This document shows positions 1-53,043 of a stretch of DNA of 53,043 nt, one piece after another. The notes under the pieces were generated by a model. The model did not search any database, had not been told where the DNA came from, and saw nothing but the letters and a program-made list of their open reading frames with translations. This DNA is from Emticicia agri (GTDB lineage: Bacteria; Bacteroidota; Bacteroidia; Cytophagales; Spirosomataceae): assembly GCF_004168285.1 (NCBI RefSeq), contig NZ_SEWF01000039.1:1-53043 (forward strand), in the 5' to 3' direction. Position 1 is the stretch's first letter. Every line of letters starts with the position of its first letter. Position numbers and translations under genes: made by a program.

Positions 1-1167
1 TTGGTAAAATATATCTGGAGTGATGCTAATAGCCAACTTACCCACTTCATGCGATTATGGACAGTTCACTGGGACATAGATCTCTTCAAACGATGATGTT
101 ATAAGCATGAAATAAACTATTTTAAAACAATGACTATAAACAAACAGTACATAGGTATCGATGTGGGAAGCCATGAGTTAGTCATCGCTCAGGGCTTAAG
201 TCAAGCTTCATCCAAATTCATCAAACTTCCTGTACAAACTATCGACAATACTATAGAAGCTATCAATCAGTGGATTGAGACACTTGGTGAAAATGTACAT
301 ATTATTTTTGAACAAACTGGTACTTATAATCTTCCATTAAGCTATGCTTTAACGCTTCATGAGATTACTTTTAGTGTAATCACTCCAAGCCAAAGCAAAG
401 GGTTTGTCAAAAGTATGAAAGTTACTCATCAGCATGATGGAGTGGATGCAGCCTTATTAAGCTTGTATGGAGCCAATTATCAACCTGCTCCCACCAGTAT
501 CGAAGATGAGCATTTGCATCATCTCAGACAAAAAAGGAAACATTTATCCACTTTAATGACTCAGAAACAAGCCTATGAGAATCAACTTCATGCCTTGTCT
601 TTTGACCCAAGAGCTGACAAGTTAGTCATTGAAAGTTTAGAATTATTGCAAATGACCTTGCAAATACAAATCACTAAATTTAAAGAGGAACTCTTTACTT
701 TAGATGATGACCAACATAAACACTTGTTTGGTTTAATCAAATCAGTAGTGGGTATCGGTGATGCCTCTGCCAATGCTTTGATTATCGCCAGTGATGGGTT
801 TAAGAACTTTAGCAATGTCAAGCAAGTACTTAAGTTCTTAGGAATTGTTCCCATCGAAAAACACTCCTCCAAAAGTGTACACAAAAACTATGGGCTGGCT
901 AAAACCGGACTGGGTTATGTCAGAGCGATTCTTTATATGGCTGCCCGAAGTGCTAAAAAATATAACCTGGCCTGTGTGGCTGTTTATCAAAGGCAAAGAG
1001 CCTTGGGTAAAGCTCACAAAGTCGCTATGATTGCCGTGATGAACAAATTAATCAGACAAGTTTTTGGGGTGGTTAAAAACCAAACCTTGTTCGTCAATGA
1101 TTTTGAGTTTGCCAAATAATATTTCGACTTTTTATTGACTTTTAACACAGTTCATCACTCAATAAAC
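1..1167 (+). mobile_element. IS110-family insertion sequence, boundaries unresolved
   Basis: The region holds one IS110-type transposase (130-1119) with at least 129 bases of noncoding DNA before it and about 48 bases between its stop and the end of mqo. IS110-group elements usually lack clear terminal inverted repeats, and I see none, so the exact ends cannot be set. The left end may lie outside the window. In this family a noncoding part of the element encodes a bridge RNA that guides insertion. For the IS110 subgroup this is the part before the transposase, so 1-129 may hold some of it. That role is inferred from family knowledge and not seen directly. Confidence 0.55.
130..1119 (+). CDS. 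IS110-family transposase (DEDD recombinase)
   Basis: This 329-residue protein matches the IS110/IS1111 type in length and layout. The N-terminal RuvC-like domain has YIGIDVGSHE with D11, E61 in FEQTGTY, and D103/D106 in the DGVDA stretch, which fit the DEDD tetrad. A coiled linker covers roughly residues 125-195. The C-terminal Transposase_20 domain (about 203-290) contains SVVGIGDASANAL and FLGIVPIEKHSS, where S246 or S247 is the likely catalytic serine. IS110 enzymes recombine a circular intermediate into a target chosen by a bridge RNA. The frame is intact, so the element may be active. ORFs in other frames inside it are shadows. Confidence 0.93.
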   Translation: MTINKQYIGIDVGSHELVIAQGLSQASSKFIKLPVQTIDNTIEAINQWIETLGENVHIIFEQTGTYNLPLSYALTLHEITFSVITPSQSKGFVKSMKVTHQHDGVDAALLSLYGANYQPAPTSIEDEHLHHLRQKRKHLSTLMTQKQAYENQLHALSFDPRADKLVIESLELLQMTLQIQITKFKEELFTLDDDQHKHLFGLIKSVVGIGDASANALIIASDGFKNFSNVKQVLKFLGIVPIEKHSSKSVHKNYGLAKTGLGYVRAILYMAARSAKKYNLACVAVYQRQRALGKAHKVAMIAVMNKLIRQVFGVVKNQTLFVNDFEFAK

Positions 1168-2670
1168 TCAAGAAAAAGCCATTTCCCTTAAATGCAATAC
1201 CTCTGTTGTTTTGTCACGAGTGGCTTTAGCTAATGCGGCATCTTTGGCTAATGACTGGCCATAGGATGGAATTAACCTTTTCAATTCTTTTTGCCATTTT
1301 TCAGTAGCTTCTAAACCGGGAAAACATTTCTTCATCAAATCAAGCATAATAGATACAGAAGTTGAAGCACCCGGTGAAGCGCCAAGTAAGGTGGCTAACG
1401 AACCATCCTGCGCATATACCACCTCTGTACCAAATTCTAAAATGCCGCCTTCTTTTTCGTCTTTTTTAATTACCTGCACCCGTTGCCCTGCGTCCATCAA
1501 TTCCCAGTCTTCCATTTTTGCAGTAGGCATATACTCTAATAAAGCCTCCAGGCGGTCGTCGGGTGATTGTGTTACCTGTTCTATCAGGTATTTGGTTAGC
1601 GGAATATTATGCACGCCTGCCGAAATTAAAGGCCATATATTGCCCCACTTAATAGACTGTGGTAAATCCATATAAGAACCATGTTTCAGGAATTTGGTAG
1701 AAAAGCCTGCATAAGGGCCGAATAGTAGTGCTTTTTTGCCGTCAATGACACGGGTATCCAAATGAGGAACCGACATAGGCGGAGACCCTACACTCGCTTT
1801 TCCATATACCTTGGCGCAATGTTGTTCTATCAAATCAGGTTTGTTACAAACCAGCCATTTACCACTTATCGGGAAACCTCCATAACCTCTGCCTTCAGGA
1901 ATATCCGATTTTTCGAGCAATGGCAATGAGCCACCCCCGGCACCGATAAATACAAATTTTGTGGTATAAGTATGAGTTTTTCCGGTATCTAAATTCTTTA
2001 TTTCAAGTTTCCAATCGCCATTATCCAGACGTTCGATGTCCTCTACTTCATGGTGCAGGTGTAACTCAACCCCGTCGGCATTTTCCAGGTATGAAAACAT
2101 AGAACGAGATAAAGCTCCGAAATTAACATCGGTGCCAATATCCATGCAAGTAGCAGCCAATGTGTCTTTTTTATCACGCCCTTCCATAATCAGAGGCATC
2201 CATTGGGCTATCTCGTCATAAGTATCAGCAAATTCCATATCACTGAATAAATGATGCTTCTTTAATGCCTCATAGCGTTTGCGCAGGTATTCGGTATTTT
2301 TATCGCCCCATACAAAACTCATGTGTGGAATCCGGCGAAGCACGTTTGTCGGCTCTTCTATAATACCCTCTTGCACTAAAGTTGACCAGAACTCTTTAGA
2401 TACTTCAAATGAAGCAGCAATCTTCACCGCTTTGTCAATATTAATGCTCCCATCTTCCATTTCGGGGGTATAATTCAACTCACAGAAAGCTGAATGACCT
2501 GTTCCTGCATTATTCCATGCTTCCGACGATTCAGCCGTTACCCTGTCCATGCGTTCAAATATTTTTATCTGCCAGTCAGGTTCCAGTTTTTTCAGAAAAG
2601 TACCCAGCGTGGCACTCATAATACCCGCACCTATCAGTATTACATCATTGGTATTGTTACTCTCTTTCAT
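1168..2670 (-). CDS. mqo: Malate:quinone oxidoreductase
   Basis: Mqo is a peripheral membrane flavoprotein that oxidises L-malate to oxaloacetate and passes electrons to quinone, feeding the TCA cycle and the respiratory chain. The product is 500 residues, the usual length. The N-terminus has the FAD-binding Rossmann motif VILIGAGIMSATLG followed by an acidic FERMDR. Further family features are SSEAWNNAGTGHSA, the FIGAGGGSLPLL segment and a C-terminal LLGASPGASTS. The frame is open 28 codons further upstream, but that stretch would overlap the preceding helicase gene and looks unlike Mqo, so the ATG at 2670 is chosen. It lies 61 bases after the helicase stop, so the two may be cotranscribed. 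Confidence 0.95.
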   Translation of the reverse strand: MKESNNTNDVILIGAGIMSATLGTFLKKLEPDWQIKIFERMDRVTAESSEAWNNAGTGHSAFCELNYTPEMEDGSINIDKAVKIAASFEVSKEFWSTLVQEGIIEEPTNVLRRIPHMSFVWGDKNTEYLRKRYEALKKHHLFSDMEFADTYDEIAQWMPLIMEGRDKKDTLAATCMDIGTDVNFGALSRSMFSYLENADGVELHLHHEVEDIERLDNGDWKLEIKNLDTGKTHTYTTKFVFIGAGGGSLPLLEKSDIPEGRGYGGFPISGKWLVCNKPDLIEQHCAKVYGKASVGSPPMSVPHLDTRVIDGKKALLFGPYAGFSTKFLKHGSYMDLPQSIKWGNIWPLISAGVHNIPLTKYLIEQVTQSPDDRLEALLEYMPTAKMEDWELMDAGQRVQVIKKDEKEGGILEFGTEVVYAQDGSLATLLGASPGASTSVSIMLDLMKKCFPGLEATEKWQKELKRLIPSYGQSLAKDAALAKATRDKTTEVLHLREMAFS

Positions 2671-2731
2671 GTTCCATGTTTTTGTTGTATGAAATAAACA
2701 AATGAGACATAGATGGGTATAATATGCCTTT

Positions 2732-5227
2732 TTATTGTTTCGTAAATGCCCCAAATAAGTTGCTCAATACTTGCACAGCATTGTTGATTACCTCTTCGTT
2801 TTCAACTGGAATCTTCAGATAAACCCTGCCTGATTCATCTTTTTGTGTAATACTATTGATTAATTCCTTAGTTGCCTCGGGGCTTTTTAAGGTTTTACCC
2901 AATTGTGCAAAAAAATTAATGCCATTCTGTAATAGTTCCTGCGCCGGGGCACTGGTACTTGCTCCATTGGTAGGTGTCTGACTAACTTCTTTTACATCAT
3001 CATCACCCATAAAGGTAGTGGCACCTTCAGGTGTATCTACCAGAATTTCATCAGGTAATTCGTATTTAATGCTTTCTTCTTCGCTTTCAGGTGTTTCCTG
3101 TACTTCGGTTGTGGTTTCCTGCGGTACAAGATTTTCAACCGAATCCATGAATCGTTTAAACTGGTCTTCTCCTACAAAAATGGTATCCTCGCCTCCATCT
3201 AATACCCCTTTGGCCATCGCATCTTTAAACTGCAGCACCTCAAGCATGCGCTCTTCGATGGTGCCTGATGAGATAAGGTTAATGATAGAAACGTTTTTTT
3301 CTTGTCCTAACCGATAGATTCGGGCAATGCGCTGTTCCAAAACAGCCGGGTTCCAGGGAATATCTAAATTAATTAATAAGGATGCATTCTGTAAATTAAG
3401 TCCTACACCTCCTGCATCGGTCGAAAGAAATACTCGGCTTTCGGGAATATTCTGAAAATTTTCCAGTAAATCTTTTCTTTTGATACTCTCTACGCCACCA
3501 TACAAATATTCAAATTTTATATGCCTTTTTTCCAACTCACGAGCCACCAACCTTGTCATACGTTCCCACTGACTGAATATGACAATTTTCTCGTCAGAGG
3601 TTTCAAAAACCTCATCTAAAATATTCATCACTTCATCAATTTTTGTATCATGACGGGTTTTCTGGTCAAGCACATAAGTACTATCAGATACCATACGCAT
3701 CTGGCTCAAGGTCAGTACCAGACGCTTGCGGTCTGTTTCATTCAAAAAGCCAAATTTTCTCCACTTGTTTACTATTTTCGCTACATTGTCGCCAAACTCA
3801 TTATGAAGTCTCATCTGTTGGGGTGTCATAGGCACAAACAGATTTTTATCCATTCTTTTAGGCAATTCTGACAGCACTTCTTTTTTAGTTCGTCGTATCA
3901 GTAGGTCATTCAGATTCTCAGCAATTTTATTCAGATTTTTATAACCGATTATCTGACCCGAATCATCAGCTATCTGGTGTTCATTCAGGAAGTGATACAT
4001 AGGGCCTAAACGATACACATCAATAAACTGCATAATAGAATATAGTTCTTCGAGTTTATTTTCTAAAGGGGTGCCTGTCAGAACGATAGAATAAGGCGTT
4101 ACAATTCGTTTAATTTGTTGCGCAACCTTGGTTTTCCAGTTTTTGATACGCTGGGCTTCGTCTAAAATAACCAGATCGGGCTCCATGCGGTTAAGCCAGT
4201 CTAAATCGTGTGTCATGGTATGATAACTCACCACCACATAAAAAGCATCACTTCGCCAATACCTGTCTTTTCGTTTTTGCAGACTTCCCTCCACTACATA
4301 TACACTGCTGTCAGTAAACTTTTCAATTTCGGCTTTCCATTGGTATTTAAGCGAAGTAGGGCAGACAATCAGAACCCGATGGATACCCAGTTCTTTTTTG
4401 TATAATTCGGCTGTGGCAATAGCCTGCAGGGTTTTACCAAGCCCCATTTCATCAGCAATCAGGCTTTTTCCGGCCAATGCAGCAAAAAAAACACCTTTTC
4501 TTTGATAGGGAAACAGATTAGCTTTTATTAAATCGTCAAAGTATCTGTCATTTTCACCATCGGGCATAATCCGCCACAGATAATCTCTTCTACGAATCTT
4601 ATCCCGTTCGGCTATCACTAAATCAAGCGCATCAGGGTAGCATCTGAAAGAATTGCTTAATGCGGCTGCTTTCTCTAAAAACAGTTCGAAAACAGCAAAT
4701 GAAGCATCTTTCAAAGTACCATTGGCATCGAAATATGTTTGCGACAGTTCTTCAAACTCCTCTTTTTTAATAGAACCGATACGGATTTTTATTTCCCGCC
4801 CTTGTCTGTAATCTACGTAAACCGAAGTATAATGAGGATGAAACTCCTCTTTCATGGCTTTCTTAAAACCTTTCAGCTGGCTCAGATAGTGCATTACGGC
4901 ACTAATATGCTTGCATACACCTAAACGATTGGTTTTAAAATCGAAACATTCGCAGAAATTCTGACTATCGTCGGCACTTCTAATAGCTACTTTATAAGTA
5001 TTATTAGTCTGAGTATTAGTTACCTGAAAATCGGAGTAAAATTCTTGTGTACCAAGGTTTAAAATTCTGAACTCATGTTCATTGTCTTCACCAAATTGCT
5101 TGCGTAATGCTACCTGCCATTGGTCGAGCGTAAGATTTTCGGGTTTACGATAATAAGATATTTTCTTAGGACTTTCTACCTTAGTTTTCTTTGTAGTTTT
5201 GCTTTTGGAAGGTTTCTTAATTGCCAT
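2732..5227 (-). CDS. SNF2-family DEAD/DEAH-box helicase with SWIM zinc finger
   Basis: This 831-residue protein is a SWI2/SNF2-type ATPase expected to translocate on double-stranded DNA and remodel protein-DNA complexes. Near residues 90-112 it has a SWIM zinc-binding pattern (CECF followed by CKH). The ATPase core follows: motif I ADEMGLGKT with K265, motif II DEAQ, LTGTPLENK (motif III), and in the second RecA lobe STDAGGVGLNLQ and QRIARIYRLGQ (motifs V and VI). The last 180 residues are acidic and low in complexity, then a helical tail. The basic N-terminus is rich in lysine. A possible -7 box, TAACTTCG, lies upstream on the minus strand. The cellular target cannot be read from the sequence. 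Confidence 0.92.
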   Translation of the reverse strand: MAIKKPSKSKTTKKTKVESPKKISYYRKPENLTLDQWQVALRKQFGEDNEHEFRILNLGTQEFYSDFQVTNTQTNNTYKVAIRSADDSQNFCECFDFKTNRLGVCKHISAVMHYLSQLKGFKKAMKEEFHPHYTSVYVDYRQGREIKIRIGSIKKEEFEELSQTYFDANGTLKDASFAVFELFLEKAAALSNSFRCYPDALDLVIAERDKIRRRDYLWRIMPDGENDRYFDDLIKANLFPYQRKGVFFAALAGKSLIADEMGLGKTLQAIATAELYKKELGIHRVLIVCPTSLKYQWKAEIEKFTDSSVYVVEGSLQKRKDRYWRSDAFYVVVSYHTMTHDLDWLNRMEPDLVILDEAQRIKNWKTKVAQQIKRIVTPYSIVLTGTPLENKLEELYSIMQFIDVYRLGPMYHFLNEHQIADDSGQIIGYKNLNKIAENLNDLLIRRTKKEVLSELPKRMDKNLFVPMTPQQMRLHNEFGDNVAKIVNKWRKFGFLNETDRKRLVLTLSQMRMVSDSTYVLDQKTRHDTKIDEVMNILDEVFETSDEKIVIFSQWERMTRLVARELEKRHIKFEYLYGGVESIKRKDLLENFQNIPESRVFLSTDAGGVGLNLQNASLLINLDIPWNPAVLEQRIARIYRLGQEKNVSIINLISSGTIEERMLEVLQFKDAMAKGVLDGGEDTIFVGEDQFKRFMDSVENLVPQETTTEVQETPESEEESIKYELPDEILVDTPEGATTFMGDDDVKEVSQTPTNGASTSAPAQELLQNGINFFAQLGKTLKSPEATKELINSITQKDESGRVYLKIPVENEEVINNAVQVLSNLFGAFTKQ

Positions 5228-5322
5228 TTTTAAAGAAAGTGTCTAAAAAGTCCCCGAAGTTACAATTTTTTCATGACTGGAAAATTTCTAACACTATTAT
5301 AATCAAAATTGTTTGGAGAAAA

Positions 5323-6780
5323 TCACCTTGAAACAGCAGCTTTACTGGCCCGAATCATATCTACCGTAAAATCTATGACACTGGTATTATTTTTTAATAA
5401 CTCTTCGTAATTACGGTTTACTTCATAATCTAAGTCAAGAAAAAATCCTTTGTTTTTCTGATTAGGCAGGCGATGTGTGATTTTATAAAGCGGCGTATGA
5501 ATCACATATTTTGTATGAGGCAACTTGAAATTCTCCCATGAACCGGCAAAGCTGCCCCAACTGGCACCGCCTACAGTCTGCCCGATAAATGCTTGCCCAA
5601 TGCCCATATCTTTGGCTAAATTGAGTGTAAAAGTGGTAGCCGAATAGCAACCCGGGTCGGTCAGGAAATAGGTTTTGCCTTTATAAGCAAGGTCTTTTAT
5701 CGGTTTATTATTATCATTCTGTTTGTTAACCCGATACATAAAATCTCCTTTTCTTTTGGGGAAACCCATCCAGAACACAAGCGGAGGGCTAATGTAATAA
5801 GGTTTTGCAATGGTAAAATAGGCTGATTTTTTAAAAGCAATCGTATCAATGATAGTAAAAGGAGTAGGAGACAGATACTTCATCAGTCGGGATATATTCG
5901 GAATATACCCCCCACCATTTGCCCTGAAATCAACAATCAGGTGTTCTATGCCTTTTTCCTTGATTCTTTTAAAACTATTCCGCAGACCTCTTTTAAATTT
6001 TTTTTGCCTAAAGTCCATAAACTTACCAGTCATGCTGAATGAAGTAATATCAAGTACTGCAATATGGTTAAGGCTATCTACAATTTTTACGGCAAGGTTA
6101 GGCCTTTTAAATGTTTTGTAACGCATATCAGAGATTTTATTGATTTCTCCGTTGGTGAGGCAAGCCAGTTTTTTTCTGAAAATTGTATTATTGAATGGTA
6201 GCCGATAATTGATGGTTACCGAGTCAATTTCGCCATATTGTCTTAAATAAAAGCTGGAAAACAAGGCAGTTGCATAATATTCTTTTGTTTCCTCATTATC
6301 ATTATCGCTCGATACAAAAGTTTTCAGCTTGTTTATGAGATTTTCAACCGGTTCATTATTTATCCTGATAACTTCTGAGCCTCTCACAATGGTAGAGTCT
6401 CTGGAGGCATTTATGCTGAGGTAATATTTATCATTAATTCTGCGCAGAAAAAAAGGTACATATTTTACTTTCTTTGCATGAAAGCGTTTCGAGTCAAATC
6501 GTATATTGGTATGCCCGTCTTCTACGGCTGTTACCAATTGTGCCAGTACTCTGTATGCTTCAAGATAGGTAAGGGGTTGGGTGAGGCTATTGTAAAGCGA
6601 ATCGTAGATCTGATTATACTCTTTTTTGCTTTTGTAATAATACATACCGGGATGTAGCTTCTCAAATTTCCGTTTCAGTACTGCCATGTCTTCCCTTACT
6701 TCTTCTACCGAAAATGTTTGTTTCTGGGCATAGCTACTGAGGGAAAAAATAGAGAATAGTATAACGAGCAGTTTTTTCAT
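5323..6780 (-). CDS. Secreted S41-family peptidase-like protein (copy 1)
   Basis: The protein has 485 residues and an N-terminal signal peptide (MKKLLVILFSIFSLSSYAQ). It has a helical N-terminal region with an EDGHTNIRF segment, a middle PDZ-like part, and the C-terminal crotonase-like fold of S41 (C-terminal processing or tricorn-type) peptidases. HLIVDFRANGGG is the S41 strand-loop, and CYSATTF with S380 sits where the nucleophilic serine is expected. GQTVGGASWG follows it. The next gene upstream (6909-8402) is a paralogue with the same layout, so the pair arose by duplication. Substrate unknown. The gap of 128 bases suggests either a shared transcript or a separate promoter. Confidence 0.85.
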   Translation of the reverse strand: MKKLLVILFSIFSLSSYAQKQTFSVEEVREDMAVLKRKFEKLHPGMYYYKSKKEYNQIYDSLYNSLTQPLTYLEAYRVLAQLVTAVEDGHTNIRFDSKRFHAKKVKYVPFFLRRINDKYYLSINASRDSTIVRGSEVIRINNEPVENLINKLKTFVSSDNDNEETKEYYATALFSSFYLRQYGEIDSVTINYRLPFNNTIFRKKLACLTNGEINKISDMRYKTFKRPNLAVKIVDSLNHIAVLDITSFSMTGKFMDFRQKKFKRGLRNSFKRIKEKGIEHLIVDFRANGGGYIPNISRLMKYLSPTPFTIIDTIAFKKSAYFTIAKPYYISPPLVFWMGFPKRKGDFMYRVNKQNDNNKPIKDLAYKGKTYFLTDPGCYSATTFTLNLAKDMGIGQAFIGQTVGGASWGSFAGSWENFKLPHTKYVIHTPLYKITHRLPNQKNKGFFLDLDYEVNRNYEELLKNNTSVIDFTVDMIRASKAAVSR

Positions 6781-6908
6781 TAAGCACTTTGAAAGGTTTT
6801 GTTAAAATCAGGAGGTTTCTGCCTCATGATTATCGACTCAATAAATTAAGAAGAAAAGATAGACTTTTATTGTCTATCGTACCTATGCAATTAACGAAAA
6901 AAAGTAGA

Positions 6909-8402
6909 TTATCTGATTTTAATGTTTTTCTTAATCAGGTCTAAAGTAAATTTCAGAACAGTATCTTCGTTGTTAAGAAAATCATCAAGATTGGCACTTA
7001 CTTCAAAGTCAGGTTGTAAAATAGGTTTATTGTATTTTTTGGCATCAACATTATACAATATCCGGCCCAATGGCAACGAGATTTCTAAAGAAGTATTAGG
7101 CAACTGAATGGTTGAAAACTGAGCAGCCGAACAACCGTCGTAAGCCCCGCCACAACTCATGCCTACATAAGTACCCACACCCATATTATGCAGTTTAGAA
7201 ACCAGCAAAGCCGCTGCCGAGAAAGTACCGCCATTCATTAATACATATACATTCTTATTAAACCTGAATTCGTCGTGCGGGCGTTGCTTCTGTACATATT
7301 TACTTTCCAGGAAGCCATCCTGATTTCTGACCGAAAACTCTGTATTGAGTCTTGATGCCGCCTCTCTGGCATAACCGCCATTGTATTTTTTATAGTCCTG
7401 TTTCAGTCTCTGCAAACTCTCATCACGAAAGCCCAGGCTATAAGCATCAAATGGCTGATTGGTGAAGTACCGAAGCAAGAAGATAGAATATTCTAACAAA
7501 CCGCCCGAATTACCTCTTAGGTCAAGAATCAGGTTTTCTATTTTATTCTCCTGTAATTTTCTGAAAATCTTTTTGGTTTCGCCTTCAAAATTTCCTCGGC
7601 TCATCGTACTGAAATCATACATAAAAGAGCGCACATCAACCATCGCTACCTTTTTTGTAGAGTCAATTACTCTGTAAGAAACCATACCCGTAGTATCTTC
7701 GTCTACATCGGGGTAGCGTGTTTCCAGCATTTTCTCCATAAAATAGGTGTCTTTGGCTTCTATTTTAGTAGTTTTAGCTTTTTCCTGCCCTTGTTTGCGG
7801 TAGCTGATGGTAAAAGTTTCCTGCTCGCCTTTCCATAAATAATACAATTTCCGGAATTCACGAATAGCGTAATATTTACGAGCTGTAGGATTAATGCCAT
7901 CGCCGTTGTAATAAGATTTTTTCTCTAAGTTTTCTATTATCTTTTTAACAGGCTGCCCATCAATTTCGGTTATTTCTGTACCACGGGTAATTTTTTTATC
8001 AGCAGAATAATTTCTTGACACCAGCAACTGGTCGTTAATTAAACGGACACTGAAAGGAAAGTATTTGGGTCTTTCAGAAGACGAAGTACTCTTAGCCAGC
8101 AGACGGCGGTCAAGCATCATGTGGGTATGCCCGCAGCCAATGGCTTGCACCATAGGCAAAAGTGCAAAATAGGCTTCACGCAGGGTCATTCTTCCTTTAA
8201 TCGTTCCGGCAACAGAATCATGCAAAGCCTGGTATTTATCTTTAGAAATGTATTTGTAGGGGTCGGGATGATATTTCTCTATTTCGTTCTTGAGAGCAGT
8301 CAAATCTTCTTTAATCTGCTCGCCCGAATAAGATTGTGCAAAAGCAAATAAACTACTGAAAAGGAGTAAGTGTGTCAGGATATAAGTAAAAGTTCTTTTC
8401 AT
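6909..8402 (-). CDS. Secreted S41-family peptidase-like protein (copy 2)
   Basis: This 497-residue protein is a paralogue of the gene at 5323-6780. It has a signal peptide (about residues 1-22, ending in FAFAQ), a CGHTHMML segment in the N-terminal half, and S41 landmarks NLILDLRGNSGG and GGTFSAAALL. S395 in that last motif is the presumed nucleophile and matches S41 consensus more closely than the equivalent serine of copy 1. MSCGGAYDGCS lies where copy 1 has its GQTVGG loop and carries two cysteines that copy 1 lacks. It acts outside the cytoplasm. It is transcribed away from nusB out of a 314-base intergenic region. Confidence 0.87.
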   Translation of the reverse strand: MKRTFTYILTHLLLFSSLFAFAQSYSGEQIKEDLTALKNEIEKYHPDPYKYISKDKYQALHDSVAGTIKGRMTLREAYFALLPMVQAIGCGHTHMMLDRRLLAKSTSSSERPKYFPFSVRLINDQLLVSRNYSADKKITRGTEITEIDGQPVKKIIENLEKKSYYNGDGINPTARKYYAIREFRKLYYLWKGEQETFTISYRKQGQEKAKTTKIEAKDTYFMEKMLETRYPDVDEDTTGMVSYRVIDSTKKVAMVDVRSFMYDFSTMSRGNFEGETKKIFRKLQENKIENLILDLRGNSGGLLEYSIFLLRYFTNQPFDAYSLGFRDESLQRLKQDYKKYNGGYAREAASRLNTEFSVRNQDGFLESKYVQKQRPHDEFRFNKNVYVLMNGGTFSAAALLVSKLHNMGVGTYVGMSCGGAYDGCSAAQFSTIQLPNTSLEISLPLGRILYNVDAKKYNKPILQPDFEVSANLDDFLNNEDTVLKFTLDLIKKNIKIR

Positions 8403-8453
8403 CGCAGGCTAATTTTCTTTCTCAAATCTAATAAAAAATCTGATTTTTTCAAG

Positions 8454-8499
8454 CATTTGCCCGTTCAACAACCTATAGTTTTATCAAATCGGGCAGATG
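8454..8499. promoter_or_regulatory. Inverted repeat upstream of the S41 gene pair
   Basis: CATTTGCCCG (8454-8463) and CGGGCAGATG (8490-8499) form a 10-base inverted repeat with one mismatch and a 26-base spacer. It starts 52 bases upstream of the S41 gene's start codon. The arms are GC-rich in otherwise AT-rich DNA, which makes them stand out. It could be an operator or a 5' leader hairpin. No regulator is assigned. Confidence 0.35.
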
Positions 8500-8678
8500 T
8501 TATATTATAATGGAATTTTTGGCAAAATATTATATAATTATTCCACTATTTCTCTGATAGAAATTCATAGCAAAATTTGTGCTGAAATATTATCATAAAC
8601 CTGTTTTTTTATCATGTAGTAAAATGGGTAAATAACAAATTCCGACAATGGGTCTTAGGCAGTCTGCTGATTTTTTAT

Positions 8679-8686
8679 TAATTTTG
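8679..8686 (+). promoter_or_regulatory. Candidate -7 promoter box for nusB cluster
   Basis: TAATTTTG matches the Bacteroidota sigma-ABfr -7 consensus TAnnTTTG and ends 30 bases before the nusB ATG. I do not see a clean -33 TTTG at the usual distance, so support rests on the -7 box and its position. Confidence 0.5.
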
Positions 8687-8716
8687 CAGCTTAATAAAAT
8701 CGTTCTTTGAACGCCC

Positions 8717-9853
8717 ATGCTTAACAGACGCCTCATACGGATTCGTGCGATGCAAGCCTTGTATGCTTATAAACAAGCTGAGGGTGCGAATTTCCAGTTA
8801 TCATTAGACCTCATTGCAGATGATTTTGCTCCAGATTTGAATTCAATGGAATTTCAGGATCGTGAGAAATTAGAGGGATACAAAAAATTAGGACAACAGT
8901 TGCTTCAGGAAGCGTTTTCCCGTCAGCAGGAAGATGATTTCAGTGCCCCGCAGGAAGTGAAAATGTCGGTAGAAAAGGCCAAGGATTTTTTTCTGCTTAA
9001 AAACAAAAAAGACATTGAACACTATGCCGGTAGAATGATATTAGAGGCTGAAAGGGTCTATGATTTTTACTTACAGATTTTATTGCTCTTTATTGAACTG
9101 GCTGATCGTGCCGGAGCTGATGAAAGAGATACTGCTCAATCGAAACTATCTGATAATCAGATTATTAAAAAACTTCGTCAGGAAAGACTTCTCGAAACAC
9201 AAGCTATTCGTCGTAATGTCAACTGGAGTACCGAACAGGTGCTCATTGCCAAGCTATACCGTGAGGTATTGCGCAACAATGCACATTATATCGAGTACTG
9301 CGCCAAGAGAAATCATACTTTAGAAGAAGACTTCTCGTTTTTGAAATACTTACTTAAAAATGTGATTCTGAAAAATGAACTGACATGGGAGTATTTTGAA
9401 AAACAGGATTTGTACTGGATTGACGATATTGAAACTTTGCGTGCCGCCATTACGCACACATTTCAGTCATTTGTAGAAGATAATAAATTTAAAATTGCCC
9501 TTTTAGATGAAGAATGGGAGGAAAGAAAAGATTTTTTACAAACTTTGTATCGTAAAAGTATTGTAGAAGAAAAAGAACTCGAAGAAATACTGATTCCGAA
9601 GTTGAAAAACTGGGAAATTGAACGGATTTCAGAAACAGACCAGATTCTGTTGAAAATGGCTCTGGTTGAAATGCTGAATTATCCGAGTATTCCTATTAAG
9701 GTTACGATCAACGAAGTTATTGAAATAGCAAAAGATTACAGTACTCCGAAAAGTGGTCAGTTTGTGAATGGTATCCTGGATAGTCTTTCAAAAGAACTGA
9801 AAGAGGCAGGTAAGATTCGCAAAAGCGGAAGGGGAATGTTAGACAATAAGTGA
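8717..9853 (+). CDS. nusB: Transcription antitermination factor NusB (long Bacteroidota form)
   Basis: NusB binds boxA RNA with NusE (S10) in transcription antitermination, chiefly of rRNA operons. The protein has 378 residues, more than twice the length of the classical form. The N-terminus MLNRRLIRIRAMQALYAYKQ is the typical first helix. The C-terminal part (about 295-370) carries the rest of the fold: ERISETDQILLKMALVEML, VTINEVIEIAKDYS and GQFVNGILDSL. Between them lies a long helical, charged insertion, as is usual for this phylum. It heads the conserved cluster nusB, YtxH, DUF1573, yajC, YbbR-like. A palindromic repeat element begins at its stop codon. Confidence 0.93.
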   Translation: MLNRRLIRIRAMQALYAYKQAEGANFQLSLDLIADDFAPDLNSMEFQDREKLEGYKKLGQQLLQEAFSRQQEDDFSAPQEVKMSVEKAKDFFLLKNKKDIEHYAGRMILEAERVYDFYLQILLLFIELADRAGADERDTAQSKLSDNQIIKKLRQERLLETQAIRRNVNWSTEQVLIAKLYREVLRNNAHYIEYCAKRNHTLEEDFSFLKYLLKNVILKNELTWEYFEKQDLYWIDDIETLRAAITHTFQSFVEDNKFKIALLDEEWEERKDFLQTLYRKSIVEEKELEEILIPKLKNWEIERISETDQILLKMALVEMLNYPSIPIKVTINEVIEIAKDYSTPKSGQFVNGILDSLSKELKEAGKIRKSGRGMLDNK

Positions 9854-10029
9854 GAACATGTTTAAAATTTGTTGTTCGACCTTCAAAGCTATCTTTTTGA
9901 GCCATACTGCGTTGTATTTTTTCGATGTAGCTGCCTGCTACATCTGCAAAATACGCCCGCGCGGCGTCCGCTTGTTTGACTCAAAAATCTTTGCTTTTCG
10001 GTCAGAAAAACAAAATTCAAACATGTTCT
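9853..10029 (+). repeat. Palindromic dispersed repeat, copy 1 (MITE- or REP-like)
   Basis: The 177-base element begins at the last base of the nusB stop codon and is bounded by perfect 11-base inverted repeats, AGAACATGTTT (9853-9863) and AAACATGTTCT (10019-10029), which continue imperfectly inward. In the middle GATGTAGC (9924-9931) and GCTACATC (9937-9944) form an 8-base stem with a five-base loop. A second copy in opposite orientation lies at 50859-51021 and shares the blocks CATACTGCGTTG, the TTTTTTCGATGTAGC stem, TGCAAAATACGCC and TTTCGGTCAGAAAAA. It encodes no protein. It could be a non-autonomous mobile element, or an RNA structure that also ends the nusB transcript. Confidence 0.8.
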
Positions 10030-10125
10030 AAATTGAATATTCCGATGCTAAGCATTTAATTTGAGGTCGGAAACAGAATTAAATTATTATCCATTATTAA
10101 CTATCCCATTGGGGACAAGGGTATT

Positions 10126-10446
10126 ATGAGCAATTCATCAAGAACATTTATTTCATTTTTAGTAGGTGTGGCAACAGGAGCCGCTTTAGGTGTTTTATAT
10201 GCACCTGATAAGGGAGAAATCACCCGAGATAAGCTGTCGTACCGTTTGTCGAGATACCGTGAGCAATTACAGAAATTTATCAATGATCTGGTTGAAAGAG
10301 GTGATGAAGTAGCGATGGAAGTAGTAGGCGGCGATAGCTCTGCCAAAGCTGAAGGACAAAAAGTAGTAAGCGAAGCCCGTCAGAAAGCCGAAAAATTGTT
10401 GGAAGATGTAGAGTCTTTAATGAATCAGATAAAATCAAAAAATTAA
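10126..10446 (+). CDS. YtxH domain-containing protein
   Basis: This 106-residue protein has the YtxH pattern: a short N-terminal glycine-rich hydrophobic segment (FISFLVGVATGAALGVLYAPDKG) that probably spans or anchors in the inner membrane, followed by a charged, helical and likely coiled-coil tail (about 35-106). YtxH proteins are small membrane-linked proteins, often stress-related, with no settled biochemical role. It lies between nusB and the DUF1573 lipoprotein in a cluster all on the plus strand, and starts about 96 bases after repeat copy 1. The family call is confident; function is open. Confidence 0.85.
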   Translation: MSNSSRTFISFLVGVATGAALGVLYAPDKGEITRDKLSYRLSRYREQLQKFINDLVERGDEVAMEVVGGDSSAKAEGQKVVSEARQKAEKLLEDVESLMNQIKSKN

Positions 10447-10474
10447 TCGCTACAAGAAGTTTAATTATAAAATA

Positions 10475-10966
10475 ATGAAAAAAATACTTTTGGGCCTGTT
10501 TACTGTCGTAATTTTGGGAGGTCTGAATTTTTCGTGTAACCTTGTTGATTCAAAATCAAATATGAGTAGTGCCGACTCACTGGCTGTTGTTGAGAATGCA
10601 CCTAAGATTGAGTTTGCACAAGAAAGTTTTGATTTTGGCACCCTGAAAGAAGGTGATATAAAAGAACACGAATTTATATTTACAAATACAGGCAAGAGTC
10701 CTTTGCAGATTCTGAGGGTAGAGGTACAATGCGGTTGTACTGTTGCTTCAAAACCTGAAACTCCGGTTGGTGTAGGGCAGAAAGACAAGATTGTTGTGCG
10801 TTTTAATAGCTTAGGCAAAGTAGGGGTAAACAAAAAATTTGTAACCATCTACTCTAATGCTATTCCACCACAGACGGTGCTGTCATTTACAGCCGAGGTA
10901 TTGTCTAAACAAACAGGCGACTCTACACAGGCATTGTTGGACAAAGCAAAAAAAGTAATGAAATAA
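10475..10966 (+). CDS. DUF1573 domain lipoprotein
   Basis: The 163-residue product starts with a signal sequence and a probable lipoprotein cysteine at position 21 (NFSC), so it is likely lipid-anchored in the cell envelope. The rest is a DUF1573 beta-sandwich: FDFGTLKEGDIKEHEFIFTNTG, then LQILRVEVQCGCTVASKPETPV and a terminal VTIYSNAIPP. The family is very common in Bacteroidota and has an Ig-like fold related to ASPM/SPD2/hydin domains. Its function is not established. It starts 28 bases after the YtxH gene and ends 30 bases before yajC, so it is probably in the same operon. Confidence 0.9.
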   Translation: MKKILLGLFTVVILGGLNFSCNLVDSKSNMSSADSLAVVENAPKIEFAQESFDFGTLKEGDIKEHEFIFTNTGKSPLQILRVEVQCGCTVASKPETPVGVGQKDKIVVRFNSLGKVGVNKKFVTIYSNAIPPQTVLSFTAEVLSKQTGDSTQALLDKAKKVMK

Positions 10967-10996
10967 CCCCCACTAATAAAGATAAAACAATTTAAA

Positions 10997-11275
10997 ATGG
11001 TACTCTTACAAGCACAAGGCGGAAACGGAATGTTTTCGATAATAATGATGGTTGGTATGATTGCGGTATTCTATTTTTTTATGATACGTCCGCAACAGAA
11101 AAAATCACAAGACCAGAAAAAGATGGTAGAAGAACTGAAAGAAGGCGATGAAATAGTAACATTCGGCGGGCTACATGGCAAGATAGTTTCAAAAGATGAA
11201 ACAACTGTAACGATTTCGGCAGGTGGTGGGGCAAGATTAACTTTTGAAAAAACATCAATTGCAAGAAAGAAATAA
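10997..11275 (+). CDS. yajC: Preprotein translocase subunit YajC
   Basis: YajC is a small inner-membrane subunit of the SecDF-YajC complex that assists Sec-dependent export. The 92-residue protein has a single N-terminal membrane helix (about 12-28) running into the family signature FYFFMIRPQQKKSQDQKK, then the soluble beta-domain EELKEGDEIVTFGGLHGKIV. Length and motif order are normal. The YbbR-like gene starts 44 bases downstream, the usual neighbour in this phylum. A 14-base perfect palindrome (AGCTATTAATAGCT, 11278-11291) lies between the two. Confidence 0.95.
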   Translation: MVLLQAQGGNGMFSIIMMVGMIAVFYFFMIRPQQKKSQDQKKMVEELKEGDEIVTFGGLHGKIVSKDETTVTISAGGGARLTFEKTSIARKK

Positions 11276-11319
11276 GTAGCTATTAATAGCTGGATATCCT
11301 TGCAAGCGCATTAAATTGT

Positions 11320-11973
11320 ATGAATTTTAAAACATTAATCTTGTGTTTTTTAGCTGCCGCTATATTCTGGCTGCTAAACGCCCTGAATAAATCGGGCTAT
11401 ACAACCAAGATAAATTATCCTTTAGAGATAATATACGACGATTCACGCTATATTCCGGTTACACCTTTGCCTAAAACAATCAAGGTGAGTTTGTCGAGTA
11501 CGGGTTGGAATTTATTAAAAGATAATTTTTCTTTCCATGTTTCTCCGGTATTGTATGAAATTGCAAATCCGGAAAAGGAAGGACAACTGAATACAACTGT
11601 TTTAACCGAAAAACTGCTGGCAAAGCTGAAAAACTCTAAAATAAATTATATCGTTACCGATACCTTTGCCCTGAATTTTGAAAGAAAATATTCAAAGAAG
11701 GTAGTACTGAAAATAGATAGTATAGGAGTAGATTTAGAGAAAAATTTTGTGATAGCCAGCCTGATAAATATAACTCCGGCTGAGATAATTATAGAAGGTC
11801 CTGCATCGGCACTGAAAGCGTATCAGGATACATTTTATCTGAAAGTGCCTGCAAAAAATCTGGCTATCAATTTTGATGATAAAATAAGTATTCCTTTGCC
11901 CAAAAATCCTTTGGTGAAAATCAGTGCAGAACAGGCTACAGTAAGTTTTGAGGTAGCTGAATTATTGAAATAA
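11320..11973 (+). CDS. YbbR-like domain protein
   Basis: The 217-residue protein has one N-terminal membrane helix (about 3-22, FKTLILCFLAAAIFWLLNAL) and then YbbR-like beta repeats, with phrases such as IKVSLSSTGWNLL and ITPAEIIIEGPASALKAY. In Firmicutes, YbbR/CdaR regulates the c-di-AMP cyclase. In Bacteroidota the gene usually sits behind yajC, and its role is not firmly known. In many relatives coaE (dephospho-CoA kinase) follows, but here the next gene encodes a DUF721 protein after a 112-base gap. Confidence 0.85.
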   Translation: MNFKTLILCFLAAAIFWLLNALNKSGYTTKINYPLEIIYDDSRYIPVTPLPKTIKVSLSSTGWNLLKDNFSFHVSPVLYEIANPEKEGQLNTTVLTEKLLAKLKNSKINYIVTDTFALNFERKYSKKVVLKIDSIGVDLEKNFVIASLINITPAEIIIEGPASALKAYQDTFYLKVPAKNLAINFDDKISIPLPKNPLVKISAEQATVSFEVAELLK

Positions 11974-12085
11974 AAGATTTTCGGAAACCACATTTGTAAT
12001 AGCTGTAATTTTCTGTCATTTTAATAATGATATGATTATAAAGCCAATCATCTCATTACCAAACTTCATTCAAATTCATTGACCG

Positions 12086-12391
12086 ATGCCATCAGAAACC
12101 GCTCGTCGTTCGCAGGCCACGCCTCTCAAAGATGCCATCGAAGCATTTCTGAAGACTTTTAATCTAAAGTCGAAGTTCAATGAAACCTATCTGGAAACTT
12201 TTTGGGAGCGAATGATGGGCAAAATTATTGCTTCCCGAACCAAAGAAATCTACGTTAAAAATCGCATTCTATACTTGCGTATTGACTCTTCTCCTTTACG
12301 TCAGGAACTGTTTATGGCAAAAACCAAACTCATAGATCTGGTGAATAAAGATGTGGGCGAATCGGTGATTGATGATGTTATTTTTTTATAG
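12086..12391 (+). CDS. DUF721 (DciA-like) protein
   Basis: This 101-residue protein matches DUF721: PLKDAIEAFLKTFNLKSKF, then a YLETFWERMMGKIIASRT helix and the strand-rich end ILYLRIDSSPLRQELFMAK with a terminal VIDDVIFL. The fold resembles the KH-like domain of DciA, the helicase-loading factor of bacteria without DnaC. The Bacteroidota version is short and has only this domain. A role in replication initiation is inferred from the family and not shown here. It is followed after 84 bases by the K+ channel gene. Confidence 0.8.
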   Translation: MPSETARRSQATPLKDAIEAFLKTFNLKSKFNETYLETFWERMMGKIIASRTKEIYVKNRILYLRIDSSPLRQELFMAKTKLIDLVNKDVGESVIDDVIFL

Positions 12392-12475
12392 ACTCTCGCT
12401 AAACCTTTTATAGGTACTTATTTGTTAATTTGCTACAAACAATTAACAATTACCCTAAAAAATGTTCAGAATACT

Positions 12476-13435
12476 ATGAGCAAGAAAAACCTACTTGTCG
12501 AAAATGAGCGTAATCGTCAGGATTTAGGATTTGGTACCAAATTAACCGACCGACGCAAAAGACTTCTGAAACAAGACGGGCAGTTCAATGTCAAGCGTAA
12601 AGGGCAATCATTCGAAGCCTGGTTAAATATCTATAATCGGTTTATCATAATGCCCTGGAAAATTTTTTTCCTTATAGTATTATTAGTTTATCTCCTTCTC
12701 AATTTTATTTTTGCCATTACGTATTATTTGATAGGCGTAGAACACCTGATTGGTGTGAATATGACAAGCACACACTCACAATTCTGGGATGCTTTCTTTT
12801 TTAGTGCCCAATCACTTACCACAGTAGGTTATGGTCGTATCTCACCCGATGGTTTTGCAGCCAGTTGGGTATCAAGTATTGAATCATTGGTGGGACTTAT
12901 GATGTTTGCGATCGTTACCGGCTTATTATATGGCCGTTTTTCACGACCGAATCCTCGTATTTTATTTAGTGATAACGCGCTGATTGCACCGTACCTGAAT
13001 ATCAACGCACTCATGTTCAGAATGGTCAATGAAAGAAGTAACCAATTGATTAATATGGAAGTAAGTCTGGTTTTTTCAAAGATTGAAGAAAGAAATGGCT
13101 TGCCAACCAGAAGATATTACGGCTTGTCTCTCGAAAGAGCAAAAGTCAATTTTTTTCCGACCGACTGGACAATTGTTCATCCATTGACAGAAGATAGTCC
13201 TTTGTATAATGAAACACCTGAATCATTAGCAGCCAGTGATGCAGAATTTATGATAGCTATTCAAGGCGTTGATGATACCTTTGCAGATGCTATTCATGTT
13301 CGGCACTCCTATAAGGCTGAAGAGCTTGTCTGGGGTGCAAAATTCACACCGATGGTTGAGGAAGACGGAGAGGAAATTTATATATTAGATTTAAAAAAAG
13401 TAGGTAATTATAGACCTGCCAACCTGAATTATTAA
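12476..13435 (+). CDS. Inward-rectifier (Kir/KirBac-type) potassium channel
   Basis: The 319-residue protein has the complete architecture of a prokaryotic inward-rectifier K+ channel. A basic N-terminus leads into a slide helix (about 45-58), TM1 (about 60-86), a pore helix, the selectivity filter TVGYG (116-120), and TM2 (about 134-155). A cytoplasmic IRK-type beta domain makes up the rest (about 160-310). Four subunits would form the channel in the inner membrane. The frame is open 18 codons upstream from a TTG, but the ATG at 12476 begins a typical MSKKN start and is preferred. Gating ligand unknown. Confidence 0.92.
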   Translation: MSKKNLLVENERNRQDLGFGTKLTDRRKRLLKQDGQFNVKRKGQSFEAWLNIYNRFIIMPWKIFFLIVLLVYLLLNFIFAITYYLIGVEHLIGVNMTSTHSQFWDAFFFSAQSLTTVGYGRISPDGFAASWVSSIESLVGLMMFAIVTGLLYGRFSRPNPRILFSDNALIAPYLNINALMFRMVNERSNQLINMEVSLVFSKIEERNGLPTRRYYGLSLERAKVNFFPTDWTIVHPLTEDSPLYNETPESLAASDAEFMIAIQGVDDTFADAIHVRHSYKAEELVWGAKFTPMVEEDGEEIYILDLKKVGNYRPANLNY

Positions 13436-13449
13436 ATAAACAATCAGCA

Positions 13450-14367
13450 TTGAAATCATTAATTGCTCCGCCAAAATTACAGGAAGGCGACAAAGTAGCC
13501 ATAGTGGCTATGGCCAGTAAACTGAACCCTGATGATATTCAACCTGCTATACAGTTGATGAGAAAAAATTGGGGAGTAGAGGTGATAGTTGGTGAATCAG
13601 TCAGTGCCAGTTATTATGGTTTTGCAGGAACTGACGAGGTACGTACCCGAGATTTTCAGCAGATGCTTGATGATACCTCTGTCAAAGCAATTTTTTCAGC
13701 ACGTGGCGGCTACGGAAGTTCACGCATAATTGACCGGATAGATTTTACAACTTTCCAACAACATCCTAAATGGATTATCGGTTTCTCTGATATTACGGCT
13801 GTACATAGTCATGTTCAATCGTTAGGCTTTCAGAGCCTGCATGCACCTATGCCAAAGACTTTTATGAAAGATGATTATTCGCTCAGGACCATCGAGCCTT
13901 TTTTGTTTGGTACAGGCATGAGTTATGAAATAAAACCGGATAAATCAGATAGAAGTGGTTGGGCAGAAGGACAGATAACCGGAGGGAATTTGTGTTTATT
14001 GGCTCATTTGGTGGGTTCTCCGTCGGATATTAGTTGGGATGGGAAAATCCTGTTTATGGAAGATATAAGCGAATATTTATATAATATCGACCGAATGATG
14101 ATTCAGTTGAAAAGAGCAGGAAAACTGAAAAACCTGAATGGATTAATAGTAGGTTCGTTTACTGATAGCAAAGAGAATGACGAGCCTTTTGGAAAAACAG
14201 CCTACGAAATTGTTGCTGAACATGTAGCCGAATATAACTATCCGGTATGCTATGGGTTCCCGACAGGACATGACAGAGCCAACTGGGCAATTCCTTGTGG
14301 AAGAATAGCAAGTTTAGAGGTAAATCCTTTGAAAACTGTGCTGACATTTCAAAAAATAATCAGTTAA
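13450..14367 (+). CDS. LD-carboxypeptidase (peptidase family S66)
   Basis: Family S66 enzymes cleave the L-Lys/meso-DAP to D-Ala bond of tetrapeptides in murein recycling. This 305-residue protein has the expected catalytic triad: S113 in GFSDIT, E204 in LFMEDISEYL and H274 in FPTGHDRANW. ARGGYGSSRIIDRID, just before the serine, is also typical. No signal peptide is seen, consistent with a cytoplasmic recycling enzyme. The start is TTG at 13450, because the next in-frame ATG would remove the first 20 residues including conserved PPKLQEGDKVAIVA. It follows the K+ channel stop by 14 bases, so the two are probably cotranscribed. Confidence 0.93.
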   Translation: MKSLIAPPKLQEGDKVAIVAMASKLNPDDIQPAIQLMRKNWGVEVIVGESVSASYYGFAGTDEVRTRDFQQMLDDTSVKAIFSARGGYGSSRIIDRIDFTTFQQHPKWIIGFSDITAVHSHVQSLGFQSLHAPMPKTFMKDDYSLRTIEPFLFGTGMSYEIKPDKSDRSGWAEGQITGGNLCLLAHLVGSPSDISWDGKILFMEDISEYLYNIDRMMIQLKRAGKLKNLNGLIVGSFTDSKENDEPFGKTAYEIVAEHVAEYNYPVCYGFPTGHDRANWAIPCGRIASLEVNPLKTVLTFQKIIS

Positions 14368-14407
14368 ATTAGCTATCTTGTACACAATAACCTATAACAC
14401 AAAGCAC

Positions 14408-14770
14408 ATGGAAATATTCTCTAAAGTTCTGGTTAGTGTAGTAGCCCTTGAGCATCTCTATATTTTGTATCTTGAAATGTTTGCCTGGACAACCAAAGCT
14501 CCTAAGGTATTCAAAAATTTCCCAAAAGATTTGTTTCCCAAAACAGTTGCTTTAGCAGCCAATCAGGGTCTATATAATGGGTTCTTATCGGCAGGTTTAC
14601 TATGGTCTTTGTTTATTACAGATGCTGTATGGAGTAAAAATATTGCCTGCTTTTTCTTAGGTTGCGTAATAGTAGCAGGTGTTTACGGAGCTATTTCGGC
14701 AAGCAAAAGAATATTTGTAGTACAGGCAGTACCCGCTATTTTAGCTTTATTGGTTACTTTATTAGTATAG
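14408..14770 (+). CDS. DUF1304 membrane protein
   Basis: The 120-residue protein belongs to DUF1304, a family of small four-helix membrane proteins. The signature VALEHLYILYLEMFAW falls in the first helix, followed by LAANQGLYNGFLSAGLLWS and two further hydrophobic helices to the C-terminus. Its function is unknown. The ATG at 14408 gives the usual family N-terminus (MEIFSKV). An upstream in-frame TTG would add 10 residues that do not look conserved. It lies 40 bases after the LD-carboxypeptidase gene. Confidence 0.85.
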   Translation: MEIFSKVLVSVVALEHLYILYLEMFAWTTKAPKVFKNFPKDLFPKTVALAANQGLYNGFLSAGLLWSLFITDAVWSKNIACFFLGCVIVAGVYGAISASKRIFVVQAVPAILALLVTLLV

Positions 14771-14912
14771 CAGAACAGATAGTAACAGTGAAACCCCGTG
14801 ATAAACTCGGGTACGTAGTGGCCGAAAAGTCATCACTAATAGATTCATATAACAAAACTGTTCTCCGGTTAAAATTTATACTATTCTGCAAAATACCTTA
14901 CACATAATTTTC

Positions 14913-14920
14913 TATCTTTG
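14913..14920 (+). promoter_or_regulatory. Candidate -7 promoter box
   Basis: TATCTTTG matches the Bacteroidota consensus TAnnTTTG and ends 32 bases before the ATG of the nucleotidyltransferase-like gene. This suggests that the 14953-17576 pair has its own promoter. A clear -33 box is not seen. Confidence 0.5.
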
Positions 14921-14952
14921 CCTAACAGTATGCTTGCATACTTTATTCAATA

Positions 14953-15429
14953 ATGCCTACAAAAGAAAAAATAGAAAATGCCATTGCTTTTTTATGGGAT
15001 GATTTGTGCAAACTACAAGACCCGTTCTATATTATTGGCAGTTCAGCTTTGGTTTTAGCAGGGATTCCTTTAGAAGCAACAGATGATATTGATTTACTGA
15101 CATCACATCGTGATGCTGACTTTTTAAAAGAGCACTGGCAACTCCATAAGGTAGAAGCATACACACCTAAAGATTCGGATAAGTTTCGTTCTAATTTCGG
15201 GAGATTCCGGTGGAATATAGTACTGGTAGAAGTAATGGGTGATTTAGAGGTATTTCATAAAGGAGAATGGCAAAAACTACAGATTGAAGAATATTTTGAG
15301 GTAGAAATAAATCAGTCATCTGCAAGAGTACCTGTTTTGAAAGAACAAGAAAGGATATTCAGGCTTTTTGGACGAGCAAAAGATTTAGCAAAAGCAGATT
15401 TAATTACAAAGCATATAATTCAACCCTAA
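14953..15429 (+). CDS. Nucleotidyltransferase-fold protein
   Basis: This 158-residue protein has the minimal nucleotidyltransferase signature: IIGSSALVLAGIPLEATDDIDLLT, meaning a GS motif followed by the DxD acidic pair (residues of DDIDL near 46-50). The remaining part is alpha/beta with no extra domain that I recognise. Similar small proteins occur alone and as antitoxin- or toxin-like nucleotidyltransferases, but there is no matching HEPN partner next to it. Instead it is only two bases upstream of a beta-oxidation gene. Whether that spacing is functional or incidental cannot be told. No exact family name is claimed. Confidence 0.7.
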   Translation: MPTKEKIENAIAFLWDDLCKLQDPFYIIGSSALVLAGIPLEATDDIDLLTSHRDADFLKEHWQLHKVEAYTPKDSDKFRSNFGRFRWNIVLVEVMGDLEVFHKGEWQKLQIEEYFEVEINQSSARVPVLKEQERIFRLFGRAKDLAKADLITKHIIQP

Positions 15430-15431
15430 AA

Positions 15432-17576
15432 ATGGAAATTAATTACAAAATTGAAAACAATGTGGCGATTATCAGTTGGAACATGACCACCTCGCCCATG
15501 AATGTATTGAATGATATTTCTATTCCTGAATTTGAATCACACCTGCAGAGTGCCTACGCCAATCCGGAGGTAAAAGGAATTATAATTACCTCTGAAAAAA
15601 ATGAATTTATTGCAGGGGCAGATGTGAAAATGCTTTTAAAAAACAACGATAAAGACCCCGCTGAAACCTATAAATTTTCACTTGAGTTTAATAATATTTT
15701 CCGCAGGCTCGAAACCTGTGGCAAGCCTGTAGTAGCAGCGATGAATGGCACTGCTTTGGGTGGAGGTTATGAGGTATGTCTTTCGTGCCATTACCGCATT
15801 GCTTTGAATAATCCGAAAGCACAAATTGGTTTACCGGAAGTACAATTAGGCTTATTGCCGGGTGGGGGTGGTACCCAACGCCTGCCACGTATTATAGGCA
15901 TAGAGCAAGCCCTGATGCTGATGGTAGAGGGTAAACGTGTAAGCCCGAAAGAAGCACATACACTTGGCATGGTAAACGATTTAGCTGACAGCAGAGAAGA
16001 ATTGATGGAAAAAGCCATGAAATGGATATTGGCTAACCCGAATGCGATACAACCCTGGGACGAGATTGATAAGAAAACCGGAGCAGTAAAAGCACGTGAA
16101 AACTATAAAGTACCCGGTGGTAATGTGCAGTCGCCAACAGGTGCACGTGCTTTTGCAGGTGGTACAGCCATGATTATGGATAAAACCAAAGGTAATTATC
16201 CGGCACCTATTGAAATTTTGTCGTGTGTGTATGAAGGCTTGCAGGTAAACATGGATAGGGCGATAGCTGTTGAAGTAAGGCACTTTGTAAAAGTAGCTAC
16301 CTCAAAAGAAGCCAAAAACCTGATAGGCGTGATGTTTCTGGGCAAGAATGAAGCAGACAAGGGGGCAAGTCGTCCGAAAGATGTACCTAAAACTGAAGTA
16401 AAGAAATTAGGTATTTTAGGAGCCGGATTCATGGGTTCGGGTATTGCTTATGTATCGGCTATGGCAGGGATTAAGGTGATATTGAAAGATGTGAGTCTTG
16501 AGGGTGCTGAAAAAGGGAAAGATTATTCGAGGACATTGATAAAAAAAGGGATAGAGAAAGGAAAAACAACTGCTGAAAAAGGAGAACAATTATTGAGTTT
16601 GATTCACCCAACCGATAAGGCAGAAGATTTAAAAGGCTGTGATTTGATTATTGAAGCAGTTTTTGAAAACCGTGAACTGAAAGCAACCGTTACCAAAGAA
16701 GCCGAACTCATGTTGGTAGAGGGTGGCGTATTTGGTTCTAATACCTCTACACTTCCAATCTCAGGTCTGGCAAAAGCGTCGGCAAACCCCAAAAACTTTA
16801 TTGGGATTCATTTCTTTTCGCCTGTGGATAAAATGATGCTGGTGGAATTGATTCGTGGCAAAGAAACTTCTGACTACGCTGTTGCGATGGCCGTAGATTA
16901 TGTGAAGAAAATCAGAAAAACACCTATTGTTGTCAACGATTCAAGAGGGTTTTATACTTCCCGTTGTTTTGGTACTTATACATCAGAAGGGATTGCTCTT
17001 TTGAAAGATGGTGTTGACCCGATACTGATTGAAAATGCAGGCAAAAACGCAGGTATGCCTGTGGGTGCGCTGGCTGTATCAGACGAAGTGGCCTTAGATT
17101 TAGCTCTGAAAATATCTAAACAAGCCATTAATGATGGGGTTTTAGAAGAAGATGATGCGACGTATCAGGTAACGAGAATGATGGTAGAAGATTTGGATAG
17201 ATTAGGTAAAAAGAACAAAAAAGGCTTTTATGAATACCCTGCCGATGGTAAAAAATACCTTTGGGAAGGGCTTGCCAAACATTTTCCGGTGGCAGAAAAC
17301 CAACCGGATATTGCCGAAGTAAAGAAACGTTTATTGTATCGTCAGGTAGTGGAGGCTATCCGTTGTATGGATGAGGGTGTACTGATTACTAAGTTAGATG
17401 CCAATATCGGTTCTATACTGGCCTGGGGTTTTCCGGCTTATGCAGGAGGCACACTTAATTTTCCTGATTTTGTAGGAAAAGATGTATTCCTGAAAGAAGC
17501 TGACCGATTGGCTGATACCTACGGAGAGCGTTTCAGGCTGACAGCCCAACAAAAAGAATTAGTAAAAACATTATAA
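15432..17576 (+). CDS. Bifunctional enoyl-CoA hydratase/3-hydroxyacyl-CoA dehydrogenase (FadJ/FadB-like)
   Basis: This 714-residue protein performs two successive steps of fatty-acid beta-oxidation: hydration of trans-2-enoyl-CoA and NAD-dependent oxidation of the 3-hydroxyacyl-CoA. The crotonase domain (about 1-190) shows FIAGADVKML, GGGYEVCLSCHYRIA and GLPEVQLGLLPGGGGTQRLPR. The Rossmann motif LGILGAGFMGSGIAY starts near residue 325. It is followed by GSNTSTLPIS, IGIHFFSPVDKMMLVE and the C-terminal dehydrogenase domains with KNKKGFYEYP. Length and order fit FadJ/FadB alpha subunits. No thiolase gene lies beside it, so the partner must be elsewhere. Confidence 0.95.
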   Translation: MEINYKIENNVAIISWNMTTSPMNVLNDISIPEFESHLQSAYANPEVKGIIITSEKNEFIAGADVKMLLKNNDKDPAETYKFSLEFNNIFRRLETCGKPVVAAMNGTALGGGYEVCLSCHYRIALNNPKAQIGLPEVQLGLLPGGGGTQRLPRIIGIEQALMLMVEGKRVSPKEAHTLGMVNDLADSREELMEKAMKWILANPNAIQPWDEIDKKTGAVKARENYKVPGGNVQSPTGARAFAGGTAMIMDKTKGNYPAPIEILSCVYEGLQVNMDRAIAVEVRHFVKVATSKEAKNLIGVMFLGKNEADKGASRPKDVPKTEVKKLGILGAGFMGSGIAYVSAMAGIKVILKDVSLEGAEKGKDYSRTLIKKGIEKGKTTAEKGEQLLSLIHPTDKAEDLKGCDLIIEAVFENRELKATVTKEAELMLVEGGVFGSNTSTLPISGLAKASANPKNFIGIHFFSPVDKMMLVELIRGKETSDYAVAMAVDYVKKIRKTPIVVNDSRGFYTSRCFGTYTSEGIALLKDGVDPILIENAGKNAGMPVGALAVSDEVALDLALKISKQAINDGVLEEDDATYQVTRMMVEDLDRLGKKNKKGFYEYPADGKKYLWEGLAKHFPVAENQPDIAEVKKRLLYRQVVEAIRCMDEGVLITKLDANIGSILAWGFPAYAGGTLNFPDFVGKDVFLKEADRLADTYGERFRLTAQQKELVKTL

Positions 17577-17611
17577 TTTCGTGCCTTAATAGGACGAATA
17601 ACAAGAGAAAA

Positions 17612-19327
17612 ATGGCTGAAAAGAGGTGGTCATACAAACCTGTTCCTGACCGTGAGATAGTTAATTCATTAGCTAAAGAGTTGAGTGTAGAAGATACCCT
17701 TGCAAGTATGCTGGTACAAAGAGGTATCTATGATTTTGAACAGGCAAAAAATTTCTTTCGTCCGCAATTACAACACCTGCACGACCCATTTCTGATGGCT
17801 GATATGGCTAAGGCTGTTGAACGCTTGAATGAAGCTATCAGTCAGAATCAGAAAATCTTGATTTATGGTGATTATGATGTAGATGGTACTACGGCAGTAG
17901 CTTTATTGTATGGGTTTTTATCGACTTTTTATACGAATCTTGAATATTATAACCCCGACCGTTATACAGAGGGCTATGGTGTTTCGTTGCAGGGCATTGA
18001 ATGGGCTGCCGAACAAGGCGTATCGTTGATTATTTGTTTAGATTGCGGTATTAAAGCACAGGATAAAGTAAAAATAGCCAAAGAGCAGTATCAGATTGAC
18101 TTTATTGTGTGCGACCACCATGAGCCTGACGACCATCTGCCCGAAGCAATAGCTGTACTCGACCCTAAGCGTAAAGACTGTGCGTATCCTTATAAAGAAC
18201 TGACAGGTAATGGGGTAGGATTTAAACTTCTGCAAGCGTATTGTTTAAAAAATAGTATTCCCTTAGAAAAACTCTATGAATTTATTGACCTGTGTGTAGT
18301 AAGTATTGCTGCTGATATTGTGCCTATTACCGGCGAAAACAGAGTGCTGGCTTATTATGGTTTAAAAAAACTCAATGAAAATCCACGAATCGGATTAAAG
18401 GCACTGAAAGAGGTAGCAGGTTTTACAAGCAATATGACTATTGAGAATGTAGTATTTATTTTAGGGCCACGTATCAATGCTGCCGGACGTATCAAACACG
18501 CTAAAGCTGCTGTAAAACTGCTGTTGTCTGATAATTTCGATGAAGCCTTAGCCTTTGCCCATGAAATTCAGAAGCACAATGTAGAACGCCGTGGACACGA
18601 TACCCGTATGACAGAAGAGGCACTGTCTATGATAGAAAAAGATGACTGGTTAGTAAACAATGCCAAGAGTACAGTACTTTACAGAGAAGACTGGCATAAA
18701 GGGGTAATAGGCATAGTAGCCAGCAGATGTATTGAGAAGTATCATCGCCCAACCATTATTTTTACCAAAACAAAGGAAACAATGGCCGCAGGCTCAGCAA
18801 GGTCTGTATCAGGCTTTGATTTATATGCTGCCATTGAAGAATGCTCACATCTGTTAGAACAATTCGGTGGACATAAGCACGCAGCAGGTATGACGCTTAC
18901 TATAGATAATATCCGGCCGTTTCAACAGGAATTTGATAGAATCGTATCAAAGTATATTACAGAAGAGCAATTAATACCCGTAATTAGTATAGATTTAAAA
19001 GTCAGGCTGGCTGATATAACTCCTAAGTTCTTCCGTATTATCAACCAGATGGCACCTTTCGGGCCTGAAAATATGCAACCTGTTTTTGTTACAGAAAATC
19101 TTACCCTGAAATATACGCCAAGAGTCATGAAAGAAAAGCACCTGAAACTTGAGCTTTTTGAGGAACAAACAGGCGCAGTTTTTACGGCAGTAGGCTTCGG
19201 TATGGTAGAAGAACATTATCGTAAACTCGTAGAACAGAAATATTTCAGAGTTGCCTATCAGCTTGAAGAAAATACGTTTAATAATAAAACTACATTGCAA
19301 TTGATGCTGAAAGATATTAAGTATTAG
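17612..19327 (+). CDS. recJ: Single-stranded-DNA-specific exonuclease RecJ
   Basis: RecJ is a 5'-3' exonuclease on single-stranded DNA that acts in RecF-pathway recombination, base excision and mismatch repair. The 571-residue protein shows the DHH phosphoesterase motifs: IYGDYDVDGTTA (from about residue 84), LIICLDCGIKA, VCDHHEPDD (about 166), and IGPRINA-like LGPRINAAGRIKHA. The DHHA1 part has GSARSVSGFDLY and GGHKHAAGMTL (near 418). An OB-fold follows to the C-terminus (MAPFGPENMQPVF). It starts 35 bases after the beta-oxidation gene, perhaps by readthrough from the same promoter. Confidence 0.96.
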   Translation: MAEKRWSYKPVPDREIVNSLAKELSVEDTLASMLVQRGIYDFEQAKNFFRPQLQHLHDPFLMADMAKAVERLNEAISQNQKILIYGDYDVDGTTAVALLYGFLSTFYTNLEYYNPDRYTEGYGVSLQGIEWAAEQGVSLIICLDCGIKAQDKVKIAKEQYQIDFIVCDHHEPDDHLPEAIAVLDPKRKDCAYPYKELTGNGVGFKLLQAYCLKNSIPLEKLYEFIDLCVVSIAADIVPITGENRVLAYYGLKKLNENPRIGLKALKEVAGFTSNMTIENVVFILGPRINAAGRIKHAKAAVKLLLSDNFDEALAFAHEIQKHNVERRGHDTRMTEEALSMIEKDDWLVNNAKSTVLYREDWHKGVIGIVASRCIEKYHRPTIIFTKTKETMAAGSARSVSGFDLYAAIEECSHLLEQFGGHKHAAGMTLTIDNIRPFQQEFDRIVSKYITEEQLIPVISIDLKVRLADITPKFFRIINQMAPFGPENMQPVFVTENLTLKYTPRVMKEKHLKLELFEEQTGAVFTAVGFGMVEEHYRKLVEQKYFRVAYQLEENTFNNKTTLQLMLKDIKY

Positions 19328-19398
19328 TAGGGCATATCACGATTGTTTTTGTTCCTAAAAGAGCAAAATATACTCATCTAATCTAACCCAAATAAATA

Positions 19399-20019
19399 AT
19401 GTCGATACCCTATAAATATACAAATCGCAAAGATGAAGACCACTATTTCAGGGCAGTAGAAACTGCCAAAGGGAAAGTGAGGTATTATATTGTAAAGAAT
19501 AAAATAGGCTATACTGACCTGATTGAAGAAGTACCCAATGGTTTTGAAGTAGTAGAGTTGCCTGAAGAGGGGAGAGTAATTATCAGAAAGAAAATCCCTA
19601 AAAAAATTACAGAGGAAGAAAGATTAATAGTTGAAGATGCCGTAAGAGAACTATCTGCTTTTAATGATTTTATTATTTTCGTTAATGGTAATCAGCTAAC
19701 TGTCTTTCATTCACAGTTTAATTCATTGGCGGGACAAGAAGAAAACCTTACTGCCGAAGAAGCAGACGAAATGTACTATGGTGAGACAAAAAAATGGAAG
19801 AGATATTTTGAAGGTATGTTCTTTACTCTTATTGATGAAAGGAAACGTATTTTTTCTGTAAAAAGACCAGTATTTACCAATTGGTTTAGTAGAGGAACCG
19901 GTATATTGGAAAAATCAGATGATTTGATGTATCTGGCAGATAAGTACTGCCAACATTTAGGCAAGGATACTTTTTTTGATTTGATTCCTCTTGAATGGAT
20001 AGAGGAAGATGATGATTAA
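19399..20019 (+). CDS. Hypothetical protein
   Basis: I do not recognise this 206-residue protein. It has no signal peptide or membrane helix and looks like a soluble alpha/beta protein. The first 70 residues are strand-rich and basic (EEGRVIIRKKIPKKI), the middle has VRELSAFNDFIIFVNGNQLTVF, and the end is acidic (EWIEEDDD). It follows recJ by 71 bases and is closed by hairpins at 20055-20121. Codon use and clean reading support a real gene. Function unknown. Confidence 0.7.
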   Translation: MSIPYKYTNRKDEDHYFRAVETAKGKVRYYIVKNKIGYTDLIEEVPNGFEVVELPEEGRVIIRKKIPKKITEEERLIVEDAVRELSAFNDFIIFVNGNQLTVFHSQFNSLAGQEENLTAEEADEMYYGETKKWKRYFEGMFFTLIDERKRIFSVKRPVFTNWFSRGTGILEKSDDLMYLADKYCQHLGKDTFFDLIPLEWIEEDDD

Positions 20020-20083
20020 GCTTAATATTTTGCATTTTTACGAAGTACAGAAAACTATGCTTAATTTTCTTCGAGAATTAAGT

Positions 20084-20121
20084 ATGCCACGCCCTTTTTA
20101 ATGAGAGTATAGGCGTGGCAT
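20084..20121. terminator. Hairpin between convergent genes
   Basis: ATGCCACGCC (20084-20093) and GGCGTGGCAT (20112-20121) form a perfect 10-base stem with an 18-base loop, between the convergent genes ending at 20019 and 20128. A second weaker hairpin, built on CTTAATT/AATTAAG, lies just before it at about 20057-20085. A long T-tract is missing on both strands, so the terminator reading rests on the stem and its position. Confidence 0.5.
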
Positions 20122-20127
20122 GCGGGC

Positions 20128-20700
20128 CTAAATCTTTTCAAAATTCTTAATCCCTGTCAGCACTCTTTCGGCCTGTTGTATATGCCTTTCATCATGGGCA
20201 ATCATAAACTGAAATACATCGCCTAATTTTAATCTTACCCATTTAGCTATAGAAATCGGGACACGTATTTTATCTAAGTCAATAGTCCGTGCCTGTTTTA
20301 AGTAGCTTAATAAGGTTTCTTGTTGCTCAATAAACGTTGCCAATACCTGATGGGCATTAAGGTTGGCCGACGGAATATGGTTTTTAAAAGCCTTGTATTT
20401 TTTTGTATTGGAAGGTAGCATCATTCTGGTAAAATAGCTTCCCAGCCATGAGCCTTTAAAAACGTTAGTCAAAGAGTGCTCAGTATTTTTATTTAAGGCA
20501 TTTTTGATTTGTGGCAGATAATAGCACCCGTAACTATTAAGATGCTCAAAGCATTGGGCAATACTCCAGCTACCATTGTCCGGTATTTGTAGTAAAGTCG
20601 TCTCGTTCAGATTCTGAAATATATGTATGACTTTCTGTAAGTGCTTTTCGACTTCATTTTCCAGACATTCTATCAGTTGTATTTTATCAATTTTGCTCAT
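20128..20700 (-). CDS. DinB-family (DinB-like four-helix) protein
   Basis: This 190-residue protein has the DinB/YfiT-like four-helix bundle layout. Three histidines expected to bind a divalent metal are visible: one in QCFEHLNSYG and two in IAHDERHIQQAERVL near the C-terminus. The DNGSWSIAQ phrase in the first helix pair is typical. Members include metal-dependent transferases that use small thiols such as bacillithiol, but many have no known substrate. The Crp-like regulator gene lies 86 bases upstream on the same strand, so the two may be linked. Confidence 0.85.
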   Translation of the reverse strand: MSKIDKIQLIECLENEVEKHLQKVIHIFQNLNETTLLQIPDNGSWSIAQCFEHLNSYGCYYLPQIKNALNKNTEHSLTNVFKGSWLGSYFTRMMLPSNTKKYKAFKNHIPSANLNAHQVLATFIEQQETLLSYLKQARTIDLDKIRVPISIAKWVRLKLGDVFQFMIAHDERHIQQAERVLTGIKNFEKI

Positions 20701-20786
20701 GTGATTATCCAGTAAAGATTATGCTACAAAATTGGAGACCCTGACCGACAAAAATCTTGGTATTTACCAAGATTACCTGAATGACC

Positions 20787-21371
20787 TTAAATTTTTATCT
20801 TATTGATGAACTTGCTGAAATTGGTTGCATCAATACCCAGATAATTAGCCAGATATTTATGCGGTACTAATTGCAGAATATGAGGGCTACGCTGTAATAA
20901 TTGCAGGAATCTTTCTTCTGCCGAATAACATTGTAACTCTACTAACCGTATTAATAAACCTGATAGTGCATGCGTAATGCCTTGTCGGATAAGTACTTCA
21001 ACAGCAGGTTTGTTTTGCATAAGCAATTGTAATTCTGAGAAAGAGGCTCTTAGAAAAACAGATGGTGTAAGGGTTTCATAAAAATACCTTGATTCGGTTT
21101 GTAATAACAATGAATCAAGCACACCACCGAACGATGGATTGTAAGTAAATACCAGCGTTGCCTCCCGGTTCTGTTCATCAAAATAATACACCCTTTGTAC
21201 GCCTTCTGATACAAAGTATAGATATTTTTCTTTCTCTCCCATTGCCGTGATAATCTCTTTTCGTTTGACAGAAAAAGGCTTCCATAATTTGGCAAAATCT
21301 TCCCATTCATCAGTAGAAAGTGGATGAATGCTAAAAACCAGTTGTTTTAATTGTAAGAGAGAAGCAGGCAT
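20787..21371 (-). CDS. Crp/Fnr-family transcriptional regulator
   Basis: The 194-residue protein has the Bacteroidota Crp-like layout. It has an N-terminal cyclic-nucleotide-binding-type beta barrel (about 20-115, KRKEIITAMGEKEKYLYFVSEG), a dimerisation helix, and a short C-terminal helix-turn-helix (LQLVPHKYLANYLGIDATNFSKF, about 168-190). The typical cAMP phosphate-binding residues are not obvious, so the ligand may differ. It is divergent from lptB with 174 bases between. The DinB gene downstream is a plausible target. Confidence 0.88.
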   Translation of the reverse strand: MPASLLQLKQLVFSIHPLSTDEWEDFAKLWKPFSVKRKEIITAMGEKEKYLYFVSEGVQRVYYFDEQNREATLVFTYNPSFGGVLDSLLLQTESRYFYETLTPSVFLRASFSELQLLMQNKPAVEVLIRQGITHALSGLLIRLVELQCYSAEERFLQLLQRSPHILQLVPHKYLANYLGIDATNFSKFINKIKI

Positions 21372-21510
21372 GAGGTTAAACTGATAATAAGAAATAAAAC
21401 AGGTACATCAAAAATAATTTTATTTCTTCAACTCCATGCACTTAAAATGAGTTTTGTTAAGTAACACAGACATTTAATAAATATTAACAAGATTTCTGCG
21501 AAAAAGACGT

Positions 21511-21518
21511 TAGTTTTG
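21511..21518 (+). promoter_or_regulatory. Candidate -7 promoter box for lptB
   Basis: TAGTTTTG fits TAnnTTTG and ends 27 bases before the lptB ATG, the distance seen at other promoters in this window. The -33 region is unclear. Confidence 0.5.
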
Positions 21519-21545
21519 CAAAAGAAATGGGGATAATAGAAAGAA

Positions 21546-22283
21546 ATGATTCTACGAACAGAAAACCTTATTAAGAAATACGGACAACGCTTAGTTAATA
21601 ATAATGTAAGTTATCAGGTCGGACAGGGTGAGATTGTGGGGCTTCTTGGACCTAACGGAGCCGGAAAGACAACTTCGTTTTATATGGCTACTGGTTTGGT
21701 AAAGCCTAACAGCGGTAAGGTATGGCTTGATGATTTAGACATTACTTCTTTGCCTATGTACAAACGTGCCAAATTAGGCGTTGGCTATCTGGCACAAGAG
21801 CCTTCTATTTTCAGACAATTAACCGTAGAAGAAAATATTTTAGGTGTTCTGGAATTGGCAAAACCGCATTTGAATAAGGCTGAACGAAAAGAAAAAACAG
21901 AATATTTATTAGAAGAGTTTAGTTTGACCCATGTACGGAAAAACAAAGGAATTGTGTGTTCGGGTGGGGAGCGTCGTCGTACAGAAATTGCCCGTGCTTT
22001 AGCAGTTGACCCAAAGTTTATTTTATTAGATGAACCATTTGCCGGAGTTGACCCCATTGCCGTAGAAGAGATTCAAGGCATTGTAGCTAAACTCAAACTA
22101 CGTAATATTGGTATTCTGATTACCGACCATAACGTAAACGAAACGCTGTCTATCACCGATAGAGCTTATCTGCTTTTTGAGGGTAAAATTTTGCGTCAAG
22201 GCACAGCCGAAGACCTTGCTGGTGATGAACTTGTAAGAAAAGTATATTTAGGTCAGCACTTTGAGTTGAAGCGCAAAATCTAA
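21546..22283 (+). CDS. lptB: LPS export ABC transporter ATP-binding protein LptB
   Basis: LptB is the ATPase of the LptB2FGC complex that extracts lipopolysaccharide from the inner membrane for transport to the cell surface. The 245-residue protein is a single ABC domain: Walker A GPNGAGKT (35-42), Q-loop YLAQEPSIF, signature [15 protein letters not shown] (about 138-152), Walker [14 protein letters not shown] (about 158-170) and the H-loop ITDHNVNE. The sequence [10 protein letters not shown] and the short form without extra domains are typical of LptB. Its last four bases overlap the convergent lipoprotein gene. Confidence 0.95.
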
Positions 22284-22999
22284 ATAGTAGTAACTTTCTG
22301 AATAGTACAGGCAATAGCGTTTTCTTCCAGTTCTTGTATATTTTTGTCTAATGCCCATACACTGACTCTTGTAGGTCGTTTACCACTTTCTTTATAAATT
22401 TTCAGTAATTCTTCTGCCTTTTTTCTTAATCTCATCAATTGGTCTGCCTTGTCTGCTTGCTGTTCAGTTAAAGAATTTATAGCAGAGGCCCGCAACTGCT
22501 CAAACTCATTAGCAGGTATATTCCCTTTCAGCTTTTTCAGGCTTTCTATCAATAATTCATACTTGTCTGATTTGGCTTCAATAAGTTCGTTTGTATAAAA
22601 CTTTATTTGCTCATAATTGTCGGTTTCTAATAACCTAAAGTTTACCAATATAAATTTCGAATATCTGCTTCGGATAATTGGCAAAAAAGCATCATCAGGG
22701 TGAGATTTAACGAATACTCTATATTTTTGGTCTGCCTCTATTCGCTCTTCTTCCGGAAAATTCTCTAATGGAAACAGAATATCCATCTTCTCTAATAAAT
22801 CATCATAATGCTCTCTTTGTTCTTTTAAGGCATAGAAAAACTCGACAGGGTTGGCTTCCTGATTTAAATAAATAGGTTGAGGCTTAAAACCGGAGTCGTT
22901 TAGCTTTGAATAAAATTCCAGAATTTCAGATTGTGTCAGCTCATTATTACAACTTTTCAGAGAGAAACTAATTAAAACAAAAATGAATATTTTTTTCAT
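22280..22999 (-). CDS. Hypothetical lipoprotein
   Basis: The 239-residue protein starts with a lipoprotein signal ([17 protein letters not shown]; cysteine 17). The mature part is rich in charged helices, including a long segment (about 130-205) that is probably coiled-coil. I do not recognise a family. It ends four bases inside lptB on the opposite strand, and there is no terminator space between the two, so transcripts must overlap. The gene is divergent from the large alpha-2-macroglobulin gene. Confidence 0.7.
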
Positions 23000-23091
23000 T
23001 GAAAGATTTTTTTAGTCAAACAAATATAAGTTAAATTCCGGTAAATAAATAATGGACACTCCTGTTTTTTCACTCGATAAAATAAATTAAT

Positions 23092-23099
23092 TATTTTTG
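23092..23099 (+). promoter_or_regulatory. Candidate -7 promoter box for alpha-2-macroglobulin gene
   Basis: TATTTTTG matches TAnnTTTG, 71 bases before the ATG at 23171. This gives a 5' leader of about 65 bases. The AT-rich setting makes chance matches possible. Confidence 0.35.
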
Positions 23100-23170
23100 G
23101 CTTTGGGCTACAATTTCACGAATTTCTTACGTTAATTGTACCGTTAAACACCTATTAAAACGTCATTTCC

Positions 23171-26100
23171 ATGAAATCTTCGCTGCTCAGTTTCAAGCGT
23201 AAGTCATTACGATTGATTAATACTTTTGTCCTTTCTTTTTTTACATTCGGTATAACAGTCTATATCAGTAGTTGCGCAAAACTGAATGAAGTAGGCATCT
23301 CTGCCCGAAACTTCGAAGATGAAATTCAGCAGGCACAAAACCTCGTTTTTACTTTTAATAAAGACCTGGTAGGAGAAAAGGATTTAGATAACTGGGAGGC
23401 CGTAGAGTACGTAAAAATTGAGCCAAAAGTAGAGGGTGTTTTCAAATGGGTAGCTAAAAACGAACTGGTTTTTTCACCAAGCAGTGGTTTTAAACCTGCT
23501 ACAGCCTACAAGGCTGTGCTTAGCAAACCTTTGCTGAATAAATCGGCCACTAAAAACTATACTTTAGACAATGAGACCGTAGAGTTTCATACCCCTTATC
23601 TGCAACCTCAAAAAATAGAAAGCTACTGGATGAAAGGTGCTGACGGCAAGCCAACAGCCAAAGTGAAGATTGATTTCAACTATCCTGTTCAAAAAAATGA
23701 ATTGAATAGCTTAGTAAAACTCAAAGTTGAAGATGCGGATAAGAATTTCATTGTTAATAATACAGGTAACGATAGCAAGATTGTACTGGCTTTGAATGAT
23801 GCGCCTTCATCAAAAGATGAAACACCATTAACAGCTAATATTGAGAAAGGCGTAAAAATGTCGGGTGGGGGAGCAAGCACGCAACAAATCTATACTTTAG
23901 AGGGAGTAATACCTTCACCTTATGATGTGAAAGTAATTGATGTTGAAACAGGATTTGAAGGTAATCAGGGATTTGTAAAAATAATAACTACCCAACAGAT
24001 TGCAGATGATAAACTGAAAGATGCTTATACCATTGAACCTGCGGTAGAAACCCAGACCGAAGTAACCGAAAATGGTTTTATTATTAAAGGATTTTTCAGC
24101 ACAACCGAAGCTTACACGCTGACAATTAAAGATAATCTGAGAGGTACATTAGGTGCAAAATTAGACGGAAATTATACCAAAGACCTGTTCTTTGGCGAAA
24201 TGCCTGCCAGTCTTGAATTTACCAATAAAAAAGGCTTGTATCTATCGTCAAAAGGTAGCCGGAATATCGGGATAAGAATCACGAATATTCCTAAAGTAAA
24301 GGTGAAAGTGATGAAAGTTTATGAAAATAATATCTTAGCCTACCTGCGTAATAACCGTTACGAAGATTACTACTATGACGGGGAAAGTAGTACACCTAAT
24401 GGCTATACTTATGGTGATGACGGACAAGGATTTTACAGCGATGTGCTGATGGACAGAACTATTGAAACAGGCAACCTGCCGAAAATTCATGGCACCTCAG
24501 TTTTAAATATGCCATTGCCTGACCAAAGCAAACTGAGAGGCGTGTATTTAGTGAATATGAATTCGAACGATGAGTACTATTTCAATGCAAGTAAATTAGT
24601 TTCAGTATCGGATATAGGTATCATAGCCAAGAAGTCTGACAGTGGCAATGAAGTAATGGTTTTTGTGAACTCAATAATTGATGCACAGGCATTAGGAGAT
24701 GTAGAAGTAAACCTGATTAGTTCGAATAATCAGGTGATAGAGACACTCAAAACAGATACCAAAGGGGTTGTTATCTTTGAAAAACTTCAGGAAAAAGCAC
24801 CGAACTTCAAGGTAGCTATGATTACGGTTCGCACAGACGATGATTTTAATTATATGCTCTTAGAAGATACACAGGTAGAAACTTCACGGTTTGAGGTGGA
24901 CGGTAAACGAGCCAATGCAAGTGGGTATGATGCCTTTGTGTATGGCGACCGTGATATCTATCGTCCGGGAGAAACAATCCATTTTAATATAGTTATAAGA
25001 GATAGTAAATGGGCTTCGGCAGAGGATATTCCATTAAAAATCAAGTTATTATTACCCAATGGCAGGGAGTTTAAATCGTTTCTGAAAAATACCAATGCAC
25101 AAGGAGCCGTAGATACTTCAGTTCCGCTCGACCGTGCGGCTGTTACAGGTAATTATTCGGTAGAAGTATATAATGGCAATGATGTACTGTTAACCTCAAA
25201 ATCTATCAGTGTAGAGGAGTTTATGCCCGACCGTATTAAGGTAGATTTATCAGCAAAGGAAATTTATCGCTCGGGCGAAACGATTTCTGTACAGGCCATC
25301 GCTACTAATCTTTTTGGTCCTCCGGCATCGAATCGTAATTATGAAATGGATTTCAGTCTGAAAAGAAAAGTATTTACAGCCAAAGGCTTTGAGAACTATA
25401 CTTTTGATATACAGAATGATACAAAATTCAATAACGATTTACGGCAGGGCGTAACAAATGAGAATGGAGTGGGGGTACAGAGTTTTGAAATTCCGGCTAC
25501 TTATAAAGATATGGGCGTGCTGGAAGGAAAAGTTTTTGTAACCGTTTTTGACGAAACAGGCCGCCCGCTTAATCGTATGCAACGGTTTGATGTATTTACG
25601 CAGGAAACATTTTTTGGTATCAGCCTGCCTGATTATTATGTAGGTACTCATGTACCCATGGCTATTCCGTTAGTAGCTTTAAATACTGCAGGTAAAATAC
25701 CGAACAAAGCCCGTGCTACTGTAGATATTTATCGCATAGAATACCAGACGGTTGTTGAAAAAACAGATGGCGTTATCCGCTATAATTCTAAGCGTCAGGA
25801 GAAATTAGCCCAAACCAAAGAAGTAGATTTTTCGGGTGGTAAAGCTAACATTAAATTTATTCCGCAAGTATCCGGCGAATACGAAATCCGTATTTATACC
25901 GTAGGTGCTGAAAGCTATGCTGCACAAGGGTTTTATGCTTATGGCTATGGTAGTACCTCTAACAGTTCGTTTGAGGTAAGTAACGAGGGGCAGGTATTGA
26001 TGGAAATGGATAAGGAAAAGTATCAGGTAGGCGATAATGCCAAGATTCTGATGAAAACGCCTTTTGCCGGAAAAATGCTGGTTACTGTAGAAAGAAATAA

Positions 26101-28630
26101 AGTATTAGAGCATTTTTATGTGGAAACGGATAAAAAATCGGCAGAAGTTGAAGTGAAAATTACAGAAGATATGCTGCCGAATGTCTATGTAACAGCTACC
26201 TTGATTCGCCCGATGAAAGGAATAGATATGCCATTGACCGTAGCGCATGGGTTTGCACCTATGAAAGTAGAAAAGTCGGACAACTTGCTGCCTGTGCAGA
26301 TTGTAGCTGCCAAAGAATCACGTTCTAAACGTAAACAAAAAATTACAATCAAAAGTAAGTCTAATACAGAGCTGACAGTAGCCGTAGTAGACGAAGGGAT
26401 TCTGCAAATCAAGAATTTCAAAACACCTGATATTTACAATTATTTCTATCAGAAACAGGCATTAGAAGTAAGTAGCCACGATTTATACCAATTCCTGTTT
26501 CCTGAGTTATCGTTGTCAAGCAATAGCAGTATCGGGGGCGACGGGTATAATCTGGAAAAACGGGTAAATCCGCTAAGCAATGGCCGTACTAAATTAGTAG
26601 CTATCTGGAGTGGTATCCTGAAAACTAACTCGAGTGGAGAAGCACAGTTTGAGTTTGATATACCGCAGTTTTCGGGTGATTTAAGGATTATGGCTGTGGC
26701 CTATAATGATGAGGCTTTTGGCTCGGCTAATACCAATATGAAGGTAAAAGACCCGATAGTGATTAGTACAGGTGCTCCAAGATTTTTAAGCCCTAACGAC
26801 GAAGTGATTATTCCGGTTACCATTACTAATACTACCAACAACAGTACTTCTGTAAATGCTTCGGTAAATCTTACGGGTGGCTTGGCTTTACAAAGCCAGA
26901 ATAATCAGTCTATTGCTATTCCGGCAGGCAAAGAGGTCAGAACCTTATTTACTGTCAAAGCCCCTCCGGCCATTGGTAATGGGAGCATTGCTGTAACAGT
27001 CAATGGCTTTAAAGAGAAATTTTCTGAAACCATAGACCTGACTATCAGACCAAGTACTTCGCTTCTGAAAAGTTCTTTTTCCGGCGATGTGTTAGCAGGC
27101 AAAACAGCCGCAGTTAGTCTGGCTAACGATTATATGCCGGGTACAGCACAGGCAAGTTTGTTGGTGAGCCGCTCGCCTATGGTACAATTTGCCAAAGAGT
27201 TAGATTATTTATTAGGCTATCCGCATGGGTGTATAGAGCAAACGGTGTCTAAGGCTTTCCCACAATTATACTTTGCCGATTTTACCAAAACCATAGCTAA
27301 AAAATCGAAGTCTATAGGTTTGAAAGGAGATAACGACTGGAATCCACAGTTTAATGTGCAAGCGGCTATCCGTAAAATTGAGAGTATGCAATTAGCCAGC
27401 GGTGGCTTGAGCTATTGGCCGGGCAGTGATTATGAAAGCTGGTGGGGTACTATCTTTGCCACGCACTTCATGATTGAAGCCAAAAAAGCAGATTATGAAG
27501 TAAACGAAAACATTCTTAACCGGATGTTAGATTACCTGACTACCAAAACATCTATGCAGGAAACTACGGAGTTAGAATATATTTATGTTGAGAACGGTAC
27601 CTATAATACCCGTACCATTGCCAAACGTAGCATGATATACTCGCTTTATACCTTAGCTTTAGCTGGTAAGGCAAATCAGCCTGTGATGAATTATTATAAA
27701 TCGAATGAGAATCTGCTGACAATTGATACCCGCTATATGTTAGGCGCAAGCTTTGCTCAGATTGGCGACGAAAGTAGTGCCAAACAACTGATTCCGAGAG
27801 ATTACCTGTTAGAAACCACAGCCAAAGAAACCGGAGGAAGTTTCTCTTCACCCATCCGTAATCTGGCTATTTCATTAAACAGTTTGGTAGAATCTGACCC
27901 TCAGAATTTGCAGATTCCAAAAATGGCAAGAGTATTGTCTCAGGCAGTAAAGACCAGCCGTTATCTGTCAACCCAGGAATCTGTATTCAGTTTCCTTGCT
28001 TTGGGTAAAATTGCTAAACGCAATGGAGAATCAAATGTAACAGCAACCTTAATGGCTGATAACAAGCAACTGGCCAGTTTCACAGGTACCGATTTATCTT
28101 TAGACAAAGGATTAGCCGGAAAAACGGTTAATATCAATGCCAAAGGTAAAGGGGCTCTCTATTATTTTGCCCAACAGGAAGGGTTAAGTGCTACCGGAAG
28201 TTATGTAGAAGAAGATAACTTCCTGAAAGTACGCAGGCAGTTCTTTAGCCGTACAGGCCAACCGCTTTCGGCTAATCAATTCAAGCAAAACCAGTTGGTT
28301 GTAGTGAAAGTAAGTATCAGTGGCACTACACCTGTTGAAAACGTAGTAGTAACTGATATGCTACCTGCGGCTTTTGAAATAGAAAATCCTCGTCTGAATG
28401 AAGACCGTGATATGACCTGGATAAAAAATGCGTCAACACCTCAGCACTTTGATATACGAGACGATAGAATTAACTTCTATACTACAGCCGACGGTACAGA
28501 GCGCAGTTTCTATTATCTCGTTAGGGTGGTATCCCGTGGTAAATTTGTTATTGGTCCGGTAGCTGCCGATGCCATGTATAACGGCGAATATCATAGCTAT
28601 AATGGTGGAGGCACCGTAACGGTAGAATAA
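23171..28630 (+). CDS. Alpha-2-macroglobulin family lipoprotein with thioester motif
   Basis: Bacterial alpha-2-macroglobulins are periplasmic protease traps. This 1819-residue protein starts with a signal sequence ending in a lipobox (YISSC, cysteine about 35), so it is membrane-anchored. Repeated beta-sandwich MG domains follow, including an MG2-type stretch with YGDRDIYRPGETIHF near residue 595. The alpha-2-macroglobulin core (about 1120-1240) holds a bait-like region and GEAQFEFDIPQFSGDLRIMAVAY. GCIEQT (C1354) is the internal thioester motif CxEQ within a helical toroid domain, and a receptor-like C-terminal domain closes the protein. The usual pbpC partner is not adjacent. A strong terminator follows at 28640. 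Confidence 0.93.
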   Translation: MKSSLLSFKRKSLRLINTFVLSFFTFGITVYISSCAKLNEVGISARNFEDEIQQAQNLVFTFNKDLVGEKDLDNWEAVEYVKIEPKVEGVFKWVAKNELVFSPSSGFKPATAYKAVLSKPLLNKSATKNYTLDNETVEFHTPYLQPQKIESYWMKGADGKPTAKVKIDFNYPVQKNELNSLVKLKVEDADKNFIVNNTGNDSKIVLALNDAPSSKDETPLTANIEKGVKMSGGGASTQQIYTLEGVIPSPYDVKVIDVETGFEGNQGFVKIITTQQIADDKLKDAYTIEPAVETQTEVTENGFIIKGFFSTTEAYTLTIKDNLRGTLGAKLDGNYTKDLFFGEMPASLEFTNKKGLYLSSKGSRNIGIRITNIPKVKVKVMKVYENNILAYLRNNRYEDYYYDGESSTPNGYTYGDDGQGFYSDVLMDRTIETGNLPKIHGTSVLNMPLPDQSKLRGVYLVNMNSNDEYYFNASKLVSVSDIGIIAKKSDSGNEVMVFVNSIIDAQALGDVEVNLISSNNQVIETLKTDTKGVVIFEKLQEKAPNFKVAMITVRTDDDFNYMLLEDTQVETSRFEVDGKRANASGYDAFVYGDRDIYRPGETIHFNIVIRDSKWASAEDIPLKIKLLLPNGREFKSFLKNTNAQGAVDTSVPLDRAAVTGNYSVEVYNGNDVLLTSKSISVEEFMPDRIKVDLSAKEIYRSGETISVQAIATNLFGPPASNRNYEMDFSLKRKVFTAKGFENYTFDIQNDTKFNNDLRQGVTNENGVGVQSFEIPATYKDMGVLEGKVFVTVFDETGRPLNRMQRFDVFTQETFFGISLPDYYVGTHVPMAIPLVALNTAGKIPNKARATVDIYRIEYQTVVEKTDGVIRYNSKRQEKLAQTKEVDFSGGKANIKFIPQVSGEYEIRIYTVGAESYAAQGFYAYGYGSTSNSSFEVSNEGQVLMEMDKEKYQVGDNAKILMKTPFAGKMLVTVERNKVLEHFYVETDKKSAEVEVKITEDMLPNVYVTATLIRPMKGIDMPLTVAHGFAPMKVEKSDNLLPVQIVAAKESRSKRKQKITIKSKSNTELTVAVVDEGILQIKNFKTPDIYNYFYQKQALEVSSHDLYQFLFPELSLSSNSSIGGDGYNLEKRVNPLSNGRTKLVAIWSGILKTNSSGEAQFEFDIPQFSGDLRIMAVAYNDEAFGSANTNMKVKDPIVISTGAPRFLSPNDEVIIPVTITNTTNNSTSVNASVNLTGGLALQSQNNQSIAIPAGKEVRTLFTVKAPPAIGNGSIAVTVNGFKEKFSETIDLTIRPSTSLLKSSFSGDVLAGKTAAVSLANDYMPGTAQASLLVSRSPMVQFAKELDYLLGYPHGCIEQTVSKAFPQLYFADFTKTIAKKSKSIGLKGDNDWNPQFNVQAAIRKIESMQLASGGLSYWPGSDYESWWGTIFATHFMIEAKKADYEVNENILNRMLDYLTTKTSMQETTELEYIYVENGTYNTRTIAKRSMIYSLYTLALAGKANQPVMNYYKSNENLLTIDTRYMLGASFAQIGDESSAKQLIPRDYLLETTAKETGGSFSSPIRNLAISLNSLVESDPQNLQIPKMARVLSQAVKTSRYLSTQESVFSFLALGKIAKRNGESNVTATLMADNKQLASFTGTDLSLDKGLAGKTVNINAKGKGALYYFAQQEGLSATGSYVEEDNFLKVRRQFFSRTGQPLSANQFKQNQLVVVKVSISGTTPVENVVVTDMLPAAFEIENPRLNEDRDMTWIKNASTPQHFDIRDDRINFYTTADGTERSFYYLVRVVSRGKFVIGPVAADAMYNGEYHSYNGGGTVTVE

Positions 28631-28639
28631 TGATTAATA

Positions 28640-28677
28640 AAAAGCGCAGGATGAATAAGTCGCTATCCTGCGCTTTT
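28640..28677 (+). terminator. Intrinsic terminator after alpha-2-macroglobulin gene
   Basis: A perfect 13-base stem (AAAAGCGCAGGAT at 28640-28652 with its complement at 28665-28677) with a 12-base loop ends in TTTT, nine bases after the stop codon. Confidence 0.88.
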
Positions 28678-28760
28678 GTAAATTCAAAAAAACTGAGTTT
28701 ATTTGTAAGAGGTTAATATCCTTTCAAACTGTTTCTTTTAATTCCTAAACAATTTTAACT

Positions 28761-29480
28761 ATGGCTAATCCGGCATTTTCGGAAAAAACATTTACTAAAA
28801 TCGACCTCGCTGGCCACAATGGCGATGTGATGACTGTACAAAGTACTCTTAATAAAGTGGGTATTTTATTATTTATACTGATTGCCTCTTCGACAGTATC
28901 GTGGATTGGACTGTTAGAAGGTTGGAGTATTGCCCCCATGCTTATTCCGGCTGGTAGTATCGGTGGTTTGCTATGTGCTGTTGTATTGGTATTTAAAAAA
29001 GAATGGGCACCACAATTAGCACCTACTTATGCCTTGTTAGAGGGTTTGGCTATCGGGGCTATCTCAGCTATTTTTCAGGATTTAGCTTTTATGGCCGCAG
29101 GTCTGACTTTCGGTGTGGTATTAATCATGTGGTTCTTATACAAAACTAAAATACTACAAGCTACCCGTGGCTTTATTATGGGTGTTACAGCCGCTACAGG
29201 TGCTGTTTTTCTGGTGTATTTACTAACCTGGATATTAGGCATGTTTGGTATCAGCATACCTTATATTCATGAAGGTGGTAAGGTTGGTATTATCTTCTCG
29301 TTGGCAGTGGTAACTATTGCCGCTATGAATCTGATTATTGATTTTCATCTGATAGAACAAGGGGCAGAAATGCGTGCGCCTAAGTTTATGGAGTGGTATT
29401 CAGCTTTTGGATTGATGGTAACTATCGTATGGTTATATCTTGAAATTCTGAAATTATTAGCTAAAATCTCCCGTAAATAG
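28761..29480 (+). CDS. Bax inhibitor-1/YccA family membrane protein
   Basis: This 239-residue integral membrane protein has seven hydrophobic segments spread from about residue 35 to 235 and matches the bacterial BI-1-like family, in the longer YccA/YbhL-related branch. APTYALLEGLAIGAISAIFQ and the FGVVLIMWFLYK segment are characteristic, as is the last helix, FMEWYSAFGLMVTIVWLYLEIL, with its acidic residue. Family members are thought to mediate pH-sensitive Ca2+ leak or interact with membrane proteases, but the role in Bacteroidota is not defined. It is a single gene bounded by terminators on both sides. Confidence 0.92.
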   Translation: MANPAFSEKTFTKIDLAGHNGDVMTVQSTLNKVGILLFILIASSTVSWIGLLEGWSIAPMLIPAGSIGGLLCAVVLVFKKEWAPQLAPTYALLEGLAIGAISAIFQDLAFMAAGLTFGVVLIMWFLYKTKILQATRGFIMGVTAATGAVFLVYLLTWILGMFGISIPYIHEGGKVGIIFSLAVVTIAAMNLIIDFHLIEQGAEMRAPKFMEWYSAFGLMVTIVWLYLEILKLLAKISRK

Positions 29481-29495
29481 ATTTATCAAAAATTT

Positions 29496-29538
29496 ATAAC
29501 ACAGAAAGCCTGCTTCAAAAGTGGGCTTTCTGTGTTAT
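29496..29538. terminator. Bidirectional terminator hairpin
   Basis: A perfect 15-base inverted repeat (ATAACACAGAAAGCC at 29496-29510, complement at 29524-29538) with a 13-base loop lies between the convergent BI-1 gene (ends 29480) and the XrtN operon (ends 29617). Confidence 0.85.
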
Positions 29539-29616
29539 GATAAGCATACAAAAAAGAAAACCCATATAAAACTACATGGATTTTGCTCGCTAACCCCTAA
29601 ATCAACTATGCTACTT

Positions 29617-30912
29617 TTATAGCCACTCAGCAATGACTTTCTTTAACTCATGTTCTGAATCTGCGGTTACATTAATGAGTTTAAATTTATGTTCTCCTTT
29701 CAATACCCTCCATCGCCATTCTAACTGGCTATTAGTGATGACTTCACCATTCGTAAACCACCAGGCGGTGTAAAGTTTATCATTTTTGGTTGTTAATACC
29801 CCTGTATAAATCGGATAACTTTGTACTATCTCTTCTTTGATTTTTTCAAAAGTATAACCGCTCCCTTTCCAACAAAAAATAGGGCTATGTTCACCCGAAT
29901 AAAAGTCAGGAATTGGTTTCAGGTAAACCAGGGCTTTATCGCTTTTCATTTGAGTGATGCCCGTGTTTAGTACTTTTGCCTGGTAATTGGCTTTTTCATG
30001 TTTCTCTGTTATTATCTGCTCTTGCGCTTTTGTTGAACCTGTAAATGACAATATCAGATAGGCAGTAACTGAAAGAAACAAGCCATTCATTATCCACTGC
30101 CTTAATCCTGTTTCCTCAATTTTTGGCTCTACCGATTCAGTCACTTGCTTTAAAGCAATTTGCCTGATAATCCCTACCATCGGTAGCCAGACATATATCA
30201 GTAAGCAACAGATACCTAATACATCATGTAAGAAATTATCCGGTGTAATTCTGAAAATAACCAGAAGCAGGATTCTACATAAATTACTCAGAATATTGAG
30301 CAGAAAAGTGATAGTTAAAGCTAATAACTGCCAGCCAAATGTGAGTTTTTTCTGATAAATATCCTGATAATAGGCTAGTAAAAAGATGCACATTAAAAAC
30401 GATAACCCAAGCATTTGCAGACCTGTGCAGGCGGCATCAACTAAAAAATCATTACCATTTAATACAATCATATTACCATTTATTTCAACAGGAAAATGTA
30501 AAAAAGAGAGTATTTGCCCACTGATTTCGCTCAGCCAGATACGAATCGGAAAAGTAAAACTTTCAGCTACATACCTGAAAAGAGGAGACATAAGCAGAAG
30601 CACAAGAAATGCCAGTTCACTCAGCTTACCAAACAGTGTCTCAAAGCAAAACAATAAGGCAACTATCAGTAACAGATACCTGATTGAAAAAGTAGGCACA
30701 TAAAAGGAAACAATAGTCAGAAGCAAAGTCGGGATAAGAAAACGCATACTCTTATTGCCCGGTGTACCTGCTTTCAGTACATAAACCAATATGCCTGCTC
30801 CCAAGATAAAAACAGAGTCGCCTAAAAAATATCCCTTATAGCTGATACAGATAAATAAAGCTATATAGGCCATAAGGAAAATTACTTTAGGATAACTGGT
30901 CGCTTTAAACAT
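29617..30912 (-). CDS. xrtN: Exosortase XrtN
   Basis: Exosortases are integral-membrane cysteine proteases or transpeptidases that process proteins bearing PEP-CTERM-like tails. This 431-residue protein has about ten hydrophobic segments in its first 285 residues. The catalytic triad is visible in the expected order: C162 in DAACTGLQML, R213 in NLCRILLLVIFRI and H229 in FLHDVLGICC. A periplasmic C-terminal domain of about 145 residues follows. The combination with an immediately upstream VIT-domain gene (1-base gap) identifies the XrtN subtype of Bacteroidota, which is known as a family with one adjacent apparent target. Biochemical function remains unproven. It is the last gene of its operon. 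Confidence 0.9.
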   Translation of the reverse strand: MFKATSYPKVIFLMAYIALFICISYKGYFLGDSVFILGAGILVYVLKAGTPGNKSMRFLIPTLLLTIVSFYVPTFSIRYLLLIVALLFCFETLFGKLSELAFLVLLLMSPLFRYVAESFTFPIRIWLSEISGQILSFLHFPVEINGNMIVLNGNDFLVDAACTGLQMLGLSFLMCIFLLAYYQDIYQKKLTFGWQLLALTITFLLNILSNLCRILLLVIFRITPDNFLHDVLGICCLLIYVWLPMVGIIRQIALKQVTESVEPKIEETGLRQWIMNGLFLSVTAYLILSFTGSTKAQEQIITEKHEKANYQAKVLNTGITQMKSDKALVYLKPIPDFYSGEHSPIFCWKGSGYTFEKIKEEIVQSYPIYTGVLTTKNDKLYTAWWFTNGEVITNSQLEWRWRVLKGEHKFKLINVTADSEHELKKVIAEWL

Positions 30913-30913
30913 T

Positions 30914-33430
30914 TTACAAGAATCGCTTTAAAAGGAAATAAAGTATAACACCAGCAAACGTAATAATTAACAACCATTCGTGCGGTTCTGGTACTGAGCC
31001 TGATGATTTAAGCGTAGCATTTTCAAGACTGTTCTGACTTTTCTTTATATCAAAGCGTTCATAGTCTTTTTGTGTCTCCAATACTATCAGACTTGAGATA
31101 GGTGTTACAATATTAGCTGTAGCTGCTTCCTGAATAAGCGAATCAGAAAGATAATCTTGTTTAAAATACTTAGCCCCGATTTGTTGCATGATATGGGTGT
31201 AAGCATACAACCGAAGCAGATGGTTTGGGGCATCTGTTTGTTCTTGGGTTTTTGCCACCTCTGTAATCTGCATTTGAGCACTTTCGATGTTGACAGATGT
31301 TTTAGCAGGAGAATGGAGAACTTTATAGAGTTTTTGATTCTGTAATTGTTCAATACTCATCTGATTAACGGCTACTACGCCTAACTCTTTTAAGGTTTTT
31401 AAGTAGGACGATAGCGTTTCATTGAGTGATACTACCTGAATAGGTTCTTTGTCGATATTGATATTTTTGGTAGCCTGTGCAAAGTTACTTCCTTCTAATT
31501 GTTGCAGATTAGGCGCTTTAAATGTGCCTTTGGTAATCAGTAAGCATTGTCTATTTGATGTGGGGATTCGGTATAGGGGAAAAAGGCTGAAATTATTTTC
31601 CTTTAATTCGTAGAATAACCTATCTTTATTCTTCTCACTCAATCGTATTAAGCCATCTTTCCATACCCATATTTCTTTAGCTGTAAAAGTTGAGTAGATA
31701 TCATCAAACTCTGATTTGCTCCACTCTGCATTCACATCTAAATAGATTTTATCAGGACTATAAGATACTTTCTGAACGAATAAAGGCGATAAGACATAGC
31801 TTTTGCCCTGAAAAGTAAATGGCTTTTTCGATAGGGCAGGTGTTTTGAAACGCAATTGCCAGTCAGATTTATAAGAACCACTGTGTTCGATTGTACCGGA
31901 TGCATTAGCCTGCCAGGGATTAGATAGACCCTCTATCGGTTGAGAGAAGTCTATTCTGACAGTTTCTTTAGTATCGCTTGCATCAGGGCCTTTAAAATAA
32001 ATGTTTTTATAAATCAATTGTCCATTGCTTTCTTTCAGTGGCGACGTAATTCCTATTTTAACCCTTCTTGCTTCTTGCGGCGTACACGGAAAAACTCTTA
32101 TGCTTACTGTATTGCCCTCTTGCCAATGAACTACTGAAGGATCCCGGCTTTCAACGCCTACAATCGTTTTATAGGCAGAATCGGCTTTACTTTTAGTAGT
32201 CAGATAACCTTTTTCTTCTTTGCCATTAATCCAGAGCGAAAGAGAGGAAACTACCGAACCCTCTGGTAAGTAGAATGTATAGATAGCCTCCTGATTTCGC
32301 CATGAATATTTTCCGCTATTAGCAATGCTAAGTGTTTTCTCAGTATAAGCCATCCGGTATTCAGGATAGATTCTGGTTTGGGTAATAATGTCTTGTGTTA
32401 CTAATTGGTCGCCTGCCCAAAGCCTTACCTGCGTTTCATGGTTTATATCTTGTATAGCTCCTAATATTTTAATTTTTTCATTAGTCTCAATTGCTGGTTT
32501 CTGACTGAACAACGAGGCGGTCATCACTAAGGGGTCGTGTTGTAAACTCCCGAAATTACCCGTTGTTGGCATAAAATTGAATCGGGTATCGAAATTCTGA
32601 TATAGTAAATCGCCTTTCAGAATGCGTTCTGTAATCCAGTTATTTTCTACTTTCTGAGCTACTGCTATCCAGTTTGGCACCTCATCGGTGGTACTTGTGA
32701 AAGACTTCTGATAAGCCTCATGGATTTGATTCTGGGTGATGTTCCACTGAATCACAAAGAAGATGGTGAAGACAACAGGCGTGAGGATTCCAAACAGGAT
32801 AGCATTGTTGTGTGAATGCCAGGTTCTTTTAAGCAGTTTGACGTGAGCGATTAATAAAATAAGAGGGATAAATGAATGAAAACCAAGCCCCAGAAAAAGA
32901 ATGAGCATAAAACTAACGGGGTATAACCAAATAGTATAAAGCGTAAAATAGGCCCATAAAACAGTTGAGGCAGCGCAAAAGACATATAGTACCTCTTTAA
33001 ATCTTTTAGAAAGATGAGGTTCCCAATAAAACAGAATATTACTCAGGCACGAAAGAACAAGAGCTACTGAAAGCCAATCGGTTGACTCCTGAAAGACATC
33101 AACCTCCCGGTTTAATGTAAAACAACTGACAATCCATATCTGCCACGCAAGTAAACGATAAGCGGTATATTCTTTGGGCTGGGCTTTCCAGAATACCTTC
33201 ATTCTTTTGGTAAACAGTAAGAAAACTGTATAGCCAACTGCAAATATCATGGCAACAAAAGACATTGAAAACTCTCGTCGTTCATGCGTACCAAGAAAAA
33301 TTGACAAGGATATGAGCAAGAGTAATAGCCCGAAAAAGTAGTCAATAGTAGGTACATAATCATACCAGTATTTTTTTGTTTGGGCAATAAGTTCCTGGGG
33401 CCGGCTGCCCGGCTCTTTAATTGTTTCCAT
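30914..33430 (-). CDS. XrtN-system VIT domain protein
   Basis: This 838-residue protein is the presumed substrate of XrtN. The first 235 residues contain several membrane helices in a multi-pass region. A VIT domain lies around residues 355-470 (AIYTFYLPEGSVVSSLSLWING, then YKTIVGVESRDPSVVHW), as in inter-alpha-trypsin-inhibitor heavy chains. No von Willebrand A metal site is evident behind it. The last 26 residues form a sorting-type tail: VPEP (813-816), a hydrophobic helix and a basic KRFL end. Exosortase processing would occur near the PEP motif. DUF4173 lies 25 bases upstream and XrtN one base downstream, so the three form an operon. Confidence 0.9.
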   Translation of the reverse strand: METIKEPGSRPQELIAQTKKYWYDYVPTIDYFFGLLLLLISLSIFLGTHERREFSMSFVAMIFAVGYTVFLLFTKRMKVFWKAQPKEYTAYRLLAWQIWIVSCFTLNREVDVFQESTDWLSVALVLSCLSNILFYWEPHLSKRFKEVLYVFCAASTVLWAYFTLYTIWLYPVSFMLILFLGLGFHSFIPLILLIAHVKLLKRTWHSHNNAILFGILTPVVFTIFFVIQWNITQNQIHEAYQKSFTSTTDEVPNWIAVAQKVENNWITERILKGDLLYQNFDTRFNFMPTTGNFGSLQHDPLVMTASLFSQKPAIETNEKIKILGAIQDINHETQVRLWAGDQLVTQDIITQTRIYPEYRMAYTEKTLSIANSGKYSWRNQEAIYTFYLPEGSVVSSLSLWINGKEEKGYLTTKSKADSAYKTIVGVESRDPSVVHWQEGNTVSIRVFPCTPQEARRVKIGITSPLKESNGQLIYKNIYFKGPDASDTKETVRIDFSQPIEGLSNPWQANASGTIEHSGSYKSDWQLRFKTPALSKKPFTFQGKSYVLSPLFVQKVSYSPDKIYLDVNAEWSKSEFDDIYSTFTAKEIWVWKDGLIRLSEKNKDRLFYELKENNFSLFPLYRIPTSNRQCLLITKGTFKAPNLQQLEGSNFAQATKNINIDKEPIQVVSLNETLSSYLKTLKELGVVAVNQMSIEQLQNQKLYKVLHSPAKTSVNIESAQMQITEVAKTQEQTDAPNHLLRLYAYTHIMQQIGAKYFKQDYLSDSLIQEAATANIVTPISSLIVLETQKDYERFDIKKSQNSLENATLKSSGSVPEPHEWLLIITFAGVILYFLLKRFL

Positions 33431-33455
33431 AAGATGTTTGATTGAAGGTGAAGAT

Positions 33456-34994
33456 TTATTGGTTTTGTGTCACAGGAGGAATGTAATCCTCTAATTTCTT
33501 ATCTTTAAAATAATCCACAGCTTTGCTATTAGATAAATCCCATGAAACCCATGTATAACCTTGTTGGTCTGTCAGGTATCTTTTTATCTTGTTGTTTAGC
33601 TTGTTAATTTCATTTACCTGATTAATATTCGGAGTCTGCTTAATTCGCTCTGCTATTTTCTCCTTGTTTTCATAAAGAATCGGAAGTGTTCTTGGAGAGA
33701 GTTCATACAAATATTGATAGTCAATATTTGCTGCACTTTGTGTACTTAAATTGTATCGGGCAATCATACTATCCCAATCAAAAAGCGCCAGACTTACAAA
33801 AGCTATGTAAAATACCCACCCGGCTTGCTTAACCACATGAAAGAATGAATACAGTTTTTTTATCTTCATCCACATCAGCACCAATCCTGCTGAAGTAAGC
33901 ACCAGAAAGAATACCACCCCGATACGCTTATGTGTGAGCCCATAATTGATAATGTATTCGTAGTTGCGTAGTAATACAGAAATAACCAGAATTCCGTTCT
34001 GGATAATCCAGATGTAGGAAGCCGTTAAAAGCCATTTATTATCCGGCAGAAAATTCAGGTCTTTGCGGAAATAGAAAAGCAATATGGCAATGGAGAGAAG
34101 GATGCTGAAAATCAGAAGATTGGTGCCTTCATGCACTAATTGCGACAATTCTACTGCCGATTTTAAATCTCCACCTACATTAAACCAGATAAATCGTATG
34201 TCTATACTATTGATAATGAGCAGTAATATATTGACCGAACCTATCAAGAGCAAAGCGGTTTTATACTCGTTTTTTACACTTGTTTCGTTGATACTTTCAG
34301 AAACAATTAAAGTCTTCGGGCTTTTAAAAACAAAGAAGTTGTGAATACCTTTGGCTCTTTCCCAGTCTTTCAGCACACAAATAATGAGAAATGCTCCGAA
34401 AAGAATAAAGATGATATGTGGCAGAGAGAGCGTATTGAAGAACTGATTAAACGCTTGAAAAAAGACTGAGAAGGTTGAGTCAAGCATATTGCTGAATACC
34501 GGATTGGCAGTCTTAAAAATTGCCAGAAAAATAAGAAACACTATTACAGGTATAATAAATAGCTTAACAGCTCTCAGAATCGGATTGAGTTTTTTGTTAT
34601 GTCCGTTAGTAGAGTTATTTGTACTTGCCAGTAAGATAAATGGTTCAAATGTACTCATCAGTGCGTTCACCCCGAATTGAAATAGGGCCCCGCTGACACT
34701 TGTCAGTTGAGGGCGATGCAGAAAACCTACCAGAACAATGAAAGAAAAAAAATGACCGAATGCACTGATTACAGAATTATGTACAACAACTAATACTGCA
34801 CTAAGAATGGTGAGTAACAAGGCCGTTTTTATGGCTAAAGAATGGAGTTTTATTTTGTTGAAATAAATAAATAAACTAATCAATAAGCTATTAAATATCA
34901 ATAGATTAATTCCGGGTTTTTCTTGCCAGAAAAAATAATTGAAGAGGGTAGTCAGCAGTACAAATGCTAAAACTTTGAGCGTAGTAGATGACAT
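33456..34994 (-). CDS. DUF4173-type multi-pass membrane protein
   Basis: The 512-residue protein has about twelve hydrophobic helices and then a soluble C-terminal region (about 430-512). The pattern fits DUF4173/DUF4153-like membrane proteins, for example YEYIINYGLTHKRIGVVFFL near residue 350, a phrase typical of DUF4173. The terminal part contains DQQGYTWVSWDLSNSKAVDYF. Its function is unknown. It is the first gene of the XrtN transcription unit and directly follows an inverted-repeat promoter (35015-35033), so it is expected to work with the XrtN/VIT pair, although the sequence gives no mechanism. Confidence 0.75.
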   Translation of the reverse strand: MSSTTLKVLAFVLLTTLFNYFFWQEKPGINLLIFNSLLISLFIYFNKIKLHSLAIKTALLLTILSAVLVVVHNSVISAFGHFFSFIVLVGFLHRPQLTSVSGALFQFGVNALMSTFEPFILLASTNNSTNGHNKKLNPILRAVKLFIIPVIVFLIFLAIFKTANPVFSNMLDSTFSVFFQAFNQFFNTLSLPHIIFILFGAFLIICVLKDWERAKGIHNFFVFKSPKTLIVSESINETSVKNEYKTALLLIGSVNILLLIINSIDIRFIWFNVGGDLKSAVELSQLVHEGTNLLIFSILLSIAILLFYFRKDLNFLPDNKWLLTASYIWIIQNGILVISVLLRNYEYIINYGLTHKRIGVVFFLVLTSAGLVLMWMKIKKLYSFFHVVKQAGWVFYIAFVSLALFDWDSMIARYNLSTQSAANIDYQYLYELSPRTLPILYENKEKIAERIKQTPNINQVNEINKLNNKIKRYLTDQQGYTWVSWDLSNSKAVDYFKDKKLEDYIPPVTQNQ

Positions 34995-35014
34995 ATTTTG
35001 GTTGTTTTAAAAGT

Positions 35015-35033
35015 ACTTTGTTTTTCAAAGTTA
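35015..35033 (-). promoter_or_regulatory. Promoter with operator-like inverted repeat, DUF4173-VIT-xrtN operon
   Basis: ACTTTG-N5-CAAAGT (35015-35031) is a perfect 6-5-6 inverted repeat in the 57-base gap between the winged-helix gene and DUF4173. Read on the minus strand, one arm is part of TAACTTTG (35033-35026), an exact match to the -7 consensus TAnnTTTG. It ends 31 bases before the ATG. The same repeat lies before the DUF1361 gene at 37041-37057. Binding of a protein here would block the core promoter. Confidence 0.65.
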
Positions 35034-35051
35034 ATAGGTAAAAAAATATAA

Positions 35052-35345
35052 TCAAGAACCTTTGATAAATTTTTCTAATTCATTCAGGTGGTCATTAAAG
35101 GCCTGTTTGCCTTCGTCTGTTACTGAATATACTGTACTTGGTTTACGGCCTATAAATTCTTTCTTGAACGAAATATAATTAGCTTCCTCAAGCGCCCGCA
35201 GGTGAGTAGCCAGGTTGCCGTCAGTCAACGACAAAAGTTCTTTCATGTTGTTGAAAGAAAGCTCTTCATTGACCATCAGCACCGACATAATACCCAAACG
35301 GGCTTTGCTTTCAAATGCTTTATTAAAATTCTGTAATAAATTCAT
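35052..35345 (-). CDS. Winged-helix transcriptional regulator
   Basis: This 97-residue protein is a stand-alone winged helix of the type found in Pfam HTH_27 or MarR/PadR-like small regulators. It has an N-terminal helix (FNKAFESKARLGIMSVLMV), the helix-turn-helix SFNNMKELLSLTDGNLATHLRALEEANYI (about 29-57), and a wing with KKEFIGRKPSTVYSVTDEGKQAF. It carries no sensor domain and probably acts as a dimer. It sits between two units whose promoters share an inverted repeat, which makes it the obvious candidate to bind there. In relatives such regulators are commonly paired with a small membrane protein, as here with the gene 39 bases upstream. Confidence 0.88.
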   Translation of the reverse strand: MNLLQNFNKAFESKARLGIMSVLMVNEELSFNNMKELLSLTDGNLATHLRALEEANYISFKKEFIGRKPSTVYSVTDEGKQAFNDHLNELEKFIKGS

Positions 35346-35384
35346 AATATAGCGACAAGCGATTGCTACTCGCCTGACAAATAC

Positions 35385-35996
35385 CTATTTAGTTTCATAC
35401 CTGAAATATACCACTGCTCCATAAATAATATGCAGTACTCCAAAACCCAATGCCCAGAAAAAAAGATTCCATTGTGCCAAAAATAGTGCTATTAAACCAA
35501 TAATGACTTCACTGATGCCTAAATAAAATGTATCGTGTACAGTGTATCTACTTGCATTGACTAACGCAATACCATAAAAAATTAACGTTGCAGGAAAACA
35601 CAACCAGAAAAAACCATGATACAGCATAGCTATACAAAACGTACCTCCGGCTAAAAGCGGAATAAGCATACTTACGAGCAAACGCTTTGAGGTTGAATTC
35701 CATAGCTGTAACCCTTGCTTTCTGGCTCTGCGTATCGTAAAAAAAGCACCTGTTACTAAAGCAGAAATCAATACTACTATGGCATCTAAAACCAGTAAAG
35801 GAACAATCTCTTCTCTTACCTGAGGGTCAAATAAATGATAGAGTGCATCTATATGTATTTTCTGATGTGCATACCATGCACCTGCTAAAGCACAAATACC
35901 TGCCGAAATACCTGATAGTCCGCTTAGTGAAAGAAACTTAGAGGAACGTTCCATCATGGAGCGTATCTCTTTAAGCTGTTCAAGGTGTTCGTTCAT
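35385..35996 (-). CDS. Hypothetical multi-pass membrane protein
   Basis: The 203-residue protein begins with a soluble helix (EHLEQLKEIRSMMERSSKF) and then has about five membrane helices in the remaining sequence (about 24-43, 68-90, 108-130, 133-150, 160-200). I cannot assign a named family with certainty. Similar proteins often stand next to small winged-helix regulators in Bacteroidota. It overlaps the diacylglycerol-kinase-family gene by four bases (translational coupling) and is followed by the regulator after 39 bases. Confidence 0.75.
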   Translation of the reverse strand: MNEHLEQLKEIRSMMERSSKFLSLSGLSGISAGICALAGAWYAHQKIHIDALYHLFDPQVREEIVPLLVLDAIVVLISALVTGAFFTIRRARKQGLQLWNSTSKRLLVSMLIPLLAGGTFCIAMLYHGFFWLCFPATLIFYGIALVNASRYTVHDTFYLGISEVIIGLIALFLAQWNLFFWALGFGVLHIIYGAVVYFRYETK

Positions 35997-36352
35997 AGAT
36001 TAGCTAATATTTTAGGCAAAAATATAATAATTCCGATAATAACTGCAATACAGGAAATGATTAAAACTGCACCAGCCGATAAATCTTTTACTTTTCCGAT
36101 TAGTGGATGGTGTTCTGTCGATACAAAGTCACATAATTTCTCAATAGCTGTATTGAATGCTTCGGCTACCCACACTAACCCGACAATGATACTTATGATT
36201 GCCCACTCGTCACTACTTAGCCCTACTAATAATCCCGTCAGCACCACTACAACTGTAGCAAATAGGTGAAATCTGGCATTATTTTCCTGCATCAGCACCC
36301 ATATACCCTGAAAAGCATACTTAAAACTACGCAACATTTTTGGTACGTTCAT
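35993..36352 (-). CDS. Diacylglycerol kinase family protein (DgkA/undecaprenol kinase-like)
   Basis: This 119-residue protein is a small trimeric-type integral-membrane lipid kinase. It has a surface helix (SFKYAFQGIWVLMQENNARFH), three membrane helices, and the catalytic motif WVAEAFNTAIEKLCDFV with the conserved glutamate and the NTAIE core. DLSAGAVLI in the last part is also conserved. Gram-negative members phosphorylate diacylglycerol and Gram-positive ones undecaprenol; which applies here cannot be told. The start overlaps the DUF1361 gene by 26 bases and its end overlaps the next gene by four, so all are cotranscribed. Confidence 0.92.
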   Translation of the reverse strand: MNVPKMLRSFKYAFQGIWVLMQENNARFHLFATVVVVLTGLLVGLSSDEWAIISIIVGLVWVAEAFNTAIEKLCDFVSTEHHPLIGKVKDLSAGAVLIISCIAVIIGIIIFLPKILANL

Positions 36353-37022
36353 ACGATGGCGGAATCAACAGATTTAAAGAAACATATAATACCATTACCA
36401 CTAACGAAAACACCATAGTTGTTTGAATAGCCAGCGGGTTTTGCAACTCCTGAAAAGACTTGCGGAACAGAAAAATAGGGTCTGTAAATAAATCCCAGCT
36501 ATTGAAACGAACAAATCGGCCTAAATATAAGCCAAAACCTGATAATACCACACTGATGGATAAAATACTCCATGCCCAGAATTTATTGGTAATCTGCCTG
36601 ATAATCTGGTGTGCTACATACAACGAATATAAACCTGTGGCTAAGCCGGCTAAAGCTACTATAAAGAAACTTACGGAATCAAACCACAGAAGACGGCTAT
36701 GTGATTCTGTCAGGTGAATTAAATCGGTAATAATATATGGCGAGTTGGGAAAAAATAAAAGCCATAACCCTAAGCATACATAAATAATCAGTTGACGGAG
36801 CCTTGTTGGTGTTTGATGCAAAAACTGATACCTGCGTGCCACCAGCACAAAAAACAAAGGTACCCAGGCTAAAAACAGATTCCAGAGCAGGTAAATACCT
36901 CTTAGTTGTTGTGTTTTAATAACTCCGGCTATTAGCAACACAAAACTCAGAAGTGTCAATAAAATCAGACTCAAAGTTGGGCGGCTAACAGAAAAGGAGA
37001 TAGTTATTTTCTTTAAATTCAT
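36327..37022 (-). CDS. DUF1361 membrane protein
   Basis: The 231-residue protein has about six or seven membrane helices and the DUF1361 hallmarks: LLWNLFLAWVPLFFVLVARR and LWLLFFPNSPYIITDLIHLT, followed by DSVSFF. The family is uncharacterised. It is the first gene of the four-gene unit DUF1361, DgkA-like, membrane protein, winged-helix regulator. Its promoter region carries the inverted repeat at 37041-37057 that is also found before the XrtN operon. Confidence 0.88.
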   Translation of the reverse strand: MNLKKITISFSVSRPTLSLILLTLLSFVLLIAGVIKTQQLRGIYLLWNLFLAWVPLFFVLVARRYQFLHQTPTRLRQLIIYVCLGLWLLFFPNSPYIITDLIHLTESHSRLLWFDSVSFFIVALAGLATGLYSLYVAHQIIRQITNKFWAWSILSISVVLSGFGLYLGRFVRFNSWDLFTDPIFLFRKSFQELQNPLAIQTTMVFSLVVMVLYVSLNLLIPPSYERTKNVA

Positions 37023-37040
37023 ATATATTTTTTAAAAAGA

Positions 37041-37057
37041 ACTTTGTAATACAAAGT
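37041..37057 (-). promoter_or_regulatory. Operator-like inverted repeat before the DUF1361 operon
   Basis: ACTTTG-N5-CAAAGT (37041-37057), with spacer TAATA, is identical in both arms and spacing to the repeat at 35015-35031. On the minus strand the arm forms TTACTTTG, one base off the -7 consensus, ending 29 bases before the ATG. The position relative to the start codon is nearly the same as in the other copy. Confidence 0.6.
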
Positions 37058-37109
37058 AAATGTAAATTTTAAAACTATCCAAATTTTTTCTCGGAATTTT
37101 TTTGAAAGT

Positions 37110-37137
37110 AAAAACCAACCTGTGAGAGTTGGCTTTT
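37110..37137 (-). terminator. Intrinsic terminator of the AraC-MDR-cupin unit
   Basis: On the minus strand GCCAAC (37133-37128), an eight-base loop and GTTGGT (37119-37114, closing G-U pair) form a hairpin followed by further T residues. It lies about 240 bases beyond the cupin stop codon. Confidence 0.6.
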
Positions 37138-37374
37138 CAATAATGTCTTTGAGTATTGTCGTACAGCAATAAGCGAATGTAAATTTTTAAAGGGCTTGGA
37201 CCTAAACAAGCAAGTTTATTAATCACAACATTGTTTGTTTGCCTTTTAGACGATACTTTTTTGAAAAGTCACAAATAATTGAAAATATTTTTCAGAAAAT
37301 ATTCTACTTCTCATTTATGACCTTTATTGCATCTGATTATTTTTTGTGAAACAGTTTTTGGAGAAGATCTATAT
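37138..37374. other. Intergenic region after the cupin gene
   Basis: This is noncoding, AT-rich DNA between the cupin stop and its probable terminator. I see no ORF, repeat or clear structured element in it. It may be a long 3' untranslated region. Confidence 0.5.
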
Positions 37375-37869
37375 TTATTTGTCTAAATAATGAGGCCGAT
37401 ACAATACCTGACCGTACTTTTCTGCAATGGCAACTACTTTCTTTATTTCTTCTTCCTCCAAATGAGCAGGTGGCAAAAACTCGCCTGCTTTCACAGGTGT
37501 ACCAATCTCTTCAAAAAAATCATCCAGACCAGCCGGAACAACCGTACATAACAAATGAGCCATCACCTTGCTTGAGTTTTTAAAACTATGTATGGCACCA
37601 CCTTTAGGAATATTTACTAAATCTCCCTTTTTGGCAATATAGCTCCCATCTTCTGTTTTAAACTCAAGTTCTCCGTCAACTACATAAAATGATTCGTGGA
37701 AAGATGGGTGTGCATGGGGTGGTGGACCTCCACCCGGAGGTATTAGCATATCAATTATAGCGTATTCTCCGCTGGTTTGTTTTCCTGAAATAATAGTTCG
37801 GTAAGTATCACCAACTACGGAAAAGTGCTTTCCGTTACTTTCGTTTATGATTTTAATATTGCTTTTCAT
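37375..37869 (-). CDS. Cupin domain protein
   Basis: The 164-residue protein is a single-domain cupin. Motif 1 is PPPHAHPSFHESFYVVDGEL with two histidines, the glutamate and the final glycine region, and motif 2 is GDLVNIPKGGAIHSFKN with the third histidine. Together these give a normal metal site. A C-terminal helical extension (about 118-164) follows. Substrate unknown. It is the last of three minus-strand genes (AraC regulator, MDR oxidoreductase, cupin) with gaps of 52 and 63 bases, so the unit probably handles one small-molecule stress or substrate. Confidence 0.9.
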   Translation of the reverse strand: MKSNIKIINESNGKHFSVVGDTYRTIISGKQTSGEYAIIDMLIPPGGGPPPHAHPSFHESFYVVDGELEFKTEDGSYIAKKGDLVNIPKGGAIHSFKNSSKVMAHLLCTVVPAGLDDFFEEIGTPVKAGEFLPPAHLEEEEIKKVVAIAEKYGQVLYRPHYLDK

Positions 37870-37932
37870 ACTTATACGATTAAATTAGATTGTTTTTCTT
37901 TTATGGTTTACAATGATTCTTTAGAGTTGTCA

Positions 37933-38877
37933 TTAATTGAATTCAACAGCTACTTTGCCAATATATCTGCCTTGCTCAGCATACTGATAGGCTTCTTTAG
38001 ATTGAACAAATGAAAATATTTTACTTACTTCGATTTGTAAACCATTATCAACAGCATTTAGCAATACATCCATATTATCTGTAGATGGGTTGGAAAGCAT
38101 AGCAATATGCTTTTTGCCTGTAAATAAATTTTTAAAAAACGAAGTGATAATTTCAACGGGCTTTGGTGTAGGATTTATGAATAAAGCTTTGGGTTTCATC
38201 AGTTGTTTGGCATTGATGTAGCCCATTTTGCCAGATAAGTCAATTACAGTGTCATAGGTCTTTTTTTGGGATAGAACATTTTCTTTTGTATAATCAATGA
38301 CTACATCTGCTCCCCATTTTTTGGCAAAATCAAGAGCTTTTGTACTTGTAACTGCCGTTATTTTTGCCTGTTTTTGTTTTAATAATTGTAGCAAAAACAT
38401 GCCGAAGCCACCCGTTGCACCATTTATCAGGATTTCAGATTGTGCATTGATGCTACCCATTTTTTGTAAGGTAGTTACAGCGGCAGCACCTACTATTGGA
38501 ATAGAGGCGGCTTGAACAAAATTGATTTGTATCGGTTTTTTCCAGACCAATGTTGAAGGCACTGCAACATATTCGGCTAATGCACCTTCTTTCATGTTAT
38601 TTTTTACTACACCAAAAACCTCGTCTCCTTTTTTGAAGTTAGTGACTGATGCTCCGGTATCTTCAATGATACCAGCAAAATCAACGCCTGTATGTTTGGG
38701 AAATGTTGAGCCAGACATCAATTTCATTTCTCCTTTTCTGATTTTCCAATCTAAAGGATTAATTGAAACGGCTTTTATTTTTATTAAAACCTGATTTGAT
38801 TGAACAGATGGTTTGGGTTCTTCTATTGTTTGCAAAACATTGGTGTCTCCAAACTTTTGATAAACGAGTGCTTTCAT
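37933..38877 (-). CDS. NAD(P)-dependent MDR-family oxidoreductase (quinone oxidoreductase-like)
   Basis: This 314-residue protein belongs to the zinc-independent medium-chain dehydrogenase/reductase group. It has an N-terminal GroES-like fold (MKALVYQKFGDTNVLQ, VSINPLDWKIRKGEM, FPKHTGVDFAGIIE) and a Rossmann domain with INGATGGFGMFLLQLLKQ and DVVIDYT. The zinc-ligand cysteines of alcohol dehydrogenases are missing, which points to an NADPH:quinone or enone reductase. The ATG at 38877 is chosen; the 16 residues before it do not belong to the fold. It lies 52 bases behind the AraC gene. Confidence 0.92.
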   Translation of the reverse strand: MKALVYQKFGDTNVLQTIEEPKPSVQSNQVLIKIKAVSINPLDWKIRKGEMKLMSGSTFPKHTGVDFAGIIEDTGASVTNFKKGDEVFGVVKNNMKEGALAEYVAVPSTLVWKKPIQINFVQAASIPIVGAAAVTTLQKMGSINAQSEILINGATGGFGMFLLQLLKQKQAKITAVTSTKALDFAKKWGADVVIDYTKENVLSQKKTYDTVIDLSGKMGYINAKQLMKPKALFINPTPKPVEIITSFFKNLFTGKKHIAMLSNPSTDNMDVLLNAVDNGLQIEVSKIFSFVQSKEAYQYAEQGRYIGKVAVEFN

Positions 38878-38929
38878 TGTGCTATTTTTTAAATGTTTAA
38901 ATGATGGCACAAAGTTGCAAACCACCAGA

Positions 38930-39667
38930 CTAATAAACTTGTATCAAATCACTGTTCTGCTTGAGCGCCTTGGGCGGCATACCAAACATTTCATACATAT
39001 ACTTATTCAGTTGAGGCAGGTCATAAAAACCTGTATCGTAGGCAATGTCTGTCAGAGTTCTGTCTTTTTCAGAAAGCGTAAGATAAATAGCCTGGCGTAG
39101 TCTTGTCCATAATAAATATTTAGACAAACTACTTCCTGTTTGTTGTTTGAAAAGTGAAGCTAAACGAGAGGGAGAAAGAAAAACAATATCAGCAAAAGTT
39201 TGTGGGGTTATATGCTGTTCAAAGAAATTGGTTTTAATATACTCAACTATTTTTGTTACTCTTTCATCATGTTTTGTTAGAGGTAGTTTTAAAATCAAAT
39301 CATTGATGATATGATAAATATCAAAACTATCTTTTCCTGTCTGAAAAAACGTATGTATTTCGGCTGAGGAATTAAAAACAATATGGTCTTGATTTACATT
39401 AAATCTGCTTGATAGTTCCAAGCCAACACCCGAATAGGGTTCTATGTTTAAAATATTCAATGCGCCTTTTTCGATACTGCAAAAATGTGTAACCTGTGGT
39501 TTAATTAGAAATCCATAAATGTGTTCATATAATTTTCCATTGATAGTTGAAGTAAAAGGATTCTCGTTTGACAAAACAATCTGGTAAGCAGAATGATGAT
39601 GGATTTCTACAGCAAGATTATAGGCTTTAATCGCAAGAATAAAAGGGTTGTTGATTTGTTTTGTCAT
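38930..39667 (-). CDS. AraC-family transcriptional regulator
   Basis: The 245-residue protein has an N-terminal ligand-sensing part of about 130 residues with no motif that I can name, and a C-terminal pair of helix-turn-helix motifs. These are ITPQTFADIVFLSPSRLASLFKQQTGSSLSKYL and LTDIAYDTGFYDLPQLNKYMYEMFGMPPKAL, the second ending in the typical AraC G-PP-L signature. It heads the unit with the MDR and cupin genes and probably regulates them and itself. A palindrome at 39701-39715 lies in its promoter. Confidence 0.92.
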   Translation of the reverse strand: MTKQINNPFILAIKAYNLAVEIHHHSAYQIVLSNENPFTSTINGKLYEHIYGFLIKPQVTHFCSIEKGALNILNIEPYSGVGLELSSRFNVNQDHIVFNSSAEIHTFFQTGKDSFDIYHIINDLILKLPLTKHDERVTKIVEYIKTNFFEQHITPQTFADIVFLSPSRLASLFKQQTGSSLSKYLLWTRLRQAIYLTLSEKDRTLTDIAYDTGFYDLPQLNKYMYEMFGMPPKALKQNSDLIQVY

Positions 39668-39962
39668 TTCAATAAATCTTGATTTTATATACGTGATAGC
39701 AAACTTTGAAAGTTTACTATAAAAGATAGATGTCGGGTCTATAACAAGTGTAAAGAGCTTAAACTAAATAAGCAAATATTATTGAGTATATGTTGAAAAT
39801 CCATCTGTTTGCTTGAAATTCAGCCAACATTATGAATTTATTGAGCCTTTGTTTATAAATTAGTTTTTTGTTAACAAATACCCATAAGTATTCGTTAGAT
39901 TTTGAACACATTCATCAGGAGTACTGTTATATTTAATCAGGATGATAATATTGTAGGAGTAT
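39668..39962. other. Divergent intergenic region between araC-type gene and uvrC
   Basis: This 295-base AT-rich region must hold both promoters. The only clear structure is the palindrome at 39701-39715. AGGAG at 39955-39959 shortly before the uvrC ATG is a possible Shine-Dalgarno sequence, which is unusual in this phylum. Confidence 0.5.
39701..39715 (-). promoter_or_regulatory. Palindrome in the AraC-gene promoter
   Basis: AAACTTT-G-AAAGTTT is a perfect 7-1-7 palindrome, 33 bases upstream of the regulator's start codon. On the minus strand AAAGTTTG in it resembles a -7 box. It may be an autoregulatory site. AraC proteins more often bind direct repeats, so the link is weak. Confidence 0.35.
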
Positions 39963-41777
39963 ATGTCAGAGATAAGTTTTGATTATAAAACCGAATTGGT
40001 GAGAGTTCCCGAAGAGCCGGGGGTATATCGTTATTTTGATGACAACGGAGAAGTAATTTATGTAGGGAAAGCTAAAAACTTAAAAAATCGGGTTACCAGT
40101 TATTTTGCCAATTTCAACCGTCACGACCGTAAAACACGCCGTCTGGTAATAAGTATCCGAAAGTTGGAATTTACGATTGTACCTACCGAATTTGATGCAC
40201 TTCTGCTTGAAAATACATTGATTAAAAAGTATCAGCCTCGCTATAATATCTTGCTGCGAGACGATAAAATGTATCCTTATGTGTGCGTAACCAACGAACG
40301 TTTTCCGAGGGTAATTACAACCAGACGCATGGAGGATAAATCAAGAGGGAAACTATATGGCCCTTTTGTAAATTCAAAAGCAATGTATGCCCTGCTCGAA
40401 ATGTTCAGCCAGTTATATACCATCCGTACCTGCAACCTGAGCCTGTCACAGGAAAATATTGATGCTAAAAAGTTTAAGGTCTGTCTCGAATACCATATAG
40501 GTAATTGCAAAGGCCCTTGTGAGAATCTGCAAACAGAAGCAGATTATATGAAGGAGATCGAGCAGGTACACAATATTCTGAAAGGTAATCTGGCTCCAGC
40601 CAAGCAGTATTTTGAACAAAGGATGTTGGATTCAGCCCAGAAAATGGCATTTGAAGAAGCACATCAGTTCAAACTGAAATTAGATTTTCTGCAAAACTAC
40701 CAGAGTAAGGCCACGGTAGTAAACCCTGCTATCAAAGATTTAGATGTATTCAGTATTACCTCTGACGAAACATCGGCTTATATCAATTACCTGAAAGTAA
40801 TTAATGGCACTATTACCCTTACGCAGACATTAGAAGTAAAGAAGAAATTAGAAGAAACCGATGAGGAAATTCTGGTAATGTTTATTGTAGAACTAAGACA
40901 GCAATACGAAAGCACTACTAAAGAAATAGTAACGAATATTCCGGTAACGATAGACATGAAAGCCGATATTGCCGTGCCACAGATAGGAGATAAGCGTAAG
41001 TTACTGGATATGTCGTTGAAAAACGTGGTGTATTTCAGAAAAGAAAAAGCCGAGCGAGAAGCCATTGCAGCCAGTGGTGCTACCAATAAACGAGACCGTG
41101 TATTGGTAAAACTCAAACAGGATTTACAACTGAAAAACCTGCCACGCCATATTGAGTGTTTCGATAACTCTAATATACAAGGTACTAATCCGGTGTCGGC
41201 TATGGTGTGTTTTATCAACGGGCAACCATCACCAAGAGATTACAGGCATTTTATTCCAAAAACGGTACAAGGACCAAACGACTTTGCTACCATGAAAGAA
41301 GTAGTAACCCGCCGATATACAAGACTCTTGCAAGAAAAAGCCGACCTGCCTGATTTGATTATTATTGATGGTGGTAAAGGACAACTCTCTGCCGCTTGTG
41401 AGGCTCTGAAAGAAATAAGCCTGTATGGTGAAATACCGATTATAGGCATAGCCAAGCGTCTGGAAGAAATCTATTTTCCTGAAGATACACTACCATTGTA
41501 TATCGATAAAAAATCAGAATCGCTGAAACTCATTCAACGATGCCGAGACGAAGCTCACCGTTTTGGTATTACACATCATCGTGACCGACGCAGTCAGAGC
41601 TTCCTGATAAGTAGCCTGGAAAGCGCACCAGGCATTGGTAAGCTGACGGCAACCAAAGTGCTGAAACACTTTAAGACTATTTCTAATATCAAGAATGCAC
41701 CGGAAGAAGCCCTTATTGAGTTAGTGGGCAAAGATAAAACGCATCGTATCAAAGAGTTTTTAGAGAAAGAGAGCTGA
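39963..41777 (+). CDS. uvrC: Excinuclease ABC subunit UvrC
   Basis: UvrC makes both incisions around bulky DNA lesions in nucleotide excision repair. The 604-residue protein shows an N-terminal GIY-YIG nuclease domain (PEEPGVYRYF, EVIYVGKAKNLKNRV), a cysteine cluster typical of the family (CLEYHIGNCKGPC), and a UVR motif around 200-240. The C-terminal RNase-H-like domain has IECFDNSNIQGTNPVSAMV and LIIIDGGKGQLSAA, and a helix-hairpin-helix pair ends the protein (SAPGIGKLTATKVLKHF). Its stop is six bases from the stop of the convergent hydrolase gene. Confidence 0.97.
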   Translation: MSEISFDYKTELVRVPEEPGVYRYFDDNGEVIYVGKAKNLKNRVTSYFANFNRHDRKTRRLVISIRKLEFTIVPTEFDALLLENTLIKKYQPRYNILLRDDKMYPYVCVTNERFPRVITTRRMEDKSRGKLYGPFVNSKAMYALLEMFSQLYTIRTCNLSLSQENIDAKKFKVCLEYHIGNCKGPCENLQTEADYMKEIEQVHNILKGNLAPAKQYFEQRMLDSAQKMAFEEAHQFKLKLDFLQNYQSKATVVNPAIKDLDVFSITSDETSAYINYLKVINGTITLTQTLEVKKKLEETDEEILVMFIVELRQQYESTTKEIVTNIPVTIDMKADIAVPQIGDKRKLLDMSLKNVVYFRKEKAEREAIAASGATNKRDRVLVKLKQDLQLKNLPRHIECFDNSNIQGTNPVSAMVCFINGQPSPRDYRHFIPKTVQGPNDFATMKEVVTRRYTRLLQEKADLPDLIIIDGGKGQLSAACEALKEISLYGEIPIIGIAKRLEEIYFPEDTLPLYIDKKSESLKLIQRCRDEAHRFGITHHRDRRSQSFLISSLESAPGIGKLTATKVLKHFKTISNIKNAPEEALIELVGKDKTHRIKEFLEKES

Positions 41778-41783
41778 ACGGAA

Positions 41784-42674
41784 TTAGTGTTGAAGGCTAT
41801 CATAGAGCATTCTTGATACCTCTGCCAGTACTTCAACTCCCTTCTTCTCATCTTTCAGTTTTCTTGAAAGCAGTACTACTACGTATTTTCTGCCATCGGG
41901 TAAATACACAATACCTGAATCGTTTTGTACCCCTGTAATAGACCCTGTCTTATGGGCTACCTTTACTTCTTTGGGTAATTTGGCTGGTATTTTTTCTCTG
42001 AATTTCTGGTCAAGCAATATCTTAATCATTCCTTCTGAATCTTCTTTGCTCACTACCGTTTTTTGGGCAAGTTTTTCAAAAATAGTCATCAGGTCATAAG
42101 CCGTAACAGTATTATTCATACCCAACTTAAATGCCTTGCTGTCTTCAACCCCACGTAGTACCTGAATGTCGTTAGCTCCTAAAGTCCGCATAGTGGCATT
42201 GGCCTTTTTTGCCTCTACCAAATCAATCAGAATATTAGTTGCGAGATTACTGCTGACGATAATCATCTGATAGGTAAGGTCGTAAATCGTCATTTTTTTA
42301 CCGATTTTCTTATACATATCATCGGCACTATCATCGCTTATATCTAAGCCAAACGGGCTGCCATCCACAATACTTTTAAATTCATTTTTCACTACAATCG
42401 AATCAGATAATTTAAACTTCCCTGCCCTTGCCTGTTTAAAAACCTCTATCATTACAGGCGTTTTCATGGTACTGGCTGCATGAAAATTATCTTTTTCGTT
42501 GATAAACAGCGTTTGTCCTGTCTGCAAATCTTTGAAAGCTATTGCAAACTCACCCTCAACGGTAGCAAGTTTTGCCTGAATAGCATCTTTTAGTTTTTCA
42601 GAGGAGCCTGTTTGTGATAGAGACTGCATAGTGATTCCGAAAAGAAATAGCGTGATGAAGTAAGTGTTTTTCAT
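41784..42674 (-). CDS. Class A beta-lactamase-fold serine hydrolase
   Basis: The 297-residue protein has a signal peptide (MKNTYFITLFLFGITMQSLSQ) and the motifs of the class A beta-lactamase/D-peptidase fold: S68-TMK71 (SxxK), SSN at 141-143 in the place of SDN, and KTG at 242-244. An ExxLN motif in its usual form is not visible; GVEDSKAFKLGMNN stands in that area. This makes true beta-lactamase activity uncertain, and a role as a penicillin-interacting or peptidase-like enzyme is possible. The ATG at 42674 is chosen because the signal peptide begins there. Confidence 0.87.
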   Translation of the reverse strand: MKNTYFITLFLFGITMQSLSQTGSSEKLKDAIQAKLATVEGEFAIAFKDLQTGQTLFINEKDNFHAASTMKTPVMIEVFKQARAGKFKLSDSIVVKNEFKSIVDGSPFGLDISDDSADDMYKKIGKKMTIYDLTYQMIIVSSNLATNILIDLVEAKKANATMRTLGANDIQVLRGVEDSKAFKLGMNNTVTAYDLMTIFEKLAQKTVVSKEDSEGMIKILLDQKFREKIPAKLPKEVKVAHKTGSITGVQNDSGIVYLPDGRKYVVVLLSRKLKDEKKGVEVLAEVSRMLYDSLQH

Positions 42675-42968
42675 TTGGGCGTGTCCAAATTTTGAATAAA
42701 TAGAATAGTGTAAATGCAATATAGTCTAAAATTGTTACATTTAGACATACCTTTTCATATCCTTCCAATTAAATTGTCTATTAGATAATTATTCAATGTA
42801 ATAGTTCGAGAAAAGCCGCATAATAATTAGAAATTTTAACTATAGGGAATCATAATCACTCAAATATTTAGTTTTTTGGGGAAACCGTTCCCCAAAAATC
42901 TCTGAAATAGGCTATTATCAGGCTTGGCAAATATTTTGATAGATATATATCATAAAACATTAAAAGCC
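42675..42968. other. Intergenic region with isolated hairpin
   Basis: This is AT-rich noncoding DNA between the serine hydrolase start and a possible small membrane ORF. Apart from the hairpin at 42873-42898 I see nothing that I can support. Confidence 0.5.
42873..42898. other. Perfect hairpin with tetraloop
   Basis: TTTTTGGGGAA and TTCCCCAAAAA form a perfect 11-base stem around the loop ACCG. On either strand the T-run lies before the GC part and an A-run after it, so this is not a normal intrinsic terminator. It sits 70 bases before the small ORF at 42969. Confidence 0.5.
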
Positions 42969-43109
42969 ATGATAGTTGTATTATTTATAGTTTCGCAAGT
43001 TATAGCATTAGGATGTGTTTCTGCTTATGGTGTACATTTAGAACGTGAAGAGCAGAGAAATTACAGAAATAATTTAATTACCCAGAGACAGGGCAAGAAA
43101 CTACGCTGA
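42969..43109 (+). CDS. Possible small membrane protein
   Basis: This 46-residue ORF would encode one membrane helix (MIVVLFIVSQVIALGCVSAYG) and a short, polar, basic tail with many Arg and Asn residues. I recognise no family. The frame is open 15 codons further upstream from a TTG, but the ATG is preferred because the helix begins there. It ends five bases before the end of the convergent DUF3592 gene. Support comes only from the sensible membrane-peptide composition and the lack of another gene in the region. Confidence 0.4.
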   Translation: MIVVLFIVSQVIALGCVSAYGVHLEREEQRNYRNNLITQRQGKKLR

Positions 43110-43114
43110 TGCAA

Positions 43115-43549
43115 TCAATAATGTTTTTGAGACATTACTGCTGTATGATTCCAAAAAACCTTAAGAAAAATGACAGATATTAAGGTAAAGATGAATCCTA
43201 TACCCCCCAAAATAATTGCCAGAACTGAAATACCGCCCAAGGTGGCATCTTCAGGATCGGCAGGGTTAAAATATATTTCTACAGTTTCGCCCAGGTCGTA
43301 GGCAGAAGGTTTCGTATAAACATTGTGGTAATAGAAATGGGCTTGCCCCTTTGCGTCGCTGTACTCAACCACAGGCGCTTTACTGCCTTTTCTGTTGGAG
43401 TGAAAGTTTATAACTCTTCCGCTTGCCTTGGTAGCTTTTTCTATAAAGTTTTTGTTAGAAATATAGGCATAAATAGCACCACCAAGAAAGCCAATCCCTA
43501 TAATCAGGAAAAGGATTATTACATATCTAATAGGGTCTGTTTTGCTCAT
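43115..43549 (-). CDS. DUF3592 membrane protein (copy A)
   Basis: The 144-residue protein has an N-terminal membrane helix (about 8-29), an extracytoplasmic beta domain (about 38-100) and a C-terminal helix (about 104-128). The domain fits DUF3592: ASGRVINFHSNRKGSKAPVVEYSDAKGQ, then YYHN and LGETVEIYFNPADPEDATLGG. It is a clear paralogue of the gene at 43608-44018. Function is unknown. It is the last gene of a minus-strand unit that starts with the secreted repeat protein at 45022. Confidence 0.85.
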   Translation of the reverse strand: MSKTDPIRYVIILFLIIGIGFLGGAIYAYISNKNFIEKATKASGRVINFHSNRKGSKAPVVEYSDAKGQAHFYYHNVYTKPSAYDLGETVEIYFNPADPEDATLGGISVLAIILGGIGFIFTLISVIFLKVFWNHTAVMSQKHY

Positions 43550-43607
43550 GGTCTGTTTAGCAGGTTTTTAATTTTTGTTTAGTGTTTCTTATTAGATAGG
43601 CTAATAG

Positions 43608-44018
43608 TTATTTTCTCATAGCTATACCCACGCCTGTAAATACTAATCCGAAAATACTCAGAATAATCATAGGAATAAAACTATATCCTAAACTTGCCTC
43701 TTCCGGATTCGTAGGGTTGTAGTAAATAGTTACTTCTTGCCCTTGCCCATATTGAGGCGGATTTGTTCCTTCTGAATGATAATAGGTATGCCTTTGTTGG
43801 TCAGGCGTGTAAAACTCAATAACAGGTCTCTTGAGTGACTTACCTTTAGGGACAATAAAACCTGTTACTCGTCCATTCGTCTTGTTAGCCTCTTTTAGAA
43901 ACAGGTATTGACTACCATAGATAAATATCACTGCTCCAAAAAAGAGTAAACCTGCACCAATAATAATATGGGCACTATTGCGGATATAAAAAGGCTGGGG
44001 TGATTTTGTGTATCTCAT
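43608..44018 (-). CDS. DUF3592 membrane protein (copy B)
   Basis: The 136-residue protein shares the layout of copy A: two membrane helices around a DUF3592 domain with TNGRVTGFIVPKGKSLKRPVIEFY, YYHSEGTNPPQYG and VTIYYNPTNPEEASLGY. The tandem pair shows an old duplication, since identity is concentrated in the YYH and YxNPxxPExAxLG motifs. Its start overlaps the end of the preceding secreted repeat protein by four bases, indicating translational coupling between an exported protein and a membrane partner. Confidence 0.85.
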   Translation of the reverse strand: MRYTKSPQPFYIRNSAHIIIGAGLLFFGAVIFIYGSQYLFLKEANKTNGRVTGFIVPKGKSLKRPVIEFYTPDQQRHTYYHSEGTNPPQYGQGQEVTIYYNPTNPEEASLGYSFIPMIILSIFGLVFTGVGIAMRK

Positions 44019-45022
44019 CTCCAGGGAGCTTTTTTGTAATACGTTACATACGTATCTCCGTCTATTACAATCATTGGGTCACCATTTTTAGGATGATTCC
44101 TTTTTTCAAAAGAGTAAACTTTGTAACCCTCGGCCTGAGATTGCACGTGTATTCGATTGCCTTCTACTTTCCAGGTACCTCTGTCAGAACTTTGGCTGTT
44201 CGAACCTCCATAGCCACCTCCTCCATAACCGCTGATTGAGCCTTCGGCATAGTATTCATAAGTACCATTGCCATTAATTACAATACATTTAGTGCTGTTA
44301 TAACTACTTGATGAGGTAGAGGAGGTATTAGCCCAACACCATTTGCCTACAATGCTCTGATCGATGCCGCCGCCAGTATTGCCTCCCTGTGCCTGCCCAT
44401 AACTGCCTGATGTGGCACCGTTAGCTGTACCTTTTTGTAAAACAGCCGTAGTACCATTGCCGCTTAGAGTCAGATAATTGCCATTCACAGCATATTGCAA
44501 AGTAGTAGTACCTGTTGACCCGGTTATAGACACATTATTACCTGATGTGCTGTACTGAAACCCTACTCCATTATACGAACCCTGCCCACTTGCCTGAAAA
44601 ATCATGGTTTCGCCATTCCCCGACCAGGTACCAACAATAGATGAACCATTAGATTTGCCTGATGGAGTATCAGAAGCGGGTTTTGAGGAAGCAGTACTTG
44701 TAGCTGCCTCACCTTTGCTGAAAGTGATAGGTGCATCTAAATCGCCACCTGAAAGGGTTAATTGCCCATTTTGCAGTACATACTTATAATTAGTAGTTTC
44801 GCCGTCCTGCTTTACTGATAGGGTAGTGGCAGTTGTGGTATAAGTAATTTTTTCTTCATCAAACATGCCACTTCCATCGGCATTGAGTTGCAATATCATG
44901 GCAAAGCCAAACTGCTTATTTGTCCATTTACCTGCCAGAGAAGTTTTACTGGCTTGTACTTTTGAGCCTATCTGTGCAAAAATTGCTGTGGGAAGTAAGA
45001 ATAGTAATAGGATAGTTTTCAT
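44015..45022 (-). CDS. Secreted protein with three lipocalin-like repeats
   Basis: This 335-residue protein has a signal peptide (MKTILLLFLLPTAIFAQ) and three repeats that each begin with a GxW motif: SLAGKWTNKQ (from about 28), SIVGTWSGNG (about 127) and SIVGKWCWAN (about 223). Each is followed by beta-rich sequence like a small lipocalin-type sheet. Linkers are low in complexity (Ala/Ser/Thr and a Gly-rich stretch near 260-275). Two cysteines occur in the third repeat only. No enzyme motif is seen. It is coupled to the downstream DUF3592 gene by a four-base overlap. Confidence 0.75.
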   Translation of the reverse strand: MKTILLLFLLPTAIFAQIGSKVQASKTSLAGKWTNKQFGFAMILQLNADGSGMFDEEKITYTTTATTLSVKQDGETTNYKYVLQNGQLTLSGGDLDAPITFSKGEAATSTASSKPASDTPSGKSNGSSIVGTWSGNGETMIFQASGQGSYNGVGFQYSTSGNNVSITGSTGTTTLQYAVNGNYLTLSGNGTTAVLQKGTANGATSGSYGQAQGGNTGGGIDQSIVGKWCWANTSSTSSSSYNSTKCIVINGNGTYEYYAEGSISGYGGGGYGGSNSQSSDRGTWKVEGNRIHVQSQAEGYKVYSFEKRNHPKNGDPMIVIDGDTYVTYYKKAPWR

Positions 45023-45023
45023 G

Positions 45024-45154
45024 TTATTTTCCGTTTTGATTGAGAATACTATTCATTTTTGTTTCAAGTGCTGAAAGCCTTTGCTCATAAATGTACAATT
45101 TTGTGCTGAAAACAAGGCAGGAAGTAGTAGAAATAGAAATAAGGGTTTTTTCAT
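45024..45154 (-). pseudogene. Short secreted ORF, possibly a frameshifted remnant
   Basis: An ATG at 45154 opens a 33-codon frame (stop at 45053) that encodes a convincing signal peptide, MKKPLFLFLLLPALFSAQ, then only 15 unremarkable residues. In another frame over the same end, a coiled-coil-like stretch LYIYEQRLSALETKMNSILN runs to a TAA at 45024, one base before the next gene's ATG. The two halves together look like one small exported protein broken by a frameshift. Alternatively it is a leader peptide. The signal peptide closely resembles those of the neighbours starting at 45022 and 45560. Confidence 0.35.
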
Positions 45155-45166
45155 GGTTTTATGGGT

Positions 45167-45454
45167 TTAAATACGATAACCCAAAGTTTTTCCAAGCAAT
45201 ACCAGTAAGTATAGGTGCCACCGGGCAGGAGAGTTTAATTGAATAAAATCTTTAAATTGGGTATGAATCATAGCTAAATAAATCTGGCTGCTCAGGCGTT
45301 TGTTATAACCGATTTTATTTAACAGAGCCAGCATTTCTATACTCTCAAAATAGGCATCTAAACGTGGCTCTGTTTCGGCAGGGTACTTTACTACAAAGTT
45401 TTGGTTTTGTAGGAGTACCTGTAAATCAGTCAAAAGCAGTTTTGAGTTTTTCAT
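45167..45454 (-). CDS. Hypothetical protein
   Basis: This 95-residue protein is helical, without signal peptide or membrane helix (MKNSKLLLTDLQVLLQ at the start, PARWHLYLLVLLGKTLGYRI at the end). I do not recognise a family. The frame is open to 45511 from a TTG, but the ATG at 45454 is preferred, which leaves a 105-base intergenic region with an inverted repeat before the divergent LuxR gene. It lies 12 bases upstream of the short ORF at 45154 and may begin the unit ending at 43115. Confidence 0.55.
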   Translation of the reverse strand: MKNSKLLLTDLQVLLQNQNFVVKYPAETEPRLDAYFESIEMLALLNKIGYNKRLSSQIYLAMIHTQFKDFIQLNSPARWHLYLLVLLGKTLGYRI

Positions 45455-45494
45455 CGCTATTTTCGTTGAGAAATCTTTTGCAAATGACTGACGG

Positions 45495-45529
45495 AATACC
45501 ACATAATTCAATACCTCATTTGTGGTATT
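45495..45529 (+). promoter_or_regulatory. Inverted repeat in the luxR-type promoter
   Basis: AATACCACA (45495-45503) and TGTGGTATT (45521-45529) are a perfect 9-base inverted repeat with a 17-base spacer. An additional AATACC lies at 45510-45515. The right arm runs into TATTTTG, a near match to a -7 box, 27 bases before the ATG at 45560. It is a candidate operator for the LuxR-type protein itself. Confidence 0.45.
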
Positions 45530-45559
45530 TTGCTTAAATTGCCATAAAAACCTAAATAA

Positions 45560-47020
45560 ATGCGATTGCTACTCCTTTTTTTGTTGCCCATTACCACATT
45601 CTGTCAGAACGCTATCTGGTTGAGTAGTGATTTACAGAAACAAGAGATTCGTGAGCATTTATTTGTTTTAAAAGATTCTTCAAACGCTTTAACAATTAAT
45701 TCGCTATTAAAAGCCGAGCAGGATTTTTTTTATTTATCCAATATGGCTATTCCGAATTTTGGTTGGGGAAAACGAACAGGATGGGTAAGGCTTGAAATAG
45801 GAAGCAAGGCAGATAGTCGATATTTATTTCAGGTCAATAGTGCTATTTTCGACGAGCTTGGTTTTTATGTGGTGCAGGATAAGCAAATAATTCAATCAGT
45901 CGAGAATCTTAGTTGTCTTACACCTATTATCAATCGCCCTTATGTGCACAGAGATTTTGTTTTTCCGATGCATCTGAAAGCCGGAGAAACTTATACAATC
46001 TATCTGAAAGGGAAAAACCTGCTGAATTCTATCAAATTTCCACTCATTGTCTGGAACCCGAAAGCATTTGAAAAGAGCGACCGACAGTTGAATTTTTTCT
46101 GGGGCATTATTATCGGTATTCTGCTATTAGTGGTGGTAGGAAACTGTATTATAGCCTACCTGCTCAATATGCGGATTTTCTATTTTTATGGCATGTATGT
46201 GTTGAGCCTTATTTTACTGTTTCTACATTTAGATGGGTTTTTATATGAGTACTTACCAGCTAAACTATTCCGGAATAGTATAATAGATTTAACCCCCTAT
46301 TTTAGTTACAGTATTTTTTTCTGGAGTATTCTGTTCATTATTTCGTTTACAAAACTTTCACTCTCAGACCGACCTTTTTTTGAACGTTTACTACGTATTC
46401 TGAGCATTATTTTCTGGATTTTACTGATACCCTCAGTTTTTTCGCCACTCTGGCTTGATGAGGCTACAGATACCTATCTCCAGTTTTCAGGTTGGACAGG
46501 CCGCATTTTCTTTATCAGTGTTTTAGTTTTGCTTTATATTACTGTACTGGCATCTGTTCGTAAAAATACAATGTCGCGTGTGTACCTTATTGCAGTTATC
46601 CCGCCTTTGTTATCTTATATTTTACCACAGTATTTTAACCATATTTTCGATATCTGGATTGTACAGCCCTATGCTTACCTTTTCGGGTTTCTGTTAGAAA
46701 TTATCATCTTGTCTGTAGCCATGATAGTGCGGGTGAAAGAATATTTATTTTTGAATCTCAAAAAAGACACTACCGAAGTGCAAACGCACCCCGTAGCTAT
46801 AGCTGAACAAAAAAATGTGATTGAAAAAGAGGTGCTTTCGAAACGTGAGATAGAAATACTAACGGCTTTTGCAAAAGGATTTACTTACCAGGATATAAGC
46901 GATGCAATGTTTATCAGTCCGCATACAGTACGAACGCACCTGAAAAATATTTATCAGAAATTAGACATCAGCAGTAAAGCAGAAGCCGTAAAAGTGGCCA
47001 TAGACAGGGGTTGGCTTTAA
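45560..47020 (+). CDS. Membrane-bound LuxR-type regulator with 7TMR-DISM sensor
   Basis: This 486-residue protein joins a signal peptide (about 1-15), an extracytoplasmic 7TMR-DISM-type sensing domain (about 20-165), and seven membrane helices (about 170-390). Its cytoplasmic C-terminus is a LuxR/GerE helix-turn-helix (about 424-486): LSKREIEILTAFAKGFTYQD, then SPHTVRTHLKNIYQKL. There is no kinase or receiver domain, so it should pass the outside signal straight to DNA as a one-component receptor. The regulated genes are likely close by. It ends one base before the convergent lamin-tail gene. Confidence 0.88.
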   Translation: MRLLLLFLLPITTFCQNAIWLSSDLQKQEIREHLFVLKDSSNALTINSLLKAEQDFFYLSNMAIPNFGWGKRTGWVRLEIGSKADSRYLFQVNSAIFDELGFYVVQDKQIIQSVENLSCLTPIINRPYVHRDFVFPMHLKAGETYTIYLKGKNLLNSIKFPLIVWNPKAFEKSDRQLNFFWGIIIGILLLVVVGNCIIAYLLNMRIFYFYGMYVLSLILLFLHLDGFLYEYLPAKLFRNSIIDLTPYFSYSIFFWSILFIISFTKLSLSDRPFFERLLRILSIIFWILLIPSVFSPLWLDEATDTYLQFSGWTGRIFFISVLVLLYITVLASVRKNTMSRVYLIAVIPPLLSYILPQYFNHIFDIWIVQPYAYLFGFLLEIIILSVAMIVRVKEYLFLNLKKDTTEVQTHPVAIAEQKNVIEKEVLSKREIEILTAFAKGFTYQDISDAMFISPHTVRTHLKNIYQKLDISSKAEAVKVAIDRGWL

Positions 47021-48736
47021 TTAGTATTTGCTGCCCACTACCACTTTAGCCTTAAATTCCTGTTTCTCGCCGTTAGGATTAAACAATTCTACAAAAATTA
47101 CATAGTACCCTACCGCTACAAGTTCATTAGTGGCACTTTTGCCGTCCCAGCTTAACTGGTCATTTACGCCTAATAACTGATTTTGCGCTAATTGTTTCAA
47201 CATTCTTCCCTGCATATCAAAAACGTAGGCATTGGCTATGTAGCCATGAATATCTAAAGAGAATTTTAATTGAGTAACGTCGTCAGAACCATCGCCATCG
47301 GGTGTGAAAATTTCCGGTTCTATTATAAAAAGGTTCTTCTGATTGGCTGTAACTCCTTGCGAATTGGCATATCCGGGTGTAGCATACCCTTCTGAAGCTA
47401 CCGCCGAGTGCCAGTTGGAAAGTATAGAAGAAGGGAGGTTATAATCAGCTTTCTCAAGAGATATACCCGATTTGTCATCAATCAGCGGATGATGAAGGTC
47501 TTCTGTATAGTCAAATCTGTCAAATACTTTCTTGTTATGATTCATTAAGATAACCGTACCGCTTTCATCAGCGAATGTCGGTAGGGAAGCCATTTCTAAA
47601 ATATTTTCTGAAACGGTTTTAAAATATTGTGCCTTAACAATACCTGAATTGCGGCTTAATACCAAAAACTGTCTTGGTTGCAGGATAAAGTGTGTATGAG
47701 TGATAAGTTTGCTATTGGTTATAGTACCTGCGGCATCAACATTTGCCAGTGTCCAGTCTTTCAGGCTAATAAATTTATTGCTCCGGTTATATATTTCTAC
47801 AAAGTCTTCGCCACCACTACGAGGATTAAATAAAATTTCATTAACTACTACATCGCCCGAGTCAGCAGGCTGAAAGTTCGCTATGGAAAGTTTTGTCTCT
47901 TTCAGAACATTCCCCGAACAATCGGCTATATTTTTAGCTGTGAGTGTATATAATGTATTATCCTGCAATGGGGTGGAGAATGATAAATAAACATGCTGAT
48001 TGGCAGGGCTTTCAATCGTAATTTTATTGATTACTAATGATTTGTCTATGATATAAGCATTACGACTGATAGCAGAGAGACTGTCTAATTTTTCAGAAAA
48101 GATTAGTTTTACAGTAGAATTACTTTCTGATTCATACCTTTCTAAGCTTGGCGGTGTTAAATCAGGCTGAGAAGCCTTTACTGCGTTTTCTTTACCCGGG
48201 GTACCCTGCAAGGCCGCTTCACTCGAAACCCAGTTACCTGCCTCTACACAAGGGTAATCTATGTCAATCATTTCTAAAGCAAAGCCTTGTGCTTTGTCTG
48301 TGGTGTACCATCGGTCGGTATAAGTTACCGAAAAAACAGTACTGTTTTTAGTATCTTTCAGAAGTAGGGTAGAACCCGCATTATTGAGTGAAAAATTATT
48401 GAGACCTACTACTTTGCCATACGCCTGAAAATCTGCTATGTTGTTCCGATGTGTAACAATCAGGTATTCTTTGGGATTAATAGAAATGTCAGGAAACCGG
48501 ACTGATGTAGCATTATAAAAAAGAACCCATTGATTAAGGTTGATACTTCTGTATGAACGATTATAGAGTTCTATATACTCTTTTTCTGGCAAACCTTTGG
48601 TAGGGGTAGGGTCAGCCATAATTTCGGTAATAATCAATTCGCTGGCCTTTTGGGCTGTGGCGATTGTAACCGAAAGAAGTATAAAGGAAAAGGTGTAAAT
48701 CAGTAGGGATTTACACCTTTTTATAATAATCGTCAT
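47021..48736 (-). CDS. Secreted lamin-tail-domain protein with gliding-type C-terminus
   Basis: The 571-residue protein has a signal peptide (about 1-28) and two lamin-tail (LTD) domains. One is at about 30-170 (ELIITEIMADPTPTKG, EYIELYNRS), the other at about 290-420 (DVVVNEILFNPRSGGEDFVEIYNRS). A bacterial Ig-like domain lies between them (PPSLERYESESNSTVKLIFSE). The C-terminal 100 residues resemble gliding-motility-associated FlgD-like Ig modules (IFTPDGDGSDDVTQLKF, YVFDMQGRMLKQL), which in this phylum often act in type IX secretion or surface display. It is expected on the cell surface; the ligand is unknown. Confidence 0.87.
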   Translation of the reverse strand: MTIIIKRCKSLLIYTFSFILLSVTIATAQKASELIITEIMADPTPTKGLPEKEYIELYNRSYRSINLNQWVLFYNATSVRFPDISINPKEYLIVTHRNNIADFQAYGKVVGLNNFSLNNAGSTLLLKDTKNSTVFSVTYTDRWYTTDKAQGFALEMIDIDYPCVEAGNWVSSEAALQGTPGKENAVKASQPDLTPPSLERYESESNSTVKLIFSEKLDSLSAISRNAYIIDKSLVINKITIESPANQHVYLSFSTPLQDNTLYTLTAKNIADCSGNVLKETKLSIANFQPADSGDVVVNEILFNPRSGGEDFVEIYNRSNKFISLKDWTLANVDAAGTITNSKLITHTHFILQPRQFLVLSRNSGIVKAQYFKTVSENILEMASLPTFADESGTVILMNHNKKVFDRFDYTEDLHHPLIDDKSGISLEKADYNLPSSILSNWHSAVASEGYATPGYANSQGVTANQKNLFIIEPEIFTPDGDGSDDVTQLKFSLDIHGYIANAYVFDMQGRMLKQLAQNQLLGVNDQLSWDGKSATNELVAVGYYVIFVELFNPNGEKQEFKAKVVVGSKY

Positions 48737-48764
48737 GTAAAACCTGAATAGATAAATGATATTG

Positions 48765-49163
48765 TTAAGCGGTTGGTTCTTTCGGTTTCGGAGTTACAGC
48801 TTTAGGCTTTTCGGGAGCAGACTTTGCCGGAGCTGGTTTTGGAGCAACTGCTTTTGGTGGTTCCGGAGCAGGTGTTGGTTTTGGTGAATCAGCTTTTGGT
48901 GCAGTCGCAGGAGCTTTTTCTTCCTTCTTTTTATCTTTTTTCTTGTCTTCTTTTGCTTTCTCTGCTACTTTTTTCAAAGCTTTCTTCTCTTCTTTCTGCT
49001 TATCTTTTTCTGCCTCTTTTTTTACTTTAGCTACTTTTTTCGCCAGTTTTTTCGCAGTTTTATCAATGGCTTTTTTAATTTTTTTATTGGTTGTTTCTCC
49101 TTTTACTACGTCAGCAAGGGCTGCGGCAATTTCAGAGGCCTTTTGTTTGAGATCAGTTTTCAT
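48765..49163 (-). CDS. Lysine-rich histone-H1-like protein
   Basis: This 132-residue protein has three parts: a short helical start (MKTDLKQKASEIAAALADVV), a strongly basic middle made of Lys, Ala and Glu (about 25-85), and a Pro/Ala/Lys tail (PKPTPAPEPPKAVAPKPAPA). This composition is like bacterial histone-H1-like proteins, so it may bind DNA or RNA non-specifically. Low complexity makes family assignment unsafe. The ATG at 49163 is chosen because the 16 residues before it are hydrophobic and unlike the rest. No signal peptide is seen from this start. Confidence 0.7.
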   Translation of the reverse strand: MKTDLKQKASEIAAALADVVKGETTNKKIKKAIDKTAKKLAKKVAKVKKEAEKDKQKEEKKALKKVAEKAKEDKKKDKKKEEKAPATAPKADSPKPTPAPEPPKAVAPKPAPAKSAPEKPKAVTPKPKEPTA

Positions 49164-49358
49164 AAGGATTTTTTTTGGAGATGTTTTAAAATAATTTGCA
49201 AATACAACCAACTGTATTCAAAAAAACAAAAAATTTGTGTTAAGTTTTACCGAAAATAGAAAAATACTTTTTCCTGCTATCGTTAGTTGGCATACGTAGC
49301 TTACACAATAACAATCAAGAGACTAAATTGTTACTTTTATACTGGCTTAACATACACT

Positions 49359-50006
49359 ATGTTTATAGAATTTATTACTGAAGATGTGATTAAACTTCTG
49401 GTGTCGGCAGGCACAGGGGCAATTATTGGTTTTGAAAGAGAGTATCATAGTAAATCTGCCGGACTCCGAACCATGATACTGATATGTGTGGGCTCTACAC
49501 TTTTTACAATTATCTCTGTTAAGTTAGGTTCTGACCCCTCACGAATTGCGGCTAATATTGTAACAGGTATCGGTTTTGTGGGTGGGGGTATCATTTTCAG
49601 AGATAATTCGAGTGGGCGCATTACAGGTATCACTACAGCAGCAGCTGCCTGGGTAACAGCGGCGTTGGGTATGTGTGTGGGTTTCGGGAAAGGCTTGTAT
49701 GAAACAGGCTTTGTAGCCATGATTCTGGTTATTTTCGCTCTATATGGGCTGGTACCTTTACAAACCATTATCAAAAAAAGAAACCTGATTCGTACTTATC
49801 GGATTGTCTGTAAATTCAATAATGATACCTTGAAACATTATGAGCATAAATTTGAAAAATTTGGCTTAGAAGCCGAGCGTAATATGCAGACCAAATTGAA
49901 TGGTTTAATAAGTGGGACATGGTCGGTGAGAGGACCGGAAAAAAATCATGAGAAAGCTATCAGGAGCTTTTTAAATGACCCCGATATTTTAGAATTTGAT
50001 TTTTAA
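49359..50006 (+). CDS. MgtC/SapB family membrane protein
   Basis: The 215-residue protein has the MgtC/SapB fold: about five membrane helices in the first 130 residues with LLVSAGTGAIIGFEREYHSKSAGLRTMIL, IAANIVTGIGFVGGGIIFR and ITTAAAAWVTAALGMCVG. A cytoplasmic ACT-like domain follows (about 140-215). In enterobacteria MgtC limits the F1Fo-ATPase and supports growth at low Mg2+, but many members have other or unknown roles. The ATG at 49359 is chosen; the frame is open 24 codons upstream from a TTG without conserved sequence. Confidence 0.93.
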   Translation: MFIEFITEDVIKLLVSAGTGAIIGFEREYHSKSAGLRTMILICVGSTLFTIISVKLGSDPSRIAANIVTGIGFVGGGIIFRDNSSGRITGITTAAAAWVTAALGMCVGFGKGLYETGFVAMILVIFALYGLVPLQTIIKKRNLIRTYRIVCKFNNDTLKHYEHKFEKFGLEAERNMQTKLNGLISGTWSVRGPEKNHEKAIRSFLNDPDILEFDF

Positions 50007-50060
50007 TATTCCAACCTTTTCAGCTAAGAAGGAATCTATTATTAAAAACTGTATTAAACT

Positions 50061-50486
50061 ATGAAAACTACGCTGATTGTTATCTGTACTATTTTATTTT
50101 TAGCATCGTGCACCAATACCGCACCAGACCCATTGTTGAACGAACTCAATGGAGAGTGGAAATTAGTGAAAATTGGTGTCGGTTTCCCGTCTCCACAGGG
50201 ACCTACTGAACTTCAGCCTGAATATGAAGAAATTTTATCTTTTAATGCTTCAAAAGGGAGCTATACCCGTACAAAAGATGGAAAAGTAGTAGAGAAGTCT
50301 GATGTAAGTATCAGTTCAGATGAAAAAGCTACTTATCAGAAAGATATGCTGGTATTTGAAGAGAGTAAGACCTATTCGTTTATCTCTTTTACCGAAACGC
50401 CAAGATATTTGGTATTATATCAGCCTGCACCGATTGGCGCTGTTTTAGCAGATGGTAACTCGTTTTTTTACGAGAAAGTCAAGTAA
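50061..50486 (+). CDS. Hypothetical lipocalin-like lipoprotein
   Basis: The 141-residue product has a lipoprotein signal (MKTTLIVICTILFLASC, cysteine 17), then LLNELNGEWKLVKIG, a GxW start like that of small lipocalin-type proteins of Bacteroidota. The remainder is beta-rich and ends with ADGNSFFYEKVK. No catalytic motif is visible. It is in line with the MgtC gene (54-base gap) and the small membrane ORF behind it (63-base gap). Confidence 0.75.
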   Translation: MKTTLIVICTILFLASCTNTAPDPLLNELNGEWKLVKIGVGFPSPQGPTELQPEYEEILSFNASKGSYTRTKDGKVVEKSDVSISSDEKATYQKDMLVFEESKTYSFISFTETPRYLVLYQPAPIGAVLADGNSFFYEKVK

Positions 50487-50549
50487 TATTTTCAATTTTG
50501 GTACTTATATCCTAAATTGCAGGCAGAATTTAACGTATCAAGATAAATC

Positions 50550-50732
50550 ATGGCAAAACATTCAGGCTCGAAATCACTTCCAAGTTGGCTTACATTGGTA
50601 ATCTTTTTATTATGTATGACAATCCTTTGGGTATTTGGCGATTTATTTGTCTTTATACTCGGACTTATCTTCTTAGGCTTTACCTTCGCTAATAATTATG
50701 ATCGTAAGCAGGCCGACGAAGGGCATCATTGA
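50550..50732 (+). CDS. Small two-helix membrane protein
   Basis: This 60-residue protein has two adjacent hydrophobic segments (about 12-47) between a polar start (MAKHSGSKS) and a His/Asp-rich end (DRKQADEGHH). I recognise no family. A strong terminator four bases behind the stop supports it as the last real gene of the unit. Confidence 0.6.
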   Translation: MAKHSGSKSLPSWLTLVIFLLCMTILWVFGDLFVFILGLIFLGFTFANNYDRKQADEGHH

Positions 50733-50735
50733 TAT

Positions 50736-50760
50736 AAGGGCGGTTTAACCGCCTTTTTTT
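50736..50760 (+). terminator. Intrinsic terminator
   Basis: GGCGGTTTAACCGCC (50739-50753) followed by seven T residues directly after the small membrane gene is a textbook rho-independent terminator on the plus strand. Confidence 0.92.
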
Positions 50761-50858
50761 ATGCACTTTCTGCACTTCAAAAAAATAACTCCTCTGCATT
50801 TATGTAAGTCTATGGCTTACTTCATATTTTTAGCCTTTCAAAAGCAGTAAAGCGCTTT

Positions 50859-51021
50859 AGAGTATGTTTAAATTTTATTTTTCTGACCGAAAGGACAAGA
50901 TTTTTTAGCCAGACAAGGCGTATTTTGCAGATGTAGCCAGCAGCTACATCGAAAAAATGCAACGCAGTATGGGTAAAAAAGATTTCCTTGCAGGTCGAAT
51001 CATAATTTTTAAACATACTCT
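50859..51021 (-). repeat. Palindromic dispersed repeat, copy 2
   Basis: This 163-base element is bounded by perfect 11-base inverted repeats, AGAGTATGTTT (50859-50869) and AAACATACTCT (51011-51021). On the minus strand it aligns along its full length with 9853-10029, including the central GATGTAGC/GCTACATC hairpin. Compared with copy 1, the terminal repeats differ at two positions, and both ends changed in the same way. With the terminator at 50736 it fills most of the 327 bases between the small membrane gene and GH43. A weak minus-strand ORF across it is not a gene. Confidence 0.8.
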
Positions 51022-51059
51022 CAGTTCTATTCAATCGTTTATTTATAAAACCTATTGGT

Positions 51060-52097
51060 ATGTCTAAAAAAACTTTTTTTAGCCTGTTTGTCTTTGGGCT
51101 ATTGTCTATGAGTTTTGGTGTATGCCAGGCTCAATCTACTTTTAAAAATCCATTATTGCCTACCGGCCCCGACCCTTGGGTAATTCGGAAAGACGGCTTT
51201 TATTACTATTGTAATTCGACGGGTAAGAATATTACTCTTCGGAAAACAAAAAATATGGCCGATTTATCGAAAACACCAGGAGTTGTGGTATGGACGCCTC
51301 CGGCAACAGGTAATTATTCAAAAGAATTATGGGCACCTGAACTACATTTTCTGAATGGCAAATGGTATGTATACGTAGCAGCCGATGATGGTAAAAATGA
51401 TAACCACCGGATGTGGGTATTGGAAAACCCTGACACTGACCCAACTACTACTAACTGGACATTGAAAGGCCAGATAACAGACCCGACTAATCGCTGGGCA
51501 ATTGATATGAGTATTTTTGAAATGAACAAGCAATTGTATGCTATATGGTCAGGCTGGGAGGGAGCAGAAAATGTAAGCCAGGATATTTATATAGCTAAAC
51601 TCAAAAATCCGTGGACGATAGAGGGCGAACGCACAAAAATAGCGACTCCTAAACATAGCTGGGAGAAAATGGGGTCGAATCCTCTGCCTGTCGTAAACGA
51701 AGGACCCCAGTTTTTAAGGCAGTCAGATAACAGCAAAAAAGTATATATTGTGTTCTCGGCAAGTGGTTGCTGGACAGACCACTATACTTTAGGTTTATTA
51801 GAGGCTGATGCTAAAGCTGATTTAATGCTGGCATCTTCATGGAAAAAGTATGATGAACCTATCTTTAAGTCCAATCCGGCAGGGAAAGCTTATGCACCAG
51901 GACATAATTCATTCTTTAAATCACCTGATGGAAAAGAACATTGGATAATCTATCATGCTAACCCTGAAGCGGGGCAGGGCTGTGGCAATAATCGTTCACC
52001 ACGTATGCAGCCTTTTACCTGGAACGCTGATGGTACACCTAACCTGGGTACTCCTATTGCTTTAGATAAAGAGATTCGTAAGCCTTCGGGGGAGTAA
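51060..52097 (+). CDS. Glycoside hydrolase family 43 protein
   Basis: GH43 enzymes are inverting arabinofuranosidases, xylosidases or arabinanases acting on plant polysaccharides. This 345-residue protein has a signal peptide (about 1-25) and one five-bladed beta-propeller. The three catalytic acids are visible: D38 in PTGPDPWVI (general base), D149 in WAIDMSIFE (pKa modulator) and E214 in VVNEGPQFL (general acid). LWAPELHFLNGKWYVYVAAD and YAPGHNSFF are further landmarks. No carbohydrate-binding module or SusCD pair lies nearby, so it is not in a typical polysaccharide utilisation locus. It starts 38 bases after repeat copy 2. Confidence 0.93.
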   Translation: MSKKTFFSLFVFGLLSMSFGVCQAQSTFKNPLLPTGPDPWVIRKDGFYYYCNSTGKNITLRKTKNMADLSKTPGVVVWTPPATGNYSKELWAPELHFLNGKWYVYVAADDGKNDNHRMWVLENPDTDPTTTNWTLKGQITDPTNRWAIDMSIFEMNKQLYAIWSGWEGAENVSQDIYIAKLKNPWTIEGERTKIATPKHSWEKMGSNPLPVVNEGPQFLRQSDNSKKVYIVFSASGCWTDHYTLGLLEADAKADLMLASSWKKYDEPIFKSNPAGKAYAPGHNSFFKSPDGKEHWIIYHANPEAGQGCGNNRSPRMQPFTWNADGTPNLGTPIALDKEIRKPSGE

Positions 52098-52151
52098 TTG
52101 TGATTAGTAAATAGGCTTTCCTTGGAAATTCTCTTAGATAAAATATTCTAA

Positions 52152-52185
52152 CGACAAGACACTCAAAAATCTGAGTGTCTTGTTG
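52152..52185. terminator. Terminator hairpin after GH43 gene
   Basis: CAAGACACTCA (52155-52165) and TGAGTGTCTTG (52172-52182) form an 11-base stem with a six-base loop, extended by three outer pairs, 54 bases behind the GH43 stop. Confidence 0.8.
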
Positions 52186-53043
52186 ATTTTCAAAGAGCAA
52201 CATCTTTAAAAAGTACAATCTATCGTGAGTTTTTCGTCAATTGAGACTTTTCTGTTTACGAGTAGACACACTGAACCACCCCATTTTATGGGTGAGTTTT
52301 GATATGAAATTTTCAATTTAAGCGGCCATTTGGGCTTGCCTTTGAGCTTTCTGTCTTCGTTTGGCAATCAAAACAGCATTGGCAGTGTGAATACCGAAAA
52401 ATAGCCAAACTTGTTCGTTGTCAGGACTTCTGGCTTTGTTCTTATGCAAGAGGTAATGTTCCTTTTCATTACCAAAACTGCCTTCTAAACGTGTAGCTCT
52501 TTCTTTATTAAGTACTGCTTTGATTTGTTTGGTAGCTTTATCATCTTTTCCAGTACCCTTTCTAATAAAGTTGGTCTGGATGTTCTTCTGAGTAGTATAT
52601 TTACGATTTTCATTGGTAGCATAAATCCTGTCAGCAGCTATATGGGTACATAGACCAAAAGTACTTTTATGTTTGACTATACTGATTTTCAGACGTTTAC
52701 ACTCATTGAAGGCTTCATAACTTCCATATTCAATTATGCTGATTCCACCTACCTGCAACTTATGAACCTTCATTCCGAACTCTAAGGGTTTATTCTCTTT
52801 TCCCCTGATAATGGGTCTGAGGTAGGGTTTGTACAAACTTACTATCCGGTTTGGTATCTTGGCTTGTGGGTGTAAGTATCGCTGTTTTTGCTGTTGATAA
52901 ACCAGTTTAATGGTCTTAAATGTTTCAGCGTCTACCATACTTAATCCTTTCGCTTGAGTTTGATTGAGCAGGGATTGATAGGCTTCTATTCCTTTATCCA
53001 ACAATTTTAGTAAAGCATTTTGCCTGCTTCTGGTTTTTCTATA
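52186..53043 (-). mobile_element. Partial DDE-type insertion sequence at window edge
   Basis: The region contains the 3' part of a transposase gene and about 130 bases of noncoding DNA that should include one end of the element. A small hairpin (CCCAT/ATGGG, about 52279-52293) lies in that part. Without the other end, terminal repeats cannot be identified, so the left border given is a guess. Confidence 0.5.
52318..53043 (-). CDS. DDE transposase, IS4/IS5/IS1182-like, 5' end outside window
   Basis: The frame is open to the window edge, so this is the C-terminal 241 residues of a longer protein. It carries a catalytic-core pattern: PIIRGKENKPLEFGMKVHKL, IAADRIYAT with an acidic residue, and a late EGSFGNEKEHYLLHKNKAR with the glutamate and a Y-(K/R) arrangement like the YREK region of IS4-type enzymes. 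The tail WLFFGIHTANAVLIAKRRQK is typical of this group in Bacteroidota. The visible part has no frameshift. The exact IS family needs the missing N-terminus. Confidence 0.85.
   Translation of the reverse strand, partial: YRKTRSRQNALLKLLDKGIEAYQSLLNQTQAKGLSMVDAETFKTIKLVYQQQKQRYLHPQAKIPNRIVSLYKPYLRPIIRGKENKPLEFGMKVHKLQVGGISIIEYGSYEAFNECKRLKISIVKHKSTFGLCTHIAADRIYATNENRKYTTQKNIQTNFIRKGTGKDDKATKQIKAVLNKERATRLEGSFGNEKEHYLLHKNKARSPDNEQVWLFFGIHTANAVLIAKRRQKAQRQAQMAA

Follow-up and report, generated by a model that had tools for sequence, protein, structure and literature searches.

Organization of the locus

The window analysed here is the whole 53,043-nucleotide stretch of contig NZ_SEWF01000039.1 of Emticicia agri. 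It carries three minus-strand genes for a DUF4153 membrane protein, a VIT-domain protein and the exosortase XrtN (Table 1); their coordinates, strand, sizes and the gaps of 25 and 1 bases between them are as given in the initial annotation. The three-gene unit is therefore real, but its extent, previously set at 34994, was too short, since an exact candidate operator lies beyond that position. The same-strand run DUF1361-DAGK-p203-HTH_34, together with its own exact site, also belongs to the picture. Downstream, the stretch 29481-29620, which holds a second hairpin besides the one listed, has a folding z of -5.33, and none of 200 shuffles was equally stable.

Table 1. Features of the XrtN locus and of the adjoining regulator operon (positions in the window)
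Feature	Position	Strand	Remarks
Terminator-like hairpin	~29496..29538	-	3' of the DUF4153-VIT-XrtN unit; arms read from sequence
XrtN exosortase, 431 aa	29617..30912	-	TIGR04476, 362.8 bits; PF09721, 63.5 bits
XrtN target (VIT protein), 838 aa	30914..33430	-	TIGR04477, 911.7 bits; PF08487 (VIT)
DUF4153 multi-pass membrane protein	33456..34994	-	first gene of the operon; PF13687, 147.7 bits
Candidate operator ACTTTGTTTTTCAAAGT	35015..35031	.	exact match; precedes DUF4153-VIT-XrtN
HTH_34 winged-helix regulator, 97 aa	35052..35345	-	PF13601, 103.1 bits
p203, 203 aa	35385..35996	-	6 hydropathy-predicted TM segments; putative membrane partner of HTH_34
DAGK_prokar lipid kinase family	35993..36352	-	PF01219, 114.2 bits
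DUF1361 membrane protein	36327..37022	-	first gene of the regulator operon; PF07099, 145.1 bits
Candidate operator ACTTTGTAATACAAAGT	37041..37057	.	exact match; precedes DUF1361-DAGK-p203-HTH_34

XrtN and its probable substrate

The identity of XrtN, already recognized, is borne out by a TIGR04476 score above the curated cut-off of 200 and by the exosortase residues C162, R213 and H229, identical in all 80 aligned XrtN rows. The protein has eight hydropathy-predicted TM segments and a C-terminal alpha/beta domain (model pLDDT 86.1). For this domain Foldseek gave no match at E ≤ 0.001, the best being DcrB at 0.047, and a sequence search against solved structures found no relative of XrtN at E ≤ 1. 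XrtN is the single EpsH-family exosortase (PF09721, E ≤ 1) of the E. agri genome.

The neighbouring VIT protein scores far over the TIGR04477 cut-off of 250 and also shows the PEP tail, TM helix and basic end of members of this target family. Its predicted order is about seven N-terminal TM helices, a VIT domain, a degenerate vWA domain, the tail GSVPEPHEW, a C-terminal TM helix and the residues KR. Tail residues E815, P816, E818 and W819 are each found in 80 of 81 rows; these rows were partly selected on the tail, which was one of the two patterns used to scan for relatives, so that its conservation is partly built in. The four genomes found in a sample through the TIGR04477 model all carry GAVPEPHEW. 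Functional vWA domains contain the MIDAS motifs DxSxS and TDG; here D565 is invariant (49/49), but position 567 is Asn in 47 of 49 sequences and position 634 is Lys in 45 of 49.

The proposal of a single dedicated neighbouring target is supported: a model of the XrtN tail gives one strong match per genome in 25 of 25 XrtN genomes, the next best having an E value of 0.24 or worse. PEP-CTERM/EpsH systems generally have many targets per genome, whereas each of these 25 genomes has one tail of the XrtN type. In E. agri no other such tail was found (next best E 0.708), and none of the five XrtN genomes in a 395-genome sample had XrtN without VIT. XrtN and VIT share a locus in 79 of 80 VIT loci, the best 80 of 273 relatives and thus skewed to close ones; in the 80th, XrtN lies elsewhere in the genome. 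As far as can be judged from sequence, XrtN is probably a one-substrate exosortase.

Structural modelling of the VIT protein (pLDDT 86.3) gave 6fpy, an animal inter-alpha-inhibitor heavy chain, as top Foldseek match (E 4.8e-14 over 594 columns, query TM-score 0.31, 12% identity). By sequence, five solved structures were matched at E ≤ 1, the best being ITIH H4 (0.0028) and the others chance-like. Hydropathy and model disagree on six versus seven N-terminal helices, which would place the ectodomain on opposite sides of the membrane; loop charges show a modest preference for seven. An N-terminal helical anchor would remain after removal of the tail; release of a VIT surface domain by XrtN, as suggested at first, is therefore rejected on the predicted topology, and this idea is to be corrected.

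Judging from the chemistry of the family, XrtN probably cleaves its neighbour. Plain hydrolytic removal of the C-terminal helix, leaving the ITIH-like domain free to move or bind, with no conjugation, is possible, if on the doubtful side, and competes with the conjugation half of the mechanism proposed below and with that half only. It agrees with the N-terminal helices already fixing the VIT protein in the membrane, by which a second covalent anchor would be unneeded; our analysis itself yielded nothing against it, and its counterweight is that exosortases and archaeosortases are generally regarded as transpeptidases.

The HTH_34-p203 locus and a shared inverted repeat

The gene pair coding for HTH_34 and the six-helix membrane protein p203 is common in Bacteroidota. 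Neither Pfam nor NCBIfam gave a match to p203 at E ≤ 1e-3; in all 51 loci containing both genes the two share a strand and p203 comes first, 58 bases or fewer separating them in 48 of these loci. Loci without XrtN were studied in 52 of 131 p203 genomes.

An exact copy of the inverted repeat ACTTTG-N5-CAAAGT precedes each of the two operons of the window; half of it is similar to the -7 box of Bacteroidota. When two mismatches are allowed, the window holds 4 sites versus 4.71 expected by chance, and weight is placed on the two exact ones only. Elsewhere in the E. agri genome, a DUF2809-MPAB_Lcp pair was counted in the candidate regulon; a further site, at C9:99003, falls between two reading frames and was attributed to no gene.

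The repeat recurs widely. In the 80 VIT loci (1.617 Mb) there are 99 exact matches, 91 of them at VIT, p203, DUF1361, DUF4153, CreD, c7 or the first gene after HTH_34; at one mismatch or less the count is 127, versus 6 (0 exact) in a single Markov resample, the sequence control for locus counts. Where p203 and VIT loci are unlinked, the site is found at both in 19 of 19 genomes (≤1 mismatch; exact in 16), and these are the genomes that first brought the motif to notice; the 42 locus genomes were picked mostly for p203 not adjoining VIT. The VIT unit has the site in 68 of 71 p203-positive versus 2 of 6 p203-negative genomes (Fisher 3.6e-4, ignoring kinship and omitting 8 loci without p203 status, 7 of which have the site).

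Exceptions occur in several directions. L064 and L101 have p203 and an HTH_34 orthologue in the genome, yet no site at VIT; conversely, L092 and L096, both MAGs, have the site with no p203 or close HTH_34 orthologue found. No site lies at XrtN in L260, where XrtN is unlinked from VIT. Genomes G109, G423 and G424 contain XrtN/VIT but neither p203 nor a close HTH_34 orthologue, and have no exact site, indicating that the pair can do without the regulator. Nine further sites, including all three of G433, fall within open frames 217 to 875 codons long and were attributed to chance; four others, at L318, L320, L326 and L336, have no gene start by the rule applied and were assigned to no gene.

It is unlikely that the repeat belongs to another regulator, or is a shared promoter or RNA element, with HTH_34 and p203 merely co-members of the regulon. 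Such a reading would fit the likeness of the half-site ACTTTG to TAnnTTTG, the Flavobacterium -7 box according to an excerpt of PMC9723704, and the XrtN genomes G427 and G430, which have the site at VIT while p203 or a close HTH_34 orthologue was not detected. Against it stand the whole-genome counts, obtained with 73 genomes picked by p203/XrtN status and with site places taken among the matches listed: 20 genomes without p203 have 5 sites versus 19 for a reversed-pattern control, whereas 20 with p203 and without XrtN have 52 (control 19) and 20 XrtN genomes have 83 (control 23). Moreover, with up to one mismatch tolerated, 51 of the 52 p203 loci without XrtN have the site, which usually stands in front of the genes of the regulator itself (62 exact sites; 0 in the resample). 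The reading in which HTH_34-p203 acts through the repeat is preferred. The "regulated" maturation initially proposed gains support as to regulation, albeit at the level of transcription.

DUF4153 as a probable cargo gene

The operon's first gene had been labelled DUF4173; the product is DUF4153, with a PF13687 score well above the cut-off of 27, and no match to DUF4173 was obtained in Pfam at E ≤ 1e-3, the presence of that model in the Pfam copy used being unconfirmed. That DUF4153 works together with XrtN or VIT in a compact module, the earlier view, is most improbable: it heads the operon in E. agri and in Emticicia sp. C21, but occurs in only 6 of 80 XrtN/VIT loci, all six with HTH_34-p203, and in 9 of 52 p203 loci without XrtN, and in other loci the slot after HTH_34 is taken by CreD, c7 or other membrane genes. 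DUF4153 as a conserved XrtN partner was hence discarded; it seems to be cargo of the HTH_34-p203 locus, where several genes can take this role, and the stronger link of XrtN is with the regulator and p203. DAGK likewise follows the p203 locus in 9 of 52 loci without XrtN; for this reason a lipid acceptor, a passing thought raised by the DAGK gene, was set aside.

Comparison with known systems

The E. agri pair does not differ from the XrtN/XrtN-system VIT pair (TIGR04476/TIGR04477): both scores are far over the cut-offs, the genes are adjacent and there is one target per genome. Literature searches on XrtN, TIGR04476 and TIGR04477, in which the motif itself was not a query, retrieved no description of an operator or of an HTH_34-p203 regulon. 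In the XrtK/MSEP-CTERM system (TIGR04287/TIGR04286) an exosortase likewise adjoins a VIT-type target; it differs in the short XrtK (seen in three loci, 166-180 aa) and in the tail, MSEP instead of PEPHEW, and the E. agri VIT protein scores 106.6 bits against TIGR04286, under the cut-off of 150. The repeat is present in two of four XrtK/MSEP-CTERM loci, with HTH_34 context in L188 and alone in L189, and was found neither in L190 nor at MSEP in L191. No literature on exosortases with MSEP-CTERM was found.

The inter-alpha-inhibitor heavy chain loses its C-terminal pro-domain upon ester linkage to chondroitin sulfate, according to an excerpt of PMC7170535. That animal protein has a functional MIDAS, whereas the E. 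agri target has a degenerate one and a TM anchor, and its conjugation is putative; a search for literature joining the vault protein inter-alpha-trypsin domain with sortase found none. The marine proteobacterial sortase target TIGR03788 matches weakly over the VIT region (21.2 bits, E 8.2e-05), far under its curated cut-off of 551.65, and is linked to a sortase rather than an exosortase.

In Proteobacteria, CreBC/CreD is an envelope-response system under two-component control. CreD (PF06123; one member scanned) is shared as a frequent cargo of HTH_34-p203 loci (19/52); control differs, the Bacteroidota loci having the putative HTH_34-p203 pair, and no literature on CreD with a Bacteroidetes winged helix regulator was found.

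Proposed mechanism and significance

Sequence comparison shows XrtN paired with VIT, one target, the protein architecture, and a site that recurs and co-occurs with the regulator; from these we consider it likely that an autoregulated HTH_34-p203 switch governs a set of operons under ACTTTG-N5-CAAAGT and that XrtN cuts its sole inner-membrane substrate. HTH_34, with p203 as membrane partner, would form an autoregulated, membrane-coupled switch and bind operators near the start codon, at or just past the core promoter; given this placement, it would most likely be a repressor. p203 may pass on an envelope signal, upon which repression would be lifted. In E. agri the regulon would comprise DUF1361-DAGK-p203-HTH_34, DUF4153-VIT-XrtN and the DUF2809-MPAB_Lcp pair. 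XrtN would then cleave its one substrate at PEPHEW, and either an acceptor or water would take up the new C-terminus. The N-terminal helices would keep the cleaved protein in the inner membrane; thus the reaction would tether or switch an ITIH-like periplasmic domain, with no export.

A wider reading can be offered only as speculation that we think will probably fail: HTH_34-p203 would represent an undescribed class of membrane-coupled switches, widespread in Bacteroidota, turning on an envelope programme with XrtN and XrtK, each of which would attach an ITIH-like VIT-vWA protein, anchored in the inner membrane, covalently to a glycan or lipid of the envelope, in parallel to the conjugation of animal inter-alpha-inhibitor heavy chains at their C-terminus.

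To our knowledge, few roles have been assigned to exosortases in Bacteroidota. XrtF is important for surface colonization by Flavobacterium johnsoniae, its substrates being given as unknown in an excerpt of PMC10936215. A pair of one enzyme and one substrate with a defined candidate operator offers a tractable entry to exosortase function: a mutant of the regulator is expected to shift the whole gene set, and the product would be carried by a single protein. The common DNA site unites CreD, DUF4153, DUF1361, DUF2809 and two kinds of exosortase system, in what appears to be a regulon for envelope proteins that is coupled to the membrane and takes in both of these dedicated systems; through this shared candidate site, several proteins of unknown function would gain a common regulatory handle.

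The gene unit and its single target

The contig is present in its entirety (53,043 bases) and belongs to a Bacteroidota genome of 6.65 Mb; among the loci compared, the nearest named one is that of Emticicia sp. C21, whose VIT protein is 80% identical. The XrtN unit consists of three genes separated by gaps of 25 and 1 bases; the initial annotation had labelled the first of them DUF4173, but its match in the copy of Pfam consulted is to DUF4153. HTH_34, p203 (a 203-aa membrane protein with six helices), a DAGK-family kinase and DUF1361 lie upstream on the same strand, in this succession. Convergent to the unit are a gene for a bacterial alpha-2-macroglobulin-like protein and a Bax-inhibitor-like gene.

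Features of the XrtN region in the window
Feature	Position	Strand	Remarks
Alpha-2-macroglobulin-like protein	23171-28630	plus	1819 aa; MG2, bait region, A2M and TED families
Bax-inhibitor-like gene	28761-29480		
XrtN	29617-30912	minus	3' gene of three
VIT protein	30914-33430	minus	adjacent to DUF4153 and XrtN
DUF4153	33456-34994	minus	Pfam
Candidate operator	35015-35031		exact copy
Candidate operator	37041-37057		exact copy

That each XrtN serves one adjacent target, as first proposed, is supported by the comparison. In a sample of 395 Bacteroidota genomes, five, including this one, contain XrtN over the cut-off; the same five contain the VIT protein, likewise over its cut-off, and the two genes adjoin in all of them. 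The genome itself has one EpsH-family exosortase. In family f18 of the sample, genera g60 and g65 give many XrtN-like matches below the cut-off, and in some of these genomes separate frames match only the C-terminal part of the model, as if the halves were encoded apart. A collection of species genomes scanned with the VIT protein as key yielded 273 relatives; XrtN shares the locus with VIT in 79 of the best 80, which were used here, with one or two small frames intervening in a few. The sole exception is L075 (genome G414), where XrtN stands on another contig without the candidate operator described below (L260).

A tail model built from 24 tails was run against 25 XrtN genomes: every genome gave a single strong match, and the frame that held it had the size of the VIT protein; as to a second target tail, the next-best match in any of the 25 had an E-value of 0.24 or worse. 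In the tail, GAVPEPHEW, each of the four residues E, P, E and W is conserved in 80 of 81 rows, a count that is partly by construction, because the tail served as one of two scan patterns; the exceptional row, L053, appears disrupted. GAVPEPHEW is also present, independently, in four sample genomes found through TIGR04477.

Architecture of the target

The AlphaFold model of the VIT protein (49-row alignment, mean pLDDT 86.3) contains seven membrane-length N-terminal helices, an ectodomain and one C-terminal helix, whereas hydropathy gives six N-terminal segments and the final one. Both ends would be cytoplasmic and the ectodomain periplasmic, with which loop charges agree modestly: in the seven-helix layout, K/R means over 49 rows are 2.2, 2.8, 1.3 and 2.0 for inside loops and 0.9, 0.9, 0.0 and 2.0 for outside loops. 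For the overall reading of the system, the doubt between six and seven helices counts against, while the loop charges and the recount of sites at unlinked loci given below count in favour.

When its profile is compared with that of ten VIT-VWA proteins from bacteria, residues 344-794 align (probability 98.9, E 1.5e-17); YLDVNAEW then falls close to the MIDAS strand, and LLITKG is paired with ITDG. D565 is invariant over 49 rows; the metal site nevertheless looks degenerate, since position 567 is Asn in 47/49 and position 634 is Lys in 45/49. The top Foldseek match of the model is 6fpy (E 4.8e-14; 594 columns, query TM-score 0.31, 12% identity); the hits ranked after it are a flagellar protein and numerous M1 aminopeptidases, the first of these at 7.8e-9 and the others at 1e-5 or weaker. 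In ITIH heavy chains, according to PMC7170535, a C-terminal pro-domain is removed when the C-terminus is ester-linked to chondroitin sulfate; the parallel in C-terminal processing is suggestive only.

Neighbours of the VIT and p203 loci

Within 6 kb of VIT and on its strand, HTH_34 and p203 occur in 32 of the best 80 of 273 loci, DUF1361 in 17, DAGK in 16, the 169-aa membrane family c7 in 15, and CreD (a name resting on one member scanned) and DUF4153 in six each. Gene orders differ (DUF1361-DAGK-p203-HTH_34-VIT-XrtN; VIT-XrtN-DUF1361-DAGK; HTH_34...DAGK-DUF1361-CreD-VIT-XrtN), while the strand is conserved. p203 is found in 41 of 47 XrtN genomes searched and in 131 of the 395 sampled genomes, 13 of them weakly. 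Of 52 p203 loci taken from sampled genomes without XrtN, 50 have HTH_34 on the p203 strand no more than 6 kb away; further neighbours there are CreD and the 190-aa membrane family d3 (19 each), DUF1361 (13), DAGK (9) and DUF4153 (9). DUF4153 thus goes with HTH_34-p203. The sister system, XrtK/MSEP-CTERM, immediately follows HTH_34 at a single MSEP locus of the four (L188).

A candidate operator shared by the two operons

The inverted repeat ACTTTG-N5-CAAAGT was first seen in upstream regions of 19 genomes that carry p203-HTH_34 and VIT-XrtN at separate, unlinked places; on recount it is present at both loci in 19/19 with at most one mismatch, and exactly at both in 16/19. The window contains two exact matches, one before each operon, and the whole genome four (reversed control, zero). 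Downstream of the third are DUF2809 and a protein of the MPAB_Lcp family. This family occurs in four of the loci, and in one of them, L062, a relative 60% identical to that protein is found shortly behind XrtN. The fourth (L264, G000:C9:99003-99019) falls between two reading frames.

Across the 80 VIT loci exact sites number 99, of which 91 are at expected gene starts; one Markov resample of these loci gave zero. Of 73 VIT-proximal sites, 61 extend with nCTTT. Two copies 55-71 bases apart precede VIT in 14 loci (L046, L063, L070, L076, L087, L094, L098, L099, L100, L103, L110, L111, L114 and L115), which suggests two promoters or cooperative binding; in three loci the copies are 154-162 bases apart.

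Whole-genome counts track p203: 83 sites (control 23) in 20 XrtN genomes, 52 (control 19) in 20 genomes with p203 and no XrtN, and 5 (control 19) in 20 genomes without p203, one of which (G107) has a close HTH_34 orthologue (E<1e-40). The site is found at the VIT unit in 68/71 p203-positive versus 2/6 p203-negative genomes (Fisher 3.6e-4, not kinship-corrected). XrtN genomes G109, G423 and G424 have no p203, close HTH_34 orthologue or exact site; G433, lacking p203, has an HTH_34 orthologue and three sites inside genes; in G427 and G430 neither p203 nor a close orthologue was found, yet the site is at VIT. Among the genes that follow the remaining intergenic sites, Pfam identifies DUF1361 and DUF2809; there are also an MPAB_Lcp protein, a serine hydrolase of the beta-lactamase family in two genomes (L313, assigned by Pfam, and L322, with 53% identity to L313), a MauE-like family (below the Pfam cut-off; two members 54% identical) and c7-like and d3-like proteins assigned by eye. 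Two of four MSEP loci carry the site, before XrtK (L188) or the MSEP gene (L189).

Proposed control of the XrtN system

Everything here comes from sequence comparison. Close relatives are over-represented among the loci, clades are not independent, many loci derive from assembled metagenomes, and the choice of start codon was mostly mechanical. At VIT loci the distance from the end of the site to the next ATG in any frame has a median of 19 bases, and the left half of the site resembles the Flavobacterium -7 box, TAnnTTTG, with exact TA before ACTTTG in 10/73 sites and TT in 37/73. Because of this position and likeness, a bound protein should block transcription. HTH_34 is the best candidate binder: no other frequent neighbour that was named belongs to a DNA-binding family, and the site also stands before the operon of HTH_34 itself. 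In p203, with which it is paired, a conserved stretch at the N-terminus extends into the first helix and could plausibly contact the regulator. HTH_34 binding, repression, the signal and the acceptor are inferred. XrtN and its target would then be made on demand, and cleavage may reshape the C-terminal end of a VIT protein that stays membrane-bound.
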